A stretch of DNA of 64,000 nt from Pseudomonas entomophila. GTDB lineage: Bacteria > Pseudomonadota > Gammaproteobacteria > Pseudomonadales > Pseudomonadaceae. Each line of letters begins with the position of its first letter. Positions within the stretch are counted from its first letter, which is position 1. A program made the position numbers and the translations under genes. A model generated the notes under the pieces. That model was not told the origin of the DNA. It saw only the letters and a program-made list of their open reading frames with translations, and did no database searches. The stretch covers positions 124,001 to 188,000 of the forward strand of contig NZ_JAAMQI010000002.1 in assembly GCF_013523165.1 (NCBI RefSeq), written 5' to 3'. Below are positions 1-64,000 of the stretch, piece after piece.

Positions 1-1
1 C

Positions 2-322
2 ACCCTGCGGGTCACCCGTGACGGCCATGAGGTCGCCGTGCTGCACCCGGAGAAACGTCTGTACAGCGTTCAGCGCTCGGTGATGACCGAGGCGGGCATC
101 GATGCCGGCTTCACCCGTGATCTCTACGTCGCCCTCGGCGAGCCGTTGGAGAACGGCGCCTGGGCGGTGCGCATCCACGTCAAGCCGTACGTGCGCTGGA
201 TCTGGCTGGGCGGACTGCTGACCGGGCTGGGTGGTCTGCTGGCGGCATTCGACCGGCGTTACCGGGCCAAGGTGACGGCGCGCGTGCGCGAAGGCTTGAA
301 CCTGTCTGGAGCGACGGCATGA
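2..322 (+). CDS. ccmF: Cytochrome c maturation protein CcmF, C-terminal part (cut by window edge)
   Basis: The frame is open from the window edge and encodes the last ~106 residues. They contain one clear membrane helix (around IWLGGLLTGLGGLLAAF) and a short basic tail, as at the end of CcmF, the inner-membrane heme lyase subunit that works with CcmH and CcmI to attach heme to apocytochrome c in the periplasm. The call leans on position: the stop codon overlaps the start of the ccmG/dsbE homologue, and ccmH and ccmI follow, which is the standard Pseudomonas order. Most of the gene, including the WWD heme-handling motif, lies outside the window. Confidence 0.88.
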   Translation, partial: TLRVTRDGHEVAVLHPEKRLYSVQRSVMTEAGIDAGFTRDLYVALGEPLENGAWAVRIHVKPYVRWIWLGGLLTGLGGLLAAFDRRYRAKVTARVREGLNLSGATA

Positions 323-855
323 AGCGTTGGATGAAAGCGGTGCCGCTGGTGGCGTTCCTGCTGCTGGCCGGGGTGTTGTACAAAGGGCTGTTCCTCAAGC
401 CCGACGCGCTGCCGTCCGCGCTGCTCGGCAAGCCGTTCCCGGCGTTTTCGCTGCCGGCCGTGCAAGGCGAGCGGACCGTGACCGAGGCCGATCTGATCGG
501 CCGTCCGGCGCTGGTCAACGTCTGGGGCACCTGGTGTCCGTCGTGCAAGGTCGAGCACCCGTTCCTGAACCAGCTGGCCGAGCAGGGCGTGCTGATCCAT
601 GGCATCGACTACAAGGACGATGTGGCCGCGGCCCAGGCCTGGCTGCGCGACTTCCACGACCCCTATGCGCTGAACGTGCGCGACGACGCGGGCACCCTCG
701 GCCTGAACCTGGGGGTGTATGGCGCGCCGGAAACCTTCCTGATCGATGCCCGCGGCATCATCCGTCACCGCCATGTCGGGGTGATCGACGCCACGGTCTG
801 GCGCGAACAGCTGGCGCCGCTGTACCAGGCTCTGGTCGACGAGGCGCGGCCATGA
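319..855 (+). CDS. dsbE: Thiol:disulfide interchange protein DsbE (CcmG)
   Basis: A 178-residue periplasmic thioredoxin-like protein with an N-terminal membrane anchor (residues ~6-25) and the redox motif WCPSC, preceded by the typical NVWGTW stretch. The late TFLID segment with the nearby GAPET cis-proline region also fits CcmG. It reduces the apocytochrome c / CcmH cysteines before heme attachment. The ATG overlaps the ccmF stop codon (ATGA) and the 3' end overlaps ccmH by four bases, so the genes are translationally coupled in the ccm operon. Length is normal for the family. Confidence 0.96.
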   Translation: MKRWMKAVPLVAFLLLAGVLYKGLFLKPDALPSALLGKPFPAFSLPAVQGERTVTEADLIGRPALVNVWGTWCPSCKVEHPFLNQLAEQGVLIHGIDYKDDVAAAQAWLRDFHDPYALNVRDDAGTLGLNLGVYGAPETFLIDARGIIRHRHVGVIDATVWREQLAPLYQALVDEARP

Positions 856-1325
856 GGCGCTGGCTGGCGGCCCTGGTGCTGGGCCTGGGGCTGGTCGGGA
901 CGGTGCAGGCCGCGATCGACACCTACCGCTTTCGCGACGACGCCGAGCGGGCACGCTACCAGCAGCTGACCCGCGAACTGCGCTGCCCCAAGTGCCAGAA
1001 CCAGGACATCGCCGACTCCAACGCGCCGATTGCCGCCGACCTGCGCCGCGAGATCTTCCGGTTGCTGGGCGAGGGCCAGAGCAACGCGCAGATCGTCGCG
1101 TTCATGGTCGATCGCTATGGCGACTTCGTGCGCTACAAGCCGGCCCTGACGCCGCGGACCTGGCTGCTCTGGTTCGGCCCCGGCGTGCTGCTGGTCGCTG
1201 GCGCCATCACGCTGGTACTGCGGGTGCGCCAGCGTCGGACGCCGACAGCGGACGAGGCCTCGACCCTTTCACCCGAAGAGCGCGAGCGGCTGTCCCGGCT
1301 GCTCGACAGGAAGACCGACCGATGA
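852..1325 (+). CDS. ccmH: Cytochrome c-type biogenesis protein CcmH
   Basis: A 157-residue protein with a signal peptide (~20 residues ending VQA), the conserved redox motif LRCPKCQNQ in the periplasmic head, the DLRREI..LL.EG segment and one C-terminal membrane helix. This is the short CcmH form, separate from CcmI. It reduces apocytochrome disulfides together with CcmG and forms the heme-ligation complex with CcmF. The ATG at 852 is chosen because it overlaps the dsbE stop (ATGA) and gives a clean signal peptide; longer upstream starts would run inside dsbE. It overlaps ccmI by four bases. Confidence 0.95.
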   Translation: MRRWLAALVLGLGLVGTVQAAIDTYRFRDDAERARYQQLTRELRCPKCQNQDIADSNAPIAADLRREIFRLLGEGQSNAQIVAFMVDRYGDFVRYKPALTPRTWLLWFGPGVLLVAGAITLVLRVRQRRTPTADEASTLSPEERERLSRLLDRKTDR

Positions 1326-2536
1326 TCGAGTTATGGCTGAGCGCCGGCCTGCTGTTGCTGGTGGCCCTGGGCATGCTGCTGGTGCCCGTGCTGCGCGACC
1401 GGGGGGGCCATGCCGAGGTGGACCGCACCGCGGTCAACGTCGAGGCCTACCAGGCACGTGTCGCCGAACTCGAAGCCCAGCAGCAGGCGGGCTTGCTCGA
1501 CGAGGGGCAGGTGCAGCACGGGCGCGACGAGGCAGCCCGTGAACTGTTGACCGACGCCGACCAGGCCGAGCCCGAGCGCCCCATGCGCCTGGGCCGTGCC
1601 GTGCCCCTGGCGGCGGCGCTGCTGGTGCCATTGGCCGCGCTGGGCCTGTACCTGCACGTCGGGGCGGCCGATCGGGTCGCGCTGACCCAGTCCTTCGCCC
1701 ACCCACCCAAGACGCTGCAGGAGATGACGTCGCGCCTGGAGCGTACCGTCGCCGTGCAGCCCGATTCGGTGGAAAGCCTGTACTTCCTGGGCCGTGCCTA
1801 CATGGCCGAACAGCGGTTCGGTGACGCCGCCCAGGCCTTCGAGCGGGCCGCGGCGCTGAGCGGGACCCAGCCCGAACTGCTGGGGCAGTGGGCCCAGGCC
1901 GTGTATTTCGCCGCCGGCAAGCGCTGGAGCCCACAGGTGCAGGCGCTGACCGACCAGGCACTCAAGGCCGACCCGGGCGAGCCTACCAGCCTGGGGTTGC
2001 TCGGCATCGCGGCCTTCGAACGCCAGCGGTACGCCGACGCAATCACCTACTGGACGCGCCTGCTGGCCACGCTGCCCGCAGACGATGCCGCGCGCGCGGC
2101 CCTGCAGGGCGGCATCGACCGGGCGAGCGCGAAGCTCGCGGGTGAGGGTGCCGATGCAAGGCCTGCCTCGGCCGTCGAGGGCCCACGCCTGACGGTGCAG
2201 GTCAGCCTGGCCCCGGCGCTCGTGGGCAAGGTGAAACCACAGGACAGCGTGTACATCTTCGCCCGTGCCGTGGACGGGCCACCCATGCCGGTGGCGGCCA
2301 AGCGGGTCACGGTGGCGCAGTTGCCGGTCGAGGTCACCCTGACCGACGCCGATGCCATGCTGAGCGGGATGAAACTGTCCACGGCCGGGCCAGTCCAACT
2401 GTTTGCTCGCGTGTCCCGTGCCGGCCAGCCGACCCAAGGCGAGTGGATCGGGCAGGGCGCGCCGCTGTCCTCCGACGTTCGCGAGGTGCAGCACCTGACC
2501 ATCGACCGTCCCGATACCCGAGAACTCCGCCCATGA
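1322..2536 (+). CDS. ccmI: Cytochrome c maturation protein CcmI (TPR protein)
   Basis: A 404-residue protein: two N-terminal membrane helices (residues ~3-22 and ~95-115) separated by a cytoplasmic coiled segment, then TPR-like repeats (SLYFLGRAYMAEQRFGDAAQAFE and the next two units) and a C-terminal beta-rich periplasmic domain. CcmI acts as apocytochrome c chaperone, feeding substrate to CcmF/CcmH. Start taken at the ATG that overlaps the ccmH stop codon. The stop overlaps the next lipoprotein gene. Length and architecture match Pseudomonas CcmI. Confidence 0.94.
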   Translation: MIELWLSAGLLLLVALGMLLVPVLRDRGGHAEVDRTAVNVEAYQARVAELEAQQQAGLLDEGQVQHGRDEAARELLTDADQAEPERPMRLGRAVPLAAALLVPLAALGLYLHVGAADRVALTQSFAHPPKTLQEMTSRLERTVAVQPDSVESLYFLGRAYMAEQRFGDAAQAFERAAALSGTQPELLGQWAQAVYFAAGKRWSPQVQALTDQALKADPGEPTSLGLLGIAAFERQRYADAITYWTRLLATLPADDAARAALQGGIDRASAKLAGEGADARPASAVEGPRLTVQVSLAPALVGKVKPQDSVYIFARAVDGPPMPVAAKRVTVAQLPVEVTLTDADAMLSGMKLSTAGPVQLFARVSRAGQPTQGEWIGQGAPLSSDVREVQHLTIDRPDTRELRP

Positions 2537-2949
2537 ACCGTGCTCTTCGCCTGACCCTGATCACCCTGGCCATCGGGCTGTCCGCCTGTACCACGCACCG
2601 ACCTGCCGAACCGCCTGCGCCGCCGATCGACAAGGCGCCGCCGGCGGGCCCGGTGGTCAAGCCGCTGCCCGGTGGCAAGCCGACGCCACCACCGAGCGCG
2701 CCTGCCGCCAAGCCCAAGCCGTTGCCCCGCACCTCCGCCAGCTTCGCGCCGCCACCGGGTGGCGCCAGCCATTGGGACCCGAAAATGGGGGTCTATGTGC
2801 TGGAGAAGCAGCCCAATACGTTCTACCGTCAGCGCACCTACTATCGTTGGAACGACGGCTGGAGCTGGTCCACCAGCCCCGATGGCCCTTGGCAGGCGAC
2901 CGACAGCAGCGGTGTACCAGGTGGCCTGGGCCGGGCTTTCGCCCAGTGA
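2533..2949 (+). CDS. Small proline-rich lipoprotein of unknown function
   Basis: A 138-residue predicted lipoprotein: signal peptide with lipobox LSAC around residue 19, a long Pro/Ala/Lys-rich linker, then a compact aromatic-rich C-terminal part (FYRQRTYYRWNDGWSW) that looks folded. The start codon overlaps the end of ccmI by four bases, so it is probably the last gene of the ccm operon in this strain. I do not recognise a named family; periplasmic, membrane-anchored location is inferred from the lipobox only. Confidence 0.85.
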   Translation: MNRALRLTLITLAIGLSACTTHRPAEPPAPPIDKAPPAGPVVKPLPGGKPTPPPSAPAAKPKPLPRTSASFAPPPGGASHWDPKMGVYVLEKQPNTFYRQRTYYRWNDGWSWSTSPDGPWQATDSSGVPGGLGRAFAQ

Positions 2950-2992
2950 CCTGAGCGGCGCATACTGCCACCTTCCCTGAACCGGAGGTGGC

Positions 2993-3931
2993 ATGCGCAA
3001 GACGATCCTGGTACTGGTCGAAACCGTCGACGACTACCTTCCCCTGCTCGAGCAGGCCGGCTATCAGCTACTGCGCGCGCCCACGGCCGCATTGCGCCAG
3101 ACCTTCATCGCAACCCATGCCGCGCAGATCGACGCCGTGCTGACCCGTGGCCCGCTGGGTCTGACTGCCCAGGAAATCGCAGCGCTACCCGCGTTGAAGA
3201 TCATCTGCGTGATCGGTGCCGGCTACGAGCAGGTCGACCTGGCGGCGGCCGCCGCCCGCGGCATCACCGTGACCAACGGCGCCGGGGCCAATGCCGGCAC
3301 GGTGGCCGATCATGCCCTGGCCATGCTGCTGGGCCTGCTGCGCGACATCCCCCGGGCCGATGCCAGCACCCGGCAGGGGGAGTGGCGCCGGGTGATTCGC
3401 CCATCGGTCTCCGGCAAGCGCCTGGGCGTCCTGGGCATGGGCGCCGTGGGGCAGGCGATCGCCCGGCGTGCGGCGCAAGGCTTCGACATGCCGGTGAGCT
3501 ACTGCACCCGCACCTGCCACGAAAACCTGCCCTACACCTGGTACGACAGCCCGTTGGCGCTGGCAGCGGCAGTGGACGTTCTGGTGGTCGCAACGCCTGG
3601 GGGCGCAGCGACCCGGCACCTGGTCGACGCCGCCGTACTCGGTGCACTGGGGCCGCACGGCTACCTGGTCAACATCGCCCGGGCCAGCGTCGTCGATACC
3701 GACGCTTTGGTCGAGGCCCTGCGCGCAAAGACGCTGGCGGGCGCGGCGCTGGACGTGTTCGACGAGGAGCCCCAGGTGCCCGACGCGCTCAAGGCGCTCG
3801 ACCGCACCGTGCTGACCCCGCACGTGGCCGGGCAGTCACCCGAGGCGGCCCACGACACCGTCGCCCTGGTGGTGCGCAACCTGCAGGCATTCTTCGCCGG
3901 TGAGCCGGTACTGACCCCTGTGAAGGGCTGA
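2993..3931 (+). CDS. D-isomer specific 2-hydroxyacid dehydrogenase
   Basis: A 312-residue NAD(P)-dependent dehydrogenase of the glyoxylate/hydroxypyruvate reductase type. Visible features are the Rossmann motif GVLGMGAVGQ, the catalytic Arg in NIARAS, Glu in DEEPQVP and the His of LTPHVAGQS, in the expected order. It would reduce a 2-keto acid to a D-2-hydroxyacid; the exact substrate cannot be read from the sequence. It stands alone, 43 bp after the lipoprotein gene, with a good ribosome site (GGAGG just before the ATG). A GCCGG...CCGGC hairpin follows the stop and may end the transcript. Confidence 0.93.
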   Translation: MRKTILVLVETVDDYLPLLEQAGYQLLRAPTAALRQTFIATHAAQIDAVLTRGPLGLTAQEIAALPALKIICVIGAGYEQVDLAAAAARGITVTNGAGANAGTVADHALAMLLGLLRDIPRADASTRQGEWRRVIRPSVSGKRLGVLGMGAVGQAIARRAAQGFDMPVSYCTRTCHENLPYTWYDSPLALAAAVDVLVVATPGGAATRHLVDAAVLGALGPHGYLVNIARASVVDTDALVEALRAKTLAGAALDVFDEEPQVPDALKALDRTVLTPHVAGQSPEAAHDTVALVVRNLQAFFAGEPVLTPVKG

Positions 3932-4003
3932 GCGCCGGCCGGCTTGCCAAACCGGCGTATTCCTGCGAAAACGACGGCCTTCGAACCCGCAGGCAGACAG
4001 ACC

Positions 4004-4342
4004 ATGAATGACACCGTGCAGTGCACCGATCTCGTCGAAGGCGACGGCAAGGCAGTGGTCAAGGGCGCCCTGATCACCACCCACTACACCGGCTGGCTGG
4101 CCGATGGCACTGAATTCGACTCATCCGCTTCGCGGGGCAAGCCGTTCCAATGCGTGATCGGCACCGGGCGCGTGATCAAGGGCTGGGACCTGGGCCTGAT
4201 GGGCATGCGCGTCGGCGGCAAACGCCGTTTGCAGGTACCGGCTGCACTGGGCTACGGCGAGCGCTCGGTGGGGCGCATTCCAGCGCATTCGGACCTCACC
4301 TTCGAGATCGAGCTGCTCGAGGTGCTCACCCGCGACGATTGA
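4004..4342 (+). CDS. FKBP-type peptidyl-prolyl cis-trans isomerase
   Basis: A 112-residue single-domain FKBP without a signal peptide, hence cytoplasmic. The family signature is complete: VTTHYTGWL-like strand (ITTHYTGWLADGTEFDSS), FQCVIGTGRVIKGWD with the active-site Ile/Trp, GGKRRLQVPAALGYG and the final FEIELLEV strand. It isomerises Xaa-Pro bonds. The ATG at 4004 gives the normal compact length; a 20-residue upstream extension is open but lacks a ribosome site and homology-like sequence. Confidence 0.93.
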   Translation: MNDTVQCTDLVEGDGKAVVKGALITTHYTGWLADGTEFDSSASRGKPFQCVIGTGRVIKGWDLGLMGMRVGGKRRLQVPAALGYGERSVGRIPAHSDLTFEIELLEVLTRDD

Positions 4343-4552
4343 CGGTTCGTCGGAAAACGTCGGTCAGGTGCTGTCTTAAAGCCTTAATACGAAGCGATTA
4401 CGCTCGTTCGTGCTCAAGGATGATCGTTCAGGGCTGAACCAAGTGGGCATTCTCGACTCTCACGCTCGCATCGCCGCACGGAAGCGGCCTTTGGCCTGAT
4501 GCAGGAGGTGGTCAGGCCGACCTTTCCCATTCGCTGAAAAGAGTTATCCCCC

Positions 4553-5215
4553 ATGACGTTACCTGCGTTTCTGCGTCGTCACCGTCTTGCGTTCACCGGC
4601 CTGCTGGCACTTGGCCTCGCAGCGCCTGTGGCTGTCGAAGCCCTGCAAAGGCTGGACAAGCCGGTCGATGGCACCCAGACCCTGGTCTTCATGCGCCACG
4701 CCGAGAAACCCGGCGAAGGGCTCGGCCAACTCAACTGCCAGGGCCTCAACCGCGCCATCGACCTGGCGACGTTGCTGCCCGAGAAGTTCGGCAAGGCCGA
4801 CTACGTGTTCGCCGCCGACCCCACCCGGCACGTGGAAGAGGGCAGCGAGGATGCACGCTACAGCTACATCCGTCCGCTGATGACCATCAGCCCCAGCGCC
4901 ATCAAGCTGGGCCTGCCGGTGAACATCGATTTCGGCGCCAACGACTACGCCGACCTGGCCGACGAGCTGCTGAGCGAGAAGTACCGCAATGCCACGGTCT
5001 ACACGGCCTGGTCCAGCGGGTATCTGCCCGAGCTGATCAACACCGTCGCCGGCAAGGCCCTGGGCGAGGAACGGGTCGTGACCCAGAACTGGAAGGGGGA
5101 CGATTTCGACACGCTCTATGTGCTGACGCTGACCTGGCACGATGGCAAGGCCAGCCTGCTCAGCCGCAACGTGCGTCAGGGGCTCAATGACGGTGCCCAG
5201 GGATGTCCGACCTGA
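4553..5215 (+). CDS. Histidine phosphatase superfamily protein, exported or membrane-anchored
   Basis: A 220-residue protein with an N-terminal hydrophobic segment (residues ~10-28, likely signal peptide or anchor) followed by the phosphatase core. The catalytic motif is RHAEKP at residues ~48-53, the form used by SixA/phosphoglycerate-mutase-like histidine phosphatases; a second basic loop follows (DPTRHVEEG). Substrate unknown. It is monocistronic, with ~210 bp upstream of intergenic DNA and REP repeats immediately downstream. Function beyond phosphatase fold is not supported. Confidence 0.88.
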   Translation: MTLPAFLRRHRLAFTGLLALGLAAPVAVEALQRLDKPVDGTQTLVFMRHAEKPGEGLGQLNCQGLNRAIDLATLLPEKFGKADYVFAADPTRHVEEGSEDARYSYIRPLMTISPSAIKLGLPVNIDFGANDYADLADELLSEKYRNATVYTAWSSGYLPELINTVAGKALGEERVVTQNWKGDDFDTLYVLTLTWHDGKASLLSRNVRQGLNDGAQGCPT

Positions 5216-5236
5216 GCCGGGCAAGCGCAGTCCACC

Positions 5237-5416
5237 CTGTGGGGCTTGCCCGCGATGCAGGCGGCGCCTGGCCGGGCCCTATCGCGGGCAAGCCCGCTCC
5301 CACCGGCCCTCATTCCAGGCAACTGCCCCGTATCAGCCCACTGACTGGCCCCCTGTGGGAGCGGGCTTGCCCGCGATGGCGTCCGGCCCATCACCGCCTG
5401 CATCGCGGGCAAGCCT
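5237..5416. repeat. Cluster of four REP elements (two inverted pairs)
   Basis: Units with the core GCGGGCAAGCCCGC or its complement lie at about 5237-5256, 5281-5304, 5352-5380 and 5401-5416, alternating in orientation, which is the BIME-like arrangement seen in P. putida. The last unit is degenerate. They sit directly after the phosphatase gene and can form strong hairpins in its 3' RNA. Confidence 0.9.
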
Positions 5417-5469
5417 CTCATAGAGCATAAAATAAGTTGTTGATTTAAAAGCAAATAATTATAAAAATT

Positions 5470-5488
5470 TGTGGGCCCTGCGGGCCCA
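5470..5488. repeat. GC-rich palindrome TGTGGGCCCTGCGGGCCCA
   Basis: A perfect GGGCCC hairpin with flanking bases shared with sequences near 40,170, 53,370 and 53,480. It is distinct from the REP core and seems to be a second dispersed repeat class. Confidence 0.6.
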
Positions 5489-5696
5489 GGAATCGATCAG
5501 CAACACAGCACTGAGCACTGCCAGCTATCGCCATGTTCTCTGCGCGGCAGCGCGGCGCCAAGGCGGCGGGCGGACTCCTACGGAGGAATGATTGGGCGCA
5601 TCAGTGCAAGGCGCAGCAGAAAGCCGCCGCGTGCTTGCCGCCTCCAGCCGTCAGCCTTGCTAGAATGCATCCCCTTTTCCCAGCCGCGACCCCGCC

Positions 5697-6620
5697 ATGC
5701 CTTCCGCTATCCACACCCTCGAGCAGCACCTGCTCGCTGCTCTCGATCCCGCGCCGAGCGAAACCCGTCGCCTGTTCCACGGCCGTGGCCGCTGCTGGCC
5801 TGATCTGGAGCAGATCACCGTCGACTGGCTGCAAGGGGTGCTGCTGGTCGGCCTGTTCCGCGAGCCACCGCCCGGTCAGCTCGATGCCCTGCAGGCCATG
5901 CTCCTGCGCCTGACCGAGCAGCCGGTATGGACTGGCCAGGCCATCTTGATCCAGCACCGCTACCTGCCGGACAGCCCCGGACACTGGCTGCGGGGCGAGC
6001 CTCAGCCGCAACGCGAGGTGGTGGAAGATGGCCTGCGCTACCTGCTGGACCTGGGCGTGCGGCAGAACAGCGGGTTGTTCCTCGACATGCGCCTGGGCCG
6101 GCGCTGGGTGCGCGAGCAGTCGGCCGGGCGACGGGTGCTGAACCTGTTCGCCTACACCTGCGGCTTTTCCGTAGCGGCCATCGCCGGCGGTGCCGAGCAG
6201 GTCGTCAACCTCGACATGGCCAAGTCAGCCCTGGCGCGAGGGCGCGAGAACCATCGCCTCAACGGCCATGATGCCTCGCGCGTCGCCTACCTGGGCCATG
6301 AGCTGTTCAAGTCCTGGGGCAAGGTGCGCAAGTACGGGCCGTACGACCTGATCATCATCGACCCTCCGACGTTCCAGCGGGGCAGCTTTGTGCTGACCCA
6401 GGACTACGCCAAGATCCTGCGTCGGTTGCCGGAGCTGTTGAGCGAAGGCGGGACCGTGCTGGCCTGCGTCAACGACCCTGGGATCGGTCAGGACTTTCTC
6501 ATCGACGGCATGGCCGAGCATGCGCCGACGTTGCACTTCGTCGAGCGCCTGGCCAACCCGCCGGAGTTTCCGGACGCCGACCCCCAGGGCGGCCTCAAGG
6601 CGCTGGTCTTCCAGCGCTGA
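5697..6620 (+). CDS. Class I SAM-dependent methyltransferase (RlmK-like rRNA methyltransferase family)
   Basis: A 307-residue methyltransferase. The SAM-binding part starts near residue 150 with VLNLFAYTCGFSVAA, then NLDMAKSAL for the ribose-binding acidic loop, and a DPPTF motif (IIIDPPTFQRG) at the place of the NPPY-type motif in RNA/DNA methyltransferases. The domain resembles the C-terminal m7G2069 (RlmK) half of RlmKL, so rRNA is the likely target, but no target position can be assigned. There is no PUA or THUMP domain. Stands alone, convergent with the MscS gene (12 bp apart). Confidence 0.85.
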   Translation: MPSAIHTLEQHLLAALDPAPSETRRLFHGRGRCWPDLEQITVDWLQGVLLVGLFREPPPGQLDALQAMLLRLTEQPVWTGQAILIQHRYLPDSPGHWLRGEPQPQREVVEDGLRYLLDLGVRQNSGLFLDMRLGRRWVREQSAGRRVLNLFAYTCGFSVAAIAGGAEQVVNLDMAKSALARGRENHRLNGHDASRVAYLGHELFKSWGKVRKYGPYDLIIIDPPTFQRGSFVLTQDYAKILRRLPELLSEGGTVLACVNDPGIGQDFLIDGMAEHAPTLHFVERLANPPEFPDADPQGGLKALVFQR

Positions 6621-6632
6621 GACGTCGACGGT

Positions 6633-8669
6633 TCACCCCTGGACCGCCTCCCCGCGCAGGGCAGGCGGCAGCGGATAGAGCTGGGCGAAGCTGACGTCGC
6701 CGGTCTGGTCCACGCGTTTTTTCAGGCGCTCGTTGAAGGCGCGGCTGACCGTGTACTGCCCCCCGGAGATGGTGCGGAACTGCGCGGTCAGCACGAAGCC
6801 GTTGAGGTCCATGCGGTCCACGCCGAAGACCTGCAGCGGGCCTTGCAGGTTGATCTTCAGCAGCGGGTCCTCGCTGATCGAGTGGCCCACTTCATGGATC
6901 AGCTCCAGGGCCTTGTCCACGTCACTGTCGTAGGTGAACTGCACCGAGAAGAACGCGTAGGCGAACTGCCGCGACTGGTTGGTGACCGCCTTGATCTGGC
7001 CGAACGGCACCGAATGCACGAAGCCCTTGCCGTCGCGCAGCCGCAGTGTGCGGATCGTCAGGCTCTCGACCGTGCCGGCGTGCCCCGAGTCGAGCACCAC
7101 CCAGTCGCCGATGGCAATGGTGTCCTCGATCAGGATGAACAGCCCGGTGATCACGTCTTGTACCAGCTGCTGCGACCCGAAGCCGATGGCCAGCCCGACC
7201 ACCCCGGCCCCGGCCAGCAACGGGGCGACGTTGATGCCCAGGTTGGCCATGGTGGTGATGGTGCAGATCACCACCAGGATGATCTTGATGGCGTTGCGCA
7301 GCATCGGCAGGATGGTGCGCACGCGGGTGCTCGGCTGGCGCGAGGCGCGGCGTCCGACGGCGGGCTTGAGCGCCTCCTGGATGGCGGTGTCGAGCACCAC
7401 CCAGAGCAGCCAGGTCACCAGCAGGATCAGGCCGATGCTGCTCAGCGAGTCGCTGATCGCTCGGCCCAGGCGATTGCTCAGCGCGAAGTCGATGACCGAG
7501 ACACCCCAGATGCGCCCGAGCAGCTCGATGAAGGTGACCGCCATGGCGATCCTCAGCACCGCATGAGCCAGGCTGCGCAGCAGTTCCTTGTAGGGGCGGG
7601 CACGTTGGTTGAGGTCGGTCTTGCGTGGCGCGAACAGGTGTTGCAGGACCGTGCTGAGAAACACCGTGCCCACCAGCAGCACGGTGGTCAGCAGGGCATT
7701 CTGCAGCGCACGCTGGCTTTCTTCACCGGCGCCGATCAGGTGCACCGCCGACACCAGGATCATCAGCAGGATCGGCAGGTACCAGAGGGTGGAGAATATC
7801 CGCAGCGTCTCCTGCACGGCGCGGTGCTGCAGGCGGTCCTTGAGGTCGCGGTTGCGGATCAGGTGCGCCACCGGGCGGCGCAGGCGAATCACCAGGCTGG
7901 CGAAGATCAGCGTGGCCACCAGGCCGGTGCACACGGCGATGCTGCCGGTGAGGTTGGTGCCAAGCTGGCGGGCGATCTGCGGGCTGGTCAGCGCATCGCT
8001 CCAGGCTGCTAGGAAGCCGATCATGAACAGGGGGCGCGGCGCCAGCCGACGGATCACGCCGACGGCGGCACGCTTGTGGCCGGCGTCGAACAGCACGATC
8101 AGGCACAGCACGATCGAGGTCGAGAACAGCCCGCTGCTGGTCGCGTAGGCCAGGCTCAGGCCTGAAGCGCGTGCCACCGACGGGTCCAGGTAGCGGCTGG
8201 CGTACAGGGTCAGTGGCAGGCTGGCCAGTGCGGGGAGGGTGAAGGGCAGCAGATAGCTCAGCAGGCCCTCGATGCGGGGGCGCTTGGCCAGCCAGGGGCG
8301 ACGGCGAGCGCGCTGGAAGAGCCAGCGGCCAATGCCGGTCAGCACGGCGAAACTGGCGACCCAGGCCAGGGTGACGAGCAGGAAGTCACCGATCAGGCCC
8401 AGCCCGTCGTTACCTGCATGGCGGTCGACCAGGCGCTCCACTTCCTTGGCAGCGCGGTCGGTACGCACACGCCAGGCATCCACCAGGTGCGCGTCCAGGT
8501 CGAGGTCGTCGGCTGCGGTGTCCAGGCCATCGGCCAGGGCGCCGAGCAGCCCGCCCTGGACGACCGGGGCCGGTTCCTCGGCAGGGGCGTCGGCCGGGGC
8601 CGGGTCGGCCGCCAGCAGGCGCGTGCTCAGCAAGAGACCGAACAGCAGGGTGATGAGTGAACGCGGCAC
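6633..8669 (-). CDS. Mechanosensitive ion channel protein, MscS family (large form)
   Basis: A 678-residue inner-membrane channel: signal peptide ending LAADPAP, an acidic/Ala-rich periplasmic region, about ten membrane helices, then the MscS core with the pore-lining helix (VAPLLAGAGVVGLAIGFGSQQLVQD) and the beta/alpha-beta cytoplasmic cage (GDWVVLDSGHAGTVESLTIRTLRLRD). It would open under hypo-osmotic shock. The GTG at 8669 is preferred over an ATG 42 bases upstream because AGGAG lies seven bases before it and it begins directly with the signal peptide. Size lies between MscS and MscK. Confidence 0.92.
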   Translation of the reverse strand: MPRSLITLLFGLLLSTRLLAADPAPADAPAEEPAPVVQGGLLGALADGLDTAADDLDLDAHLVDAWRVRTDRAAKEVERLVDRHAGNDGLGLIGDFLLVTLAWVASFAVLTGIGRWLFQRARRRPWLAKRPRIEGLLSYLLPFTLPALASLPLTLYASRYLDPSVARASGLSLAYATSSGLFSTSIVLCLIVLFDAGHKRAAVGVIRRLAPRPLFMIGFLAAWSDALTSPQIARQLGTNLTGSIAVCTGLVATLIFASLVIRLRRPVAHLIRNRDLKDRLQHRAVQETLRIFSTLWYLPILLMILVSAVHLIGAGEESQRALQNALLTTVLLVGTVFLSTVLQHLFAPRKTDLNQRARPYKELLRSLAHAVLRIAMAVTFIELLGRIWGVSVIDFALSNRLGRAISDSLSSIGLILLVTWLLWVVLDTAIQEALKPAVGRRASRQPSTRVRTILPMLRNAIKIILVVICTITTMANLGINVAPLLAGAGVVGLAIGFGSQQLVQDVITGLFILIEDTIAIGDWVVLDSGHAGTVESLTIRTLRLRDGKGFVHSVPFGQIKAVTNQSRQFAYAFFSVQFTYDSDVDKALELIHEVGHSISEDPLLKINLQGPLQVFGVDRMDLNGFVLTAQFRTISGGQYTVSRAFNERLKKRVDQTGDVSFAQLYPLPPALRGEAVQG

Positions 8670-9132
8670 GGGAGGACTCCTTGGACCGGTGCGGGGGAAC
8701 GGGTTATCCAAGGAAACTGAGGGTGGGGGCGTGGGAAAGTTCGATGAGGGGGCAGGGCGGGTCGCATCGGGTGGTCAGTGGGCAAGCCCCTCACTGCGGT
8801 GAGCGTGGACCACACGGTGCCGGGTTTTGCGGCCCCTGGCGGGCCCGATCGCGGTCAGAGCCAGGAGGCGCATGGTGTGGACGGCATGACTGATCCGACA
8901 GAACGGAACACTACTTTGTAGGCGTGGGCGTGGGCGTGGGCTTGCCGGCGATGCAGGCGGTGACGGACCGGACGCCATCGCGGGCAAGCCCGCTCCCACA
9001 GGCCTGTGGGAGCCGGTCTCACTGCGGTGTGGCTATGGGTAAGCGTTCCTCACAATGAGTAGGTCACGCAGGAAAAGCCCCGGCTGACCTGGCAATGCCC
9101 CCATGGCTCAAGAACGCTGGCTCGACGTTGCC
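8670..9132. other. 463-bp intergenic region with a REP pair
   Basis: Holds the 5' region of the MscS gene and the 3' region of sbp. One REP pair lies at ~8936-9010. A short GTGGGC tandem (three hexamer-like units near 8925-8942) precedes it. No gene seen; small open frames lack ribosome sites. Confidence 0.65.
8936..9010. repeat. REP pair (BIME-like)
   Basis: A degenerate unit (GGCTTGCCGGCGATGCAGGC) faces an intact inverted unit with GCGGGCAAGCCCGCTCCCAC, separated by ~20 bp; a partial third (CCTGTGGGAGC) follows. Confidence 0.85.
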
Positions 9133-10131
9133 TCACTGCCCGCCATAGATCTGGTCGAACACGCCGCCGTCGTTGAAGTGGGTCTTCTGCACCGTGCGCC
9201 AGTCACCGAAGGTCTTTTCCACCGACAGGAAGTCCACCTTCGGGAAGCGGTCGGTGTACTTGGCCAGCACCGTCGCATCCCGCGGACGCAGGTAGTTCTG
9301 CGCGGCGATCTCCTGGGCGGCCGGCGACCACAGGTACTTCAGGTACTCCTCGGCCACGGCCCGGGTGCCCTTCTTGTCCACCACCTTGTCGACCACGCTG
9401 ACCGGTGGCTCGGCTTCGGCGGACACGCTCGGGTAGACCACCTCGAACTGATCGCGACCGAACTCGCGGGCGATCATCTCGGCCTCGTTCTCGAACGTCA
9501 CCAGCACGTCGCCGATCTGGTTGGTCATGAACGTGGTGGTGGCGGCGCGGCCTCCAGTGTCGAGGACCGGCGCCTGCCTGAACAGCTTGCCGACGAAGTC
9601 CCGGGCCTTGGCTTCGTCACCGCCGGTCTTGAGCACGTAGCCCCAGGCCGAGAGGTAGGTGTAGCGACCGTTGCCCGAGGTCTTGGGGTTGGGCACGATC
9701 ACCTGGACACCGTCCTTGAGCAGGTCCGGCCAGTCCTTGAGTGCCTTGGGGTTGCCCTTGCGCACGATGAACACCGTGGCCGAGGTGAACGGCGCGCTGT
9801 GGTTGGGCAGGCGGGTCACCCAGTCGTCCGGGACGAGCTGGCCGTGGTCCACCAGTGCATTGATGTCGGTGGCCATGTTCATGGTGATCACGTCCGCCGG
9901 CAGGCCGTCGATGACCGCGCGCGCCTGCTTGCTCGAGCCGCCGAAGGACATCTGCACGTTGGCCTTCTCGTGGTGCTCGGCCTCCCAGTGCTTCTGGAAC
10001 GCCGGGTTGTAGTCCTTGTAGAAGTCGCGCATTACGTCGTACGAGACGTTGAGCAGGGTAGGAGCAGCCTGGGCCAGGTTGCCGAGCGCAAGGCCGGCGA
10101 CCAGCAACGAAGCGCTGAAGAGTCTTTTCAC
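9133..10131 (-). CDS. sbp: Periplasmic sulfate-binding protein of the CysTWA ABC transporter
   Basis: A 332-residue secreted protein: 22-residue signal peptide ending AQA, then LLNVSYDVMRDFYKDYN, SFGGSSKQARAVIDGL, and NPKTSGNGRYTYL, all hallmark segments of Sbp/CysP. It captures sulfate (or thiosulfate) in the periplasm for ABC import. The gene starts with GTG after AAGGA. No permease or ATPase genes are adjacent, so this is a dispersed copy. Expression is normally under sulfur control (CysB), but I could not define a site. Confidence 0.94.
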   Translation of the reverse strand: MKRLFSASLLVAGLALGNLAQAAPTLLNVSYDVMRDFYKDYNPAFQKHWEAEHHEKANVQMSFGGSSKQARAVIDGLPADVITMNMATDINALVDHGQLVPDDWVTRLPNHSAPFTSATVFIVRKGNPKALKDWPDLLKDGVQVIVPNPKTSGNGRYTYLSAWGYVLKTGGDEAKARDFVGKLFRQAPVLDTGGRAATTTFMTNQIGDVLVTFENEAEMIAREFGRDQFEVVYPSVSAEAEPPVSVVDKVVDKKGTRAVAEEYLKYLWSPAAQEIAAQNYLRPRDATVLAKYTDRFPKVDFLSVEKTFGDWRTVQKTHFNDGGVFDQIYGGQ

Positions 10132-10154
10132 GACGCGTTCCTTGTTCGAGGGAG

Positions 10155-10196
10155 AAGGGCGATGGTCCGCGACTATAGCGGTTGGCCATCGCCCTT
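10155..10196 (-). terminator. Strong hairpin between K+ channel gene and sbp
   Basis: Perfect 11-bp inverted repeat AAGGGCGATGG / CCATCGCCCTT with a 20-base loop, lying just after the stop of the leftward K+ channel gene and before the sbp start. No clear U-run follows, so termination is plausible rather than certain. Confidence 0.55.
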
Positions 10197-10219
10197 ATAA
10201 AGACCGAAACGTGCTGTGC

Positions 10220-11044
10220 TTATTCGGTCTTGCGAAACAGCGCGCTGCCACAGCGGGCGCAGAAGGCGGCGCTGGGCTCGTGCTGCGGCTTGGCGCAGCT
10301 CGGGCAGTCGTGCACCAGTTGCCCCGGGCGCATGGCGCTGGCCAGTTCTGCCGTGAAGATCCCGGTGGGCACGGCGATGATCGAGTAACCGGTGATCATC
10401 ACCAGCGACGACAGCACCTGGCCCAGTGGCGTGGTCGGCACGATGTCGCCGAAGCCTACGGTGGTCAGCGTCACGATGGCCCAATAGATGCCCTTGGGAA
10501 TGCTGGTGAACCCATGCTCCGGGCCTTCGATCACGTACATCAGGGTGCCGAACACCGTAACCAGCGTCGAGACGCTGACCAGGAAGACGATGATCTTCTG
10601 CTTGCTGCCGTGCAAGGCGGTCAGCAGATAGTTGGCCTGGTTAAGGTAGGGGCCGAGCTTGAGGATCCGGAAGATCCGCAGCATGCGGATCACGCGGATG
10701 ATCAGCAGGTACTGCGCATCGCTGTAGTACAGCGCGATGATGCCCGGCACGATCGCCAGCAGGTCGACCAGGCCGTAGAAACTGAAGGCGTAGCGCAGTG
10801 GCTTGGGCGAACAGTACAGGCGCGTCAGGTATTCGAGCAGGAAGACCGTGGTGAACCCCCACTCGATGCCGGCCAGCACATGGGCGTAGTTGCGGTGCAC
10901 CGAATCGATGCTGTCGAGGATGACCGTGACCAGGCTGGCGAGGATGAGCAGCAGCAAGGCTTTGTCGAAACGGCGGCCGGCGGTGTTGTCGTTCTGGAAG
11001 ACGACGATGTAGAGGCGTTCGCGCAAGGAGAGTGAGGAGGACAT
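10220..11044 (-). CDS. Voltage-gated potassium channel with C-terminal zinc ribbon
   Basis: A 274-residue six-helix channel. The S4 helix carries regularly spaced arginines (LIIRVIRMLRIFRILKLG), the pore loop has the K+ selectivity filter TTVGFGD, and S6 follows. After the membrane part comes a short tail with two CxxC-type pairs (CPSC and CARC, ~20 residues apart) that look like a zinc ribbon. Prokaryotic Kv-type channels of this form are known in Pseudomonas. The ribbon may act in assembly or regulation; that is inference. Confidence 0.92.
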   Translation of the reverse strand: MSSSLSLRERLYIVVFQNDNTAGRRFDKALLLLILASLVTVILDSIDSVHRNYAHVLAGIEWGFTTVFLLEYLTRLYCSPKPLRYAFSFYGLVDLLAIVPGIIALYYSDAQYLLIIRVIRMLRIFRILKLGPYLNQANYLLTALHGSKQKIIVFLVSVSTLVTVFGTLMYVIEGPEHGFTSIPKGIYWAIVTLTTVGFGDIVPTTPLGQVLSSLVMITGYSIIAVPTGIFTAELASAMRPGQLVHDCPSCAKPQHEPSAAFCARCGSALFRKTE

Positions 11045-11198
11045 GAAAGCACAGGTTCCAAAGACAGAACCGCAAGGCTAGAAGTGGAGCAAGGTCCGTG
11101 GCAAGCGTTTCAAACCGGCAGAATTGATAGAAATGTCAGTTTCGCGTGCACGACGATTTCCTCATGCTACAGACTCATCGACAAGGTAGGGCCTAGTC

Positions 11199-12134
11199 AT
11201 GAAGATGAGAGACTGCACGTGGTCGAACCGTTTCTACCTGCACGACCGTTTCGTTGCCGAGGTGGGCGCCAGGAACCGTCGATTGGTGTGGGCAAGCGAC
11301 AGCCCAGTGGCTGCTTGTGATCACCGGGTGCGACTGCTGGAAACGGACGGGGATGGATCGTTGCTCAGGCCGTCTGACACAGGTGCAGGCCTGGCCTATA
11401 CCCCTCATGGCCATGCCAGCGGCTTGCTGCGCGATATACCCTGCGGCTTCAATGGCCAGCGGTTGGAGCACGCGATGCACGGCTACGCCTTGGGCAACGG
11501 CAAGCGGTTCTACTGTCCAAGCTTGCAGCGTTTCTTGCAGCCCGACCGGATGAGCCCCTTTCTGGCGGGTGGGCTCAATGCCTATGCGTATTGCCAGGGA
11601 GATCCCGTCAATCGAGCGGATCCCAGCGGCCATCTTCCTCAGATGAAGTCACCGGCTGCGCCGAAGATCCTGCCGGTGGCTCGGCATTCAGCGCTGGCTC
11701 CACTTTTCACACGCGATCTTCCGCCAGAAAAAGGCCGCATACGACTCACGTGGACGGGCGTACAGGTGGGCGTGCGCTGGTCCGACATCCAGCAGGCACT
11801 CCGTTCCTCGCGCTTGAGCCTTTCCAATCAGGGGCTTCGTGCCAGCATCCCTCTGGACAACATGTTCAGTGAGTTCGTAGGTGGTCACATGCAGATAAGC
11901 AAGAACGGCATTCAGCTCGAGGTGCCCACCTTCAAGGTGGCTACCACCGTGCGCAATGTCTCGACAGAGCCGCTCGCCGGAGCACTGAATGTCTCCGTTC
12001 CGTACGCCACGTTGTTGCAGTCGCAGAAGCGTATTTCATCGACGCGTACGACCATTGACATGGATTGGAAAACGGCAGGTCGCATAATGCTTGACAATGT
12101 CGCTGAAAAGATCAGATCACCAACGTCTGGCTGA
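11199..12134 (+). CDS. Orphan RHS repeat-associated core protein (small)
   Basis: A 311-residue protein that keeps only the end of an RHS protein: the core segment with YTPHGHASG, FNGQRLEHAMHGYALGNGKRFY, PSLQRFLQPDRMSPFLAGGLNAYAYC and GDPVNRADPSGH (residues ~65-148). The remaining ~160 residues are variable, as expected for a toxin-like C-terminal region, with no family I recognise. The long YD-repeat shell is missing, so it cannot form the usual cocoon alone. It may be a toxin-tip reservoir or a stand-alone gene; many P. putida strains have such short orphan genes. No obvious immunity gene follows. Confidence 0.85.
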   Translation: MKMRDCTWSNRFYLHDRFVAEVGARNRRLVWASDSPVAACDHRVRLLETDGDGSLLRPSDTGAGLAYTPHGHASGLLRDIPCGFNGQRLEHAMHGYALGNGKRFYCPSLQRFLQPDRMSPFLAGGLNAYAYCQGDPVNRADPSGHLPQMKSPAAPKILPVARHSALAPLFTRDLPPEKGRIRLTWTGVQVGVRWSDIQQALRSSRLSLSNQGLRASIPLDNMFSEFVGGHMQISKNGIQLEVPTFKVATTVRNVSTEPLAGALNVSVPYATLLQSQKRISSTRTTIDMDWKTAGRIMLDNVAEKIRSPTSG

Positions 12135-12167
12135 TCCGAGCTCCTGGCGTCAGTACAGCCCACTGTC

Positions 12168-12959
12168 TCATGACTGCGGTCCACGGTCTCGTCCAGGTCT
12201 CAGCCAGCCCAACCCATCCTCGGTGCGGCCCCGAGGGTGATATTCCGCGCCGATCCAGCCCGAGTAACCGATGCGCTCCAGATGATCGAACAGAAAACGA
12301 TGATTGATCTCCCCGGTACCCGGTTCATGGCGTCCCGGTGTGTCGGCCAACTGGACATGGCCGATCCGGTCCAGGTGGGTCTGGAGCGTTTGGGCCAAGT
12401 CACCTTCCATGATCTGCATGTGATAGAGGTCGTACTGCAGCAGCAGGTTGGCACTGCCGACCTCGGCCTGGATCGCCAGGGCCTGGGCTGTCCGGTTGAG
12501 ATAGAACCCCGGCACGTCACGGGTGTTGATCATCTCCATGAGCAGCGTGATCCCGGCGTCTTGCAATGCATCTACCGCATAGCGCAGGTTGTCGACGAAC
12601 GTACGCTGCACCAGCGCGTCGTCCCGGTTCGTGGGACGTATCCCTGCCAGGCAATTGATCTGCTGGGTGCCCAGGACCTTGGCATAGGCCATGGCCGTAT
12701 GCACCCCGGCGCGGAATTCTTCGATGCGGTCCGGGTGACAGGCGATGCCGCGCTCCCCACGCGCCCAATCGCCTGCCGGCAGGTTGAACAGCACCAGGGG
12801 CAGGCCATGGCGGTCCAGGCGCTCACGGATCTGCCTGGCGTCGAAAGCATAAGGAAACTGGCATTCCACACCGTCGAACCCGGCCTTGGCGGCGGCTTCG
12901 AAACGGGACAGGAAGTCCACTTCGGTAAAGAGCAAGGTCACATTGGCGGCGATGCGCAT
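12168..12959 (-). CDS. Hydroxypyruvate isomerase-like TIM-barrel protein
   Basis: A 263-residue sugar isomerase-like TIM barrel. Characteristic parts are FDGVECQFPY near the start, NCLAGI, LLMEMINTRDVPGFYL (metal-binding Glu), LLLQYDLYHMQIMEGDL (metal-binding Asp/His) and the terminal IGAEYHPRG (Glu). This matches Hyi/OtnI enzymes that interconvert hydroxypyruvate and tartronate semialdehyde or act on related ketoses. The usual partner genes (gcl, glxR) are absent nearby, so the substrate is open. The second of two tandem ATGs is chosen because GAAG lies seven bases before it. Confidence 0.85.
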   Translation of the reverse strand: MRIAANVTLLFTEVDFLSRFEAAAKAGFDGVECQFPYAFDARQIRERLDRHGLPLVLFNLPAGDWARGERGIACHPDRIEEFRAGVHTAMAYAKVLGTQQINCLAGIRPTNRDDALVQRTFVDNLRYAVDALQDAGITLLMEMINTRDVPGFYLNRTAQALAIQAEVGSANLLLQYDLYHMQIMEGDLAQTLQTHLDRIGHVQLADTPGRHEPGTGEINHRFLFDHLERIGYSGWIGAEYHPRGRTEDGLGWLRPGRDRGPQS

Positions 12960-13241
12960 CATTCGTCTTCTGCCTGGTGAAGGGGTGACGGTGTGGAACA
13001 AGGGTCTGTGCACGAATCCGCAAGCGAGTGGGCAGACGTGACGGACAGACGGTGACGATGTCCTGACGTCCAGGCACTCACGAGAACGCCCTCGAGTGCT
13101 GGACGCCTGAGCAGAACTGTTTTACCCGCAACGGGTCTGAACGCCATCTTCCCGGGCATCGTGCTGTTCCCGTAGGACCGTCTGGCGAACCTGATACGTC
13201 AGGAGCGCGAGAGGGCAAGAATCGACTTAGGGTGAAATGAA

Positions 13242-14162
13242 ATGGCGGGCAGCAGTTTTTTTGCGTTACTGGATGACATCGCGGCGCTACTGGATGACAT
13301 CTCGCTGATGAGCAAGGTCGCTGCGAAAAAGACGGCCAGTGTCCTGAGTGACGACTTGGCCGTCAATGCCGAGCAGGTGACGGGGATGAAGGCGGACCGC
13401 GAATTGCCCGTGGTCTGGGCCGTGTTCAAAGGCTCGCTCAAGAACAAGGCGATCCTGGTGCCCTGTGCGCTCCTGCTCAGCGCCTTCCTCCCGGCCGCCG
13501 TCAAGTGGCTGCTCATGGCAGGCGGTGTCTACCTGTGCTACGAAGGCTACGAGGCGATAAAGGACAAGTTTTCGCGCAAGGAGCAGGGCACGCAGGAGCC
13601 GAAAAAGAAGGCCGTTCCGCGAACCCCCGAAGCGCTTGCCGAGTACGAGAAGCGCAAGGTCAAAGGTGCCATCAAGACTGACTTCATCCTGAGCGCCGAG
13701 ATCATCGTCATCACCCTGAACGTCGTGGCCGAAGCGCCGCTGTATCAGCAGATCCTGACCTTGATCGTGATTGCGGTCGCCATGACCGTGGGCGTGTATG
13801 GCGTGGTGGCAGGCATCGTTCGCCTCGACGATGCCGGGTTCGCGCTCGCCAAATCCAAGGCCCAGGGCCTGTGGGGCAGGATGGTCAGGAAAGGTGGCCA
13901 GGTCCTGGTGTCGGCAGCCCCGCTGTTGATGAAGGCCCTGTCGTGGATCGGGACGGTTGCCATGTTCCTGGTCGGCGGGACGTTCGTGGCCGAAGGCATC
14001 GCGCCACTGGAGCATGCCGTCGAGGCCGTGGTCGCAGGCAGTGGAAGCTGGGGCGCGGTCGTCAAGATGGGCCTGTTTGGCGTGGTGGGGATCGTGTCGG
14101 GCTTCCTGGCAGCCGTGGCGGTGGGCGGCGTGTCCTGGGTGCGTGAGCGCGCAGCCCGTTGA
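13242..14162 (+). CDS. DUF808 family inner-membrane protein
   Basis: A 306-residue multi-pass membrane protein. The N-terminus (SSFFALLDDIAALLDDISLMSKVAAKKTA) is the signature of the DUF808/YedI family; several hydrophobic helices follow, with a charged cytoplasmic stretch near residues 110-140. Function of the family is not established. Monocistronic, flanked downstream by a REP pair. Confidence 0.9.
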   Translation: MAGSSFFALLDDIAALLDDISLMSKVAAKKTASVLSDDLAVNAEQVTGMKADRELPVVWAVFKGSLKNKAILVPCALLLSAFLPAAVKWLLMAGGVYLCYEGYEAIKDKFSRKEQGTQEPKKKAVPRTPEALAEYEKRKVKGAIKTDFILSAEIIVITLNVVAEAPLYQQILTLIVIAVAMTVGVYGVVAGIVRLDDAGFALAKSKAQGLWGRMVRKGGQVLVSAAPLLMKALSWIGTVAMFLVGGTFVAEGIAPLEHAVEAVVAGSGSWGAVVKMGLFGVVGIVSGFLAAVAVGGVSWVRERAAR

Positions 14163-14222
14163 TCGCAGGCCCGGGCCCATGGCCTGGGTTGCCTTGCCGA
14201 CCTGGCGGATCGATGCTCAGCC

Positions 14223-14299
14223 CCCTGTGGGAGCGGGCTTGCCCGCGATGCAGGCGGTGATGAGGCGGACGCTATCGCGGGCAAGCCCGCTCCCACAGG
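14223..14299. repeat. REP pair (BIME)
   Basis: Two intact REP units in opposite orientation, CTGTGGGAGCGGGCTTGCCC and its complement, with a ~22-bp spacer. They lie between two convergent genes and can form a long hairpin. Confidence 0.92.
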
Positions 14300-14390
14300 C
14301 CCATGATGGCCGGTCCAACCACGGTGTGGTCCTGCCCGCTTACCCTGTTCTCTACGCGACCACAGGACGCCGAAGTAGCGGGCAGACGCC

Positions 14391-15173
14391 TTAGAACTGC
14401 ACCTTGACCAGCAGGCTCGCGGTGTTCTGGTCGGTCTCGAAGGCGCTGCTGTCCTTGATCCCGTACTTGTTCTTCCAGTAGTCGTACTCGAAGCCGACGT
14501 ACAACTGCTTTTCACCCAGCTTCAAGGCCTTGCCCAGGTCGTACTTGATCTGCGGGTTGAAGTGCAGGTTGGCCTGGTAGGTGCCACGGCTGTTCACGTC
14601 GTTGTCGACCACCCAGTCCATGTAGCCATCGATCAGCACGTCCGAGCGGCCGACGGGAATCGTGTAGGACCAGACCGGGGTGATCTGCCAGACGTTGTCG
14701 CCCGGGCGGCTGCCATCGGTGGTGCGATGGTAGAAGTTGACCTGGAACCAGTCGAAACCAGGCACGGCGAGGTCGAAGCCGGGGCCGATCAGGTACGACT
14801 CGACGTCGCCTTCGCCGAACTCGTAGGTCATCGCCAACAGCACGTCCTTGACCGGGCCGAACGCGAGCTTCTGGTCGAAGATCTTGTTGAACGACAGGCG
14901 CGGAGTGATCTCGCCGTACAGCGTGCTGCGGCCGTTGCCCGAATCCTTCTTGCCGTTGTAGAAGATGCGGTCGACGAACACGAAGTTGTCGCCGTACTTC
15001 CAGGCGTCGGCGTGCTCGAAGGTAAAGGTCTGCTGGATCTCGGGGTTGACCTTGAAGTCGTGGCCGTACAGGTAGGTGAGGCTGTTGCCCTGCCACTGCA
15101 GCAGGTCGCCGGCAAGGCTGGTGCCGGTGGTCAGCAGGCCGGCGGCCAGTAGCAGGCTCTGGGAGATGCGCAT
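14391..15173 (-). CDS. Outer-membrane Tsx/OmpK-family channel
   Basis: A 260-residue outer-membrane beta-barrel with a 22-residue signal peptide (ending SLAGD). The start LLQWQGNSLTYLYGHDF and the alternating amphipathic strands ending in LLVKVQF (terminal Phe) fit the nucleoside-specific channel-forming Tsx/OmpK family. It likely passes nucleosides or related small solutes. The start at 15173 gives the signal peptide directly; a 55-residue upstream extension is not plausible. Guanine deaminase is encoded nearby (16.5 kb), a loose functional link only. Confidence 0.88.
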   Translation of the reverse strand: MRISQSLLLAAGLLTTGTSLAGDLLQWQGNSLTYLYGHDFKVNPEIQQTFTFEHADAWKYGDNFVFVDRIFYNGKKDSGNGRSTLYGEITPRLSFNKIFDQKLAFGPVKDVLLAMTYEFGEGDVESYLIGPGFDLAVPGFDWFQVNFYHRTTDGSRPGDNVWQITPVWSYTIPVGRSDVLIDGYMDWVVDNDVNSRGTYQANLHFNPQIKYDLGKALKLGEKQLYVGFEYDYWKNKYGIKDSSAFETDQNTASLLVKVQF

Positions 15174-15490
15174 TGCGAAGGAAGCTCCGGGTGTCAGTGT
15201 CGGCGTTGGCGGCCGTATCGTTAGGGTATGCACACAGGCGTCTGCCCAAGCACTCAGGCAGAGGGCGACCGAGGCTTGGCATGCGACAGGATGCAGGGGT
15301 GTCCAGGGTTTTCGAGCGTCAGCGCAGCGCGCCTGCAAGCCAGGCTGCTCGAAGGGCGCGCAGGTTACTGAGTTGTTGAGAGAAGCTCAAGCGTTCGATC
15401 GTGGAAGTTGACGTCGATAACTTGAGCGATCGATCAAGTTCGGCCCATTCTTCAATGGGTTTGAAGTGGCCGATGACGAGAACGACGATG
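15174..15490. other. Intergenic stretch holding a likely C-terminal continuation of the RHS gene
   Basis: On the minus strand, from ~15,510 to a stop at 15,319-15,321, one frame is open for over 60 codons and reads as normal protein (DDDIVVLVIGHFKPIEEWAE..., ending WLAGALR). It has no start codon of its own and lies one base out of phase with the RHS gene. The rest is the 5' region of the tsx-like gene. Confidence 0.55.
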
Positions 15491-16435
15491 TCATCGTCCG
15501 CTTCGTATCCCTAAGACTCGGTTTTTATGGTCGTGCGCGCCAGTGACCAAAGCACCTCCCACATTGAACAGAAAGCCGGTTGCTTCACCTTTCGAGAGCC
15601 ACGTGTAAGCCGCCGACAGATGAGCGCCACTGTTACTCCGCTCGTCTGCCTGCACCTGGGTGACGAGGGCAGCGTAGTGGCGGCTGCCCTCCATCGAAAT
15701 CCTGCTGTTGCCATGAGAGGCCAGGTTCGTGTTGACGTACTGGACGGATCGAGGGAAGGGTTCCAGGCGCTCGACCGGGTAGGCGGAAAAGGCAGCATCG
15801 AGCACCTGTCGCTCGGGGGACATGTGAAGGGCAGGCTTTCGCTTGTAGAAGAGCGCCTGCCGGGCGTCTTCCAGTTGCGTGGCGATGTACGCTTTTTTCT
15901 TCAGGACAATCGGCACTGAGGTCTTGAGCCCACTGGTCATGAGTGTCTTGATCAGTGGGCGTACAAAGGGGGTGTTGAATACTCTTACCCTGCCGCTGGG
16001 ATCTTGATGATTGACAGGGTCGTTCGCACAATACGCATAGGCATTGATGCCACCTGCGCCGAAGGGGCTCAGTACGTCTGCACTGAGAAAACGCCGTAGC
16101 GCAGGCTGATAGGCTCTGTGTCCGTTGCCCAGCAGATAGCCTCCGATGGCAGCGTCGAACAACATCCCTGTAAAGCCGACGGCCGATGGTGGCGAACACG
16201 AGAAGACATGGCCATAAGGCGTATAGATCATGCGCTGCGTCGTCTGCGCCGAGACTATCGCATGCACGGAGTTCTGCAGGTCGACCTTGAGCAGTCCGTT
16301 GGCCTGTGCATGCGAGTGCTGGGAAAGCCATGAGCCTTGGTGCTGCATCAGGTGCAGATGCCTGGTGTCTTCCAGGAGTTCAGTGAGATGCTCGGCGCGA
16401 TAGAACAGCACACGTCGATGTTGAGTTGAGGTCAT
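15491..16435 (-). CDS. Orphan RHS repeat-associated core protein, probably frameshifted at its 3' end
   Basis: A 314-residue short RHS protein. The core is clear: MIYTPYGHVFS, GFTGMLFDAAIGGYLLGNGHRAY, PALRRFLSADVLSPFGAGGINAYAYC, NDPVNHQDPSGR. The C-terminal ~170 residues are variable and of unknown activity. The annotated end (VLGIRSGR) is suspicious: removing one base from the CCC at 15509-15511 would join the protein to an open frame ending at 15,319, adding ~60 residues. The other orphan RHS gene (11.2 kb) has a different C-terminal region. Either protein could be a contact-dependent toxin remnant. Confidence 0.82.
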   Translation of the reverse strand: MTSTQHRRVLFYRAEHLTELLEDTRHLHLMQHQGSWLSQHSHAQANGLLKVDLQNSVHAIVSAQTTQRMIYTPYGHVFSCSPPSAVGFTGMLFDAAIGGYLLGNGHRAYQPALRRFLSADVLSPFGAGGINAYAYCANDPVNHQDPSGRVRVFNTPFVRPLIKTLMTSGLKTSVPIVLKKKAYIATQLEDARQALFYKRKPALHMSPERQVLDAAFSAYPVERLEPFPRSVQYVNTNLASHGNSRISMEGSRHYAALVTQVQADERSNSGAHLSAAYTWLSKGEATGFLFNVGGALVTGAHDHKNRVLGIRSGR

Positions 16436-16546
16436 AGATACGCTCTCCGGCAGCAGAGCGTGTACTGTGAGCCACCCCCGTGCACCTGAACAACTGACAA
16501 AACTGTCAGTCGTCCAGGCCGCGACCTGGAGGGCCTGGCGCGTGGA

Positions 16547-17851
16547 TTACCGTGTGTGCACGCACCGCCCGGCCGCATACGTCTCGCGCACCACCCGGTC
16601 ATCCCCCAGCGTCGTCAGCACGAACAGCGTCTCCTCGATGCTGCGCGACTGCTGCAGGCGGTAATCGAGCAGCGGCGTGGCCTTGTAGTCCAGTACCACG
16701 AAGTCTGCGTCATGCCCCGGCGCCAGGCTGCCGATGCGATCCTCCAGGCGCAGCGCACGCGCGCCACCCAGGGTCGCCAGGTACAACGACTTGAACGGGT
16801 GCAGGCGCACATCCTGCAATTGCATCACCTTGTAGGCCTCGTTCAACGTCGCCAGCAGCGAGAAGCTGGTACCGGCCCCCACGTCGGTACCCAGGCCCAC
16901 GCGCACGCCGAAGCGCTCGGCCTGGGGCAGGTTGAACAGGCCGCTGCCCAGGAACAGGTTCGAGGTCGGGCAGAAGGCCACCGCCGAGCCGGTCTCCGCC
17001 AGGCGCTGGCATTCGGCATCGCACAGGTGCACGCCATGGGCGAACACCGAGCGTTCGCCCAGCAGCCGATAGTGGTCGTAGACGTCCAGGTAGCCGCTGC
17101 GCTCGGGGTACAGGGCCTTGACCCAGTCGATCTCCTTGAGGTTCTCGGACAGGTGCGTGTGCAGGTACACGTCGGGGTATTCCTCGAGCAGGCGGCCGGC
17201 TGCGGCCAGTTGCTCGGGCGTGCTGGTGGGCGCGAAGCGGGGGGTCACGGCGTAGTGCAGGCGGCCCTTGCCGTGCCAGCGCTCGATCAGCGCCTTGCTG
17301 TCGTGGTAGCTGCTCTCGGCCGTGTCGGTCAGGTAGTCCGGCGCGTTGCGATCCATCATCACCTTGCCGGCGATCAGGCGCAGGTCGAGCCGCTCGGCCT
17401 CCTCGAACAGGGCCTGCACCGATTCAGGGTGCACGCTGCCGAACACCAGGGCGGTGGTGGTGCCGTTGCGCAGCAGTTCGCCGAGGAACAGCCGGGCGAC
17501 CTGGTCGGCATGGGCCTTGTCGGCGAACTGCCGCTCGCAGGGGAAGGTGTAGGTCTCGAGCCAGTCGAGCAGCTGCTCGCCGTAGGCACCGATCATGCCC
17601 GTCTGTGGGAAATGGATGTGCGTGTCGATGAAGCCGGGGGTGATCAGTGCATCGGTGTAGGTGACCACCTGGGTATCCGGCGTCAGGGTCGGCAGCAGCT
17701 CGCTGGCTGGGCCGACGGCGCTGATCCGGCCTTCGTCGACCACCAGCAGGCCGTCATCGAAGTAGGCGTAGGACGCGTCCAGGCCGACCTCGCTGGGGTC
17801 GGCCAGGCTGTAGAGAATGGCGGCGCGGTAGGCGGTGCGGGGTGTGCTCAT
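16547..17851 (-). CDS. guaD: Guanine deaminase
   Basis: A 434-residue zinc amidohydrolase that deaminates guanine to xanthine. Metal and catalytic motifs stand in order: DTHIHFPQ (~residue 84), HTHLSENL, FAHGVHL and GLGTDVGAGTS. The family-typical PCERQFAD segment is also present. The ATG at 17851 starts directly with the conserved N-terminal domain; the frame stays open upstream but runs through the divergent promoter. It is divergent from a GntR-type regulator gene, which may control it. Confidence 0.95.
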   Translation of the reverse strand: MSTPRTAYRAAILYSLADPSEVGLDASYAYFDDGLLVVDEGRISAVGPASELLPTLTPDTQVVTYTDALITPGFIDTHIHFPQTGMIGAYGEQLLDWLETYTFPCERQFADKAHADQVARLFLGELLRNGTTTALVFGSVHPESVQALFEEAERLDLRLIAGKVMMDRNAPDYLTDTAESSYHDSKALIERWHGKGRLHYAVTPRFAPTSTPEQLAAAGRLLEEYPDVYLHTHLSENLKEIDWVKALYPERSGYLDVYDHYRLLGERSVFAHGVHLCDAECQRLAETGSAVAFCPTSNLFLGSGLFNLPQAERFGVRVGLGTDVGAGTSFSLLATLNEAYKVMQLQDVRLHPFKSLYLATLGGARALRLEDRIGSLAPGHDADFVVLDYKATPLLDYRLQQSRSIEETLFVLTTLGDDRVVRETYAAGRCVHTR

Positions 17852-18029
17852 GCGGCTCTCGTCTGTCAGAAAAAGTGCAGCGTCGTAGGCCCTGTCCTCA
17901 GACGAGGCAGGGCACGTTCGACGCGGGCCATGGGTAAGCGTACCAGACCCGCAACGGCTCGCGCCGCCGGGCATCAAGTGCGCTACAATTGCGCCCCTTC
18001 GCCCAGCCCCATGACCCTTAAGGACCCCC

Positions 18030-18689
18030 ATGACGTTCAAGGCGCCGGACAGCCTCTGCGAACAGATCGCCCGCCACCTGGCCGAACGGATCATCCGTGG
18101 CGAACTCGCGCCTGGCGAGCGCATCCAGGAACAGAAGGTCACCCAGGCCCTGAACGTCAGCCGCGGCTCGGTGCGCGAAGCGCTGTTGATCCTCGAGCGG
18201 CGGCACCTGGTCGTCATCCTGCCACGCCGCGGCGCCCACGTGACCGTGCTCGACGCCCACAGCGTGCGCAGCCTGTGCCACATGATGGGCGAGCTGTACA
18301 TCCTGCTGGGCAACGCCGTGGCCGCCCGCTGGCGCACCGACAGCGACCTGCTGCCGTTCCTGGCGGTGCAGCAGCGGCTGGTGCAGGCCTGCGCGCGCAG
18401 TGACATCGAGGCCTTCGTCGCCGACAGCTTCGCGGTGATGCGCACCGCCTACCCGTTCGCCGACAACCTGTACCTGCAAGAGACGGCCGAGAACCTGCAG
18501 CCGGCCATGAGTCGCGCCTACCACCTGGCACTCGCGCAGCGCCAGGCGAGCATGGCCGATTTCGTCCAGCTGTTCGACGACCTGCTCGATGCCGTGCTGC
18601 GGCGCGACACGGCGCGCATCCGCGAGGTGCTGGTGACCTATTGCACACGCAGTGGCGACCTAGTCATCGCTGCCTTGGCCGCGGGCTGA
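18030..18689 (+). CDS. GntR-family (FadR-type) transcriptional regulator
   Basis: A 219-residue regulator: N-terminal winged HTH (ERIIRGELAPGERIQEQKVTQALNVSRGSVREAL, residues ~20-55) and an all-helical FCD-like effector domain. Divergent from guaD, so purine catabolism is a fair guess for its regulon, but no effector can be read. A TACAAT -10-like box lies at 17984-17989. The smc start codon follows only three bases after its stop, an unusually tight junction that suggests cotranscription with smc. Confidence 0.9.
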   Translation: MTFKAPDSLCEQIARHLAERIIRGELAPGERIQEQKVTQALNVSRGSVREALLILERRHLVVILPRRGAHVTVLDAHSVRSLCHMMGELYILLGNAVAARWRTDSDLLPFLAVQQRLVQACARSDIEAFVADSFAVMRTAYPFADNLYLQETAENLQPAMSRAYHLALAQRQASMADFVQLFDDLLDAVLRRDTARIREVLVTYCTRSGDLVIAALAAG

Positions 18690-18692
18690 CCG

Positions 18693-21600
18693 ATGCGCCT
18701 GAAATGCATTCGCCTGGCCGGCTTCAAGTCCTTCGTCGATCCGACCACGGTCAACTTCCCCAGCAACATGGCCGCCGTGGTCGGGCCCAACGGTTGCGGC
18801 AAGTCCAACATCATCGACGCCGTGCGCTGGGTGATGGGCGAAAGCTCGGCGAAGAACCTGCGCGGCGAGTCGATGACCGACGTCATCTTCAACGGCTCGA
18901 CCAGCCGCAAGCCGGTCAGCCAGGCGAGCATCGAGCTGGTGTTCGACAACAGCGACAACACGCTGGTGGGCGAGTACGCGGCCTATGCCGAGATCTCCAT
19001 TCGCCGCAAGGTCACTCGCGACGCGCAGAACACCTATTACCTCAACGGCACCAAATGCCGGCGCCGGGACATCACCGACATCTTCCTCGGCACCGGCCTC
19101 GGCCCGCGCAGCTACTCGATCATCGAACAAGGCATGATCTCCAAGCTGATCGAGGCCAAGCCCGAGGAGCTGCGCAACTTCATCGAGGAGGCGGCCGGCA
19201 TCTCCAAGTACAAGGAGCGTCGCCGCGAGACCGAGAACCGCATCCGTCGCACCCAGGAGAACCTGGCGCGCCTGACCGACCTGCGCGAAGAACTGGAGCG
19301 CCAGCTCGAGCGCCTGCACCGCCAGGCCCAGGCTGCCGAGAAGTACAAGGACTACAAGGCCCGCGAGCGCCAGCTCAAGGCCAGCCTGTCGGCGTTGCGC
19401 TGGAGCGCCCTGGACGAACGGGTTCGCCAGCGCGAGGCGGTGATCCTGGATCAGGAGGTGGCGTTCGAGGCGCTGGTGGCCGAGCAGCGTAACGCCGATG
19501 CCAGCATCGAACGGCTGCGCGACGGGCATCATGAACTGTCCGAGCGTTTCAACCAAGTGCAGGCGCGCTTCTATTCGGTGGCAGGCGACATCGCCCGTGT
19601 CGAGCAGAGCATCCAGCACGGTCAGCAGCGCTTGCGTCAGTTGCAGGACGACCTCAGGGAGGCCGAGCGCACGCGCCAGGAGACCGAGTCGCACCTGGGC
19701 AACGACCGCGCCTTGCTGGCCAGCCTGGCCGAAGAGCTGGAGATGCTCGAGCCGGAGCGCGAGCTGAGCCTGGCCGCTGCCGAAGAGAGCGCGGCCACCC
19801 TGGAGGAGGCCGAGCACGGCATGCAAGGCTGGCAGGCCCAGTGGGACGACTTCACCGCCCGCTCGGCCGAACCACGTCGCCAGGCCGAAGTGCAGCAGTC
19901 ACGCCTGCAACAGCTCGAAGCAGGGCTCGAGCGCACTGCCGAACGCCAGCGCAAGCTGGGCGAGGAGCGTGATCAGCTCGGTGCCGACCCGCAGGACGCC
20001 GTCCTCCTCGAACTGGCCGAACAGGTCGCCGCCGGCGAGGCTTCGATCGAAGCGTTGCAGATGGCCGAGCAGGAGACGCTCGAGCAGCTCGAGCAGGTGC
20101 GCGAGCACTGGCGCGAAGGCAACGAACGTCGTCAGCAGCTGCAGGGCGATCTGCAACGCCTCGGGGGCCGCGTAGCCTCCTTGGAAGCCTTGCAGCAGGC
20201 TGCGCTGGAGCCGGGCGCCGGTACCGCGCACTGGTTGCGGCAGGCGGGGCTGGAGCAGCGCCCACGGGTGGCCACCGGCCTGCGCGTCGAACCGGGCTGG
20301 GAGCAGGCGGTGGAAACCGTGCTTGGCGCCGACCTGCAGGCAGTCCTGGTCGATGACCTGGCCAGCCTCGACTACGCCAGCCTGGCGCAGGGCGAGTTGC
20401 GCCTGGTGACGGCGACGGCTGCCGGATCGGCGCCGGCCGGCAGCCTGCTCGACAAGGTCGAGAGCGCTGTCGATCTGTCTGCCTGGCTGGGCCCGGTGCG
20501 CCCCGTGGACAGCCTGGAGCAGGCCCTGGCCCAGCGCGCCGGCCTGGCCCAGGGCGAAAGCCTGGTCAGCCGCGACGGTTACTGGGTCGGTCGGCAGTTC
20601 CTGCGCGTCAGCCGCGGTGACGATGCCCAGGGCGGCGTGCTGGCGCGCGGTCAGGAGCTTGAACGCCTCATTGCCCGGCAGCTGGAGCAGCAGGCGCACC
20701 TCGACCAGCTCGCCGAACAGGTGCAGGCGCTGGGCGAGCGTCAGCGCGAACATGAGGCGCAGCGCGAACACCTGCGTCGGCGCAATCAGGAAGAAAGCCG
20801 CCAGCTGGGCGAGACCAAGGCGCGACTGTCCGCCGTGCGCGCCCGTGCCGAGCAGGTGGCGCTGCGTCGCCAGCGCTTGCAGGAAGAACTCACCGACGTG
20901 CAGGAACAACGTGCCCTGGAGCATGAGCAACTGAGCGAGGCCCGGCTGCTGCTGCAAGACGCGCTGGAGCTCATGGCCCAGGATACCGACCAGCGCGAAC
21001 AGCTGCTGGCGCACCGTGATGGCCTGCGCGAGGCCCTCGACCGAGCCCGCCAGGACGCCCGTCAGCACAAGGACCATGCGCACCAGCTCGCCGTGCGCCT
21101 GGGCTCGCTGCGGGCCCAGCATGACTCCACCCATCAGGCCCTGGAACGCCTGGAACAGCAGGCTGCGCGCCTGCTCGAGCGGCAGGAGCAACTGAGCCTC
21201 AACCTGGAGGAGGGCGAAGCCCCGCTGGAAGAGCTGCGCCTCAAGCTCGAGGACCTGCTCGAGCAGCGCATGGGCGTCGATGAAGAAATGCGCCTGGCGC
21301 GGTTGCACCTGGACGACGCCGACCGCGAACTGCGCGATGCCGAGAAGCGCCGTACCCAGGCCGAGCAGCAGGCTCAGTTGCTGCGCGGCCAGCTGGAGCA
21401 GCTGCGCCTGGAGAGCCAGGGGCTGGACGTGCGCCGCAAGACCCTGCAGGAACAGCTGCTGGCCGACGGCTACGATTTGCACGGGGTGCTGGAGACCCTC
21501 GACGCACAGGCCAGCGAGGAGGGCACCGAGCAGGAGCTCGAACAGCTCGACGCGCGCATCCAGCGCCTGGGTGCGATCAACCTGGCGGCCATCGACGAGT

Positions 21601-22181
21601 ACCAGCAACAGTCCGAGCGCAAGCGCTACCTCGATGCCCAGGACGCCGACCTGGTCGAAGCGCTCGACACGCTGGAAAACGTCATTCGCAAGATCGACAA
21701 GGAAACCCGCAATCGCTTCAAGGATACCTTTGATCTGATAAATGCAGGTTTACAGGCACTTTTTCCAAAAGTTTTCGGTGGCGGCAGCGCTTATCTGGAA
21801 CTGACGGGCGAAGATCTACTCGATACTGGGGTGACGATCATGGCGCGTCCGCCGGGCAAGAAGAACAGCACCATCCATCTGCTGTCCGGTGGCGAGAAAG
21901 CCCTGACCGCGCTGGCACTGGTCTTTGCCATCTTCAAGCTCAACCCGGCCCCGTTCTGCATGCTCGACGAGGTCGATGCACCGCTGGACGATGCCAACGT
22001 GGGGCGTTACGCCCGGTTGGTGAAGGAGATGAGCGAAACCGTGCAGTTCATCTACATCACCCACAACAAGATCGCCATGGAGAAGGCCGATCAGCTGATG
22101 GGGGTGACCATGCACGAGCCAGGCTGTTCGCGGCTGGTGGCGGTGGATGTGGAAGAGGCGATGGCCTTGGTGGACACCTGA
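18693..22181 (+). CDS. smc: Chromosome segregation ATPase SMC
   Basis: A 1162-residue SMC protein. The N-terminal ATPase half has Walker A GPNGCGKSN (~residues 32-40). Long coiled coils (Glu/Gln/Arg/Leu-rich) flank a hinge at ~500-640 (around RVATGLRVEPGWEQAVETVL). The C-terminal half has the ABC signature LLSGGEKALT and Walker B CMLDEVDAPLDD. It compacts and segregates the chromosome with ScpA/ScpB, which are not encoded next to it. Three bases separate it from the upstream gntR gene. zipA follows after 203 bp. Confidence 0.97.
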   Translation: MRLKCIRLAGFKSFVDPTTVNFPSNMAAVVGPNGCGKSNIIDAVRWVMGESSAKNLRGESMTDVIFNGSTSRKPVSQASIELVFDNSDNTLVGEYAAYAEISIRRKVTRDAQNTYYLNGTKCRRRDITDIFLGTGLGPRSYSIIEQGMISKLIEAKPEELRNFIEEAAGISKYKERRRETENRIRRTQENLARLTDLREELERQLERLHRQAQAAEKYKDYKARERQLKASLSALRWSALDERVRQREAVILDQEVAFEALVAEQRNADASIERLRDGHHELSERFNQVQARFYSVAGDIARVEQSIQHGQQRLRQLQDDLREAERTRQETESHLGNDRALLASLAEELEMLEPERELSLAAAEESAATLEEAEHGMQGWQAQWDDFTARSAEPRRQAEVQQSRLQQLEAGLERTAERQRKLGEERDQLGADPQDAVLLELAEQVAAGEASIEALQMAEQETLEQLEQVREHWREGNERRQQLQGDLQRLGGRVASLEALQQAALEPGAGTAHWLRQAGLEQRPRVATGLRVEPGWEQAVETVLGADLQAVLVDDLASLDYASLAQGELRLVTATAAGSAPAGSLLDKVESAVDLSAWLGPVRPVDSLEQALAQRAGLAQGESLVSRDGYWVGRQFLRVSRGDDAQGGVLARGQELERLIARQLEQQAHLDQLAEQVQALGERQREHEAQREHLRRRNQEESRQLGETKARLSAVRARAEQVALRRQRLQEELTDVQEQRALEHEQLSEARLLLQDALELMAQDTDQREQLLAHRDGLREALDRARQDARQHKDHAHQLAVRLGSLRAQHDSTHQALERLEQQAARLLERQEQLSLNLEEGEAPLEELRLKLEDLLEQRMGVDEEMRLARLHLDDADRELRDAEKRRTQAEQQAQLLRGQLEQLRLESQGLDVRRKTLQEQLLADGYDLHGVLETLDAQASEEGTEQELEQLDARIQRLGAINLAAIDEYQQQSERKRYLDAQDADLVEALDTLENVIRKIDKETRNRFKDTFDLINAGLQALFPKVFGGGSAYLELTGEDLLDTGVTIMARPPGKKNSTIHLLSGGEKALTALALVFAIFKLNPAPFCMLDEVDAPLDDANVGRYARLVKEMSETVQFIYITHNKIAMEKADQLMGVTMHEPGCSRLVAVDVEEAMALVDT

Positions 22182-22384
22182 GGCGCGAGAAGAAGCGTGC
22201 AAGTGGCAAGAATGCCACTGACATGTCAGACAGACGGTGAAACTTACCGTGGGTCGTGCTAGCTTTATGTCACCTGTTTTAAACGTGGGAAAACGCCTGC
22301 CAGAACAGCGAGTTGGCGCCACGAGTTAAAGGGCTTTGAAGCCTTTGTTTCCAAGCACATTTTTTTACAGAGGCACGGAATTAC

Positions 22385-25715
<3,331 letters not shown>

Positions 25716-25768
25716 CGGGCCTGCGCGACAAGTCATTGAGAAATGATGGGTTTTTCTCGACGCAGAGG

Positions 25769-25796
25769 TTGTAAGTTCTGCCCAGCGCGGTACAAT
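25769..25796 (+). promoter_or_regulatory. Sigma-70 promoter of the 4.5S RNA gene
   Basis: TTGTAA and TACAAT separated by 16 bases. Initiation near 25,803 would give a short leader containing the hairpin CTTGTC-GCAT-GACAAG before the mature RNA. Confidence 0.75.
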
Positions 25797-25828
25797 GGCG
25801 CCGCTTGTCGCATGACAAGTGGCGTCGT

Positions 25829-25938
25829 GGTGGCCCTACCGGTCCCTCCGCAACGATTACCCGTTAACCTGGTCAGGCCCGGAAGGGAGCAGCCATGGCG
25901 GGAACATCGTGTGCCGGGGTGTGGCTGGTGGGGCTGCC
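25829..25938 (+). ncRNA. ffs: Signal recognition particle 4.5S RNA
   Basis: The invariant SRP core is present: GGTCAGGCCCGGAAGGGAGC (GGAA tetraloop and Ffh-binding internal loop) followed by AGCC, and the distal GTGTGCCGGG segment. The ends pair: GGCCCUACC at 25832-25840 with GGUGGGGCU at 25927-25935, extendable by about three pairs on the outside. The RNA binds Ffh and targets membrane proteins to the Sec machinery. Exact ends are inferred from pairing; ~98-110 nt is normal. Confidence 0.93.
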
Positions 25939-26072
25939 TCCATTACGCAGGTCGTCGAACGCTCGACGGCATCGCGATCAAGAAGACCTTCTTCGAATCC
26001 GCAACCCGGTCCTGGGTCGTGACTCTTTTCGACACCTCGAATCAGCCCGTGCACTGCAGACGGTCGAGACCG

Positions 26073-27002
26073 TCACACCGCACACCCCACTACCGCATTC
26101 ACCCCCTCCAGTTTCGCAAACGAAATATCCTTCGCCGTCAGCAAGAAATCCCTCATGTACGCGACCTCCAGCATGTCGCTGCGCACGGCCGCGAACAGCG
26201 TCGCCTGCAACCCTTGCTTCCCCAACCGCTTGGCCATCACATACCCCCGCGCGCTGTACTCGTGCACGGCCCAGTTCGGCAGGCAGCACACCCCACGCCC
26301 GCTGGCCACCAGCTGCATCATCATGACCGTCATCTCCGCGGTGCGGACCTGCGCCGGCTCGACATCGGCCGGGTCCAGAAAGCGGGTGAAGATGTCCAGG
26401 CGGTCACGCTCGATGGGGTACGTGATCAACGTTTGCCCGACGAGATCGGCAGGCTCCAGATACGGCTTTTCGCGCAGCGCATGACGCCGGTCGAGGGTCA
26501 GCAGCGCTTCGTAGCCGAACAAGGGGATGTACGTGATACCCGGCAAGGTCACCGGGTCGGACGTCACCACCAGATCGAGGTCGCCCCGCGCCAGTGCTGG
26601 CAGCGGCGCGAACGACCACCCCGAGGCCAGGTCCAGCTCGACCTCCGGCCAGTCGCTGCGAAACGCGTCCAGCGTGGGCATCAGCCATTGGTAGCAGCTG
26701 TGGCACTCGATGGCGATGTGCAGCCGGTCGGCGGTGCCGCTGGCCAGCTTGTCCAGGTGGCGTTCGGTCGTGCGGATCAGCGGCAGCACCTGGTCGGCCA
26801 GTTGCAGCAGCTTCAGGCCCGCGGTGGTGAAGCGCACGGGCCTGGACTTGCGCACGAATACCGGCAGGCCCAGGCGGCTTTCCAGCTCGCGGAACTGGTG
26901 CGACAGCGCCGACTGCGTCAGGTGCAGGCGTTCGGCGGCCAGGGGCAGGCTGTCGGTTTCGCGCAAGGCGTGCAGGGTGCGCAGGTGCCTCAGGTCGATC
27001 AT
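26073..27002 (-). CDS. metR: MetR-type LysR-family regulator of methionine synthesis
   Basis: A 309-residue LysR regulator with N-terminal winged HTH (LRETDSLPLAAERLHLTQSALSHQFRELE) and a periplasmic-binding-like effector domain with the MetR-specific ECHSCYQWLMP stretch. MetR responds to homocysteine. It is the last gene of a leftward set mesX-mesD-metR (28 bp from mesD), which fits autoregulated control of a methionine synthase. A MetR-like box lies upstream of mesX. Confidence 0.92.
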   Translation of the reverse strand: MIDLRHLRTLHALRETDSLPLAAERLHLTQSALSHQFRELESRLGLPVFVRKSRPVRFTTAGLKLLQLADQVLPLIRTTERHLDKLASGTADRLHIAIECHSCYQWLMPTLDAFRSDWPEVELDLASGWSFAPLPALARGDLDLVVTSDPVTLPGITYIPLFGYEALLTLDRRHALREKPYLEPADLVGQTLITYPIERDRLDIFTRFLDPADVEPAQVRTAEMTVMMMQLVASGRGVCCLPNWAVHEYSARGYVMAKRLGKQGLQATLFAAVRSDMLEVAYMRDFLLTAKDISFAKLEGVNAVVGCAV

Positions 27003-27030
27003 GGGCAGCGGGCTACGCTCGCGGCTGTCG

Positions 27031-28062
27031 TCATGGCGCCGACAGCTCCTGGCGAACGAGCGCCGCGCCTGCGCTCAAGGCCCTCAGCTTGCCCTGCGCC
27101 ACCGAGCGCGGCAACGGTGCCATGCCGCAGTTGGTGCACGGGTAGAGCTTGTCGGCATCGACGAATTGCAGCGCCTTGCGCAGCGTGTCGGCCACCTCGT
27201 CGGGCGTCTCGATGGCAGGGGTCGCCACATCGATCGCGCCCACCATCACCTTCTTGCCGCGAATGAGTTCGAGCAGTTCCAGGGGCACGTGCGAGTTGTG
27301 GCACTCCAGCGAGACGATGTCGAGGCTGGAGGCCTGGAGTCTGGGGAAGGCGTGCTTGTACTGTCGCCATTGGTGACCCAGTGTTTTCTTCCAGTCGGTA
27401 TTGGCCTGGATGCCATAGCCGTAGCAGATGTGCACGGCCGTCTCGCAGGTGAGCCCTTCGGCGGCCCGCTCCAGTGCCGCGACGCCCCAATCGTTCACCT
27501 CGTCGAAGAACACGTTGAACGCAGGCTCGTCGAACTGGACGATGTCGACGCCGGCCGCCTGCAGCTCCCGGGCTTCCTGATTGAGGATCTCGGCGAATGC
27601 CCAGGCCAGTTTCTCGCGGCTCTCGTAGTGGCCGTCGTACAGCGTATCGACCATGGTCATCGGGCCGGGCAGGGCCCATTTGATGGGTTGGTCGGTGTGT
27701 CGACGCAGGAAGGCGGCGTCTTCCACGAACACGGGCGCGCGGCGCGCGACGGTCCCGATGACCGTCGGCACGCTGGCCTCGTAGCGGTCACGGATCCTGA
27801 CCGTTTCACGCCTTTTGAAATCGACGCCCTCGAGGTGCTCGAGGAAGGTGGTGACGAAGTGCTGACGGGTCTGTTCGCCATCGCTGACGATGTCGATGCC
27901 CGCCTGTTGCTGTTCTTGCAAGGCCAGGCGCAGCGCGTCCTGCTTGCCCTCGATCAGCGCCTCGTCGTCCAGCTTCCAGGGCGACCAGAGCGTTTCGGGC
28001 TGGGCGAGCCAGGCGGGTTTGGGCAGGCTGCCGGCGGTGGAGGTGGGCAATGGCGTTTTCAT
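27031..28062 (-). CDS. mesD: Core methionine synthase MesD (MetE C-terminal-like)
   Basis: A 343-residue protein matching only the C-terminal catalytic barrel of cobalamin-independent methionine synthase. It keeps the zinc/homocysteine residues (VHICYGYG His, late Cys in TNCGMAPL) and the conserved DGEQ and FDEPA segments, but lacks the N-terminal folate half of MetE. Such core enzymes next to a DUF1852 gene have been described as MesD, which needs MesX and oxygen to make methionine without methyl-folate. Assignment rests on size and on the adjacent mesX. Confidence 0.9.
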   Translation of the reverse strand: MKTPLPTSTAGSLPKPAWLAQPETLWSPWKLDDEALIEGKQDALRLALQEQQQAGIDIVSDGEQTRQHFVTTFLEHLEGVDFKRRETVRIRDRYEASVPTVIGTVARRAPVFVEDAAFLRRHTDQPIKWALPGPMTMVDTLYDGHYESREKLAWAFAEILNQEARELQAAGVDIVQFDEPAFNVFFDEVNDWGVAALERAAEGLTCETAVHICYGYGIQANTDWKKTLGHQWRQYKHAFPRLQASSLDIVSLECHNSHVPLELLELIRGKKVMVGAIDVATPAIETPDEVADTLRKALQFVDADKLYPCTNCGMAPLPRSVAQGKLRALSAGAALVRQELSAP

Positions 28063-28089
28063 GGGAAAGAACCTGGTGTGCCGCGTCGA

Positions 28090-29076
28090 TCACGCGGTGT
28101 AGGTGGCCGACCACTGTTCGAGGAGCGCGTGGTAGGGCTCGATGAAGTGCGCTTCGACGAAGCGGGCTTGTTCGACGGCCAGACGGCTGCGCTCTTCGCG
28201 GTCGTAGACGATGCGTGTCAGGGAGTAGTCCTGGTGCTGCAAGCTGGGCCGATAGGTCTTGCCGGCTGCCGAGTTGGCGTTGTAGATCTCGGGGCGGTAG
28301 ATCTTCTGGAACATGTCCATGGTGCTGATGGTGCTGATCAGTTCCAGCGTGGAGTAGTCGGCCAGCAGATCGCCCGTGAAATAGAACGCCAGGGGCGCGA
28401 CACTGTTGGCCGGCATGAAGTAGCGCACCTGCAGGCCCATCTTGGCGAAGTACGCGTCAGTGAGTGAATGCGCGTTCTGCTGGTATTCGAAGCCCAGCAC
28501 CGGGTGGTGATGGTCAGTGCGGTGGTACGTCTTGCTGCTCGACACGCTCAGGCAGATGACCGGCGGCTTGTCGAAGTGCGCGGCGTACGCGCTCGACTGG
28601 ACGAAGCATCTGAAGAGCTTGCCGTGCAGCTCGCCGAAGTGCGCAGGTGCGCTGGCGACCGAGCAAGCCGTGGCATGCGCGGGTAGCACGATGCTGAAGT
28701 CGTAATCGCGCAGGTAGGAGGAGAAGTTGTTGCCGACCATGCCTGCGCTGCGCTCACCGGTGTGTCGATCGAGCACGGTGGTTTTCAACATCTCGATCAG
28801 CGGGAGTGCGTGACCGTCACGCGCAGCGGTGAGGTGCAGGTCGACGGAAACGATGTCGAGCTCGACGGCGTAGCGGTTGCCTTCAGGGTTGTCCCGCTGT
28901 GCCAGGGCGTTGAAGCGGTTGTCGATCATGCGCAACGTGTTGCGCAGGTTGTCCTGACGGCGTTCGCCCCGCGCCAGGTTGGCGAAGTTGGTCGTCACCC
29001 GTGTCGTGGGGGCAGGGCGGTAGTGTTCGTAGAAGTCCACGGTCTTGATGGAAAAAAGGAAGTCTGTGCACGTCAT
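28090..29076 (-). CDS. mesX: DUF1852 protein MesX, partner of MesD
   Basis: A 328-residue protein of the DUF1852 family (start TDFLFSIKTVDFYEHYRP, then the conserved RGERRQDNLRNTLRMIDNRFN). It is encoded 27 bp upstream of mesD. The family is reported to be required for MesD activity, possibly as an oxygenase that supplies the methyl group; mechanism is not settled. The ATG at 29076 is chosen because the conserved family start follows it at once; an in-frame ATG seven codons upstream is also possible. Confidence 0.9.
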   Translation of the reverse strand: MTCTDFLFSIKTVDFYEHYRPAPTTRVTTNFANLARGERRQDNLRNTLRMIDNRFNALAQRDNPEGNRYAVELDIVSVDLHLTAARDGHALPLIEMLKTTVLDRHTGERSAGMVGNNFSSYLRDYDFSIVLPAHATACSVASAPAHFGELHGKLFRCFVQSSAYAAHFDKPPVICLSVSSSKTYHRTDHHHPVLGFEYQQNAHSLTDAYFAKMGLQVRYFMPANSVAPLAFYFTGDLLADYSTLELISTISTMDMFQKIYRPEIYNANSAAGKTYRPSLQHQDYSLTRIVYDREERSRLAVEQARFVEAHFIEPYHALLEQWSATYTA

Positions 29077-29153
29077 GATCGGTCGTCTCGCTCGCATATC
29101 GACAGGCCCTGCCAGTCGGTCGTATGGTAGGGACGGGGTAGAGGGGGCGGAAC

Positions 29154-29166
29154 TGAATTGATTTCA
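29154..29166. promoter_or_regulatory. MetR-like operator upstream of mesX
   Basis: TGAATTGATTTCA fits the TGAA-N5-TTCA palindrome of MetR sites, 77 bp before the mesX start. The metR gene closes the same operon. Confidence 0.6.
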
Positions 29167-29328
29167 CAGGCCCTTTAGCCGCGCTCATGACGCTGTCTGG
29201 CGGGGTGGGCGAACGCATCGGTAGCTCGACCTGCATTGCACATTTTGAATCCTTGCACCGCTTGATCCTGCCGGCATCCTGGTGCCTACTCGTCAGTGAT
29301 GTTCGTCAACGCGTCAGGAGTGGTAACC

Positions 29329-29772
29329 GTGGATCAAGTCGACCCGCTCATCGCGGAGCGCATTCGGGAATGGCAGGCCCGGCGTCTGGCCATCAAGGAT
29401 CAGATGCAGGCGTCTCCGGAGCGCACCCTGGAATTGTCATGGGTGCTGGATGAAATGGATGAAGAGCATGAGCGCATCCTGCAGGCCCAGGGCGACGCGC
29501 CGCCGATGGACGTGCCTGACCCGGTCGAGTCCGTGCCCGCGCTGCCCCTGTCCGACGAGCTGGCGCCTGGACCCGGCCGCCAGCGGTTCGACCTGCGGCT
29601 GGACGTGTCTGCCGCCACCGTCGACGACCTTCGTGCATTGATCCAGACCGCTCTGCATGAACTTGACGGTAGACTGCACGACGCCGAGGCGCATTCGCTC
29701 ACCGGCAAGATGGGCGGCACCCTGGGTGACTACCGCTTCGACCTCGAGTGCACAGGCCTTTCCGATGAGTGA
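29329..29772 (+). CDS. Uncharacterised protein, first gene of a helicase-like operon
   Basis: A 147-residue acidic protein I do not recognise. The N-terminal third is charged and helical (LIAERIREWQARRLAIKDQM...), possibly coiled coil; the C-terminal part ends GTLGDYRFDLECTG. The GTG at 29329 is preferred to an ATG further upstream because AGGAG sits eight bases before it. The stop overlaps the next gene by eight bases, and a superfamily-1 helicase-like gene follows, so the three probably work together. Confidence 0.75.
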   Translation: MDQVDPLIAERIREWQARRLAIKDQMQASPERTLELSWVLDEMDEEHERILQAQGDAPPMDVPDPVESVPALPLSDELAPGPGRQRFDLRLDVSAATVDDLRALIQTALHELDGRLHDAEAHSLTGKMGGTLGDYRFDLECTGLSDE

Positions 29773-30163
29773 TTCGACCCCGCCAGACCCTGACGCGACG
29801 CTGCCGGCTGCAGCCGATCCGCCCGCTGCACACCTCTCGGACGAAGTGCTCGCCCAGCACCTGGCGCCGCTGCTCGCCACCTATGAGGTGAAGTGGCGTG
29901 GCCATGGCGTGATCTATGTCGACGACGAGCCCTACAACATCGAGACCGCGCAACGTATCATCGCCGACCTCGGCAGGACGTTGTCCTTGCCGGCCGCGAC
30001 CGTACGCCAACGCCTGATCGATGCCCAGCTGCTGCGCGACGTCCGTCAGCGGCCGGCGCCCGTCAACCCGGCGCAGCGCATGGTCGCGCAGCTCGCGGCC
30101 TCCAAGCTGCTGGCCAATCGCCCCGCCAGGCGCGACGACCCTGAAGAACCTGACCAGCGTTGA
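29765..30163 (+). CDS. Uncharacterised protein, second gene of the helicase-like operon
   Basis: A 132-residue protein of unknown function with a Pro/Ala/Asp-rich N-terminus and a folded centre (EVKWRGHGVIYVDDEPYNIETAQRII). The ATG lies inside the end of the preceding gene, so translation is coupled. It ends 33 bp before the helicase-like gene. No known domain can be named. The basic C-terminus (LLANRPARRDD) could contact nucleic acid, but this is speculation. Confidence 0.75.
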   Translation: MSDSTPPDPDATLPAAADPPAAHLSDEVLAQHLAPLLATYEVKWRGHGVIYVDDEPYNIETAQRIIADLGRTLSLPAATVRQRLIDAQLLRDVRQRPAPVNPAQRMVAQLAASKLLANRPARRDDPEEPDQR

Positions 30164-30196
30164 CGCCTAGCCCCATCGTCCACACCACGAGACCCC

Positions 30197-32152
30197 ATGC
30201 AACCGGAACATTTCGACCTCTCCAGCCCCGTCTACCTGCCCATTGCCGAGGAGCGCTGCCAGCAGTTGCTCGGCGAGGAGGGGGTGGCGGAGCTGGAGAC
30301 GCTCAGCGACCCGGAACTGGCCGCGGTGCTGGTGATCCAGCACGTGGCGCAGGCGGGCGAACACGCGGTCAGTGCCGGTGGCGCGGAGACGATCCTGGCC
30401 AAGCTGCTGGCCTGGCAACGGGAGCGCGTCGAGGGCAGGGGCGCCCGCCTGCTGACCGAGGCGCAACGCTTGTTCGATGCCCGCAAGCTCTACTTCGGCC
30501 TGGGCTTGCTCGATGGCCTGGGCCTGCGGTTGCTCGAGGCGGACGAGGTGACGGCTCAGGAGTACCTGCTGCCCGACGGTCGCTGGGACGTGCACTACAA
30601 GGCCCGCCATTTCCATCGCCACCACCCGTTCGCCAGCCAGATGATCACCGCCCGTGGGCGTGAGCGCTGGCTGAGCTCGGCGCAGGACCGGCTGGTGCGC
30701 ACCTTTCGCGCCAACCTCGACGAGCACCTGCACGTGCAAGGGTACGCCGGGGTGGGCAAGAGTCACCTGCTCGGCGCCTTGGTGGACTGCCTGCGGCCGG
30801 GGCGCACCCTGGCCCTGGCGCGTACCGACAAAAAGCTCGAAGCCCTGCGGCGTCGCCTGGGCGGCAAGGGCAAGCTGCCGGGCCTGAGCTTCAAGGCCTT
30901 CGCCGACACCGTCCTGGCCGCGCCGCGTGGCGCGCGTACCGTAAAGAGCACGGCGCGGCTCGCGACCAAGGCGGCGGTGTGTGACGAACTGTCGATCCAC
31001 GGGTTTCGTGCGTATGGGCCGGTGCAGGCGCTGGACATCTGTCTGGTCGTGCTGGCGCGCTACTGTGACGCGTGGGACCGCACGCTGTGCAACGCCCACC
31101 TGCCGGTCTTCCAGCAGCCGTTGACGCCGGTCGAGGCGCGCGTGCTGCTCGAGCTGGCCAGCCGCGTCTGGACCTGGCTGGACATGCATCCGCACTGGGC
31201 GCCGCGCACGGGGTTCGAGATGCTGCTGCTGATCAAGCGCGCCAGCCTGGCTGGCTGCCAGGTGCCGTCACGCTTCACCCACGTGATCGTCGACGAAAGC
31301 CAGGACATCCCGCCGCCGCTGTTGCAGATCATCGAGCGCGGGCGCCAGGTGCTGGTGACCCTGGGCGACGAATACCAGAAGGCCAGCGGCCCGATGGTCA
31401 AGCGCGAGCGCCGGGTGCGGCAGAGCGATGTGAGCTATTCGGTACGCTCTGGCCGCAAGGTCGAGGCGCTGGTCAACCCCTTGATCTCGCTGCACTCGCA
31501 CCAACCCCGGCTGCCGTTCGAGGGCGCGCGCGATGCCGATGTGCGGATCGAGACCTACCCCGAGCGCTTCACGCCCCCGGCCGGCTGCGTGGTGCTGACC
31601 GGGTCGCGCTGGGACAGCATGCGCTGGGCCCTGGAGCTGGGTCGCCAGCACTGTGGCTTTGGGTTCCTCGAAAAGCGGGCCGAGGATGACCTGAAGTGGT
31701 TCATGGAGAGCGCCGTCAGGCTGTTCCGTCCGGACGTGTACGGCGAGACCGGGCGGGCCGAGCGGCATCCGGCCTTCGCCGAGATGACCGACTGGCACCG
31801 GGTGCGCGAGGCCAACCGGTTCGATGAGTCGTTCCTGTGGGTGCAGGACGAACTCGAGCAGGGCCTGCGCGTGGCCGATGTGACGGCGCTCGATCGGGTG
31901 ATCAGCGAGGGCGCGTCGAGCTGCCTGTTGTTGATGGCCGAGGAGGCCGGTGGCTGGGAGTTCGACCAGGTACTGCTGACACCGGGGCTGCTCACCACGG
32001 TGCCGTTCAAGGATGCGTACGAGTTCGACCATCGCATCTGTGCGATCTACATCGGGATCTCCCGGGCCAAGCATCGGTTGTACCTGCCGTACGACTTGCA
32101 GGAGTGGATCGGGTTTCACGCGAGCAACCACCGTGGGGCGCATGGGTATTGA
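30197..32152 (+). CDS. SF1 (UvrD/Rep-like) helicase-related ATPase
   Basis: A 651-residue protein. From residue ~180 it shows superfamily-1 helicase motifs in order: Walker A GYAGVGKSH, motif II VIVDESQDIP, motif III GDEYQKASG, and near the C-terminus a motif VI-like IYIGISRAKHRLYLP. The N-terminal ~170 residues have no recognised domain and carry a His-rich patch (RHFHRHHPF). The motif order fits a UvrD-like ATPase, yet spacing is compact and the 2B domain seems reduced. Third gene of a three-gene operon whose other two members are unknown; a repair or defence role is possible. Not a canonical UvrD, Rep or RecB. Confidence 0.85.
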   Translation: MQPEHFDLSSPVYLPIAEERCQQLLGEEGVAELETLSDPELAAVLVIQHVAQAGEHAVSAGGAETILAKLLAWQRERVEGRGARLLTEAQRLFDARKLYFGLGLLDGLGLRLLEADEVTAQEYLLPDGRWDVHYKARHFHRHHPFASQMITARGRERWLSSAQDRLVRTFRANLDEHLHVQGYAGVGKSHLLGALVDCLRPGRTLALARTDKKLEALRRRLGGKGKLPGLSFKAFADTVLAAPRGARTVKSTARLATKAAVCDELSIHGFRAYGPVQALDICLVVLARYCDAWDRTLCNAHLPVFQQPLTPVEARVLLELASRVWTWLDMHPHWAPRTGFEMLLLIKRASLAGCQVPSRFTHVIVDESQDIPPPLLQIIERGRQVLVTLGDEYQKASGPMVKRERRVRQSDVSYSVRSGRKVEALVNPLISLHSHQPRLPFEGARDADVRIETYPERFTPPAGCVVLTGSRWDSMRWALELGRQHCGFGFLEKRAEDDLKWFMESAVRLFRPDVYGETGRAERHPAFAEMTDWHRVREANRFDESFLWVQDELEQGLRVADVTALDRVISEGASSCLLLMAEEAGGWEFDQVLLTPGLLTTVPFKDAYEFDHRICAIYIGISRAKHRLYLPYDLQEWIGFHASNHRGAHGY

Positions 32153-32180
32153 GCAGGCCTGGCAAGAACCGCGTCGTGTT

Positions 32181-32206
32181 CATCGCGGGCAAGCCCGCTC
32201 CCACAG
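32181..32206. repeat. REP unit adjoining the MITE
   Basis: CATCGCGGGCAAGCCCGCTC followed by CCACAG; the MITE-like element begins within two bases of its end. Confidence 0.9.
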
Positions 32207-32207
32207 A

Positions 32208-32362
32208 GGCTGTGTGAAAACCTCTCCACCGATGCAGCTGATCAAAAAACAGCCTGAAAATCAGATTGCTATGTGAATTCTGGGTGAGTTGAGTCGCCAA
32301 ACTTCTTCAGAATTCGCGTAGGAACGCGATTTGAAAAAAGCAGGTGGGGTTTTCACATAGCC
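32208..32362. mobile_element. MITE-like element, copy 1
   Basis: About 155 bp bounded by inverted ends (GGCTGTGTGAAAACC at the left; complement of GGCTATGTGAAAACC at the right). It has no coding capacity. Internal halves are also complementary around TTCAGAATTCGCGTAGGAACG, so the single strand folds into a long hairpin. A close copy lies at 44191-44343. The ends look like those of an IS element that could supply transposase in trans; none is in the window. Confidence 0.75.
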
Positions 32363-32470
32363 TGCACAGGACCGTGATGGCCCCTCTCACCGTAGGGCTC
32401 GAAGCGTCCATGACACTGTTTCCACAGGGTGGTCGAGTGTCGACGTGTACCGTTGCGGTGTGGCTACGGG

Positions 32471-32494
32471 GTGGGAGCGGGCTTGCCCGCGATG
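32471..32494. repeat. REP unit
   Basis: GTGGGAGCGGGCTTGCCCGC plus GATG, single copy between the MITE and the merR pseudogene. Confidence 0.9.
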
Positions 32495-32576
32495 ACGATG
32501 CAAGCTGCACCGTCGCAATCGCCGACAGGTCGGTGCTCTTCATCCGGGATCGCCAAAGCTCGATCTGGGTCTCGAT

Positions 32577-32971
32577 CTACCGACGCTTCCTCACCCGCAC
32601 CGCATTCGCCGATACCTTGAGCAACCGCTGAAAGGTCGGGCAGCTCAGGTGGTCCTGCGCGGGGCACGCGGCGGCATGGCGGAGGCCTTTGCCCAGGGCC
32701 ATCAACCGCCTGGCCGTCGCTTCCAGCTCCACGGCCTTGTCGACTAGCCGTTGCCGATCGATCTGAGACGGGCCGAACATGCCGTCGATGTCGTCGAGGG
32801 AAAACCCGCAGCCTGGCCCAGCGCGATCAGCGCCAGCCGGTCGATGACATCGGCCGGAAACTGACGCCGCTGGCCTGGCCCCGCTAGCGATCGGATCAGC
32901 CCTTTCTTCTCGTAGTACCGCAACGTCGAGGCCGGTACGCCCGTGCGTCTGGCGACGTCGGCAATGTCCAT
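32577..32971 (-). pseudogene. MerR-family regulator, frameshifted
   Basis: The start reads MDIADVARRTGVPASTLRYY, a canonical MerR HTH, and continues to ALGQAAGF; the rest (SLDDIDGMFGPSQIDRQRLV, then a coiled coil and a Cys-containing tail with AAACPAQDHLSCP) is in another frame that stays open to 32577. Adding one G/C to the CCC at 32805-32807 (GCGGG to GCGGGG on the coding strand) restores one ~131-residue protein. As read, translation gives a 75-residue protein without the dimerisation helix. It could be a real mutation or a sequencing error. The divergent promoter is intact. Confidence 0.8.
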
Positions 32972-32981
32972 GAAAGGCTCC

Positions 32982-33012
32982 TTGACTTGAAGTTGACTTC
33001 AACTTCTATGCT
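32982..33012 (+). promoter_or_regulatory. MerR-type promoter with 19-bp spacer
   Basis: TTGACT and TATGCT are separated by 19 bases, the elongated spacing activated by MerR-family proteins. A dyad TTGAAG-TTGA-CTTCAA (32987-33002) sits in the spacer. It faces the DUF2938 gene and overlaps the merR start region. Confidence 0.82.
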
Positions 33013-33053
33013 GCGCGGCAGGTCATCACCCGTCAACGCGCAAGGATCTCGCC

Positions 33054-33539
33054 ATGAACATCGCTGCTTTCACGCTCGCCACCCTGCAGGTCGGACTCGG
33101 TGCCACGCTGGTCATGGACCTGTGGACGTGGCTGCTCCGCCGTCTGGGTGTGCGCACGCTGGATTACGCCCTGCTGGGGCGCTGGGTCGGTCATGGGCTG
33201 CGGGGGCGATGGCGACATCAGGCCATCGGCAGCGCCTCGCCAGTGGCGTTCGAGCGCGCGTGGGGCTGGGGGCTTCACTATGGGGTGGGCATCGTGTTCG
33301 CCGGTCTGTTCCTGGCGTGGGTCGGCGCCGGGTGGAGCCGGCAGCCGACGCTCGGCGTGGCGCTGGTGTTCGGTGCGCTGACGGCGATGGTGCCCCTGTG
33401 CGTGATGCAGCCGGCGATGGGGCTGGGGCTGTTCGCACGGCATACGGCTACACCCTGGCGTGGGTGCGCGCGGAGTGTAGCGACACACCTGGTGTTCGGC
33501 GCGGGGTTGTATGCGTCAGCCTGGGTGTGGGCTGTATAG
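33054..33539 (+). CDS. DUF2938 family membrane protein
   Basis: A 161-residue protein with four hydrophobic segments (starting LATLQVGLGATLVMDLWTWLL) and the conserved RWVGHGLRGRW and ending VFGAGLYASAWVW typical of DUF2938. Function unknown. It is divergent from the merR pseudogene and served by the 19-bp-spacer promoter, so it is the likely target of that regulator. A strong hairpin follows the stop codon. Confidence 0.85.
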   Translation: MNIAAFTLATLQVGLGATLVMDLWTWLLRRLGVRTLDYALLGRWVGHGLRGRWRHQAIGSASPVAFERAWGWGLHYGVGIVFAGLFLAWVGAGWSRQPTLGVALVFGALTAMVPLCVMQPAMGLGLFARHTATPWRGCARSVATHLVFGAGLYASAWVWAV

Positions 33540-33550
33540 GAAGGGGCCAA

Positions 33551-33587
33551 GGCCCTGGCAGCAAGGGGGGGGGCTGCTGTCAGGGCC
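33551..33587. terminator. Hairpin between convergent DUF2938 and TonB-receptor genes
   Basis: GGCCCTGGCAGCA pairs with TGCTGTCAGGGCC around a loop that is mostly a G run (nine consecutive G). Position between convergent genes suggests a bidirectional terminator, though U-runs are lacking. Confidence 0.6.
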
Positions 33588-33620
33588 AGGGCCGGGTCGT
33601 GGATCAGCTGGTCGGGCCGA

Positions 33621-35789
33621 TCACAAGGTCCATTTCAGGCTGAACATCACGTTGCGCGGGTCGCCGTAGACGCCCTGACCGGTACCGGTCGGGATGCCTT
33701 GCCAGTACTTCTCGTCGAACACGTTGTTGAGGTTGACCCGGCCGTCCCAGTGCTCGTCGAAGCGATAGCCGGCCATCAGGCCGACCACGGCGTAGCTGTC
33801 TTGATCGGCGTGACCAAGGCCGACGCGTTCGTAGGTGCTGCTCTGGGCGAACACGTCCGCGCCGACGCGCCACTTGCTCAGGTCGCCTGTGAGGTTGTAC
33901 GAGGTAACCGCCTTGAACAGGTGCTTGGGCTGGTTGGGTGCGAACCGGCTGCCCTGGTAGGTCTTGTCCTTGACGTACTCGCTCATGACATAGGTGTAGG
34001 AGGCCGAGAAGTTCCAGTTGGGCGTGATCGCGCCGCTCAGCTCGGTATCGATACCGCGGCTGCGGACTTCGCCCGCGGCTTCATAGCAGGTGCGATTCGT
34101 CGCCCTGCACGCTGCCGGCTGATTGGCGATGGCGTAGGCCCGGTTTTCTTGGTTGGTCTCGAACAGTGCTGCCGAGGCATTCAGGGCGCCGTCCAGGTAC
34201 GCGGCCTTCAGACCCACTTCGTAGCTTTTACCCGTCATCGGTTCGAGGACAGAACCGCCAACGTCCTCCTGACTTTGTGGTTTGAAGATTTCGGTGTAGC
34301 TGGCGTAGGCCGAGTAGGTATCGTTGAAGTCGTAGATCACGCCGGCGTACGGGGTGAATTCACGCGTCGTCTTGTAGTCGCTGTCGCTGCCGATCTTGTC
34401 GTAGTCCCACCAGCTCACGCGACCGCCCACGATGACATGCAACGGATCGATGGGGTTGAAGCGTGCCACTGCGTAGGCCGCTTCTTCAGTGGTGACGTTA
34501 TGGTTGGAGTAGGCTGTGCGATCGCTGAGCGATGGCTTGGTGACGCTGCCCGGATCGAAGTTGTAGATGTCGACCGGCGTGAGGCCCCAGTAGCCGCCGC
34601 GCTGGTTGTACTTCTCCTGACGGCGGTTCAGGCCGACCATGAACTCATGCTCGCGTCCGCCCAGCTGGAAGTTGCCGCCTAACGAGGCATCGACGTTGAA
34701 CAGGTCGTCGTCAGTCAGGTAATGACCCGAAGCTGTTCCGAGCTTGGAGACCGAGGTGTAGGCAAATCTGTTTTCCTGGTCTGTCGAACCGAGGTAGTTA
34801 GAGAACGTGTCCGACTCGCCCCAGACTTTCTGCGCGGCGATCTTGCCCTTCCAGCCATTGCTAAAGGTATGGGTGATGTCGCTGAACAGTGTGTAGGTGT
34901 CCTGGTCCCAGTACCCCCAGTCGCCACTGAGGAACGTGGAGCGCGACAGGCCCAGGTTCTCGCCGTTTGGGCCTGCCGGCAGGCTGCCCCAGTCGGATTT
35001 CTTGTCTTCGCGCTGCTTGGAGGCGCCGACCGTGAAGGTGGTCGCATCGCTCAAGTCGGCTTCCAGGATGCCGTAGAAGGTCTGGCGCTTGGTGCCACGG
35101 ACATCGACGAAGCTGTCGTTGTCCTCGTAGGCCGCCACTGCACGCCCACGCAGCGTACCGCTGTCGTTGAGCTTGTTGGAAACATCGACCTCGGTGCGGT
35201 AACGGTCCCAGCTGCCGGCACTGGTGGTGACGCTGGCCTGCGGCGTGGCGGTCGGGCGCTTGCGCACTAGGTTCAAGGTGGCGGAAGGGTCGCCGGCACC
35301 GGTCATCAGGCCCGTCGCGCCACGGACGACTTCGATGCGGTCGTAGATCGCCAGGTCGGCAGCGGACAAGGTGTCGAGGGTGAAGGTGCCCGCCGTGGTG
35401 GGCAGGCCATCGTACATCAGGTTGTCGATGCGAAAGCCTCGCGCCAGGTATTCACGACGGTCCGAACCGGTCCTGCGCAGCGTTATCCCGGGCGCAGCCT
35501 TCACCACGTCATCGAGGTTGTTCAGCCCTTGGTCCTCGATGCGCTGGCGCGTGATCACGCTCACCGACTGCGGCGTTTCCCGGATCGACAACGGCAGGCC
35601 TGCCGATGTGCTCATCGACCCCGTGGTATACGACCGGGTCCCCTCGGTCGTCGCCTGCCCGGCCACACCCGAGGTTTCCGCCGTGACCTGGCTCGCATCC
35701 AGCTGGATGACATCAGCGGCGGCGGCCAGCGAGCTGGCGGTGGTCAGCGAAATCAGCAGCGCCAGTGGGCGCACAGCAAAGCGATTCAT
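33621..35789 (-). CDS. TonB-dependent siderophore receptor
   Basis: A 722-residue outer-membrane receptor: signal peptide ending LAAAA, TonB-box/plug region directly after it (SIRETPQSVSVITRQRIEDQG, then PGITLRRTGSDRREYLARGF), and a 22-strand barrel ending NVMFSLKWTL. There is no N-terminal signalling domain, so it is not a FecA/FpvA-type transducer. It takes up a ferric siderophore, probably hydroxamate (FhuE/FcuA-like), energised by TonB. The start at 35789 opens directly on the signal peptide. The AT-rich upstream region has no clear Fur box. Confidence 0.93.
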   Translation of the reverse strand: MNRFAVRPLALLISLTTASSLAAAADVIQLDASQVTAETSGVAGQATTEGTRSYTTGSMSTSAGLPLSIRETPQSVSVITRQRIEDQGLNNLDDVVKAAPGITLRRTGSDRREYLARGFRIDNLMYDGLPTTAGTFTLDTLSAADLAIYDRIEVVRGATGLMTGAGDPSATLNLVRKRPTATPQASVTTSAGSWDRYRTEVDVSNKLNDSGTLRGRAVAAYEDNDSFVDVRGTKRQTFYGILEADLSDATTFTVGASKQREDKKSDWGSLPAGPNGENLGLSRSTFLSGDWGYWDQDTYTLFSDITHTFSNGWKGKIAAQKVWGESDTFSNYLGSTDQENRFAYTSVSKLGTASGHYLTDDDLFNVDASLGGNFQLGGREHEFMVGLNRRQEKYNQRGGYWGLTPVDIYNFDPGSVTKPSLSDRTAYSNHNVTTEEAAYAVARFNPIDPLHVIVGGRVSWWDYDKIGSDSDYKTTREFTPYAGVIYDFNDTYSAYASYTEIFKPQSQEDVGGSVLEPMTGKSYEVGLKAAYLDGALNASAALFETNQENRAYAIANQPAACRATNRTCYEAAGEVRSRGIDTELSGAITPNWNFSASYTYVMSEYVKDKTYQGSRFAPNQPKHLFKAVTSYNLTGDLSKWRVGADVFAQSSTYERVGLGHADQDSYAVVGLMAGYRFDEHWDGRVNLNNVFDEKYWQGIPTGTGQGVYGDPRNVMFSLKWTL

Positions 35790-36026
35790 GCTCGAAAGGT
35801 TCCCCGGGCAAAACCCAAGCGGACCCGCGCCTCGAATGGGGCGGTGTCGAAGTCTGAGAGTGAACGTCCTTTTAAGGCGAAGGCACCTAGCCATCGGTGC
35901 GGGCAGAAGGCTAGCCAATTGTGAAAAAAGTGTAAATAAAAATATTTCACATATGCGTTTATGTTTCAGATGGTAAGTGAACGCAATCGCACACCGTGTG
36001 TGCCAGCGGCCTGCGACCGCGCCAGG

Positions 36027-36782
36027 TCAGTCGCTGGGGGCAGTCGCCGTCCTGGCCAGGTAACGGCGTACCACCTGATCGATGTCTCCCGAACGCTTCA
36101 TGCGCTTGAGCTCGGCCAGCAGCGCACGCACCGGGAGCCGGGGGTCGTCGCGCACCAGGCACCCCAGCGCGTCCTCCTCCAGCACCTCGAGCGCCTGCAG
36201 CCGCTCATCCGGCGGCAGTTGGCGGTTGTACCAGTCGAGCGTCAGTTGGTTGCTCACGGCGAAGCGGAACCGCCCAGCCTCGAGCTTCTGCAAGGCCAGC
36301 AGCTGGTTGCGGCTGTCTTCGCGGCGCAGTTCGCCAGACTGCCAGGCGGTATCCAGCGCGGGGTAACGAAAGCCCAGCACGGCGCCCACCGTCTCTCGAT
36401 GCAGCTGGGCCAGGGTGGTCGACGCCGCCACGCCTGGCGCGGCCACCAGCACATCGCGCTGGACCAGCAGCGGCACGCTCCAGCGATAGCCAGGCGGGAT
36501 CGGGTCGAGCCAGGCCGGCGCCACGTAGCACTGCACGTCGATGTCGCCCTCGCGCATGGCCTGCTGCAGCCGCAGCCGCGGCATGAGGTGGTACTCGGGT
36601 TCGACCCCCGCCCGTCGGGCCAGGGTCTGGAACACCTCGAACAGAATACCGTCCACCGGGCGATCGTCGCGCAGTTGCATCAGCGGCATGCTCCAGCTCT
36701 CGGAGACCGCGATGCGCAGGGTCGCAGGGGTTGCCAGGCAGGGGGCTGCGCACAGCATCAACAGGGCTAGCAGTCGTCGCAC
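36027..36782 (-). CDS. Periplasmic amino-acid-type solute-binding protein (family 3)
   Basis: A 251-residue secreted protein: signal peptide ending CLATP, then the SBP-3 fold (LRIAVSESWSMPLMQL..., GILFEVFQTLARRAGVEPEY, the EAGRFRFAVSNQLTLDWY hinge). It may bind an amino acid or serve as a sensor-type orphan binding protein; no permease is adjacent. The GTG at 36782 is preferred over an upstream TTG because GGGGAG lies eight bases before it. Confidence 0.85.
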   Translation of the reverse strand: MRRLLALLMLCAAPCLATPATLRIAVSESWSMPLMQLRDDRPVDGILFEVFQTLARRAGVEPEYHLMPRLRLQQAMREGDIDVQCYVAPAWLDPIPPGYRWSVPLLVQRDVLVAAPGVAASTTLAQLHRETVGAVLGFRYPALDTAWQSGELRREDSRNQLLALQKLEAGRFRFAVSNQLTLDWYNRQLPPDERLQALEVLEEDALGCLVRDDPRLPVRALLAELKRMKRSGDIDQVVRRYLARTATAPSD

Positions 36783-36915
36783 ACCAAGGTCTCCCCGGGT
36801 CAAGAGGGTGGGGCCTGGCCCGCTGGGAGGAAGACGTGCAGGGCAGGGTGCAATTTTGCCCCCGCTCCGCTAGCATTAGCGCCTCTTCCGCTCGTTCAGG
36901 CTGTGGCGTTTTCCC

Positions 36916-38979
36916 ATGAGTTATCAGGTTCTTGCACGTAAATGGCGTCCGCGCTCGTTCCGCGAAATGGTCGGCCAGGCGCACGTGCTCAAGGCGCTGA
37001 TCAACGCGTTGGACAACCAGCGCCTGCACCACGCCTACCTGTTCACCGGGACCCGGGGGGTCGGCAAGACCACCATCGCTCGCATCATCGCCAAGTGCCT
37101 GAACTGCGAAACCGGCATCACCTCGACGCCGTGCGGCACCTGTTCGGTCTGCCGGGAGATCGACGAAGGCCGCTTCGTCGACCTGATCGAGATCGACGCC
37201 GCCAGCCGCACCAAGGTCGAGGACACCCGCGAACTGCTGGACAACGTGCAGTATGCCCCGAGCCGCGGGCGCTTCAAGGTCTACCTGATCGACGAAGTGC
37301 ACATGCTCTCGACGCACTCGTTCAACGCGCTGCTCAAGACGTTGGAGGAGCCGCCGCCTTACGTCAAGTTCATCCTCGCCACCACCGACCCGCAGAAGCT
37401 GCCGGCGACCATTCTGTCGCGCTGCCTGCAGTTCTCCCTGAAGAACATGAGCCCGGAGCGCGTGGTCGAGCACCTGAGCCATGTGCTCGGCGCCGAGAAC
37501 GTGCCGTTCGAGGACGATGCGCTGTGGCTGCTCGGCCGCGCCGCCGATGGGTCGATGCGCGACGCCATGAGCCTGACCGACCAGGCCATCGCGTTCGGCG
37601 AAGGCCGGGTGCTGGCCGCCGACGTACGGGCCATGCTCGGGACGCTGGATCACGGCCAGGTCTACGGTGTGTTGCAGGCCCTGCTCGACGGCGACGCCCG
37701 GGCCTTGCTCGAGGCGGTGCGCGCGCTGGCCGAGCAGGGGCCGGACTGGGGCGGCGTGCTGGCTGAGATGCTCAACGTGCTGCACCGGGTCGCCGTCGCC
37801 CAGGCCCTGCCCGAGGCGGTGGACAATGGCCAGGGCGACCGGGACAAGGTGCTGGCGCTGGCCTCGGCGCTGCCCGCCGAGGACGTGCAGTTCTATTACC
37901 AGATGGGCCTGATCGGCCGCCGCGACCTGCCGCTCGCGCCCGATCCGCGCGGCGGTTTCGAGATGGTGCTGCTGCGCATGCTCGCGTTCCGGCCTGCCGA
38001 CACCGACGATGCGCCGGCGCCCCGGCTAAAGATCTCGGGGATCAGCCAGGCCACGGCTGATTCCACGGAGCCAGTGGCTGTCGCCTCGTCCACCCCGGCG
38101 GCGGTACCGCCCACGCGGCCTGACCCGCTGCCAGCACCTGCGCCGCTGGAGCGCGACGACCCGGACGCGCCCCTGACGGCGGTCGCAGGCCCGACGGTCA
38201 AGCCGCGCGCGGCCGTCGAGGCCCCCGAGCCGGCGCCTGCCGAGGCCCAGGGGTTCCACCCACCGTGGGAGGCCTCGCCCGAGGCGGCCCCGACGCCACC
38301 GCGGACCAATGCCGGCCCGCACGCCGACCCGCCACCGGCTGCCCCGGTGGCGAGCACGGCCCCGTCACGTGACGACGAGCCGCCGTTCGACCCCGAGGCC
38401 TACGACCTGGCGGGCATGACCCGTGATGACGAGCCGCCATCGGACGACGAGGACGACTACCCGGTCGAAACGGACCCAGCCGGCTTCACCTACCTCGACG
38501 CGTTGGCCGAGCACGTGCACGACCCCGAGCCGCTCAGCGTCCCGGAACCGTCGCCCGCCGCACGTCCGGCCACGGGGTTGGCATTGCAATGGCTGGAATT
38601 ATTCCCACAATTGCCTATCTCAGGGATGACAGGCAACATCGCCGCCAACTGTACGCTGATAGCGGCCGACGGCGACGACTGGCTGCTGCACCTGGACCCG
38701 GCGCAAGGCGCGCTGTTCAATGCCACCCAGCAGCGCCGCCTCAACGAGGCGCTCGATCAGCACCTGGGGCGCAGCCTGCGGTTGAAGATCGAGCTGATCC
38801 GGCCTGAGCAGGAAACGCCTGCCCAGGCGGCTGCGCGCAAGCGGGCCGAGCGTCAGCGCGAAGCCGAGGTGGCGATCGAGAGCGATCCGCTGATCCAGCA
38901 GATGGTCCGCCAGTTCGGCGCGACGGTGCGCCCGGACAGCATCCAGCCTGTCGAGGCCATGGCCCCCCAGGGCAATTGA
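36916..38979 (+). CDS. dnaX: DNA polymerase III subunits gamma/tau
   Basis: A 687-residue clamp-loader ATPase. Walker A is GTRGVGKTT (~residues 44-52), zinc cysteines lie in [19 protein letters not shown] (~64-82), Walker B/DEVH in LIDEVHMLS, and sensor-1 in [11 protein letters not shown] long Pro/Ala-rich linker (~370-530) leads to the C-terminal polymerase-binding domain. I saw no A-AAA-AAG slippery site as used in E. coli to make gamma. First gene of dnaX-ybaB-recR. Confidence 0.97.
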
Positions 38980-39040
38980 ACGCACACCCCGCGGCCAGGC
39001 ATGCCTGGTCGCCTTACACGACACAACCGAGGAATTCCCC

Positions 39041-39367
39041 ATGATGAAAGGTGGCATGGCCGGCCTGATGAAGCAGGCTCAGCAGATGCAGGAAAAGATG
39101 GCCAAGATGCAGGAAGAACTGGCCAACGCCGAAGTGACCGGCCAATCCGGCGCCGGCCTGGTCAGCGTGGTGATGACCGGTCGTCACGACGTCAAGCGCC
39201 TGAGCATCGACGACAGCCTGATGCAGGAAGACAAGGAAGTGCTCGAAGACCTGATCGCCGCCGCCATCAACGATGCCGTGCGCAAGGTCGAGCAGAACAG
39301 CCAGGAGAAAATGGGCGGCATGACCGCTGGCATGCAGCTGCCGCCAGGCTTCAAGATGCCGTTCTGA
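39041..39367 (+). CDS. ybaB: Nucleoid-associated protein, YbaB/EbfC family
   Basis: A 108-residue DNA-binding protein with the family start [38 protein letters not shown]-like core (here [13 protein letters not shown]) and the C-terminal GGMTAGM...PPGF. It lies 61 bp after dnaX and before recR, the conserved recombination/replication trio. An ATGATG doublet makes the start uncertain by one codon. A terminator-like hairpin separates it from recR. Confidence 0.95.
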
Positions 39368-39388
39368 CCGACGCGGCGTCAGGTCCAG

Positions 39389-39424
39389 TGGGAGCATCGG
39401 CCAGCGCGTCGCTGCTCCCATTTT
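39389..39424 (+). terminator. Terminator-like hairpin between ybaB and recR
   Basis: TGGGAGCA pairs with TGCTCCCA followed by TTTTCGTT; an inner CAGCG/CGCTG pair extends the stem. It may attenuate transcription into recR. Confidence 0.7.
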
Positions 39425-39462
39425 CGTTGCAGTCCCTCTGAATCACCGACAGGTTGCCCCCC

Positions 39463-40065
39463 ATGAGCTTCAGCCCTCTCATCCGCCAACTGATCGACGC
39501 GCTGCGAACCTTGCCCGGTGTCGGCCAGAAGACCGCCCAGCGCATGGCGCTGCAACTGCTCGAACGCGACCGCAGCGGCGGCGTTCGCCTGTCCCAGGCC
39601 CTGGCCCAGGCCATGGACGGTGTGGGGCATTGCCGGCAGTGCCGCACCTTGACCGAACTGGAACTGTGCCCGCAGTGCGCCGACCCGCGCCGTGACGACA
39701 CCCAGCTGTGCGTGGTGGAAAGCCCGGTGGACGTGTATGCGGTGGAGCAGACCGGCTACCGGGGGCGCTATTTCGTGCTCAAGGGCCACCTGTCGCCGCT
39801 GGACGGCCTGGGCCCGGATGCCATTGGGGTTCCGCAATTGATGGCGCGGATCGAAGAGCAGGGCACGTTCAGCGAAGTGATCGTCGCCACGAACCCGACC
39901 GTCGAGGGAGAAGCGACCGCGCATTACATCGCGCAGTTGCTGGCCGAGAAGGGCCTGCCGGCGACTCGCATCGCCCATGGGGTGCCGTTGGGTGGGGAGC
40001 TGGAGCTGGTGGACGGCGGGACCTTGGCCCATGCCTTTGCGGGGCGTCGGCCGATTTCGTTGTAA
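39463..40065 (+). CDS. recR: Recombination mediator RecR
   Basis: A 200-residue RecR: N-terminal HhH ([17 protein letters not shown]), a Cys4 zinc finger (CRQC...CPQC, ~57-72), the Toprim domain ([15 protein letters not shown]) and the Walker B-like C-terminus ([15 protein letters not shown]). It loads RecA on gapped DNA with RecO/RecF. The ATG at 39463 matches the family start MSFSPLI; an in-frame ATG three codons upstream is unlikely. Confidence 0.96.
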
Positions 40066-40163
40066 GGGCAGGGTGTGGGGATAGGCCCCGGGCGCCTGCG
40101 TCTCTGGCAAAGCCTGCTCCGTTACGCGTGTCTGTCAGCGGTGTGCCTGACGTACGGGAGTAG

Positions 40164-40200
40164 CTGGCTTGTGGGGTCCGCAGGGCCCACAAAACCAGCC
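40164..40200. repeat. Long hairpin of the GGGCCC-type repeat
   Basis: CTGGCTTGTGGGGTCC faces GGGCCCACAAAACCAGCC across a short loop, giving a 15-bp near-perfect stem between recR and apt (convergent). It could serve as a terminator and shares its core with repeats at 5.47 and 53.4 kb. Confidence 0.6.
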
Positions 40201-40247
40201 AACGCGTTGATGCATGAATGAGCAGTCTCCAAAAAGACTGCCCGCCC

Positions 40248-40796
40248 TTAGTATTCGCTGAGCGAAAACGCTGTCAGGCAGAACGTCGGCACGCCGACCG
40301 CCTGCAAGCGCTTGGAGCCGTCCAGCTCCGGCAGGTCGATGATCGCTGCCGCTTCGAACACCTGGGCGCCGGTGCGGCGGACCAGATTGGTCGCGGCCAG
40401 CAAGGTCCCGCCGGTGGCTATCAGGTCGTCGAAGATCAGCACCGAGTCGCCCTCGCACAGGCTGTCGGCATGCACCTCGAGGAAGGCTTCGCCGTATTCG
40501 GTCTGATAGCCTTCCGACAACACGTCGGCCGGCAGCTTGCCTTGCTTGCGGAACAGGATCAGCGGCTTGTTCAGTTGATGGGCGATGATCGCGCCGATCA
40601 GGAAGCCGCGCGCGTCCATGGCGCCGATGTGGGTGAAGTCGGCCTCTACATAACGCTCGACGAACTGGTCGGTCACGTAGCGCAGGCCACGGGGCGACTG
40701 GAACAGCGGCGTGATGTCGCGAAAGATCACGCCCGGCTTGGGAAAGTCCGGTACGGGGCGGATCAGGGCTTTGAGGTCGAAGGTGTCGCTGTGCAT
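40248..40796 (-). CDS. apt: Adenine phosphoribosyltransferase
   Basis: A 182-residue type I phosphoribosyltransferase: family start [24 protein letters not shown], the adenine/AMP part [16 protein letters not shown], and the PRPP-binding loop [17 protein letters not shown]. It salvages adenine to AMP. Monocistronic, followed by a GCAGTCT/AGACTGC hairpin (~40223-40242), and divergent from nothing obvious; anr lies 53 bp upstream on the same strand. Confidence 0.96.
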
Positions 40797-40849
40797 GAGG
40801 CAGGTATCCTGGAAAACGAATGCGCCAGTATACCTGCTGCCCGGCGTTT

Positions 40850-41584
40850 TCAGGTGTCCATCGAGCCGCCGGCCAGCGCACAGAGCTGGATCGGGTCGAG
40901 AATGTGCACTTCCTTGCCCTCGGCCTTGAGCAGGCCGTTCTGCTGGAAGCGGGTGAACACCCGGGAAACGGTCTCCACCGCCAGCCCCAGGTAGTTGCCC
41001 ATCTCGTTGCGCGACATGCTCAGGCGGAACTGGTTGGCCGAGTAGCCGCGGGCCCGGAACCGCGCCGACAGGTTGACCAGGAAGGTCGCGATGCGCTCGT
41101 CGGCGGTCTTCTTCGACAGCAGCAGCATCATCTGCTGGTCGTCACGGATTTCGCGGCTCATCACCCGCATCAGCTGGCGTCGCAACTGCGGCAGTTGCAC
41201 CGACAGCTCGTCCAGGCGCTCGAAGGGGATCTCGCAGACCGAGGTGGTCTCCTGGGCCTGGGCCGACACCGGGTAGGATTCAGTGTCCATGCCGGACAGG
41301 CCGACCAGCTCGCTGGGCAGGTGGAAGCCGGTGATCTGCTCTTCACCGCTGTCGCTGAGGCTGAAGGTCTTCAGGGCGCCCGAACGCACGGCGTAGACCG
41401 AACCGAAGCCATCACCCTGCCGGAACAGGAACTCGCCTTTCTTCAAGGGGCGGCCGCGCTTGACGATCTCGTCCAGTGCGTCCATGTCCTCGAGGTTCAG
41501 GGACAAGGGCAGGCACAGGGGGGCCAGGCTGCAATCCTTGCAGTGGGCTTGGCTGTGGGCGCGCAGTTTGACGGGCTCGGGCAT
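40850..41584 (-). CDS. anr: Anaerobic regulator Anr (Fnr/Crp family)
   Basis: A 244-residue oxygen-sensing regulator. The [4Fe-4S] ligands are C15, C18 and C24 ([10 protein letters not shown]) plus the later Cys in TTSVCEIP. A cyclic-nucleotide-like barrel, dimer helix and C-terminal HTH follow, with recognition helix EVETVSR replaced here by AVETVSRVF within [16 protein letters not shown]. Active without oxygen, it binds TTGAT-N4-ATCAA. The start at 41584 gives the canonical length. hemN, a known Anr target, is next upstream with a perfect box. Confidence 0.96.
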
Positions 41585-41750
41585 TCGTTTCGGTCCTTGT
41601 GGGAAAGCACACATCGACTGTAAGGGTAACCCACGACCGGGCTGTAGGCCAGCGCGCAGGGGCCGCGAGGGGTGACAAGACCGGGACACGTGTACCCCGC
41701 GGCGAGAGTGGCGTTGCCCGGCCCCGCGCCGAAGCATGCCCCTGCGCGGC

Positions 41751-43133
41751 TCAGATGACCTTGGAAAACCGTTGCAGGTTGCCGTAGTCCAGGTACGCGT
41801 CGAACACCTTGCACACCGAGCGCACCAGCAGCCGCCCGGCGGGCAGGACCTGGATGCCATGCCGGTCGAGGTGGATGAGCCCGTCGCCGTGCATGGCCTG
41901 CAAGGCGGGCCACTGGTCCTTGAAGTACCCCTGGAAGTCGATGGCGAAGCGCGCCTCGATGGCGTCGAAAGTCACTGCGAAGTGGCAGATCAGCTGCTGG
42001 ATCACGGCCCGGCGCAGGCGGTCGTCCGCCGTGCAGACCAGGCCGCGCTGGCTGGCCAGTTGACCGCTGCCCAGGCTCTCCTGGTAGGTGGCCAGGTCGC
42101 TGGTGTTCTGGCAATACAGGTCGCCGATCTGGCTGATCGCCGAGACGCCCAGGCCGATCAGGTCGCAATGCCCGTGCGTGGTGTAGCCCTGGAAATTGCG
42201 CTGCAAGGTGCCGTCTTCCTGGGCGATGGCCAGGTCGTCGTCGGGCAGGGCGAAATGGTCCATGCCGATGTAGCGATAGCCAGCGGCGGTCAGTTGCTCG
42301 ATGGTGGTCTGCAGCATCTCCAGCTTGGCCGCCGGCGAGGGCAGCGCCTGGCTGTCGATGCGCCGTTGCGGCAGGAAGCGGTCGGGCAGGTGGGCATAGT
42401 TGAAGACCGCCAGCCGCTCCGGTTGCAGGCCGATGATCTCGCTCACCGTTCGGGCGAAGCCGGTCGGCGTCTGGTGCGGCAGGCCGTAGATCAGGTCGAG
42501 GTTCACCGAGCGAAATTGCAGGGTGCGTGCCGCCTCGATCAGGGTGCGGGTCTGTTCCAGGCTCTGCAGGCGGTTGATCGCCCGCTGCACGGTCGGGTCG
42601 AGGTCCTGTACGCCGAGGCTGATGCGGTTGAAGCCCAGTTCGCGCAACAGGCCCATGGTCGACCAGTCGGCCTCGCGCGGGTCGATCTCGATGCCATAGT
42701 CGCCGGAGTCGTCGTCGAGCAGGCCGAAGTGCTGGCGCAGGCTGGCCATCAGCGCGCGCAGCTCGACATGGCTGAGGAAGGTCGGGGTGCCGCCGCCGAA
42801 GTGCAGTTGCTCGACCGGTTGGGCCCGGTCCAGGTGGCAGGCGACCAGCTGGATCTCCTGCTCCAGGCGCTGCAGGTAGGGCTGCGCACGGGCGCGGTCC
42901 TTGGTGATGACCTTGTTGCAGGCGCAGTAGTAGCAGATGTTGGCGCAGAACGGCACGTGCACGTACAGCGACAGGGGGCGCATCGCGCGGCGGCTGTCGC
43001 GCAGCGCATGCAGCAGATCGAACGAGCCGACTTCGGGGCGTAGCTGTACGGCGGTAGGGTAGGAGGTGTAGCGAGGCCCGGCCATGTCGTAGCGACGGAT
43101 CAGGTCTGGATCCCAACGGAGGTCGTCGAGCAT
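41751..43133 (-). CDS. hemN: Oxygen-independent coproporphyrinogen III oxidase
   Basis: A 460-residue radical-SAM enzyme that decarboxylates coproporphyrinogen III in anaerobic heme synthesis. The cluster motif is [12 protein letters not shown] (Cx3Cx2C); PRYTSYPTA near the start and the [10 protein letters not shown] segment are HemN-specific. The ATG at 43133 has AGGA seven bases before it. An Anr box centred ~65 bp upstream explains anaerobic induction by the neighbouring anr product. Confidence 0.97.
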
Positions 43134-43191
43134 GGCAATTTCCTGGAGAAAGCGGCGGTAGCGCAGTCTAGGACGTCTGCGTCGGGGGGCC

Positions 43192-43205
43192 TTGATCTGC
43201 ATCAA
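43192..43205. promoter_or_regulatory. Anr/Fnr box upstream of hemN
   Basis: TTGATCTGCATCAA is a perfect TTGAT-N4-ATCAA palindrome, 58 bases before the hemN ATG and next to the anr gene. Confidence 0.88.
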
Positions 43206-43367
43206 GGCCCCGTCGCTTGGTGTCACCGGTCGGGCCGGTGCAGGGCGCGGGCGTCGGGGCCCGCCGGCTTGGTCTTCCGAAGCCTGAAAGGCGTACGGGC
43301 CCCGAGCGCCCGGGGTTATCCTGAGCGCTCGAGACCCTGCCCACGGTCGGCGAAAGGGTGGAAGGCA

Positions 43368-44078
43368 ATGACGGGAGAAAGCGCAGTGAGTGAGCGACAG
43401 ATGACGGCCAGTGACCTGGCAGCCTGGGAGGCCTTGGCGCACGTGCCTGGGGTGTGCTGCGATGCGCCTCGGCGTGCGATGACGGGTATCGGCTGCCTGG
43501 TACTTGCCCACGGCGCAGGGGCGCCCATGGACAGCCCGTTCATGGACACGATGGCACGGCGTCTGGCGGCCCAGGGGGTCGGGGTGGTGCGGTTCGAGTT
43601 CCCCTACATGGCGCAGCGTCGACTGGACGGCAAGCGCCGGCCACCGAACCCGCAGAAGGTCCTGCTCGAGCGCTGGCGCGAGGTGCTTGTGCAGGTCCGT
43701 GCGCACCTGGCGGGGCCTGTGGCGATCGGGGGCAAGTCCATGGGGGGACGCATGGCCAGCCTGCTGGCCGATGAAATGGGCGTCGGGGCGCTCGTGTGCC
43801 TGGGGTACCCGTTCTACGCGGCGGGCAAGCCGGAGAAACCCAGGGTCGAGCACTTGGCGTCGTTACGCACCCCGACCCTGATCGTGCAGGGCACGCGCGA
43901 TGCACTAGGGGACCAGGACACGGTCGCGGGGTATGCCTTGTCGCCTGCGATCGACGTGTGCTGGTTGGCGGCGGGGGACCATGACCTCAAGCCGTTGAAG
44001 GCTTCAGGGTTCACCCATGAACAGCATTTGCAGGCGGCGGCGGAACAGGTGGCGGCTTTCTTGCGTACGCGGGCCTGA
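43368..44078 (+). CDS. Alpha/beta hydrolase (KANL3/Tex30-like family)
   Basis: A 236-residue alpha/beta hydrolase. Visible motifs are LVLAHGAGAPMDSPFMD near the start (oxyanion side), GGKSMGGRMAS with the nucleophile Ser, LIVQGTRDALG with the acid and GDHDLKPLK with the His. Substrate unknown. Start is uncertain: the ATG at 43368 and a GTG at 43386 (GGGAG eight bases before it) are both plausible. Divergent from hemN. Confidence 0.85.
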   Translation: MTGESAVSERQMTASDLAAWEALAHVPGVCCDAPRRAMTGIGCLVLAHGAGAPMDSPFMDTMARRLAAQGVGVVRFEFPYMAQRRLDGKRRPPNPQKVLLERWREVLVQVRAHLAGPVAIGGKSMGGRMASLLADEMGVGALVCLGYPFYAAGKPEKPRVEHLASLRTPTLIVQGTRDALGDQDTVAGYALSPAIDVCWLAAGDHDLKPLKASGFTHEQHLQAAAEQVAAFLRTRA

Positions 44079-44118
44079 AAGGGGGGCTCGCTCGTCTCGG
44101 TGGTGGCTGGGCTGACGT

Positions 44119-44142
44119 CATCGCGGGCAAGCCCGCACACAT
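44119..44142. repeat. REP unit left of MITE copy 2
   Basis: CATCGCGGGCAAGCCCGC with a changed tail (ACACATGG instead of TCCCACAGG). Confidence 0.8.
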
Positions 44143-44190
44143 GGGCCTGTTCAAGCAGGCCGCAGCACGCTGGCGCACGCTTCTGTGGAA

Positions 44191-44343
44191 GCTGTGTGAA
44201 AACCTCCCAACCGATGCAGCTGATCAAAGAACAACCTGAAAATCACGTTCCTACGTGAATTCTGGGTTAGTTGAGTAGCCAAGCTTCTTCAGAATTCGCG
44301 TAGGAACGCGATTTGAAAAAAACAGGTGAGGTTTTCACACAGC
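44191..44343. mobile_element. MITE-like element, copy 2
   Basis: About 153 bp with perfect inverted ends GCTGTGTGAAAACCTC / GAGGTTTTCACACAGC (last base pair aside). The interior matches copy 1 at 32.2 kb over most of its length and contains the inverted halves AATCACGTTCCTACGTGAAT and the complement of AATCGCGTTCCTACGCGAAT. It carries no gene. The right end touches a REP unit. Confidence 0.78.
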
Positions 44344-44344
44344 C

Positions 44345-44371
44345 TGTGTGGGAGCGGGCTTGCCCGCGATG
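44345..44371. repeat. REP unit right of MITE copy 2
   Basis: TGTGTGGGAGCGGGCTTGCC followed by CGCGATG; starts within two bases of the MITE end. Confidence 0.88.
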
Positions 44372-44415
44372 GCGCCCGTTCAAGCGCCACTGCACCGTAC
44401 TGCGTTCACCGTCAC

Positions 44416-44700
44416 TCAGTCGCGGTACTCGCACAGGTACGCTGTATCCACGGCCACCTTCAATTGGAACTTGCTGTCGGCCGGCACCTGGAACTGGCTG
44501 CCGCTTTCGAAGGTTTCCCAGCTGTCGCTGCCAGGCAGCTTCGCCGTCAGCGCGCCGGACACCACGTGCATGATCTCGCGCTTGGCGGTGCCGAACTCGT
44601 ATTCGCCCGGCGCCATGACGCCCAAGGTGGCAGGGCCTTCCTGACCGGTGAAAGCGATCGACTTGACGGTTCCATCGAAGTATTCGTTGACCTTGAACAT
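44416..44700 (-). CDS. ppnP: Pyrimidine/purine nucleoside phosphorylase PpnP
   Basis: A 94-residue single cupin domain of the YaiE/DUF1255 family: [13 protein letters not shown] at the start, [29 protein letters not shown] and the ending AYLCEYRD. The family phosphorolyses a broad set of nucleosides. Monocistronic; REP and MITE repeats lie downstream. Confidence 0.94.
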
Positions 44701-44775
44701 GGCGCGGCTCCTGCGTGAAGGCTATGAGAGAGGGCCGGCCAGTATGCCCAAGGCCCCCTGCGCCGTCATCTGCTT

Positions 44776-45327
44776 TCAGGCGCGCGCCAGCGGCAGGCTC
44801 AGGGGCAGCAGGCGTGCCGTGTTGCGCGCATCCTCCAGCGCCCGATGCTGTTGCCCGGCGAACTGCAGGCCCGCCAGGTGCAACGCGCCGTTGAGGCCCG
44901 TGGGCCGTTGCAGTTGCCGGGCCTTGGCGAAGCGCTGCTTGAGGTTGACGTGTGGCAGGGCACCCAGCAGGCTCTGCACGCCGTGCACCTGCCACTCTTG
45001 CAGCAGTTGCCGGCGATCGTAGTCGCCCCAGCTCACCCAGCCTTCGAGCCGTGGCTGGTGGTGCACCAGCCAGCGCTCGAACTGCGCCCACACCTGGGCG
45101 AACGGCTCGGCAGCGTCGATGCTGGCCTGGCCGATGTGCGTCAGGTGACGGCAGAAAGTGGTCAACTGCGGACGCCGCCGCGGCCGCACGAACCGCTGGA
45201 AGTGGTCGACCTCGCGACCTTCCCGGTTCACCAGGCTGGCGCCGATTTCGATGATTTCCATTTCCGTGATCGGCCAGCCACCTTCGTCGGTGGTGGCTTC
45301 CAGGTCGATCACCAGCCAGTGGCCCAT
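44776..45327 (-). CDS. 3'-5' exonuclease (DEDDh, ERI-1-like)
   Basis: A 183-residue DnaQ-fold exonuclease. Exo I is VIDLEATTDEGGW, Exo II lies in WVSWGDYDRRQL, and Exo III is HRALEDARNTARL with the DEDDh-type His. The EMEIIEIGASLV segment is typical of the ERI-1/KapD group. Substrate may be RNA or DNA. The ATG at 45327 has GGGAG seven bases before it and begins with the conserved strand; the frame stays open ten codons upstream. Confidence 0.9.
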   Translation of the reverse strand: MGHWLVIDLEATTDEGGWPITEMEIIEIGASLVNREGREVDHFQRFVRPRRRPQLTTFCRHLTHIGQASIDAAEPFAQVWAQFERWLVHHQPRLEGWVSWGDYDRRQLLQEWQVHGVQSLLGALPHVNLKQRFAKARQLQRPTGLNGALHLAGLQFAGQQHRALEDARNTARLLPLSLPLARA

Positions 45328-45459
45328 GGCGAGGCTCCCTTGCAAGATGTGGCCCAAGCGTAGCTGCTGTGGCAGCCAACGCCATTTCGTGGCATTTTGC
45401 CGTTGCCCAGTGCTCAGTCACTTCAGTGACGCGAGCGGGTCCATCACGTGGCCAAGGCC

Positions 45460-46290
45460 ATGTCCTTCACAATTCGTAACGAGCGCCTGGTCGTGCCCCG
45501 ATTCATTCGCCTGCTGTCCCTGACCTGTCTGACGATGTTCGTCGGGCTGTGGTATACCCAATCGCCGATGGCCGCCGAGGCCATTGAGGTCAGGATCGGG
45601 GCGACGCACTTCCCGCCGTACACGATACGACCCGAACAAAACGTAAAGGTTGGCTTGCTGGCGCAATTGGCCCAGGCACTGAACCAGGCGCAGCAGGCGT
45701 ACCACTTCGTGCTGGTGCCGACCTCCGTGCCCCGGCGCTTCGCCGATCTGGAGCAGGGCCGTACCGACATGGCCATCTTCGAGAACCCGGCCTGGGGCTG
45801 GCAGAAGGTGGCGCACAGCACCGTGGACCTGGGCCTGGAGGACGCCGAGATCTTCGTCGCAGCGCGCCAGGCCGGGCGCGACCAGCACTTCTTCGACGAC
45901 CTGAGCGGCAAGCACCTGGCGTTGTTTCACGGCTACCACTATGCCTTCGCCGGTTTCAATGCCGACACGCGTTTCCTGCAGCAGACCTACGGCGCGACCT
46001 TGACCTACTCCCACGACAGCAACCTGTACATGCTCGAACGTGGACGCGCCGACATTGCCCTGGTGACCCGTTCGTATTTCAACGACTTCCTGCTGCGCCA
46101 TCCCGATCAGGTCGAGCGTCTGCTGGCTTCCGAGCGCGTCGACCAGACCTACCGGCATTACGCCCTGCTGCGCCCCGAGGCGCCGATCAGCGCGCAGGCG
46201 TTCGCCCAGCTGGTGGAGCGCCTGCGCGCCAATGGCGAACTGAAACGGATCTTCGCGCCGTACCAGGTGCGTGTGATGACGCCGCTCTGA
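45460..46290 (+). CDS. Periplasmic solute-binding protein (family 3), orphan
   Basis: A 276-residue protein with an N-terminal hydrophobic segment (SLTCLTMFVGLWYTQSP, signal peptide or anchor) and an SBP-3 fold (VRIGATHFPPYTIRPEQ, GRADIALVTRSYF). No transporter genes adjoin it. Start is ambiguous: the ATG at 45460 and a GTG at 45448 share the frame and neither has a clear ribosome site. Paralogous in fold to the protein at 36.0-36.8 kb. Confidence 0.82.
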   Translation: MSFTIRNERLVVPRFIRLLSLTCLTMFVGLWYTQSPMAAEAIEVRIGATHFPPYTIRPEQNVKVGLLAQLAQALNQAQQAYHFVLVPTSVPRRFADLEQGRTDMAIFENPAWGWQKVAHSTVDLGLEDAEIFVAARQAGRDQHFFDDLSGKHLALFHGYHYAFAGFNADTRFLQQTYGATLTYSHDSNLYMLERGRADIALVTRSYFNDFLLRHPDQVERLLASERVDQTYRHYALLRPEAPISAQAFAQLVERLRANGELKRIFAPYQVRVMTPL

Positions 46291-46768
46291 GCGGCCAATC
46301 AGGTGACTGGCTGCTGGCGCGCAACCCGACCTGCCAGCGCCTGACCTGAACGTTGCCCCAGGTGCCAGTCGAGGCGACGGGCTGCGGCTTGCTGGCAAGA
46401 GGAATGGCTGTCGCCAGACGCAAGGGGTCTACCGCGAAGAGCGCTCCGATTGCCCACGCACGCGTGTGCGCTGACGAGGGCAGGGCGCGAGGCGTGCGGG
46501 TTGAGGTGGGACGGTCGGCAGTGAGTGGGCAGGCCTCATCGCGGGCAAGCCCGCTCCCACATGATCGCGCTTGCCTGAACCCTCGGCGTGTGAGGGAGGC
46601 TGGCCATCAAGGCCGATGGAGGCTTGGAATGACGGGTCTGTGGGAGCGGGCTTGCCCGCGATGAGGCCCGCCCAGTCACCGCCTGCTGCTCGACTACTTC
46701 GCTACCGATCCAGCCCGGCAGGCCAGTCCAGGGCCGCTCTGGCCTCTGCAACAGACGGACCGGCACCT
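46291..46768. other. 478-bp intergenic region with an inverted REP pair
   Basis: Contains REP units at ~46536-46561 and ~46639-46664 in opposite orientation, ~78 bp apart. The rest is GC-rich with no gene I can support. Confidence 0.65.
46536..46664. repeat. Inverted REP pair with long spacer
   Basis: TCATCGCGGGCAAGCCCGCT on one side and CTGTGGGAGCGGGCTTGCCC on the other. The 78-bp spacer is longer than in the other pairs of this window. Confidence 0.85.
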
Positions 46769-47299
46769 TCACCCCTGTCGATTGGCCGTGTTGCGGCAAT
46801 GCACCAGCGCGTCGCGAATCATGAAGTTCACCAGGGTCGGCGAGACCCCCAGCTCCTTGGCGATGTCCTTCTGCAACACCCCATGCAGACGATACATCTC
46901 GAACGCATAGCGAGTGCGCTTGGGCAGTTCGTCCAGCGCTGCGGCGATGTGCTCGAGGGTGGCGAAGTTGATGTGGCGGGTTTCCGGCGTGGCGCTCTGC
47001 ACCACCACGTTCATGCCTTCCTCCTCGGGCCCGGAATACCTCTGCTCCATCGACTGCTTGCGATAGTGGTCGATGGCCAGGTTGCGCACGATCTGGAACA
47101 GGTAGCTGAGCTGAGCCTTGAACGAGGAGGTGATCTGCGGCGCATGGGTCAGGCGGAAGAACGCGTCCTGCACCACGTCCTCGGCACGCGAGCGGCAACC
47201 GGTGATGCGTGCGGCGATCTTCACCAGCACGGTGCGGTTGTCGACGAACGCCTGCAGCAACGGTGAATCGCACTTGCCTGTGGAGAGTTGTTCCGCCAT
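46769..47299 (-). CDS. pvdS: Iron-starvation ECF sigma factor, PvdS/PfrI type
   Basis: A 176-residue ECF sigma factor with region 2 (RAEDVVQDAFFRL, SYLFQIVRNLAIDHYRKQ) and region 4 (ALDELPKRTRYAFEMYRLHG, VSPTLVNFMIRDALVHC). These stretches match the pyoverdine sigma factor PvdS closely. It directs transcription of siderophore genes under iron limitation. No anti-sigma or receptor gene adjoins it. The ATG at 47299 follows AGGTG with six bases spacing. A Fur box lies ~75 bp upstream. Confidence 0.94.
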   Translation of the reverse strand: MAEQLSTGKCDSPLLQAFVDNRTVLVKIAARITGCRSRAEDVVQDAFFRLTHAPQITSSFKAQLSYLFQIVRNLAIDHYRKQSMEQRYSGPEEEGMNVVVQSATPETRHINFATLEHIAAALDELPKRTRYAFEMYRLHGVLQKDIAKELGVSPTLVNFMIRDALVHCRNTANRQG

Positions 47300-47761
47300 G
47301 GAAATCACCTGGTTTCGAAAAGAGAAAGAAGTCTTTGGGTGGTCGAGGTCCTTGCGACGAGCGACAAGTTATTCAGAATGATAATGATTGTCAATTGAGA
47401 AAAGCCTTTGCGCGTCGCAATCTCCCGATGACCTTGCGGCCATGTCGTACAGCCCTGTCGCAAACGGCTGATGGCGGCACCGTGTTCACCTGTGGCAAGA
47501 CCTATACCCTTACGATAGGCAGCCGATATACCACCCCTTCAAGGCAGAATGAGACGCTGCCGACCGCGTTCCGCTGACCCTTGATTCTTCGCCTGTCCAT
47601 CCGCCCTCGGTGAACAGGGCGGTCTTCGACACTTCAGCCCTACCTGTGAGAGCGAGTTTGCCCGCGATAGGCGGCGACACAACCCGGTGTTCATCCAGGT
47701 GAAGAGGGGGCGAACGTCCGTCATGCAGCCCCTTCTGCCCCTTACCGCTTGCTGCTTCGCC
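47300..47761. other. 462-bp intergenic region with Fur box
   Basis: Holds the Fur-controlled promoter region of the sigma factor gene, then ~370 bp without a recognisable gene. A degenerate REP-like unit (GAGAGCGAGTTTGCCCGCGA) is near 47648-47670. Confidence 0.6.
47374..47392. promoter_or_regulatory. Fur box upstream of the PvdS-type sigma gene
   Basis: CAGAATGATAATGATTGTC matches the 19-bp Fur consensus at 15 positions by eye. The centre is ~84 bp from the start codon. Confidence 0.85.
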
Positions 47762-48061
47762 TCAATGCATCGCCACGATCTTCAATCCTACCCGCTGCTC
47801 ACCAATGCCCTGATCCGCCACCCACACCACTTCCGCACTGGCCTGCAGCCCGCTGAGCGAGGCATGTTCGGACTCGATGCTCACGTCCACCTGATCGCCG
47901 ACGGCGAAACGTCGCGGCGCCTGCACTTGCAGACCACTGGCAGACAAGTCGATGCACACCGCCGATACCACCTCGCCGGCATGCAGCAGGCTGGCCTCGC
48001 TGTCGATGCGCATGCGGATGAAATCGCGTTTCTCTTCATGACCCTGGGATACCGTCGACAT
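47762..48061 (-). CDS. PilZ-domain protein (c-di-GMP binding)
   Basis: A 99-residue single PilZ domain with the c-di-GMP motif in two parts: KRDFIRMRID (RxxxR-like) and DLSASGLQV (D/NxSxxG). It may relay c-di-GMP to motility or surface targets. The ATG at 48061 follows GGAAGG by eight bases and is chosen over a GTG two codons upstream. Divergent from rssB. Confidence 0.9.
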   Translation of the reverse strand: MSTVSQGHEEKRDFIRMRIDSEASLLHAGEVVSAVCIDLSASGLQVQAPRRFAVGDQVDVSIESEHASLSGLQASAEVVWVADQGIGEQRVGLKIVAMH

Positions 48062-48330
48062 GCTCACATCCTTCCATCAGGTTGTTGTACATGAAGTTCT
48101 TATAACGTCTGGCAATTTGCGCTGTAAAGCGCACCCGCCCAATGGCCTGTCGTGCTTGAAACGCCCTGCGGATGGGAGTACCGTCAGCGCCTTACAGGGC
48201 ACCTCTGCCTTTTGCCGGGTCGACCGTCAGGGTCCATCCCCAATAGAAGCGTGCCAGAGAGAATTCCAGTAGCCGTTCGTCGCGTTGTCGACGCCGCTAC
48301 GCCAACCTATTTCTGGCGCCGTTTGCCCAC

Positions 48331-49518
48331 ATGCCGAACACCAGTGCAACGTTGCTGATCATCGATGACGACGACGTGGTCCGTGCAAGCCTCGCCGCCT
48401 ACCTGGAAGACAGTGGTTTCGCCGTGCTGCAGGCCTGTAACGGCCAGCAGGGCCTGGACGTGTTCGAGCAACACGCGCCCGACCTGGTGATCTGCGACCT
48501 GCGCATGCCGCAGATGGGTGGCCTGGAGTTGATCCGCCGCATCAGTGAGCGCGCGCCGCAGCTGCCGGTGATCGTGGTGTCCGGTGCCGGGGTCATGAGC
48601 GATGCGGTCGATGCGCTGCGCCTGGGCGCGGCCGACTACCTGATCAAGCCCCTGCAGGACCTGGCGGTGCTGGAGCATTCGGTACGCCGTGCGCTCGACC
48701 GTTCGCGGCTGCTGCTCGAGAACCAGCGCTACCGGGAAAAGCTCGAAGCCGCCAACCGTGAACTCGAGGCCAGCCTGCACCTGTTGCAGGAGGACCAGAC
48801 CGCCGGTCGCCAGGTGCAGATGAACATGCTGCCGGAGAGCCCGTGGTACGCTGGCGGCTTCTCGTTCGATCACCAGATCATCCCGTCGCTGTATCTGTCG
48901 GGTGATTTCGTCGACTACTTCCGGGTGGATGACCGCCGCATCGCGTTCTACCTGGCCGACGTGTCCGGCCATGGTGCGTCGTCGGCCTTCGTCACCGTGT
49001 TGCTGAAGTTCATGACCACCCGCCTGCTGTTCGAATTCAAGCGCAGCGGTGGCCATTCACGCGAGTTCAAGCCCTCGGAGGTGCTGTCGCACATCAACCG
49101 CGGGCTGATCAACTGCAAGCTGGGCAAGCACGTGACCATGGTCGGCGGCGTGATCGACGAGCACACCAACGTGCTGACCTATGCCGTCGGCGGCCATCTG
49201 CCGCTGCCGGTGCTGCATACCCCGGACCAGGCCCGCTACCTCGAGGGCCGTGGTTTGCCCGTGGGGTTGTTCGAGGAGGCGACTTACCAGGATCATGAGA
49301 TGACCTTGCCCGGTCAGTTCAGCCTGAGCCTGATGTCCGATGGCATCCTGGACCTTTTGCCGGGCGCGACCCTCAAAGACAAGGAGGCGTCGCTGCCGCA
49401 GATCGTCCAGGAGGCGGGAGGCAGCCTGGATGGGCTGCGTCGACGTTTCAATTTGGCTACGCTTGGGGAGATGCCGGATGATATCGCCCTAATGGTGTTG
49501 AGCAGGAACCTTCAATGA
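48331..49518 (+). CDS. rssB: Response regulator with PP2C-type phosphatase output (RssB-like)
   Basis: A 395-residue two-domain protein. Residues 1-125 form a receiver domain (LLIIDDDD acidic pocket, phospho-Asp in LVICDLRMP, IKPL Lys). A short coiled-coil linker follows, then a SpoIIE/PP2C phosphatase (SGDFVDYFRVD, LADVSGHGASSAF, GGHLPLPVL, SLMSDGILDLL, DDIALMVL). In Pseudomonas this protein dephosphorylates the anti-sigma antagonist RssC in a partner-switch linked to stress/RpoS control. The stop overlaps the rssC start by four bases. Confidence 0.93.
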   Translation: MPNTSATLLIIDDDDVVRASLAAYLEDSGFAVLQACNGQQGLDVFEQHAPDLVICDLRMPQMGGLELIRRISERAPQLPVIVVSGAGVMSDAVDALRLGAADYLIKPLQDLAVLEHSVRRALDRSRLLLENQRYREKLEAANRELEASLHLLQEDQTAGRQVQMNMLPESPWYAGGFSFDHQIIPSLYLSGDFVDYFRVDDRRIAFYLADVSGHGASSAFVTVLLKFMTTRLLFEFKRSGGHSREFKPSEVLSHINRGLINCKLGKHVTMVGGVIDEHTNVLTYAVGGHLPLPVLHTPDQARYLEGRGLPVGLFEEATYQDHEMTLPGQFSLSLMSDGILDLLPGATLKDKEASLPQIVQEAGGSLDGLRRRFNLATLGEMPDDIALMVLSRNLQ

Positions 49519-49997
49519 GTACCGGTAGAATCCAGTTCGCCGAGCAGTGCGGCACCTTCGTGCTGAAATTCGTCGGTGAAGTGCGCCTGACCCTGTGTTC
49601 GGCACTGGATGCGACGATCGACAAGATCTTCAGTGCCCTCAACTTCTCGGCCATCGTCATCGACCTGACCGAAGCCGAGAGCATCGACAGCACCACGCTG
49701 GGCCTGCTGGCCAAGCTGTCGATCCTGTCGCGCCAGAAAGTCGGGCTGCTGCCCACCGTCGTCACCACCAACCCGGACATTTCCCGGTTGCTGCAGTCGA
49801 TGGGCTTCGAGCAGGTGTTCAACATCGTCGACCGGCCGATCCCGTGTCCGGACTGCCTGAGCGATCTGCCCTCCCAGGACCAGAACGAAGACGTGGTGCG
49901 CTCCAAGGTGCTCGAGGCGCACCGTATCCTGATGGGCCTGAACGACTCCAACCGCGAAGCCTTCCGCGACCTGGTCAACGCCCTCGAGCGCACCTGA
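49515..49997 (+). CDS. rssC: STAS-domain anti-sigma factor antagonist (RssC-like)
   Basis: A 160-residue protein: STAS fold with the phosphorylatable Ser in SIDSTTLGLLAKL (~residue 56), and a ~60-residue C-terminal extension with a CPDC pair. Translationally coupled to rssB (ATGA overlap), its presumed phosphatase. Acts as switch partner of an anti-sigma kinase encoded elsewhere. Confidence 0.92.
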   Translation: MSTGRIQFAEQCGTFVLKFVGEVRLTLCSALDATIDKIFSALNFSAIVIDLTEAESIDSTTLGLLAKLSILSRQKVGLLPTVVTTNPDISRLLQSMGFEQVFNIVDRPIPCPDCLSDLPSQDQNEDVVRSKVLEAHRILMGLNDSNREAFRDLVNALERT

Positions 49998-50009
49998 TCG
50001 GCCTGCAGG

Positions 50010-51908
50010 TTACGTGGTTGGCGCAAATCCGGTCGCCGACGTGCCATCGGCGTTGAGCTGCAAGATCTGCGTCGGCCGACCCTCGGCATCGAAGAACACC
50101 TGACCCAACCCCGCACCGTTCCACAGCCGCTCGCCCGCCTGGCTGCGGTCGGGCGTGCGTGGGATCACTTCCATCCGGCGACGCTTGGTGAAGCCGTTGA
50201 GCGGCGAACGCGGCGCGTACAACCAGCGGTTGAGCCGGTCGAACACCTTCAGCAGGCGCCGGGGGAATTCGTTCTTGATCCCGCTGCTGGTGATCTGCCA
50301 GAGGTGCGGGGTGTGCTGGCGGTTTCGGATCAGCACTTCGTAGACGAACGAATAGTGCACGTCGCCCGAGAGAATCACGTAGTGCCCCGGCGTGCGTGAG
50401 TGGCGGAAGATGTTCAGCACCACCTGGGCTGCACCGCGATGCGCCATCCAGTTCTCCGCATCCACCAGCAGCGGAAAGCCCAGCCCGCTGACCACCCGCT
50501 GCACCGTCTCGATCAGCTTGACCCCGAAGACCGGTGCTGGCGAGACGATCACGGCTGAGCGGTGGTCGAGCAGGGCCTGCTGCAGTTCGCTCAGGGCTTC
50601 CCAGTCGAGCAGCCCGGAAGGCTTCTTCAGGTTGCGCTCGCTGCGCCAGCGCCGCGTCCGGGTGTCGAGCACCACCAGCGGCGGCTCGCTGGCCACCTCG
50701 AACTGCCAGCCCTGAAAGGCCAGGAGCCGATCGATCACGCCGTCCTGGTCGTCGCTGGCCAGCCAGCCGTCTTCTGCCTGCGATGTCATCGCCTGGCACG
50801 CCTCGATCAGCGGCTGGCAGCGCGCCGGGGCATTGCCCCAGCCTTGGCACAGCAGGTAGCCGATCAGCGCATTGCCGACGATGCGGCGTGAGAACGGGTG
50901 GCCATAGACCGACGCCTCCCACTGCGCCGACAGGTTCCAGTCGTCGGTGATGTCATGATCATCGAAGATCATCAGGCTGGGCAGGTGCGCCAGTACCCGT
51001 GCCACCCCCTCCAGGCCATCGGTGAACGCCTCTACCCACGGCAACTCCTGGTCGTAGCGCGCCTGATGCGTGGCGCTTAGGCCAGACGGCTGCGTCATGC
51101 GCACCAGGCGCCAGCAGACCGGCGACCAGACCAGCAGGTACATGGCCATGACCTCGGCGAAGGTCACCAGGTGATTGTCGGCGTTGCTGCTGGTGAAGAT
51201 GGGCTTGCGTGTGCCGCCGAAGAAGCGCCGCCGCAGGCCTTCGTTGGCCTCCAGCGCCGGCAGCAGGTCGGCGCGTTGATAGTAGCAGGCGCCATGGGCG
51301 TACAGCGCCTGGCTGTCGTCGACCACCGCGCCGGCGAGCGGCTCGTCGAACAGCCCCACCTGCTCGATCAGCCGATGAATGGCCCGCAGCATCGGGCCGG
51401 CCACATCGTCGGCGTAGATCTGATCCCCGGTCATCAGCAAGACCGCAGGTCGGTCTTCGGGACGTTCGCACGCGAGGAGCAAGCGATCGGCGCACAGCAG
51501 GCCGTCCGCCGCCCGATGGTGAGGCTTGCGGCAGGAGCCGTGCAAGACCTGATCGAGCCGCGCACGCAGCACGAAGTCCGCCCGTGGGCGCCCTGGGTAG
51601 AGCAGGTGTGGCGCCCAGTCGGCGATGCCCTGCGGGCCGTCGTCGGTGTCGATGAGCACGTCGTAGGCGATCACCTGATCCACCGGCAGCGGTGCGTTCA
51701 GGTGCACGTCGACCAGGTGCACGAAGGCCGCGCGCCCGATCTGCACCACCTGGCAGTCGGTGGTGGCCTCAAGGCCTGGGCCGTCCACGGTCACCTCGAG
51801 AGTCAGGCGCTGCGTGCCGACCAGCCACAAGGCGAAGCGCTGCGCCTCCAGGCGACGCAGGAGCGGGCCGGCGAGCACGAGGGGGAGCGGGGCAGGGGTC
51901 AACGGCAT
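50010..51908 (-). CDS. PhoD-like metallophosphatase
   Basis: A 632-residue protein without signal peptide. An N-terminal beta-rich domain (~1-130) precedes a PhoD-type calcineurin-like core: LLMTGDQIYADD, LMIFDDHDITDDWN, and VILSGDVHYSFVYEV supply the metal ligands in the normal order. It probably hydrolyses phosphodiesters or phosphomonoesters in the cytoplasm. Start at 51908 follows GAG with six bases and gives a sensible N-terminus. Convergent with rssC (12 bp). Confidence 0.9.
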   Translation of the reverse strand: MPLTPAPLPLVLAGPLLRRLEAQRFALWLVGTQRLTLEVTVDGPGLEATTDCQVVQIGRAAFVHLVDVHLNAPLPVDQVIAYDVLIDTDDGPQGIADWAPHLLYPGRPRADFVLRARLDQVLHGSCRKPHHRAADGLLCADRLLLACERPEDRPAVLLMTGDQIYADDVAGPMLRAIHRLIEQVGLFDEPLAGAVVDDSQALYAHGACYYQRADLLPALEANEGLRRRFFGGTRKPIFTSSNADNHLVTFAEVMAMYLLVWSPVCWRLVRMTQPSGLSATHQARYDQELPWVEAFTDGLEGVARVLAHLPSLMIFDDHDITDDWNLSAQWEASVYGHPFSRRIVGNALIGYLLCQGWGNAPARCQPLIEACQAMTSQAEDGWLASDDQDGVIDRLLAFQGWQFEVASEPPLVVLDTRTRRWRSERNLKKPSGLLDWEALSELQQALLDHRSAVIVSPAPVFGVKLIETVQRVVSGLGFPLLVDAENWMAHRGAAQVVLNIFRHSRTPGHYVILSGDVHYSFVYEVLIRNRQHTPHLWQITSSGIKNEFPRRLLKVFDRLNRWLYAPRSPLNGFTKRRRMEVIPRTPDRSQAGERLWNGAGLGQVFFDAEGRPTQILQLNADGTSATGFAPTT

Positions 51909-52086
51909 CGGATACTCAGCGAAGAAAAAGCGGACGTGGGGCAAGCGGCGCGATCGTCAGCGGACGTCGGGCAGCGTCGAGGTGCATGATCGAGCGAGCA
52001 TGCTGGGTAACGATCGCTTCTCGGGCAATCGGCATGTGTGTCAGATCGTTTCTGACAGGGAGGTGTTCACTCGCAAGAGGGAGGCT

Positions 52087-52111
52087 GCAGGGGCCGTCCG
52101 ACAGCCCCTGC
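52087..52111 (-). terminator. Hairpin after tal
   Basis: GCAGGGGC pairs with GCCCCTGC around a 9-base loop, just beyond the tal stop codon; U-run weak. Confidence 0.6.
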
Positions 52112-52138
52112 GGCGTGGCACGTGTCAGCCGTTCCGGC

Positions 52139-53065
52139 TCATGCCTTGCCGGCCATCACGGCTTCGAGCTTCTCCTGGTCGCGGGCGAACTGACGGATGC
52201 CTTCGGCCAGTTTCTCGGTGGCCATGGCGTCCTCGTTCATGTCCCAGCGGAACTGCGCCTCGGTCAGCGAGCGCTTGGCTTCGCTGGCGTTGCCAGGCTG
52301 CAGGATGCGAGGCAGGTCGCCCTGGTCCTGGCCCAGTTTCTCGAGCAGTTCCGGGCTGATGGTCAAGCGGTCGCAGCCGGCCAGTTGCTCGATCTGGCCG
52401 ACGTTGCGGAAGCTCGCGCCCATGACCACGGTCTTGTAGCCATTGGCCTTGTAGTAGTTGTAGATACGCGTCACCGACTCCACGCCCGGGTCTTCGGCGG
52501 CGCTGTATTCCTGGCCGGTGCTTTTCTTGTACCAGTCGTAGATCCGGCCCACGAACGGCGAGATCAGGAACACGCCAGCATCGGCGCAGGCCTGGGCCTG
52601 GGCATAGGAGAACAGCAGCGTCAGGTTGGTCTGGATGCCTTCCTTCTCGAGGACTTCCGCGGCGCGGATGCCTTCCCAGGTGGAGGCCAGCTTGATCAGC
52701 ACCCGATCACGGCCGACACCGGCCTCGTCGTACAGCGAAATCAGGTTGCGCGCCTTGGCCAGCAGCTTGTCCTGGTCGAACGACAGGCGGGCATCCACCT
52801 CGGTGGAAATGCGCCCCGGGATTTCCTTGAGGATCCCGGTCCCCACGGCCACGGCGAAGCGGTCGCAGGCCTGGTCGACGTCGTCCTTGTACTCGGCGCG
52901 GATCTTCTCCAGCACCTCGCCATAGCCTGTCAGGGCCGCAGCCTTGAGCAGCAGGGACGGGTTGGTGGTGGCATCGACCGGCTTGAGCCGTCGGATCGCC
53001 TCGATGTCGCCGGTGTCCGCGACGACGGTGGTGAACTGTTTGAGTTGTTCCAGCTTGGAAGTCAT
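52139..53065 (-). CDS. tal: Transaldolase (TalB type)
   Basis: A 308-residue pentose-phosphate enzyme exchanging dihydroxyacetone units. Signature [13 protein letters not shown] is at residues ~33-45, and the Schiff-base Lys lies in [22 protein letters not shown]-like and [13 protein letters not shown] segments are intact. The ATG at 53065 gives the usual TalB length. dusA follows upstream after a repeat-rich gap, the common Pseudomonas order. Confidence 0.96.
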
Positions 53066-53169
53066 GGGCGTGCTCTGTCCTGTGCAATGGCTCGACATTA
53101 ACGGACCCCGGGCAAGCACTCAAGGTTCGCGAAGAGCCTGAAGGATAGATGAGATTGCCGGGGTAGGGC

Positions 53170-53287
53170 GGGTGGCTTGCCCGCGATTGGGCCTGTGCTT
53201 CCCCTTCCAGGGTTGGCAGGCCCGTGCCCAGCCTGCCTGCGATGCGGTGGGGCGGCCGCCGTCATCGCGGGCAAGCCCGCTCCCACA
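53170..53287. repeat. REP cluster
   Basis: A partial unit (GTGGCTTGCCCGCGATTGGG) at 53171-53190 and an intact inverted unit at ~53262-53287. Confidence 0.82.
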
Positions 53288-53361
53288 CCCGTAGCCGCAC
53301 CGCGGCGTTGCAGGCTATCGCAATCACCTGTGGGAGATTCTATGATTTCTACCAAGTGTGA

Positions 53362-53497
53362 TGTGGGCCCTGTGGGCTCAATCGCGGCACAGGGGCCTAC
53401 ACCCATAGCCGCACCACGGCATCGCAGGCAATCGCCGTCCCCTGTGGGAGCGGCCCCCGTGCCGCGATTGGGCCCGCAGGGCCCACAAAATCAGCCA
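53362..53497. repeat. Two GGGCCC-type repeats in inverted orientation
   Basis: GATGTGGGCCCTGTGGGCTC near 53360 and GGGCCCGCAGGGCCCACAAA near 53470-53490, with GCGGCACAGGGGCC / GGCCCCCGTGCCGC between them. Same family as the palindromes at 5.47 and 40.17 kb. Confidence 0.65.
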
Positions 53498-53546
53498 CTC
53501 ATCTCCCAATGCTCACCACACCCGCCCAGCACCCTCCACCCCAGCC

Positions 53547-54557
<1,011 letters not shown>

Positions 54558-54567
54558 TTTCGATTCT

Positions 54568-54633
54568 CTCGTTTGCTACCGTCTCCCATCATTTTTGCTC
54601 GTTTGCCGTCTCTCGTTGCTACAATGTAGTAAC
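54568..54633. promoter_or_regulatory. Direct repeats and palindrome before the integrase gene
   Basis: CTCGTTTGC occurs at 54568-54576 and 54598-54606 (30 bp apart), each followed by a GTCTC, and a third form CTCGTTGCTAC at 54612. GTTGCTAC-AAT-GTAGTAAC (54615-54633) is a near-perfect palindrome. These may be integrase arm sites or a regulator site. Confidence 0.45.
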
Positions 54634-54658
54634 TCATAGCAGCCGTGTAGCAAAACCA

Positions 54659-55801
54659 ATGGGAACCATCACGCTTCGGAAGCGTAAGGATGGGTCTGCA
54701 GCGTACACCGCGCAGATCCGGATCATGAAGAAGGGTCAGTCAGTCTATCAGGAAAGCCAGACGTTCGATCGCAAGGCTACAGCGCAGGCCTGGATCAGGA
54801 AGCGCGAGGCCGAGCTACATGAGCCAGGCGCGATCGACAAGGCGAACCGCGGCGGCACCACGGTCAAGCACATGGTCGACCGTTACCTGGACCAGTACGA
54901 GAAGTTGCGCCCATTGGGCAAAACGAAACGCGCTACCCTGAACGCCATCAAGGAAACTTGGCTGGGTGAGGTTGCGGACACAGACCTAACCAGCCAGAAG
55001 CTGGTCGAGTACGCCATGTGGCGGATGGAGAACAGCGGCATTCAGGCACAGACTGTAGGCAACGACTTGGCGCATCTGGGCGCGGTCCTCTCCGTTGCGC
55101 GGCCGGCCTGGGGCTATGAAGTTGACCCGCACGCTATGCCCGACGCCCGGAAGGTGCTGAGGAAGATGGGCGCGGTCAGCAAAAGCCGCGAGCGAAACCG
55201 ACGGCCGACTCTGGACGAGCTTGAGCGCCTGCTAGCGTACTTCGACGAGATGCGCGACCGCCGCAAGCAGGAGATAGATATGCTTCGGGTGATGTTATTC
55301 GCGCTCTTCTCTACCCGGCGGCAGGAAGAGATCACACGCATACGCTGGGATTCGCTCAACGAAAAGGACCGGTCAGCCCTCATCACCGACATGAAGAACC
55401 CCGGGCAAAAGTACGGGAATGACGTGTGGTGCCATTTGCCGGACGAAGCCTGGCGCATCCTGCAGTCGATGCCGCGTGTAGCCAGCGAGGTTTTTCCGTA
55501 CAACTCGAGATCGATATCATCCTCGTTCACTAGGGCATGCAATTTTCTAGAGATCGACGACCTGCATTTTCACGACCTACGCCATGATGGCGTGAGCCGG
55601 CTTTTCGAAATGGGGTGGGATATCCCGAAGGTGGCCTCTGTTTCCGGTCACCGGGATTGGAACTCGATGCGGCGCTATACGCACCTGCGGGGGAATGGCG
55701 ATCCGTACGCGGGGTGGGGGTGGATCGACAGGGTGATAGCGGGCCCCGTGATCGAGGCCCGGAAGAGGGTCAGTAGACGCGTCGAAGACCGCGACCCATG
55801 A
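54659..55801 (+). CDS. int: Tyrosine-type site-specific integrase
   Basis: A 380-residue integrase. An N-terminal arm-binding region precedes a SAM-like core-binding domain (~65-160) and the catalytic domain with Arg in FSTRRQEEITR, HDLRHDG (HxxR), His in SGHRDW and nucleophile Tyr in MRRYTHL. It inserts the element at dusA. No strong ribosome site is seen. Its 3' end overlaps the convergent PrtN-like gene by 32 bp. The coding sequence is less GC-rich than its chromosomal neighbours. Confidence 0.94.
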   Translation: MGTITLRKRKDGSAAYTAQIRIMKKGQSVYQESQTFDRKATAQAWIRKREAELHEPGAIDKANRGGTTVKHMVDRYLDQYEKLRPLGKTKRATLNAIKETWLGEVADTDLTSQKLVEYAMWRMENSGIQAQTVGNDLAHLGAVLSVARPAWGYEVDPHAMPDARKVLRKMGAVSKSRERNRRPTLDELERLLAYFDEMRDRRKQEIDMLRVMLFALFSTRRQEEITRIRWDSLNEKDRSALITDMKNPGQKYGNDVWCHLPDEAWRILQSMPRVASEVFPYNSRSISSSFTRACNFLEIDDLHFHDLRHDGVSRLFEMGWDIPKVASVSGHRDWNSMRRYTHLRGNGDPYAGWGWIDRVIAGPVIEARKRVSRRVEDRDP

Positions 55802-56051
55802 GCTTGTCGTGCTCGGTCTTGGCCTTAGCATGCTGAGCGTCGAGGTAGGCAGCCAGATCGTTCAGATGTACGCCTCGGGCCGATTTCTGGCTGGCCTCCA
55901 TGCAGACAAGTGGCAGGTTAATTTCGCCCCGGGCGACCTTGGCCTTCATCTTTTCCGGGGTCAGATGGCTGAAGTAGTCGAGGCATATGCGCTCGAGCGG
56001 GATGATTGCCTGGCCACCGTACTGGGCCATCAGCAGGAAATGGGTGTTCAC
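55770..56051 (-). CDS. PrtN-like protein (pyocin activator family)
   Basis: A 93-residue protein with the PrtN family pattern: NTHFLLMAQYGGQAIIPLERICLDYFSHLTPEKM, then LPLVCMEASQKSARGVHLNDLAAYLDAQ. PrtN activates pyocin genes in P. aeruginosa; members beside integrases in dusA elements could act instead as directionality factors. The GTG at 56051 is preferred because GGAG lies five bases before it and it matches the family start. It overlaps the integrase gene tail to tail. Confidence 0.85.
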   Translation of the reverse strand: MNTHFLLMAQYGGQAIIPLERICLDYFSHLTPEKMKAKVARGEINLPLVCMEASQKSARGVHLNDLAAYLDAQHAKAKTEHDKLMGRGLRRVY

Positions 56052-56099
56052 GAGTTCTCCATGCCCGCGCATGTCGGCGAGCTAGATTAGGGGGAAGGG

Positions 56100-56690
56100 T
56101 TACAGCAGGTGTGCGCCGGCTTCGAGCAGGTTGTTGAGTTCTTGGCGCAGACGATCTGCCAGATGCCAAGGCGTCCAATAGCCATCATTCATGGGTACTG
56201 CGATAGGCTGCTGTGGACCGTTCCAGCGAAGACCGTAGCGAGGCAGGCCATCGCCGGCTGGTGGTCGCGGTGGTCCTTCAGGCCTCAAGCCATTCAGGCG
56301 GATATTCTCGGTGCGCAGTCGCTCAACCTCGGCAGGATCGGCAGCGCTGGCGAAGACCGGCCGAATCTCGCGCATGATCCCGAATTGATTGAAGCGGCCT
56401 ACCTCATGAGAGTGCAGGGCGCGTTCGGTATCACAGCACTCCCGCCATGGCATCCACTGTGACCCGGGTCTATCAGTCTTGCTGCGGATCTGGTAACCCA
56501 CCGGCTCGCCCTGGCCCTTCTGGGCTTCCAGCGCCGCCTGATACCCAGCATGGAAGAGGTGGTATTCGTTGATCGTCTGCGGCTCGACGAAGCTGGCGCC
56601 ATTGCGCTCCAGCTCTTTCTCGTCCAGGCCGCTTGGGTTGATGCTGACGAACAGATCGTGCACATCGATGTAGTCGTGTTCTGTGGGCAT
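56100..56690 (-). CDS. Phage protein of unknown function
   Basis: A 196-residue protein not assigned to a family. The N-terminal half resembles phage proteins with FHAGYQAALEAQKG and a central WMPWREC segment; a helical VERLRTENIRLNGLRP follows. Two starts exist: an ATG at 56714 overlapping the methyltransferase stop (ATGA) and the ATG at 56690 with GAGG seven bases before it, which I prefer. Part of the leftward early operon. Confidence 0.75.
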   Translation of the reverse strand: MPTEHDYIDVHDLFVSINPSGLDEKELERNGASFVEPQTINEYHLFHAGYQAALEAQKGQGEPVGYQIRSKTDRPGSQWMPWRECCDTERALHSHEVGRFNQFGIMREIRPVFASAADPAEVERLRTENIRLNGLRPEGPPRPPAGDGLPRYGLRWNGPQQPIAVPMNDGYWTPWHLADRLRQELNNLLEAGAHLL

Positions 56691-56710
56691 GGGATACCTC
56701 GCCTGTGGTG

Positions 56711-57823
56711 TCATAGGGTTTCGAGATAGGCGGCTATGAAGTGCGCCGCCGCTTCAGCATTGATGGCGTTTCCGTAGGCGCGCAGGCGTCCCACTCGGCT
56801 GGGAGCCCCATGAGCCAGCGGGGATGTTCCGGGCTCAACTGGCCGCCACTTTCCATCCCTGCAGAAGAGCCAGTCAGCATCTGCCCACAGGCCGTTAACC
56901 GGACTGGGTGGTCGTGCATCAGATAGCGCACAGCATCCTTGAGGTTGACCTGATGGCCCTGGGAGCGGCGTGTTTCGGGATCTTGACCATTGCCGCGTAG
57001 GCTCTGGGGCGTCCCAGCGTTGGGGGTCGGCCAGCCGCTCAGCACTGCCGCGTGATTCAGCGTTATGTTCGGTGTCTTGAAGTCCTGCGACGGCTTTCTG
57101 TTCGAATCGCAGGCCGTTGGGCTTGGCCAGCCCGACAGCAGTGCTGACCCGCCCAGCGTCTGTAATCCGCGCCGTGTCTCGACCTGGTCCTTTGCGTTGG
57201 CCGTGGGAGTCGGCCATCCCACCAGGCAGGCCGCTGCCGCCAGGTCCAGACCATGATTGCGCATCGCTTCCATGAGGCCGCCTTCGAAGGTGCGCACCCC
57301 TTTTTCGGCCAGTGCTGCCGTGGGCGTGGGCCACCCAGTACGTGCGATCTCGGATGTGCGGAGCACCGACGCCCGCAGACGGGAACGCGACAGCCCCGAA
57401 GGCATAAGCCATGGCTTCCACGTCAGCTTGTACAAGGTCGAGCCAAGGATCTGCGTCCTTGCTTGCAACCTGCTCTCCAAAGACGACTGAAGGCTGGCGC
57501 TCGCGGATGAGCCAATGGAAGTGCGGCCACAGGTGCCGCTGGTCATCAAACCCAGCGCCCGCGCCTGCCGCGCTGAAAGGTTGGCACGGACAGGAACCGG
57601 TCCAAATAGGTCGATCGTCTGGCCAGCCGGCGCGGCGAAGGGCATAGGACCAAACGCCGACGCCGGCGAAGAAGTGGCATTGGGTGTAGGGCTTGAGGTC
57701 ATCAGGGTGTACGTCCTCGATCGAGCGTTCGTCAACGTCGCCTGGCGCGATGTGGCCAGCGGCAATAAGGTTGCGGAGCCACTGCGCGGCGTATATGTCG
57801 ATCTCGTTGTAATAGGCAGGCAT
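56711..57823 (-). CDS. Phage DNA (cytosine-5) methyltransferase
   Basis: A 370-residue C5-methyltransferase. Motif I is HFFAGVGVWSYALRRAG (residues ~50-66), motif IV with the catalytic Cys is TGSCPCQPFSAAG (~75-87), motif VI is VFGEQV, VIII is HIRDRTYWVA, and the late RAYGNAINAEAA is IX/X-like. The region between is long, repetitive and Gly/Asp-rich (LADPQ, MADSHG, LAKPNG), as in the variable target-recognition part. It likely protects phage DNA from host restriction. GAGG precedes the ATG by seven bases. A second open frame covers nearly the whole gene (57765-56734). Confidence 0.9.
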   Translation of the reverse strand: MPAYYNEIDIYAAQWLRNLIAAGHIAPGDVDERSIEDVHPDDLKPYTQCHFFAGVGVWSYALRRAGWPDDRPIWTGSCPCQPFSAAGAGAGFDDQRHLWPHFHWLIRERQPSVVFGEQVASKDADPWLDLVQADVEAMAYAFGAVAFPSAGVGAPHIRDRTYWVAHAHGSTGRKRGAHLRRRPHGSDAQSWSGPGGSGLPGGMADSHGQRKGPGRDTARITDAGRVSTAVGLAKPNGLRFEQKAVAGLQDTEHNAESRGSAERLADPQRWDAPEPTRQWSRSRNTPLPGPSGQPQGCCALSDARPPSPVNGLWADADWLFCRDGKWRPVEPGTSPLAHGAPSRVGRLRAYGNAINAEAAAHFIAAYLETL

Positions 57824-57977
57824 GGGCGGTCCTCGCCGGGCAGCTTCGGCTAGTGATTGACGGGGTGGTCATAAGGCGTTGTCAAAATCATTCTGGCTGC
57901 AGCACGGCTTCTTGCTGAGTGCTAATCTCATTACGCACCACGGAAAACAGTATGTAGGCTGAACATGGAGAATGATT

Positions 57978-58490
57978 ATGGAAGAGTTTTTGAACCAGCT
58001 TGATAAAGTTGCTAATAGTGGATTCAGCTATGTTTCGCTGTTCACTGCTTTAACTGTGCCTGATATATGTGGAGCGCTAGAGTCTGACGATGGACTTGCT
58101 AAGGGTGATAAATATCGGGCGTGGTTTGATAAGTGGGTTGCTCCCAAATATACGGTTGGTCCAGATCGTAGGCCTTCATTGAGCGGCGCGACTTGTTATG
58201 CTTATAGATGTGGGCTCTTACATCAAGGCCGTAGCATGCACAAACAACTAGGTTACTCTAGAATAATGTTTGTGGAGAGAGCGAATGGAAACGTTTTCCA
58301 TAATAATGTTTTGAATGATGCTCTGAATATTGATATTCCTTTGTTTGTAGAGAGTATTACATCTTCGGCTAGGGATTGGATTAAAACTATGGCCGGGAAT
58401 GAAGCGTTTGAGAGAAATATCGAACACTTTATGAAACGCCATGCTGGCGGTCTTCCTCCATACATCGTGGGTGTGGACGTAATTTCGTAA
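57978..58490 (+). CDS. AT-rich moron gene with HEPN-like RX4H motif
   Basis: A 170-residue protein of unknown family, on the opposite strand to the phage operon around it and visibly AT-richer. It has FTALTVPDICGALES, KYRAWFDKWVAPKY, and YAYRCGLLHQG, where R-C-G-L-L-H fits the RX4-6H motif of HEPN RNases; the end reads GGLPPYIVGVDVIS. An abortive-infection or superinfection role is possible but unproven. Of two close ATGs, 57978 has GGAG seven bases before it. A terminator follows. Confidence 0.75.
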   Translation: MEEFLNQLDKVANSGFSYVSLFTALTVPDICGALESDDGLAKGDKYRAWFDKWVAPKYTVGPDRRPSLSGATCYAYRCGLLHQGRSMHKQLGYSRIMFVERANGNVFHNNVLNDALNIDIPLFVESITSSARDWIKTMAGNEAFERNIEHFMKRHAGGLPPYIVGVDVIS

Positions 58491-58511
58491 TAGCGTAGGT
58501 CAGCAAAGCTA

Positions 58512-58536
58512 GGGGCGTCTCGGGACGCTCCTTGTT
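58512..58536 (+). terminator. Terminator after the HEPN-like gene
   Basis: GGGGCGTC-TCGG-GACGCTCC followed by TTGTT; directly after the stop at 58490. Confidence 0.78.
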
Positions 58537-58539
58537 GAT

Positions 58540-58719
58540 TTACTTAGTGCCGATGCTGCCCAGCGTCAGCTTGGCAGCATCGCTTACCTTGCTCTCAAGC
58601 ACCTGCTTGAACTCCTGAGCGATCGCCTCGCGCTGCGCCTCCTCACCGATCCAGCGTAGCTTCAGCGCCAGCTGCGAGCCGCTGGTGATGACGGACATGC
58701 GCAGGCGGGCAAGGAACAT
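58540..58719 (-). CDS. Small phage protein (59 residues)
   Basis: Starts MFLARLRMSVITSGSQLALK and ends TLGSIGTK; mostly helical and charged. The start lies one base from the stop of the DUF2786 fragment, with AGG six bases before the ATG, so it belongs to the same leftward operon. Function unknown. Too short to appear in usual ORF lists. Confidence 0.6.
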   Translation of the reverse strand: MFLARLRMSVITSGSQLALKLRWIGEEAQREAIAQEFKQVLESKVSDAAKLTLGSIGTK

Positions 58720-58720
58720 C

Positions 58721-58990
58721 TCAAACCTGAGTGAGCTGCAATAGATGCTCGCTGCCGGTGGCCAGCCCTGGGTTGATCTCTACGCGCTGCCCGGCCAGCA
58801 GACCGGCAATCTGAGCTTCTAGGTCCAGCTCGATCTCTGGATTCCTACGGGCTTTGCCTATTTCTCTACCTGCCAGGTGCTGCTCGATCAGAGCTTTGTC
58901 CTGAACTTCAACCGCCACCAGGTCGCGACCGCTTGAGCCGCTCGGTAGGGCGGCGTCCTCTTCGCCGCACGGTACTAGGTCTTGCACCAA
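58721..58990 (-). pseudogene. C-terminal fragment of a DUF2786-type phage gene
   Basis: Open for ~89 codons with only TTG/GTG near the beginning. The text (DLVAVEVQDKALIEQHLAGR, AQIAGLLAGQRVEINPGL) looks like the tail of DUF2786-type phage proteins. It overlaps the N-terminal piece by 16 bases in another frame. I read the pair as one gene with an internal deletion. Confidence 0.6.
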
Positions 58991-59277
58991 TGCTTCACGT
59001 CCAGGGGCCGCACGCCGAATGCCCTTGCCACGATCGCGCTGAGTTGCCTGTCCCAGGTTGGCCGGCGAGTGATTCGGTATTCCTTGGAGTCGACCTCGCC
59101 GACGTCGCTCAGCCGAACATCAACCTCGGTGAGACGGTATTCGCGCATCAGCGCCTGGGCCTGGCGCATCGCGGTTGTGGCTTCGGTTTCGTTGGAGCTC
59201 GCTGATAGTGCCAGGCAGCGTTTTATCTTGCGGATTACACGCTCGAGCTTGGCGTCGTCGATTTTTCTATCGGACAT
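58975..59277 (-). pseudogene. DUF2786 protein, N-terminal piece
   Basis: A 100-residue frame with the full DUF2786 start: LERVIRKIKRCLALSASSNE, EATTAMRQAQALMREYRLTE. It stops after VKHWCKT, well short of the 200 or more residues I expect for this phage family, and the missing tail continues in another frame at once. The ATG follows GGAG by five bases. Possibly still translated. Confidence 0.65.
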
Positions 59278-59382
59278 GGGTGCTCCGTGCCATGGCGGCG
59301 TATTTGATTCTGAAAATATTTGGCTATGCGCTTGCAGGGCGCTACAGTTCAAGTTGCCTTGTATTAGCGGAGGACAAGAGCT

Positions 59383-59970
59383 ATGGATGCTGAATCCATG
59401 TTGAAGGCGATTGGTATTATGGTTGCGCTCTCAGGTTGGTTCAAAGTTTATTTGGATCACCTTGCGAATAGGCCCAAGCTATATGGAAAGATTCTGTGTG
59501 TTATGAAAGGTACTACTGAAATAAAACAAAAAGAATACACAAGTTTTATGCTCTATCCATATATAACTAACTTGAGAAAAAATGAGGCGTATATACTTGA
59601 TTACGAGCTTTCTTATAAGGCATCGAGGTTTAGTAAATGGAAAAGATTAGACAGAGGCTATGGCTTGGATAAAGTCAATAATTTCAGAATGTTTACGTCT
59701 CAAGGCGAGCCTATCGTATTGAATAGGTTCGGCGAAAAGTTGATTTACAAGAACGGTGCTATAGTCAAGCATGGCACGGCTCTTCATGGATGGATACCGT
59801 TCTTTGGAGTTCAAGATCTTTATGAGTTAGACGAATACAAGTTTAAACTAGTCTGTATTGATGCTTTTGGCAGAAGGCATTCTATAATTCGAGGAAAGGA
59901 AAGCGAGTTTAATCTGTACCTAGTCATGGAAATTGCAGATATGTCACTCCCTAGTCATATGGGTCCCTGA
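59383..59970 (+). CDS. AT-rich moron gene, membrane-anchored protein of unknown function
   Basis: A 195-residue protein, by eye the most AT-rich gene of the window, on the strand opposite to the phage operon. An N-terminal hydrophobic helix (SMLKAIGIMVALSGWFKVYL) is followed by a strand-rich, basic domain (KRLDRGYGLDKVNNFRMF, GTALHGWIPFFGVQDLYEL). GGAGG lies nine bases before the ATG. No family recognised. Composition, orientation and position between damaged phage genes point to recent insertion; a host-fitness or defence role is inference. Confidence 0.75.
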   Translation: MDAESMLKAIGIMVALSGWFKVYLDHLANRPKLYGKILCVMKGTTEIKQKEYTSFMLYPYITNLRKNEAYILDYELSYKASRFSKWKRLDRGYGLDKVNNFRMFTSQGEPIVLNRFGEKLIYKNGAIVKHGTALHGWIPFFGVQDLYELDEYKFKLVCIDAFGRRHSIIRGKESEFNLYLVMEIADMSLPSHMGP

Positions 59971-59993
59971 AAAAATTTTGACAACCCGCTACA

Positions 59994-60095
59994 TCAGCCA
60001 ATGGTTGTCTCAGAGAGGGCGTGGCCGATCTGGCTTGCGAACGCGCCGCCGTTGAGTTCCTGCAGGAGCTCGGCGGTGTCGGTAGGTTTGGGCAT
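59994..60095 (-). pseudogene. Truncated phage gene (33 codons)
   Basis: Starts MPKPTDTAELLQELNGGAFA with AGGA before the ATG and reads as a genuine phage N-terminus, then stops after HALSETTIG where the AT-rich insert begins. I recall longer relatives that continue past HALSE, so this is probably the stub left by the insertion. Confidence 0.55.
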
Positions 60096-60183
60096 TGCGA
60101 TATTTCCTGACAGACAAGGCGGCTGGGCGGCAGGTGGCTGTGTTGCTGGCGTCGGCCGAGGCGGGCGCGGTTGAGGACTCGTT

Positions 60184-60714
60184 TCATTTGGGCTGGCGCC
60201 ACTTGGGGAAGTGGATGTCGTGCTCGTCGACGAGCCTGGTCAGGCGCTGCTGGCTGATGCCGATCAACTTGGCGACCGCATCGCGGCTGAGGCCAGTGTG
60301 GGCGTACACGCGGATCCTCTCGACCAGAGCGTCTTGTGTCTTGGCTCTGACCTGGCGCCTCAGCTCCCGCTCGGCATGCTGCTTGGCGTCGATCCGAAAG
60401 CAGAACGAATGCTTTCGGGAGAGCGTCAGCAGCTGTGCGCGGCTGGCGCCTAGGTGGGCGCTGGCTTCGCTGACGGTCATGGTCTTGGCCACTTGGATGG
60501 CCCGGCCGAGCAGCTGGGGGCTGTGCTGCGGCTGCACTACCTGCTTGTCCTGCGGCTGCTGGTCTGGGTACCACCGGAAGTTGGGCCGGCGGGATACCGA
60601 GGCAGCGCCTCCGCAGTCCTGAATCTGGCCGCCATTGGCGAGGAACTGCTCCGCGCTGGCCTCAAGTTCTGCGCGAACTTTCTCATGCTGTTCTAGGACG
60701 CTTTCGCCGATCAT
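60184..60714 (-). CDS. Phage protein with two HTH-like motifs
   Basis: A 176-residue protein. The N-terminal third is Gln-rich (YPDQQPQDKQVVQPQHS). Two helix-turn-helix-like segments follow: MTVSEASAHLGASRAQLLTL and LSRDAVAKLIGISQQRLTRL. It probably binds DNA. The start overlaps the stop of the next gene upstream (AATGA), so translation is coupled. Confidence 0.75.
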   Translation of the reverse strand: MIGESVLEQHEKVRAELEASAEQFLANGGQIQDCGGAASVSRRPNFRWYPDQQPQDKQVVQPQHSPQLLGRAIQVAKTMTVSEASAHLGASRAQLLTLSRKHSFCFRIDAKQHAERELRRQVRAKTQDALVERIRVYAHTGLSRDAVAKLIGISQQRLTRLVDEHDIHFPKWRQPK

Positions 60715-60980
60715 TGCCGCCCGACCAGCTTGCACCGGGCAGCTGCCTCCATCGCATCGACGAACACCAAGGCGGTGTTGTATCGGTAGGCCATGCCCAT
60801 GACGGCGCCGGTACCGAGGTCGACCACTTCCCAAATCTCGCCGCGGCTCATGGCTTGGTAGCGGGGAGCGGTGACCTTGACACGGGCCTGGGCCTCTTGC
60901 CGGGCGAGACTGGTGCTGGCCAGCAGCGCCTTGAGCTCTGGAACGCCTTGAGCGAAGGCGCGACTCGTTGCTGTTTGCAT
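60711..60980 (-). CDS. Small phage protein of unknown function
   Basis: An 89-residue protein; helical start (RAFAQGVPELKALLASTSLA), then a beta-like part (GEIWEVVDLGTGAVMGMAYR). GAGG lies before the ATG. It sits between the LuxR-type gene and the HTH gene in the leftward operon. No known family named. Confidence 0.7.
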   Translation of the reverse strand: MQTATSRAFAQGVPELKALLASTSLARQEAQARVKVTAPRYQAMSRGEIWEVVDLGTGAVMGMAYRYNTALVFVDAMEAAARCKLVGRQ

Positions 60981-60994
60981 GATGTGATCCTCGG

Positions 60995-61378
60995 TCAGAC
61001 GTGAAGCTCGAAGGCCTCGGCCTTGCGAACGATTCGAACTTGGGCGGTGCGGCGCTCGGGCACGCGGCGGTCGCGGCGCATGGGGTCGCCCATGTCGATG
61101 GCGGCGTGCAGCGCGATGAGGCTGGCCAGCGCGATGCACAGGGGGCTGATGATCTGGCGGCTCATGGCCTTGGTGACGGCCTCGACACGCCGGCTGACCT
61201 GCATCTTGAACAGGGCCAGCTTCACGCGGTTGGCGGCGGTACCGGGGGTGGTGCCCATCTGGCGGGCGATCTCTTTCGTGGTGAGGCCTTGGGCGACCCA
61301 CAGCAGAGCTTCAAGCTCGCGTGGCGCCAGGGCATCGCCGAGCTGGCCAGTCCATGTACCGCAGGTGATCGTTTCCAT
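60995..61378 (-). CDS. LuxR-type HTH phage protein with C-terminal hydrophobic helix
   Basis: A 127-residue protein. Residues ~16-65 are a LuxR/GerE-type HTH (LAPRELEALLWVAQGLTTKEIARQMG then a recognition helix in TAANRVKLALFKM). Residues ~75-95 are hydrophobic (ISPLCIALASLIALHAAI), and the tail is Arg-rich. The HTH with a possible membrane helix is unusual. The ATG at 61378 is preferred; the frame stays open upstream into the hairpin. Confidence 0.75.
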   Translation of the reverse strand: METITCGTWTGQLGDALAPRELEALLWVAQGLTTKEIARQMGTTPGTAANRVKLALFKMQVSRRVEAVTKAMSRQIISPLCIALASLIALHAAIDMGDPMRRDRRVPERRTAQVRIVRKAEAFELHV

Positions 61379-61498
61379 AATCTGTCTCGGGGGACCGCAT
61401 TGGTCAGGCGCCAGGGCGGGTGACCAAACCCACGCGCAGCCGGAGGCGCGTGCCTGGCGTCTGCCAATGCAGTCGTATGTGAAGGGAAGGGGACGCGG

Positions 61499-61595
61499 GG
61501 TGCATCGGTGGATCAACTGATGAAGGACTACCCAGCCTCTCATGCTCCTGGCGAAGCTGGTCGAGTCATGAAGCCAGTTGCTCCACCGATGCACC
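61499..61595. repeat. 97-bp hairpin with 21-bp arms between csrA and the LuxR-type gene
   Basis: Arms 61499-61519 and 61575-61595 are complementary at 20 of 21 positions (GGTGCATCGGTGGAtCAACTG against the complement of CAGTTGCTCCACCGATGCAC plus C). The 55-base loop includes an AGGA on the minus strand. It lies in the transcript directly after csrA. Confidence 0.8.
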
Positions 61596-61649
61596 AGTAG
61601 CAGGGCATCGGGCAGTTAACGGCAGGCTGCCGTGACGCTGGTTGTTCGG

Positions 61650-61829
61650 TCAGACGGCGGCCTCAGCTTCAGCCTTGATCCGCTCTTGGACCTCATGGCG
61701 GTGCACTGGCACGTCCTCTGGTGCCTCAATACCGATCCGCACTTGGTTGCCTTTGACGGCCAGAACGGTCACTCGGATGTTCTCGTTGATCACGATGGTT
61801 TCGCCCGTCTTGCGGGTCAGTATCAGCAT
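61650..61829 (-). CDS. csrA: Phage-encoded CsrA/RsmA-family RNA-binding regulator
   Basis: A 59-residue Csr[21 protein letters not shown], then [20 protein letters not shown], then [14 protein letters not shown]. The RNA-binding residues (L4, R6 near the start and VxRxE at the end of the second half, here VHRHEV) are present. It would bind GGA-bearing hairpins and alter translation or stability of host or phage mRNA. AGGAG lies seven bases before the ATG. First gene of the leftward early operon, with a ~400-nt leader. Confidence 0.93.
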
Positions 61830-62221
61830 GGTCCTACTCCTTGGTTGGTTTCCCGTCTGGCCCGCGTGTGCAGGCCAATCGGTGAAACCTCAGCGACCCG
61901 CTGCTGGCGTCGATCGCTGGCTGTTGTTCTGGCTGTAGATACAGGGTTACTCGCCACCCTGGTGGGCATTACTGCTCGCTGCTTCGAGCTGTGCCGGCGG
62001 AGCGCCTAATCTCGGCTCCGGCAGGGAGCGCTAACAGCGCAGGACGTTGGCTGCTGGGTCCAGATGCACCAGCGGGTCGTCCTGGCCCGGTCTCCAGAGC
62101 CAGGCATGGGCCAGTCCTAACTGGCATGGTCGACGACTTAGCTTGTGCCGACCCAGGTGATGGCCTGGGTGCGTCGAGGTGGTCACGTCTGGTTGTGTAA
62201 AGAGCGAGGCGGCTAGCGCCT

Positions 62222-62283
62222 ATAACCTGTGTTATGAAGCAAATCATAATCTATGTTTTCGTCCTGTCAATAACTCAGGTTAT
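62222..62283. promoter_or_regulatory. Left operator array (three sites) for the phage repressor
   Basis: ATAACCTGTGTTAT (62222), ATAATCTATGTTTT (62246) and ATAACTCAGGTTAT (62270) are spaced exactly 24 bp. Outer sites have perfect ATAAC/GTTAT arms. They cover the leftward promoter. Confidence 0.82.
62243..62270 (-). promoter_or_regulatory. Leftward early promoter (PL-like)
   Basis: On the minus strand TTGACA (62270-62265) and TATGAT (62248-62243) are separated by 16 bases. The middle operator lies on the -10 side and one outer operator on the -35 side. Confidence 0.82.
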
Positions 62284-62293
62284 AAATCGATCC

Positions 62294-62316
62294 AAAAAAA
62301 CCCGCTCAAGGCGGGT
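62294..62316 (-). terminator. Terminator of the repressor gene
   Basis: Read leftward: ACCCGC-CTTGA-GCGGGT followed by seven T. It lies 20 bp past the repressor stop and before the PL-like promoter. Confidence 0.88.
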
Positions 62317-62335
62317 TGTGCTTGGAAACGGGGGT

Positions 62336-62992
62336 TTAAAGCTTCATGAGTGCACGGACTACGACACCTACGATGCGGCAGTCGCCAGCGCACATTTCGG
62401 TAGGGTAGGCAGGATTTAAAGGCTTCAGGAATCGCCGCCCACCGTCTTCAACCAGCTTCTTGAAAGTCGCTTCGTTGCTATCGGCCAGCTTGGCAATAAC
62501 AAGCTTCCCATGCTGTGCGTCAGCCTCAGTGTCCACGAGGATCAGAGTGCCCTCGACGATGCTTTGGCCAACGGGGGAAGTCATCGAGTCCCCTTTGACT
62601 TCCAGCCAGAAGGCTGGACCTTTGGCCTCGTATTCGGACATCTCATAACGGTCCGAAAAGCCTGGGGGAAAGGGCTCGACAGCCTCAGCCCAAGCGCCAG
62701 CAGCAACCCAGCTGATTACTGGGTAGCGATACGTCATCTCGGGGTTGCGCGCTGGAGCAACGTTTCTGACTCGGCCATGACTTTCGGTTCCAGATGCCAG
62801 CCACTCAGCAGTCACGCCGAGAGCCTTGGCGATCTCAAGCAGCTTTTTCGAAGACGAGTTCCGGCCGCTCTCCAGGTGCTGGATGGTCACCTGGCTTACC
62901 CCTGCCTTATCAGCGAGCTGCTGCTGGCTCAAACCTAGGGCTTGCCGCTTCGAATGGAGCCGGTCTTTCAGTGCAAGGGTATGTGTATTCAT
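62336..62992 (-). CDS. CI-like repressor with S24 autocleavage domain
   Basis: A 218-residue prophage repressor. HTH: LSQQQLADKAGVSQVTIQHLE (~residues 18-38). The C-terminal LexA/CI domain has the cleavage pair Ala-Gly in SWVAAGAWAE, nucleophile Ser in KGDSMTSP and Lys in HGKLVIAKL. It keeps the prophage silent and is inactivated by RecA after DNA damage. The ATG at 62992 starts the conserved HTH; upstream in-frame sequence overlaps the operators. Flanked by two operator arrays. Confidence 0.94.
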   Translation of the reverse strand: MNTHTLALKDRLHSKRQALGLSQQQLADKAGVSQVTIQHLESGRNSSSKKLLEIAKALGVTAEWLASGTESHGRVRNVAPARNPEMTYRYPVISWVAAGAWAEAVEPFPPGFSDRYEMSEYEAKGPAFWLEVKGDSMTSPVGQSIVEGTLILVDTEADAQHGKLVIAKLADSNEATFKKLVEDGGRRFLKPLNPAYPTEMCAGDCRIVGVVVRALMKL

Positions 62993-63004
62993 AAGCGCAA
63001 GGGT

Positions 63005-63064
63005 AAAACACGCGTTATCACCCTTCAAATAACATGTGTTTGCGTCTTCTATAACTTGGGTTAT
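63005..63064. promoter_or_regulatory. Right operator array (three sites) between repressor and cro-like genes
   Basis: AAAACACGCGTTAT (63005), ATAACATGTGTTTG (63029) and ATAACTTGGGTTAT (63051) are 24 and 22 bp apart and share the ATAAC-N4-GTTAT dyad of the left array. The last is perfect. A TATCAT at 63062 may be the -10 of the rightward promoter. Confidence 0.82.
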
Positions 63065-63096
63065 CATTCTGACACGATCCATTGAGGCACACAGAC

Positions 63097-63330
63097 ATGC
63101 CAGAAAAAGAGAGACCTATCGAAGCGGTGGTCCGCTTGGCGGGAGGCCAAGCAGAGCTAGCGCGGCGATGCCAGACGAGTCAGCCGCGGATATGGCAGTG
63201 CGTTCACCGGAATCTCCGGGTGCCAGCGGACTTGGTCATTCCACTCGAGCGGGCTGTGCAGGGGCAGGTCACGCGACACCAGTTGAGACCCGACCTATAC
63301 CCGGCAGACGAGCCTGCCTCACCAACCTGA
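63097..63330 (+). CDS. Cro/YdaS-like HTH regulator
   Basis: A 77-residue protein divergent from the repressor: IEAVVRLAGGQAELARRCQTSQPRIWQCVHR is a Cro/YdaS-type HTH. It would compete for the operators and favour lytic growth. The ATG at 63097 follows GAGG by nine bases. Confidence 0.88.
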   Translation: MPEKERPIEAVVRLAGGQAELARRCQTSQPRIWQCVHRNLRVPADLVIPLERAVQGQVTRHQLRPDLYPADEPASPT

Positions 63331-63492
63331 TGAATTCTGACCCATCAAGGGAGGCGCTAACAGATTCCCAATGTGACTGATGATCCATCCAGTACCCCAA
63401 TCAGCCGCGAATTTAACCAATAGGAGAGGCGATGGAAAAGCTTGGAAAAGCCGCCAAACGATTGTGGTTCGGCGGACAATTTGAGAACGGGG

Positions 63493-63744
63493 TTATCTAC
63501 TCTCCGCTAGAGCTACTGCTGCTCGTAGGGTTGAAAGAAGTGCTTCGACGCAGACTTCGACGGGTTCTCCGGTGGTGTGGTTTATCAAGTAGACCGGACC
63601 GAGATGCTGGGGATCGAAACTCACTTCGTCTCGGAGGCTTAGCTCTCCCTGCATCAGATCCATCACCAAGTAGCCTGCAGGCGATCTCACGACATAGCGG
63701 CCAATGTACAAGTTCGCCGCCGCGATAGTCCCTTTCACCTTCAT
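63493..63744 (-). CDS. Small phage protein of unknown function
   Basis: An 83-residue protein (MKVKGTIAAANLYIGRYVVR, LINHTTGEPVEVCVEALLST). GGAAGG lies six bases before the ATG and the codon use is more Pseudomonas-like than in the antisense frame. It runs against the cro-like gene, which is unusual for this position in a lambda-like map. No family assigned. Confidence 0.6.
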   Translation of the reverse strand: MKVKGTIAAANLYIGRYVVRSPAGYLVMDLMQGELSLRDEVSFDPQHLGPVYLINHTTGEPVEVCVEALLSTLRAAVALAESR

Positions 63745-63833
63745 TTCATGCCTTCCTGGACCTTTTCGTGTGGAGGCAAAAAGCTACCACAGATGAGCTT
63801 TACACCTATAGAACCTGAATTACAGGCACAAAA

Positions 63834-63855
63834 AAACCGCCTGGCAGGGCGGTTT
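63834..63855. terminator. Bidirectional hairpin terminator
   Basis: AAACCGCC-TGGCAG-GGCGGTTT with seven A before it (seven T when read leftward) and TCTTC after it. Strong for leftward transcripts, weaker rightward. Confidence 0.75.
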
Positions 63856-63880
63856 CTTCAACGACGTAACGAGACCAATT

Positions 63881-63946
63881 ATGCACTTATCACTTATCGC
63901 AGGCAACACCGCTGCCTGGGCGCTCCCGATGTGGTTTTTTTCATGA
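63881..63946 (+). CDS. Possible leader peptide before the replication gene
   Basis: A 21-codon frame starting MHLSLIAGNTAAWALPMWFF; hydrophobic. Its stop overlaps the next start (ATGA), and GAGA lies upstream. It could couple translation; weak evidence. Confidence 0.35.
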   Translation: MHLSLIAGNTAAWALPMWFFS

Positions 63947-64000
63947 GTACGATCATCATGACAGCTTGCTGGCCACTCCAGAGCATGAGCCCTGCACAGA
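63943..64000 (+). CDS. Phage replication/HTH protein, N-terminus (cut by window edge)
   Basis: Only the first 19 codons are present (MSTIIMTACWPLQSMSPAQ). This opening is familiar from phage replication-initiation and helix-turn-helix proteins located right of cro. The remainder lies outside the window. Confidence 0.6.
   Translation, partial: MSTIIMTACWPLQSMSPAQ

Follow-up and report, generated by a model that had tools for sequence, protein, structure and literature searches.

A proposed lambda-type, six-site repressor switch in a Pseudomonas entomophila prophage

Genes, promoters and operators of the region

The window, by which we mean the whole 64,000-nucleotide stretch of P. entomophila DNA that was analyzed, contains a CI-type repressor gene with three related 14-bp dyads on either side of it and a Cro-like gene reading away from it. 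The features are listed below in window coordinates; the dyads carry no strand, and "relatives" are the 13 loci fetched by protein that are described in the next section.

61650–61829, minus strand: csrA/rsmA homologue (1.2e-25), the first recognised gene left of PL
62198–62206, minus strand: boxA-like CGCTCTTTA within the leader of PL; 21 of the 28 distinct OL regions have it
62222–62235: left operator a, ATAACCTGTGTTAT, perfect dyad immediately downstream of the PL −10; perfect in 12/12 readable relatives
62243–62270, minus strand: PL, TTGACA-N16-TATGAT, leftward, 11/12 matches in a consensus scan
62246–62259: left operator b, ATAATCTATGTTTT, 2 mismatches, overlaps the PL −10; 1–2 mismatches in 12/12 readable relatives
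62270–62283: left operator c, ATAACTCAGGTTAT, perfect dyad touching the PL −35; perfect in 12/12 readable relatives
62299–62317, minus strand: terminator-like hairpin and T run between repressor and OL, one found
62336–62992, minus strand: CI-type repressor, 218 aa, HTH_3 (5.7e-16) and Peptidase_S24 (3.8e-27), recognition helix SQVTIQH
63000–63028, minus strand: probable PRM, TTGAAG-N17-TACCCT, weak; predicted transcript start at or next to the repressor ATG (leaderless)
63005–63018: OR3, AAAACACGCGTTAT, 1 mismatch, overlaps the PRM −10; 1 mismatch in 13/13 relatives
63029–63042: OR2, ATAACATGTGTTTG, 2 mismatches, abuts the PRM −35 and has its TTG in common with the PR −35; 2 mismatches in 12/13 relatives, 5 in L033
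63040–63067, plus strand: probable PR, TTGCGT-N16-TATCAT, rightward; similar in relatives by eye
63051–63064: OR1, ATAACTTGGGTTAT, perfect dyad, overlaps the PR −10; perfect in 12/13 relatives, 2 mismatches in L033
63100–63330, plus strand: Cro-like protein of the Pfam YdaS_toxin family, 76 aa (2.7e-18), phrog_35 transcriptional repressor

The repressor has the architecture of lambdoid S24-type CI proteins, with an N-terminal HTH and a C-terminal Peptidase_S24 domain. It matches lambda repressor (3bdn, 1.8e-33), in an alignment that spans residues 9–213 of 218 and places the Ala-Gly cleavage site together with the catalytic Ser and Lys; it also matches 434 repressor (9.7e-12) and P22 c2 (E 0.003). 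The divergent YdaS/phrog_35 protein behind PR is a putative Cro. To the right of the window lie O-like, DnaB, Q, holin and terminase genes, so that replication and Q functions are found downstream of PR.

Several further features of the element were recorded in passing. On the PL side, csrA is adjoined by a gene (60995–61594, minus strand) that matches phrog_3282, "sigma factor", and a LuxR-type HTH; one regular expression picked up a CsrA-type start on the left side of OL in 10 of the 38 sequences, three of the ten being this same locus. A phage C-5 cytosine methylase gene occupies 56711–57823 (minus strand). A 27-bp direct repeat at 54742–54768, within the 5′ portion of the integrase gene (54659–55801), has a far copy at G000:C22:220161-220187 within a second, truncated integrase N-terminus. 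If the repeats are attL and attR, the prophage is ∼41.4 kb long with its core inside int; they could also be plain homology between two int genes. Outside the window, a second tyrosine-recombinase gene (L004:11986-13323) lies between the DnaB helicase and Q genes.

A pattern scan recovered all six of the dyads that the sequence-only reading had reported, with 0, 2, 0, 1, 2 and 0 mismatches to ATAAC-N4-GTTAT from left to right and with spacings of 24/24 in the left group, exactly as claimed, and 24/22 in the right group, which indeed lies (63005–63064) between the repressor and the YdaS-family gene. The TTGACA-N16-TATGAT promoter placed under the left group is likewise present, on the minus strand from 62270 to 62243. 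The description of outer sites as perfect and inner ones as degenerate holds for the left group and fails for the right, where only 63051 is perfect and the outer site 63005 has one mismatch.

With up to two mismatches allowed, the window contains 10 matches to the dyad, where 100 shuffles average 3.23 and reach 9 at most, and all three perfect copies in the 4.39-Mb genome are in this region, with no equal match elsewhere; a backwards control pattern occurs twice per strand in the whole genome. When 5-bp half-sites and gaps were scanned freely, ATAAC-N4-GTTAT was the top-scoring motif of the region. With the choice of motif left free in this way the 901-bp region scores 13, and the highest of its 300 shuffles reaches 11. 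Of 69 other 900-bp stretches in the window, however, at least five reach 14–19, these scores arising from GC-rich near-matches with 0–1 perfect sites. Because the statistics of a single window are thus moderate, the case rests on the comparison with relatives.

At PL, the TGTCA motif recurs in 27 of 28 distinct OL regions, and PR and PRM did not appear in the output of the consensus promoter scan. The PRM −10 ends 7 nt ahead of the repressor ATG, and the same 7-nt gap was seen by eye in the relatives inspected. The sequence CGCTCTTTA, which resembles the boxA consensus, is a possible nutL antitermination site. In the leader (62151–62206, minus strand) boxA is followed by a hairpin, ACCCAGG-N6-CCTGGGT (62170–62151), which is present in several relatives and has a compensatory pair change in its stem in L007; boxA and hairpin together are possibly a nut-like element. 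The single terminator-like hairpin compares with a shuffle mean of 1.2, by itself not above chance, and similar GC hairpins were seen by eye in most OL regions.

Conservation of the operator arrays

A contig of P. entomophila 6C6 encodes a 99% identical repressor, and among the first 22 repressor loci inspected 12 carry ATAAC arrays, seven carry arrays of a second dyad, ATAAG-N4-CTTAT, and three have no clear array. Across 27 distinct OR regions the mean column entropy is 0.02 bit in the half-sites versus 0.41 in the centres, and across 28 distinct OL regions it is 0.07 versus 1.01 bit (own locus included in both). Since perfect OR1 and outer OL half-sites were the entry condition for these sets, the evidence they add comes from OR2, OR3 and OL-b alone; L378, L379 and L033, which share the helix and have no perfect OR1, were excluded on that ground. 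The variant half-site AAAAC/GTTTT is invariant at OR3 and is also the usual form at OL-b.

Conservation was therefore re-examined on loci fetched by protein only: 13 loci with the helix SQVTI[QN]H, no site required and our own locus excluded. They include several near-duplicates, with nine distinct OR regions. The OR mismatches, read from OR1 to OR3, are 0/2/1 in 12 of the 13 (2/5/1 in L033), with the spacing fixed at 22/24. At OL, which is unreadable in L011 because the sequence ends before it, the pattern is 0/1–2/0 in 12 of 12 loci with the spacing fixed at 24/24. The comparison of spacing with related prophages that the sequence-only reading called for thus shows both the graded pattern and the distances kept.

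The sites can also be approached from the DNA side. Searched by pattern alone, the outer OL pair was found in 6 of 398 genomes of the genus (own included; backwards control 0), and all six loci holding it encode the helix SQVTIQH (five by regular expression, plus L377). None of the 368 other genomes searched in the class had it, a result that serves as a negative control only.

The interval between cI and OL varies from 52 to 2081 bp across relatives, and the longer intervals contain ORFs. Lambda carries rex at the matching place. In L018, L159, L190, L224 and L228 the interval is 1.2–2.1 kb with extra ORFs, and it is a possible cargo spot at the rex position. Separately, L107, L116 and L117 have mosaic repressors in which the C-terminal domain is similar and the HTH domains are quite different.

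Recognition helices and operator half-sites

The helix was compared with the operator over loci gathered by DNA pattern (pairs of ATAAC or ATAAG sites), in which those from viral contigs are the matches listed, samples rather than censuses, and to which a second locus of our own genome (L135, below) was added. A repressor was present in 229 of 246 loci; the 17 without a repressor match were dropped and the truncated HTH of L189 was left out. Among the matches listed, helix residues +5 and +6 split the two kinds of array completely. Specifically, in 64 distinct HTHs from ATAAC loci residue +5 is Q, K, Y, R, H or N and +6 is K, H or, rarely, A, while in 82 distinct HTHs from ATAAG loci +5 is S, A or T and +6 is Q or W. 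When the HTHs are grouped at 60% identity with the helix left aside, six ATAAC groups, four ATAAG groups and no mixed group result, and columns outside the helix hold up to 0.88 bit about operator class; lineage therefore accounts for part of the association.

A strict two-residue rule was then applied to new loci, a "new" HTH being any string not identical to a training HTH, so that some differ by few residues. Of the 107 new loci among the matches listed, 40 lacked a repressor within 4.5 kb, and each distinct HTH entered the count a single time. For 31 new HTHs the rule was right in 20, wrong in one and gave no call in 10, with 1 of 5 right on the ATAAG side; it is too strict for new loci. 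Residue +6 alone, picked after the fact, is K, H or A in 25 of 26 new ATAAC HTHs, while of the five new ATAAG HTHs one fits, one is wrong and three cannot be called. On this retrospective reading +6 would carry most of the helix signal on the ATAAC side. The sequence association between helix and operator is solid for ATAAC and poorly tested for ATAAG. Two other sources of held-out loci were discarded. The named Pseudomonas phages psageK9, MR15, Medea1, Cruim01 and Aurca01 have different recognition helices, and the stretches fetched contain neither dyad at up to one mismatch, which makes them uninformative about the helix rule; the class-level genomes gave no match besides our own.

The Cro protein also changes with the operator class among the matches listed. 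All 21 distinct proteins at ATAAC loci have SQPRIWQC, while among 28 distinct proteins at ATAAG loci 16 have SQAAVSYW, six have TQAAVSYW and four are not Cro-like.

Our genome holds a second CI-type gene, 71% identical to the first (L135, G000:C11:309281-310015), and exactly two perfect ATAAG-N4-CTTAT dyads, both beside it. A simple ORF search found no YdaS-type Cro next to it, and three of the eight neighbouring ORFs scanned have Pfam matches (DUF2514, chemotaxis receptor, MFS transporter); this element is possibly a tailocin or else a remnant. Both classes also occur in P. entomophila 6C6, with one ATAAC and one ATAAG locus (L032, L036). This suggests two repressors in one genome with separate addresses and fits heteroimmunity without proving it. 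A broader reading, which we put forward tentatively and at somewhat less than even odds, is that a single operator code, common to Pseudomonas and enterobacterial prophages, comes in an ATAAC and an ATAAG version and is read mainly by one helix residue (K/H for C, Q for G), and that Cro and CI are distinguished at the AAAAC half-site. With one base changed per half-site, homologous repressors would then ignore each other, and two elements could share a chromosome as they do in this genome.

With two related CI-type repressors whose operators differ by one base, this genome lends itself to testing how immunity specificity diverges. The case extends a correlation between helix and half-site published for Cro proteins by Hall, Lefevre and Cordes (2005), as cited and described in PMC4997575.

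The proposed switch, its alternatives and known systems

We read the region, with a probability of about 0.93, as the immunity region of a lambda-type prophage in which a CI-type repressor acts at three OL and three OR sites, shuts PL and PR, probably stimulates its own promoter and faces competition from Cro. The observed basis is the sites, the genes, the promoter overlaps, the conservation and the helix/operator association, and it bears out the earlier proposal of an OL/OR layout around a CI-type repressor in gene content and promoter placement as well as in relatives. Two groups of three operators flank cI over PL and PR, the PR match being weak. From these sequences we infer repressor binding at the six sites, autoactivation, a leaderless PRM mRNA, autocleavage and Cro binding. 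The repressor (62336–62992) would bind as a dimer at the three sites on each side and thereby shut off both promoters, and from OR2, abutting the PRM −35, it would probably stimulate its own transcription. DNA damage would lead to RecA-aided self-cleavage at Ala-Gly and so free PL and PR. Expressed from PR, the YdaS-type Cro would rival the repressor at these sites and turn PRM off. The prophage appears to be kept off by a two-sided six-site switch with its own DNA address code.

The alternative that survives best keeps the same sites and the same repressor and has the dimers bind independently, without cooperativity or a loop, as in phage 933W. We consider this rather unlikely. Fixed helical phasing between OL and OR was tried as a sign of looping and dropped for lack of a clear signal: the 20 distinct OL–OR distances, which lie between 781 and 2831 bp, give R of 0.13 at 10.5 bp, 0.27 at 10.4 and 0.35 at 10.6. 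However, kilobase-scale loops require no fixed phase, the C-terminal S24 domain closely matches that of lambda, and a spacing of 22–24 bp suits adjacent dimers as in lambda. Three sites nevertheless do not guarantee cooperative binding, since the 933W repressor is reported to lack it at its OR sites (PMC3317979).

Much less credible is that the dyads are mainly Cro sites for lytic shut-off, CI using other sequences. The change of Cro with operator class and the distribution of the AAAAC/GTTTT half-site would fit this, but the operator base is tracked by CI recognition-helix residues and the dyad is the best-scoring motif of the region; both proteins would track the operator because both share the sites, as in lambda. 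A chance cluster of AT-rich dyads at promoters has next to nothing to recommend it, because, whatever the motif-choice scores of other stretches, which alone are not decisive, relatives that were fetched with no site required show the graded pattern and the spacing again, and the outer pair is absent from the 368 other genomes of the class that were searched.

Lambda, 434 and P22 share the same general plan as the switch proposed here. As in lambda, cI is flanked by OL/PL and OR/PR with three sites each and Cro across OR, the S24 domain aligns in its cleavage and catalytic residues, and cI is probably leaderless. Unlike lambda, with its 17-bp sites, the dyads here are 14-bp ATAAC sites, the Cro is of the YdaS type, and OL follows cI after 52 bp with no ORF found between. 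The specificity is therefore not that of imm-lambda: operator ATAAC-N4-GTTAT goes with helix SQVTIQH. The 434-type HTH (E 9.7e-12) and a 14-bp site are shared with phage 434, whereas the half-sites are ACAA in 434 and TTAAG in P22.

The sequence-only reading called the dyad new, and it is not unique: among the matches listed many viral contigs carry it, as does coliphage HK639. The latter has three perfect ATAAC-N4-GTTAT sites at OR, one perfect and two 1-mismatch dyads around an annotated putative pL, and the helix SQPAIQK; it differs in HTH lineage and in an OL ∼2.6 kb away from the start of cI. The fetched part of the HK639 record annotates putative pL and pR and no operators. No description of an ATAAC-N4-GTTAT operator was found in titles and the beginnings of abstracts among the papers listed, which does not establish its absence from print. 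As in Rac and CP-933P, a YdaS-family protein is divergent from the repressor; unlike there, YdaT was not identified here by searches without a dedicated YdaT model. For Rac, the case has been made that YdaS and YdaT correspond to Cro and CII and are not toxins (PMC5917428). The locus is thus a well-supported new example of the known lambda-type OL/OR switch: a cleanly delimited, conserved case from beyond the enteric bacteria, whose operator code is defined and has natural variants.
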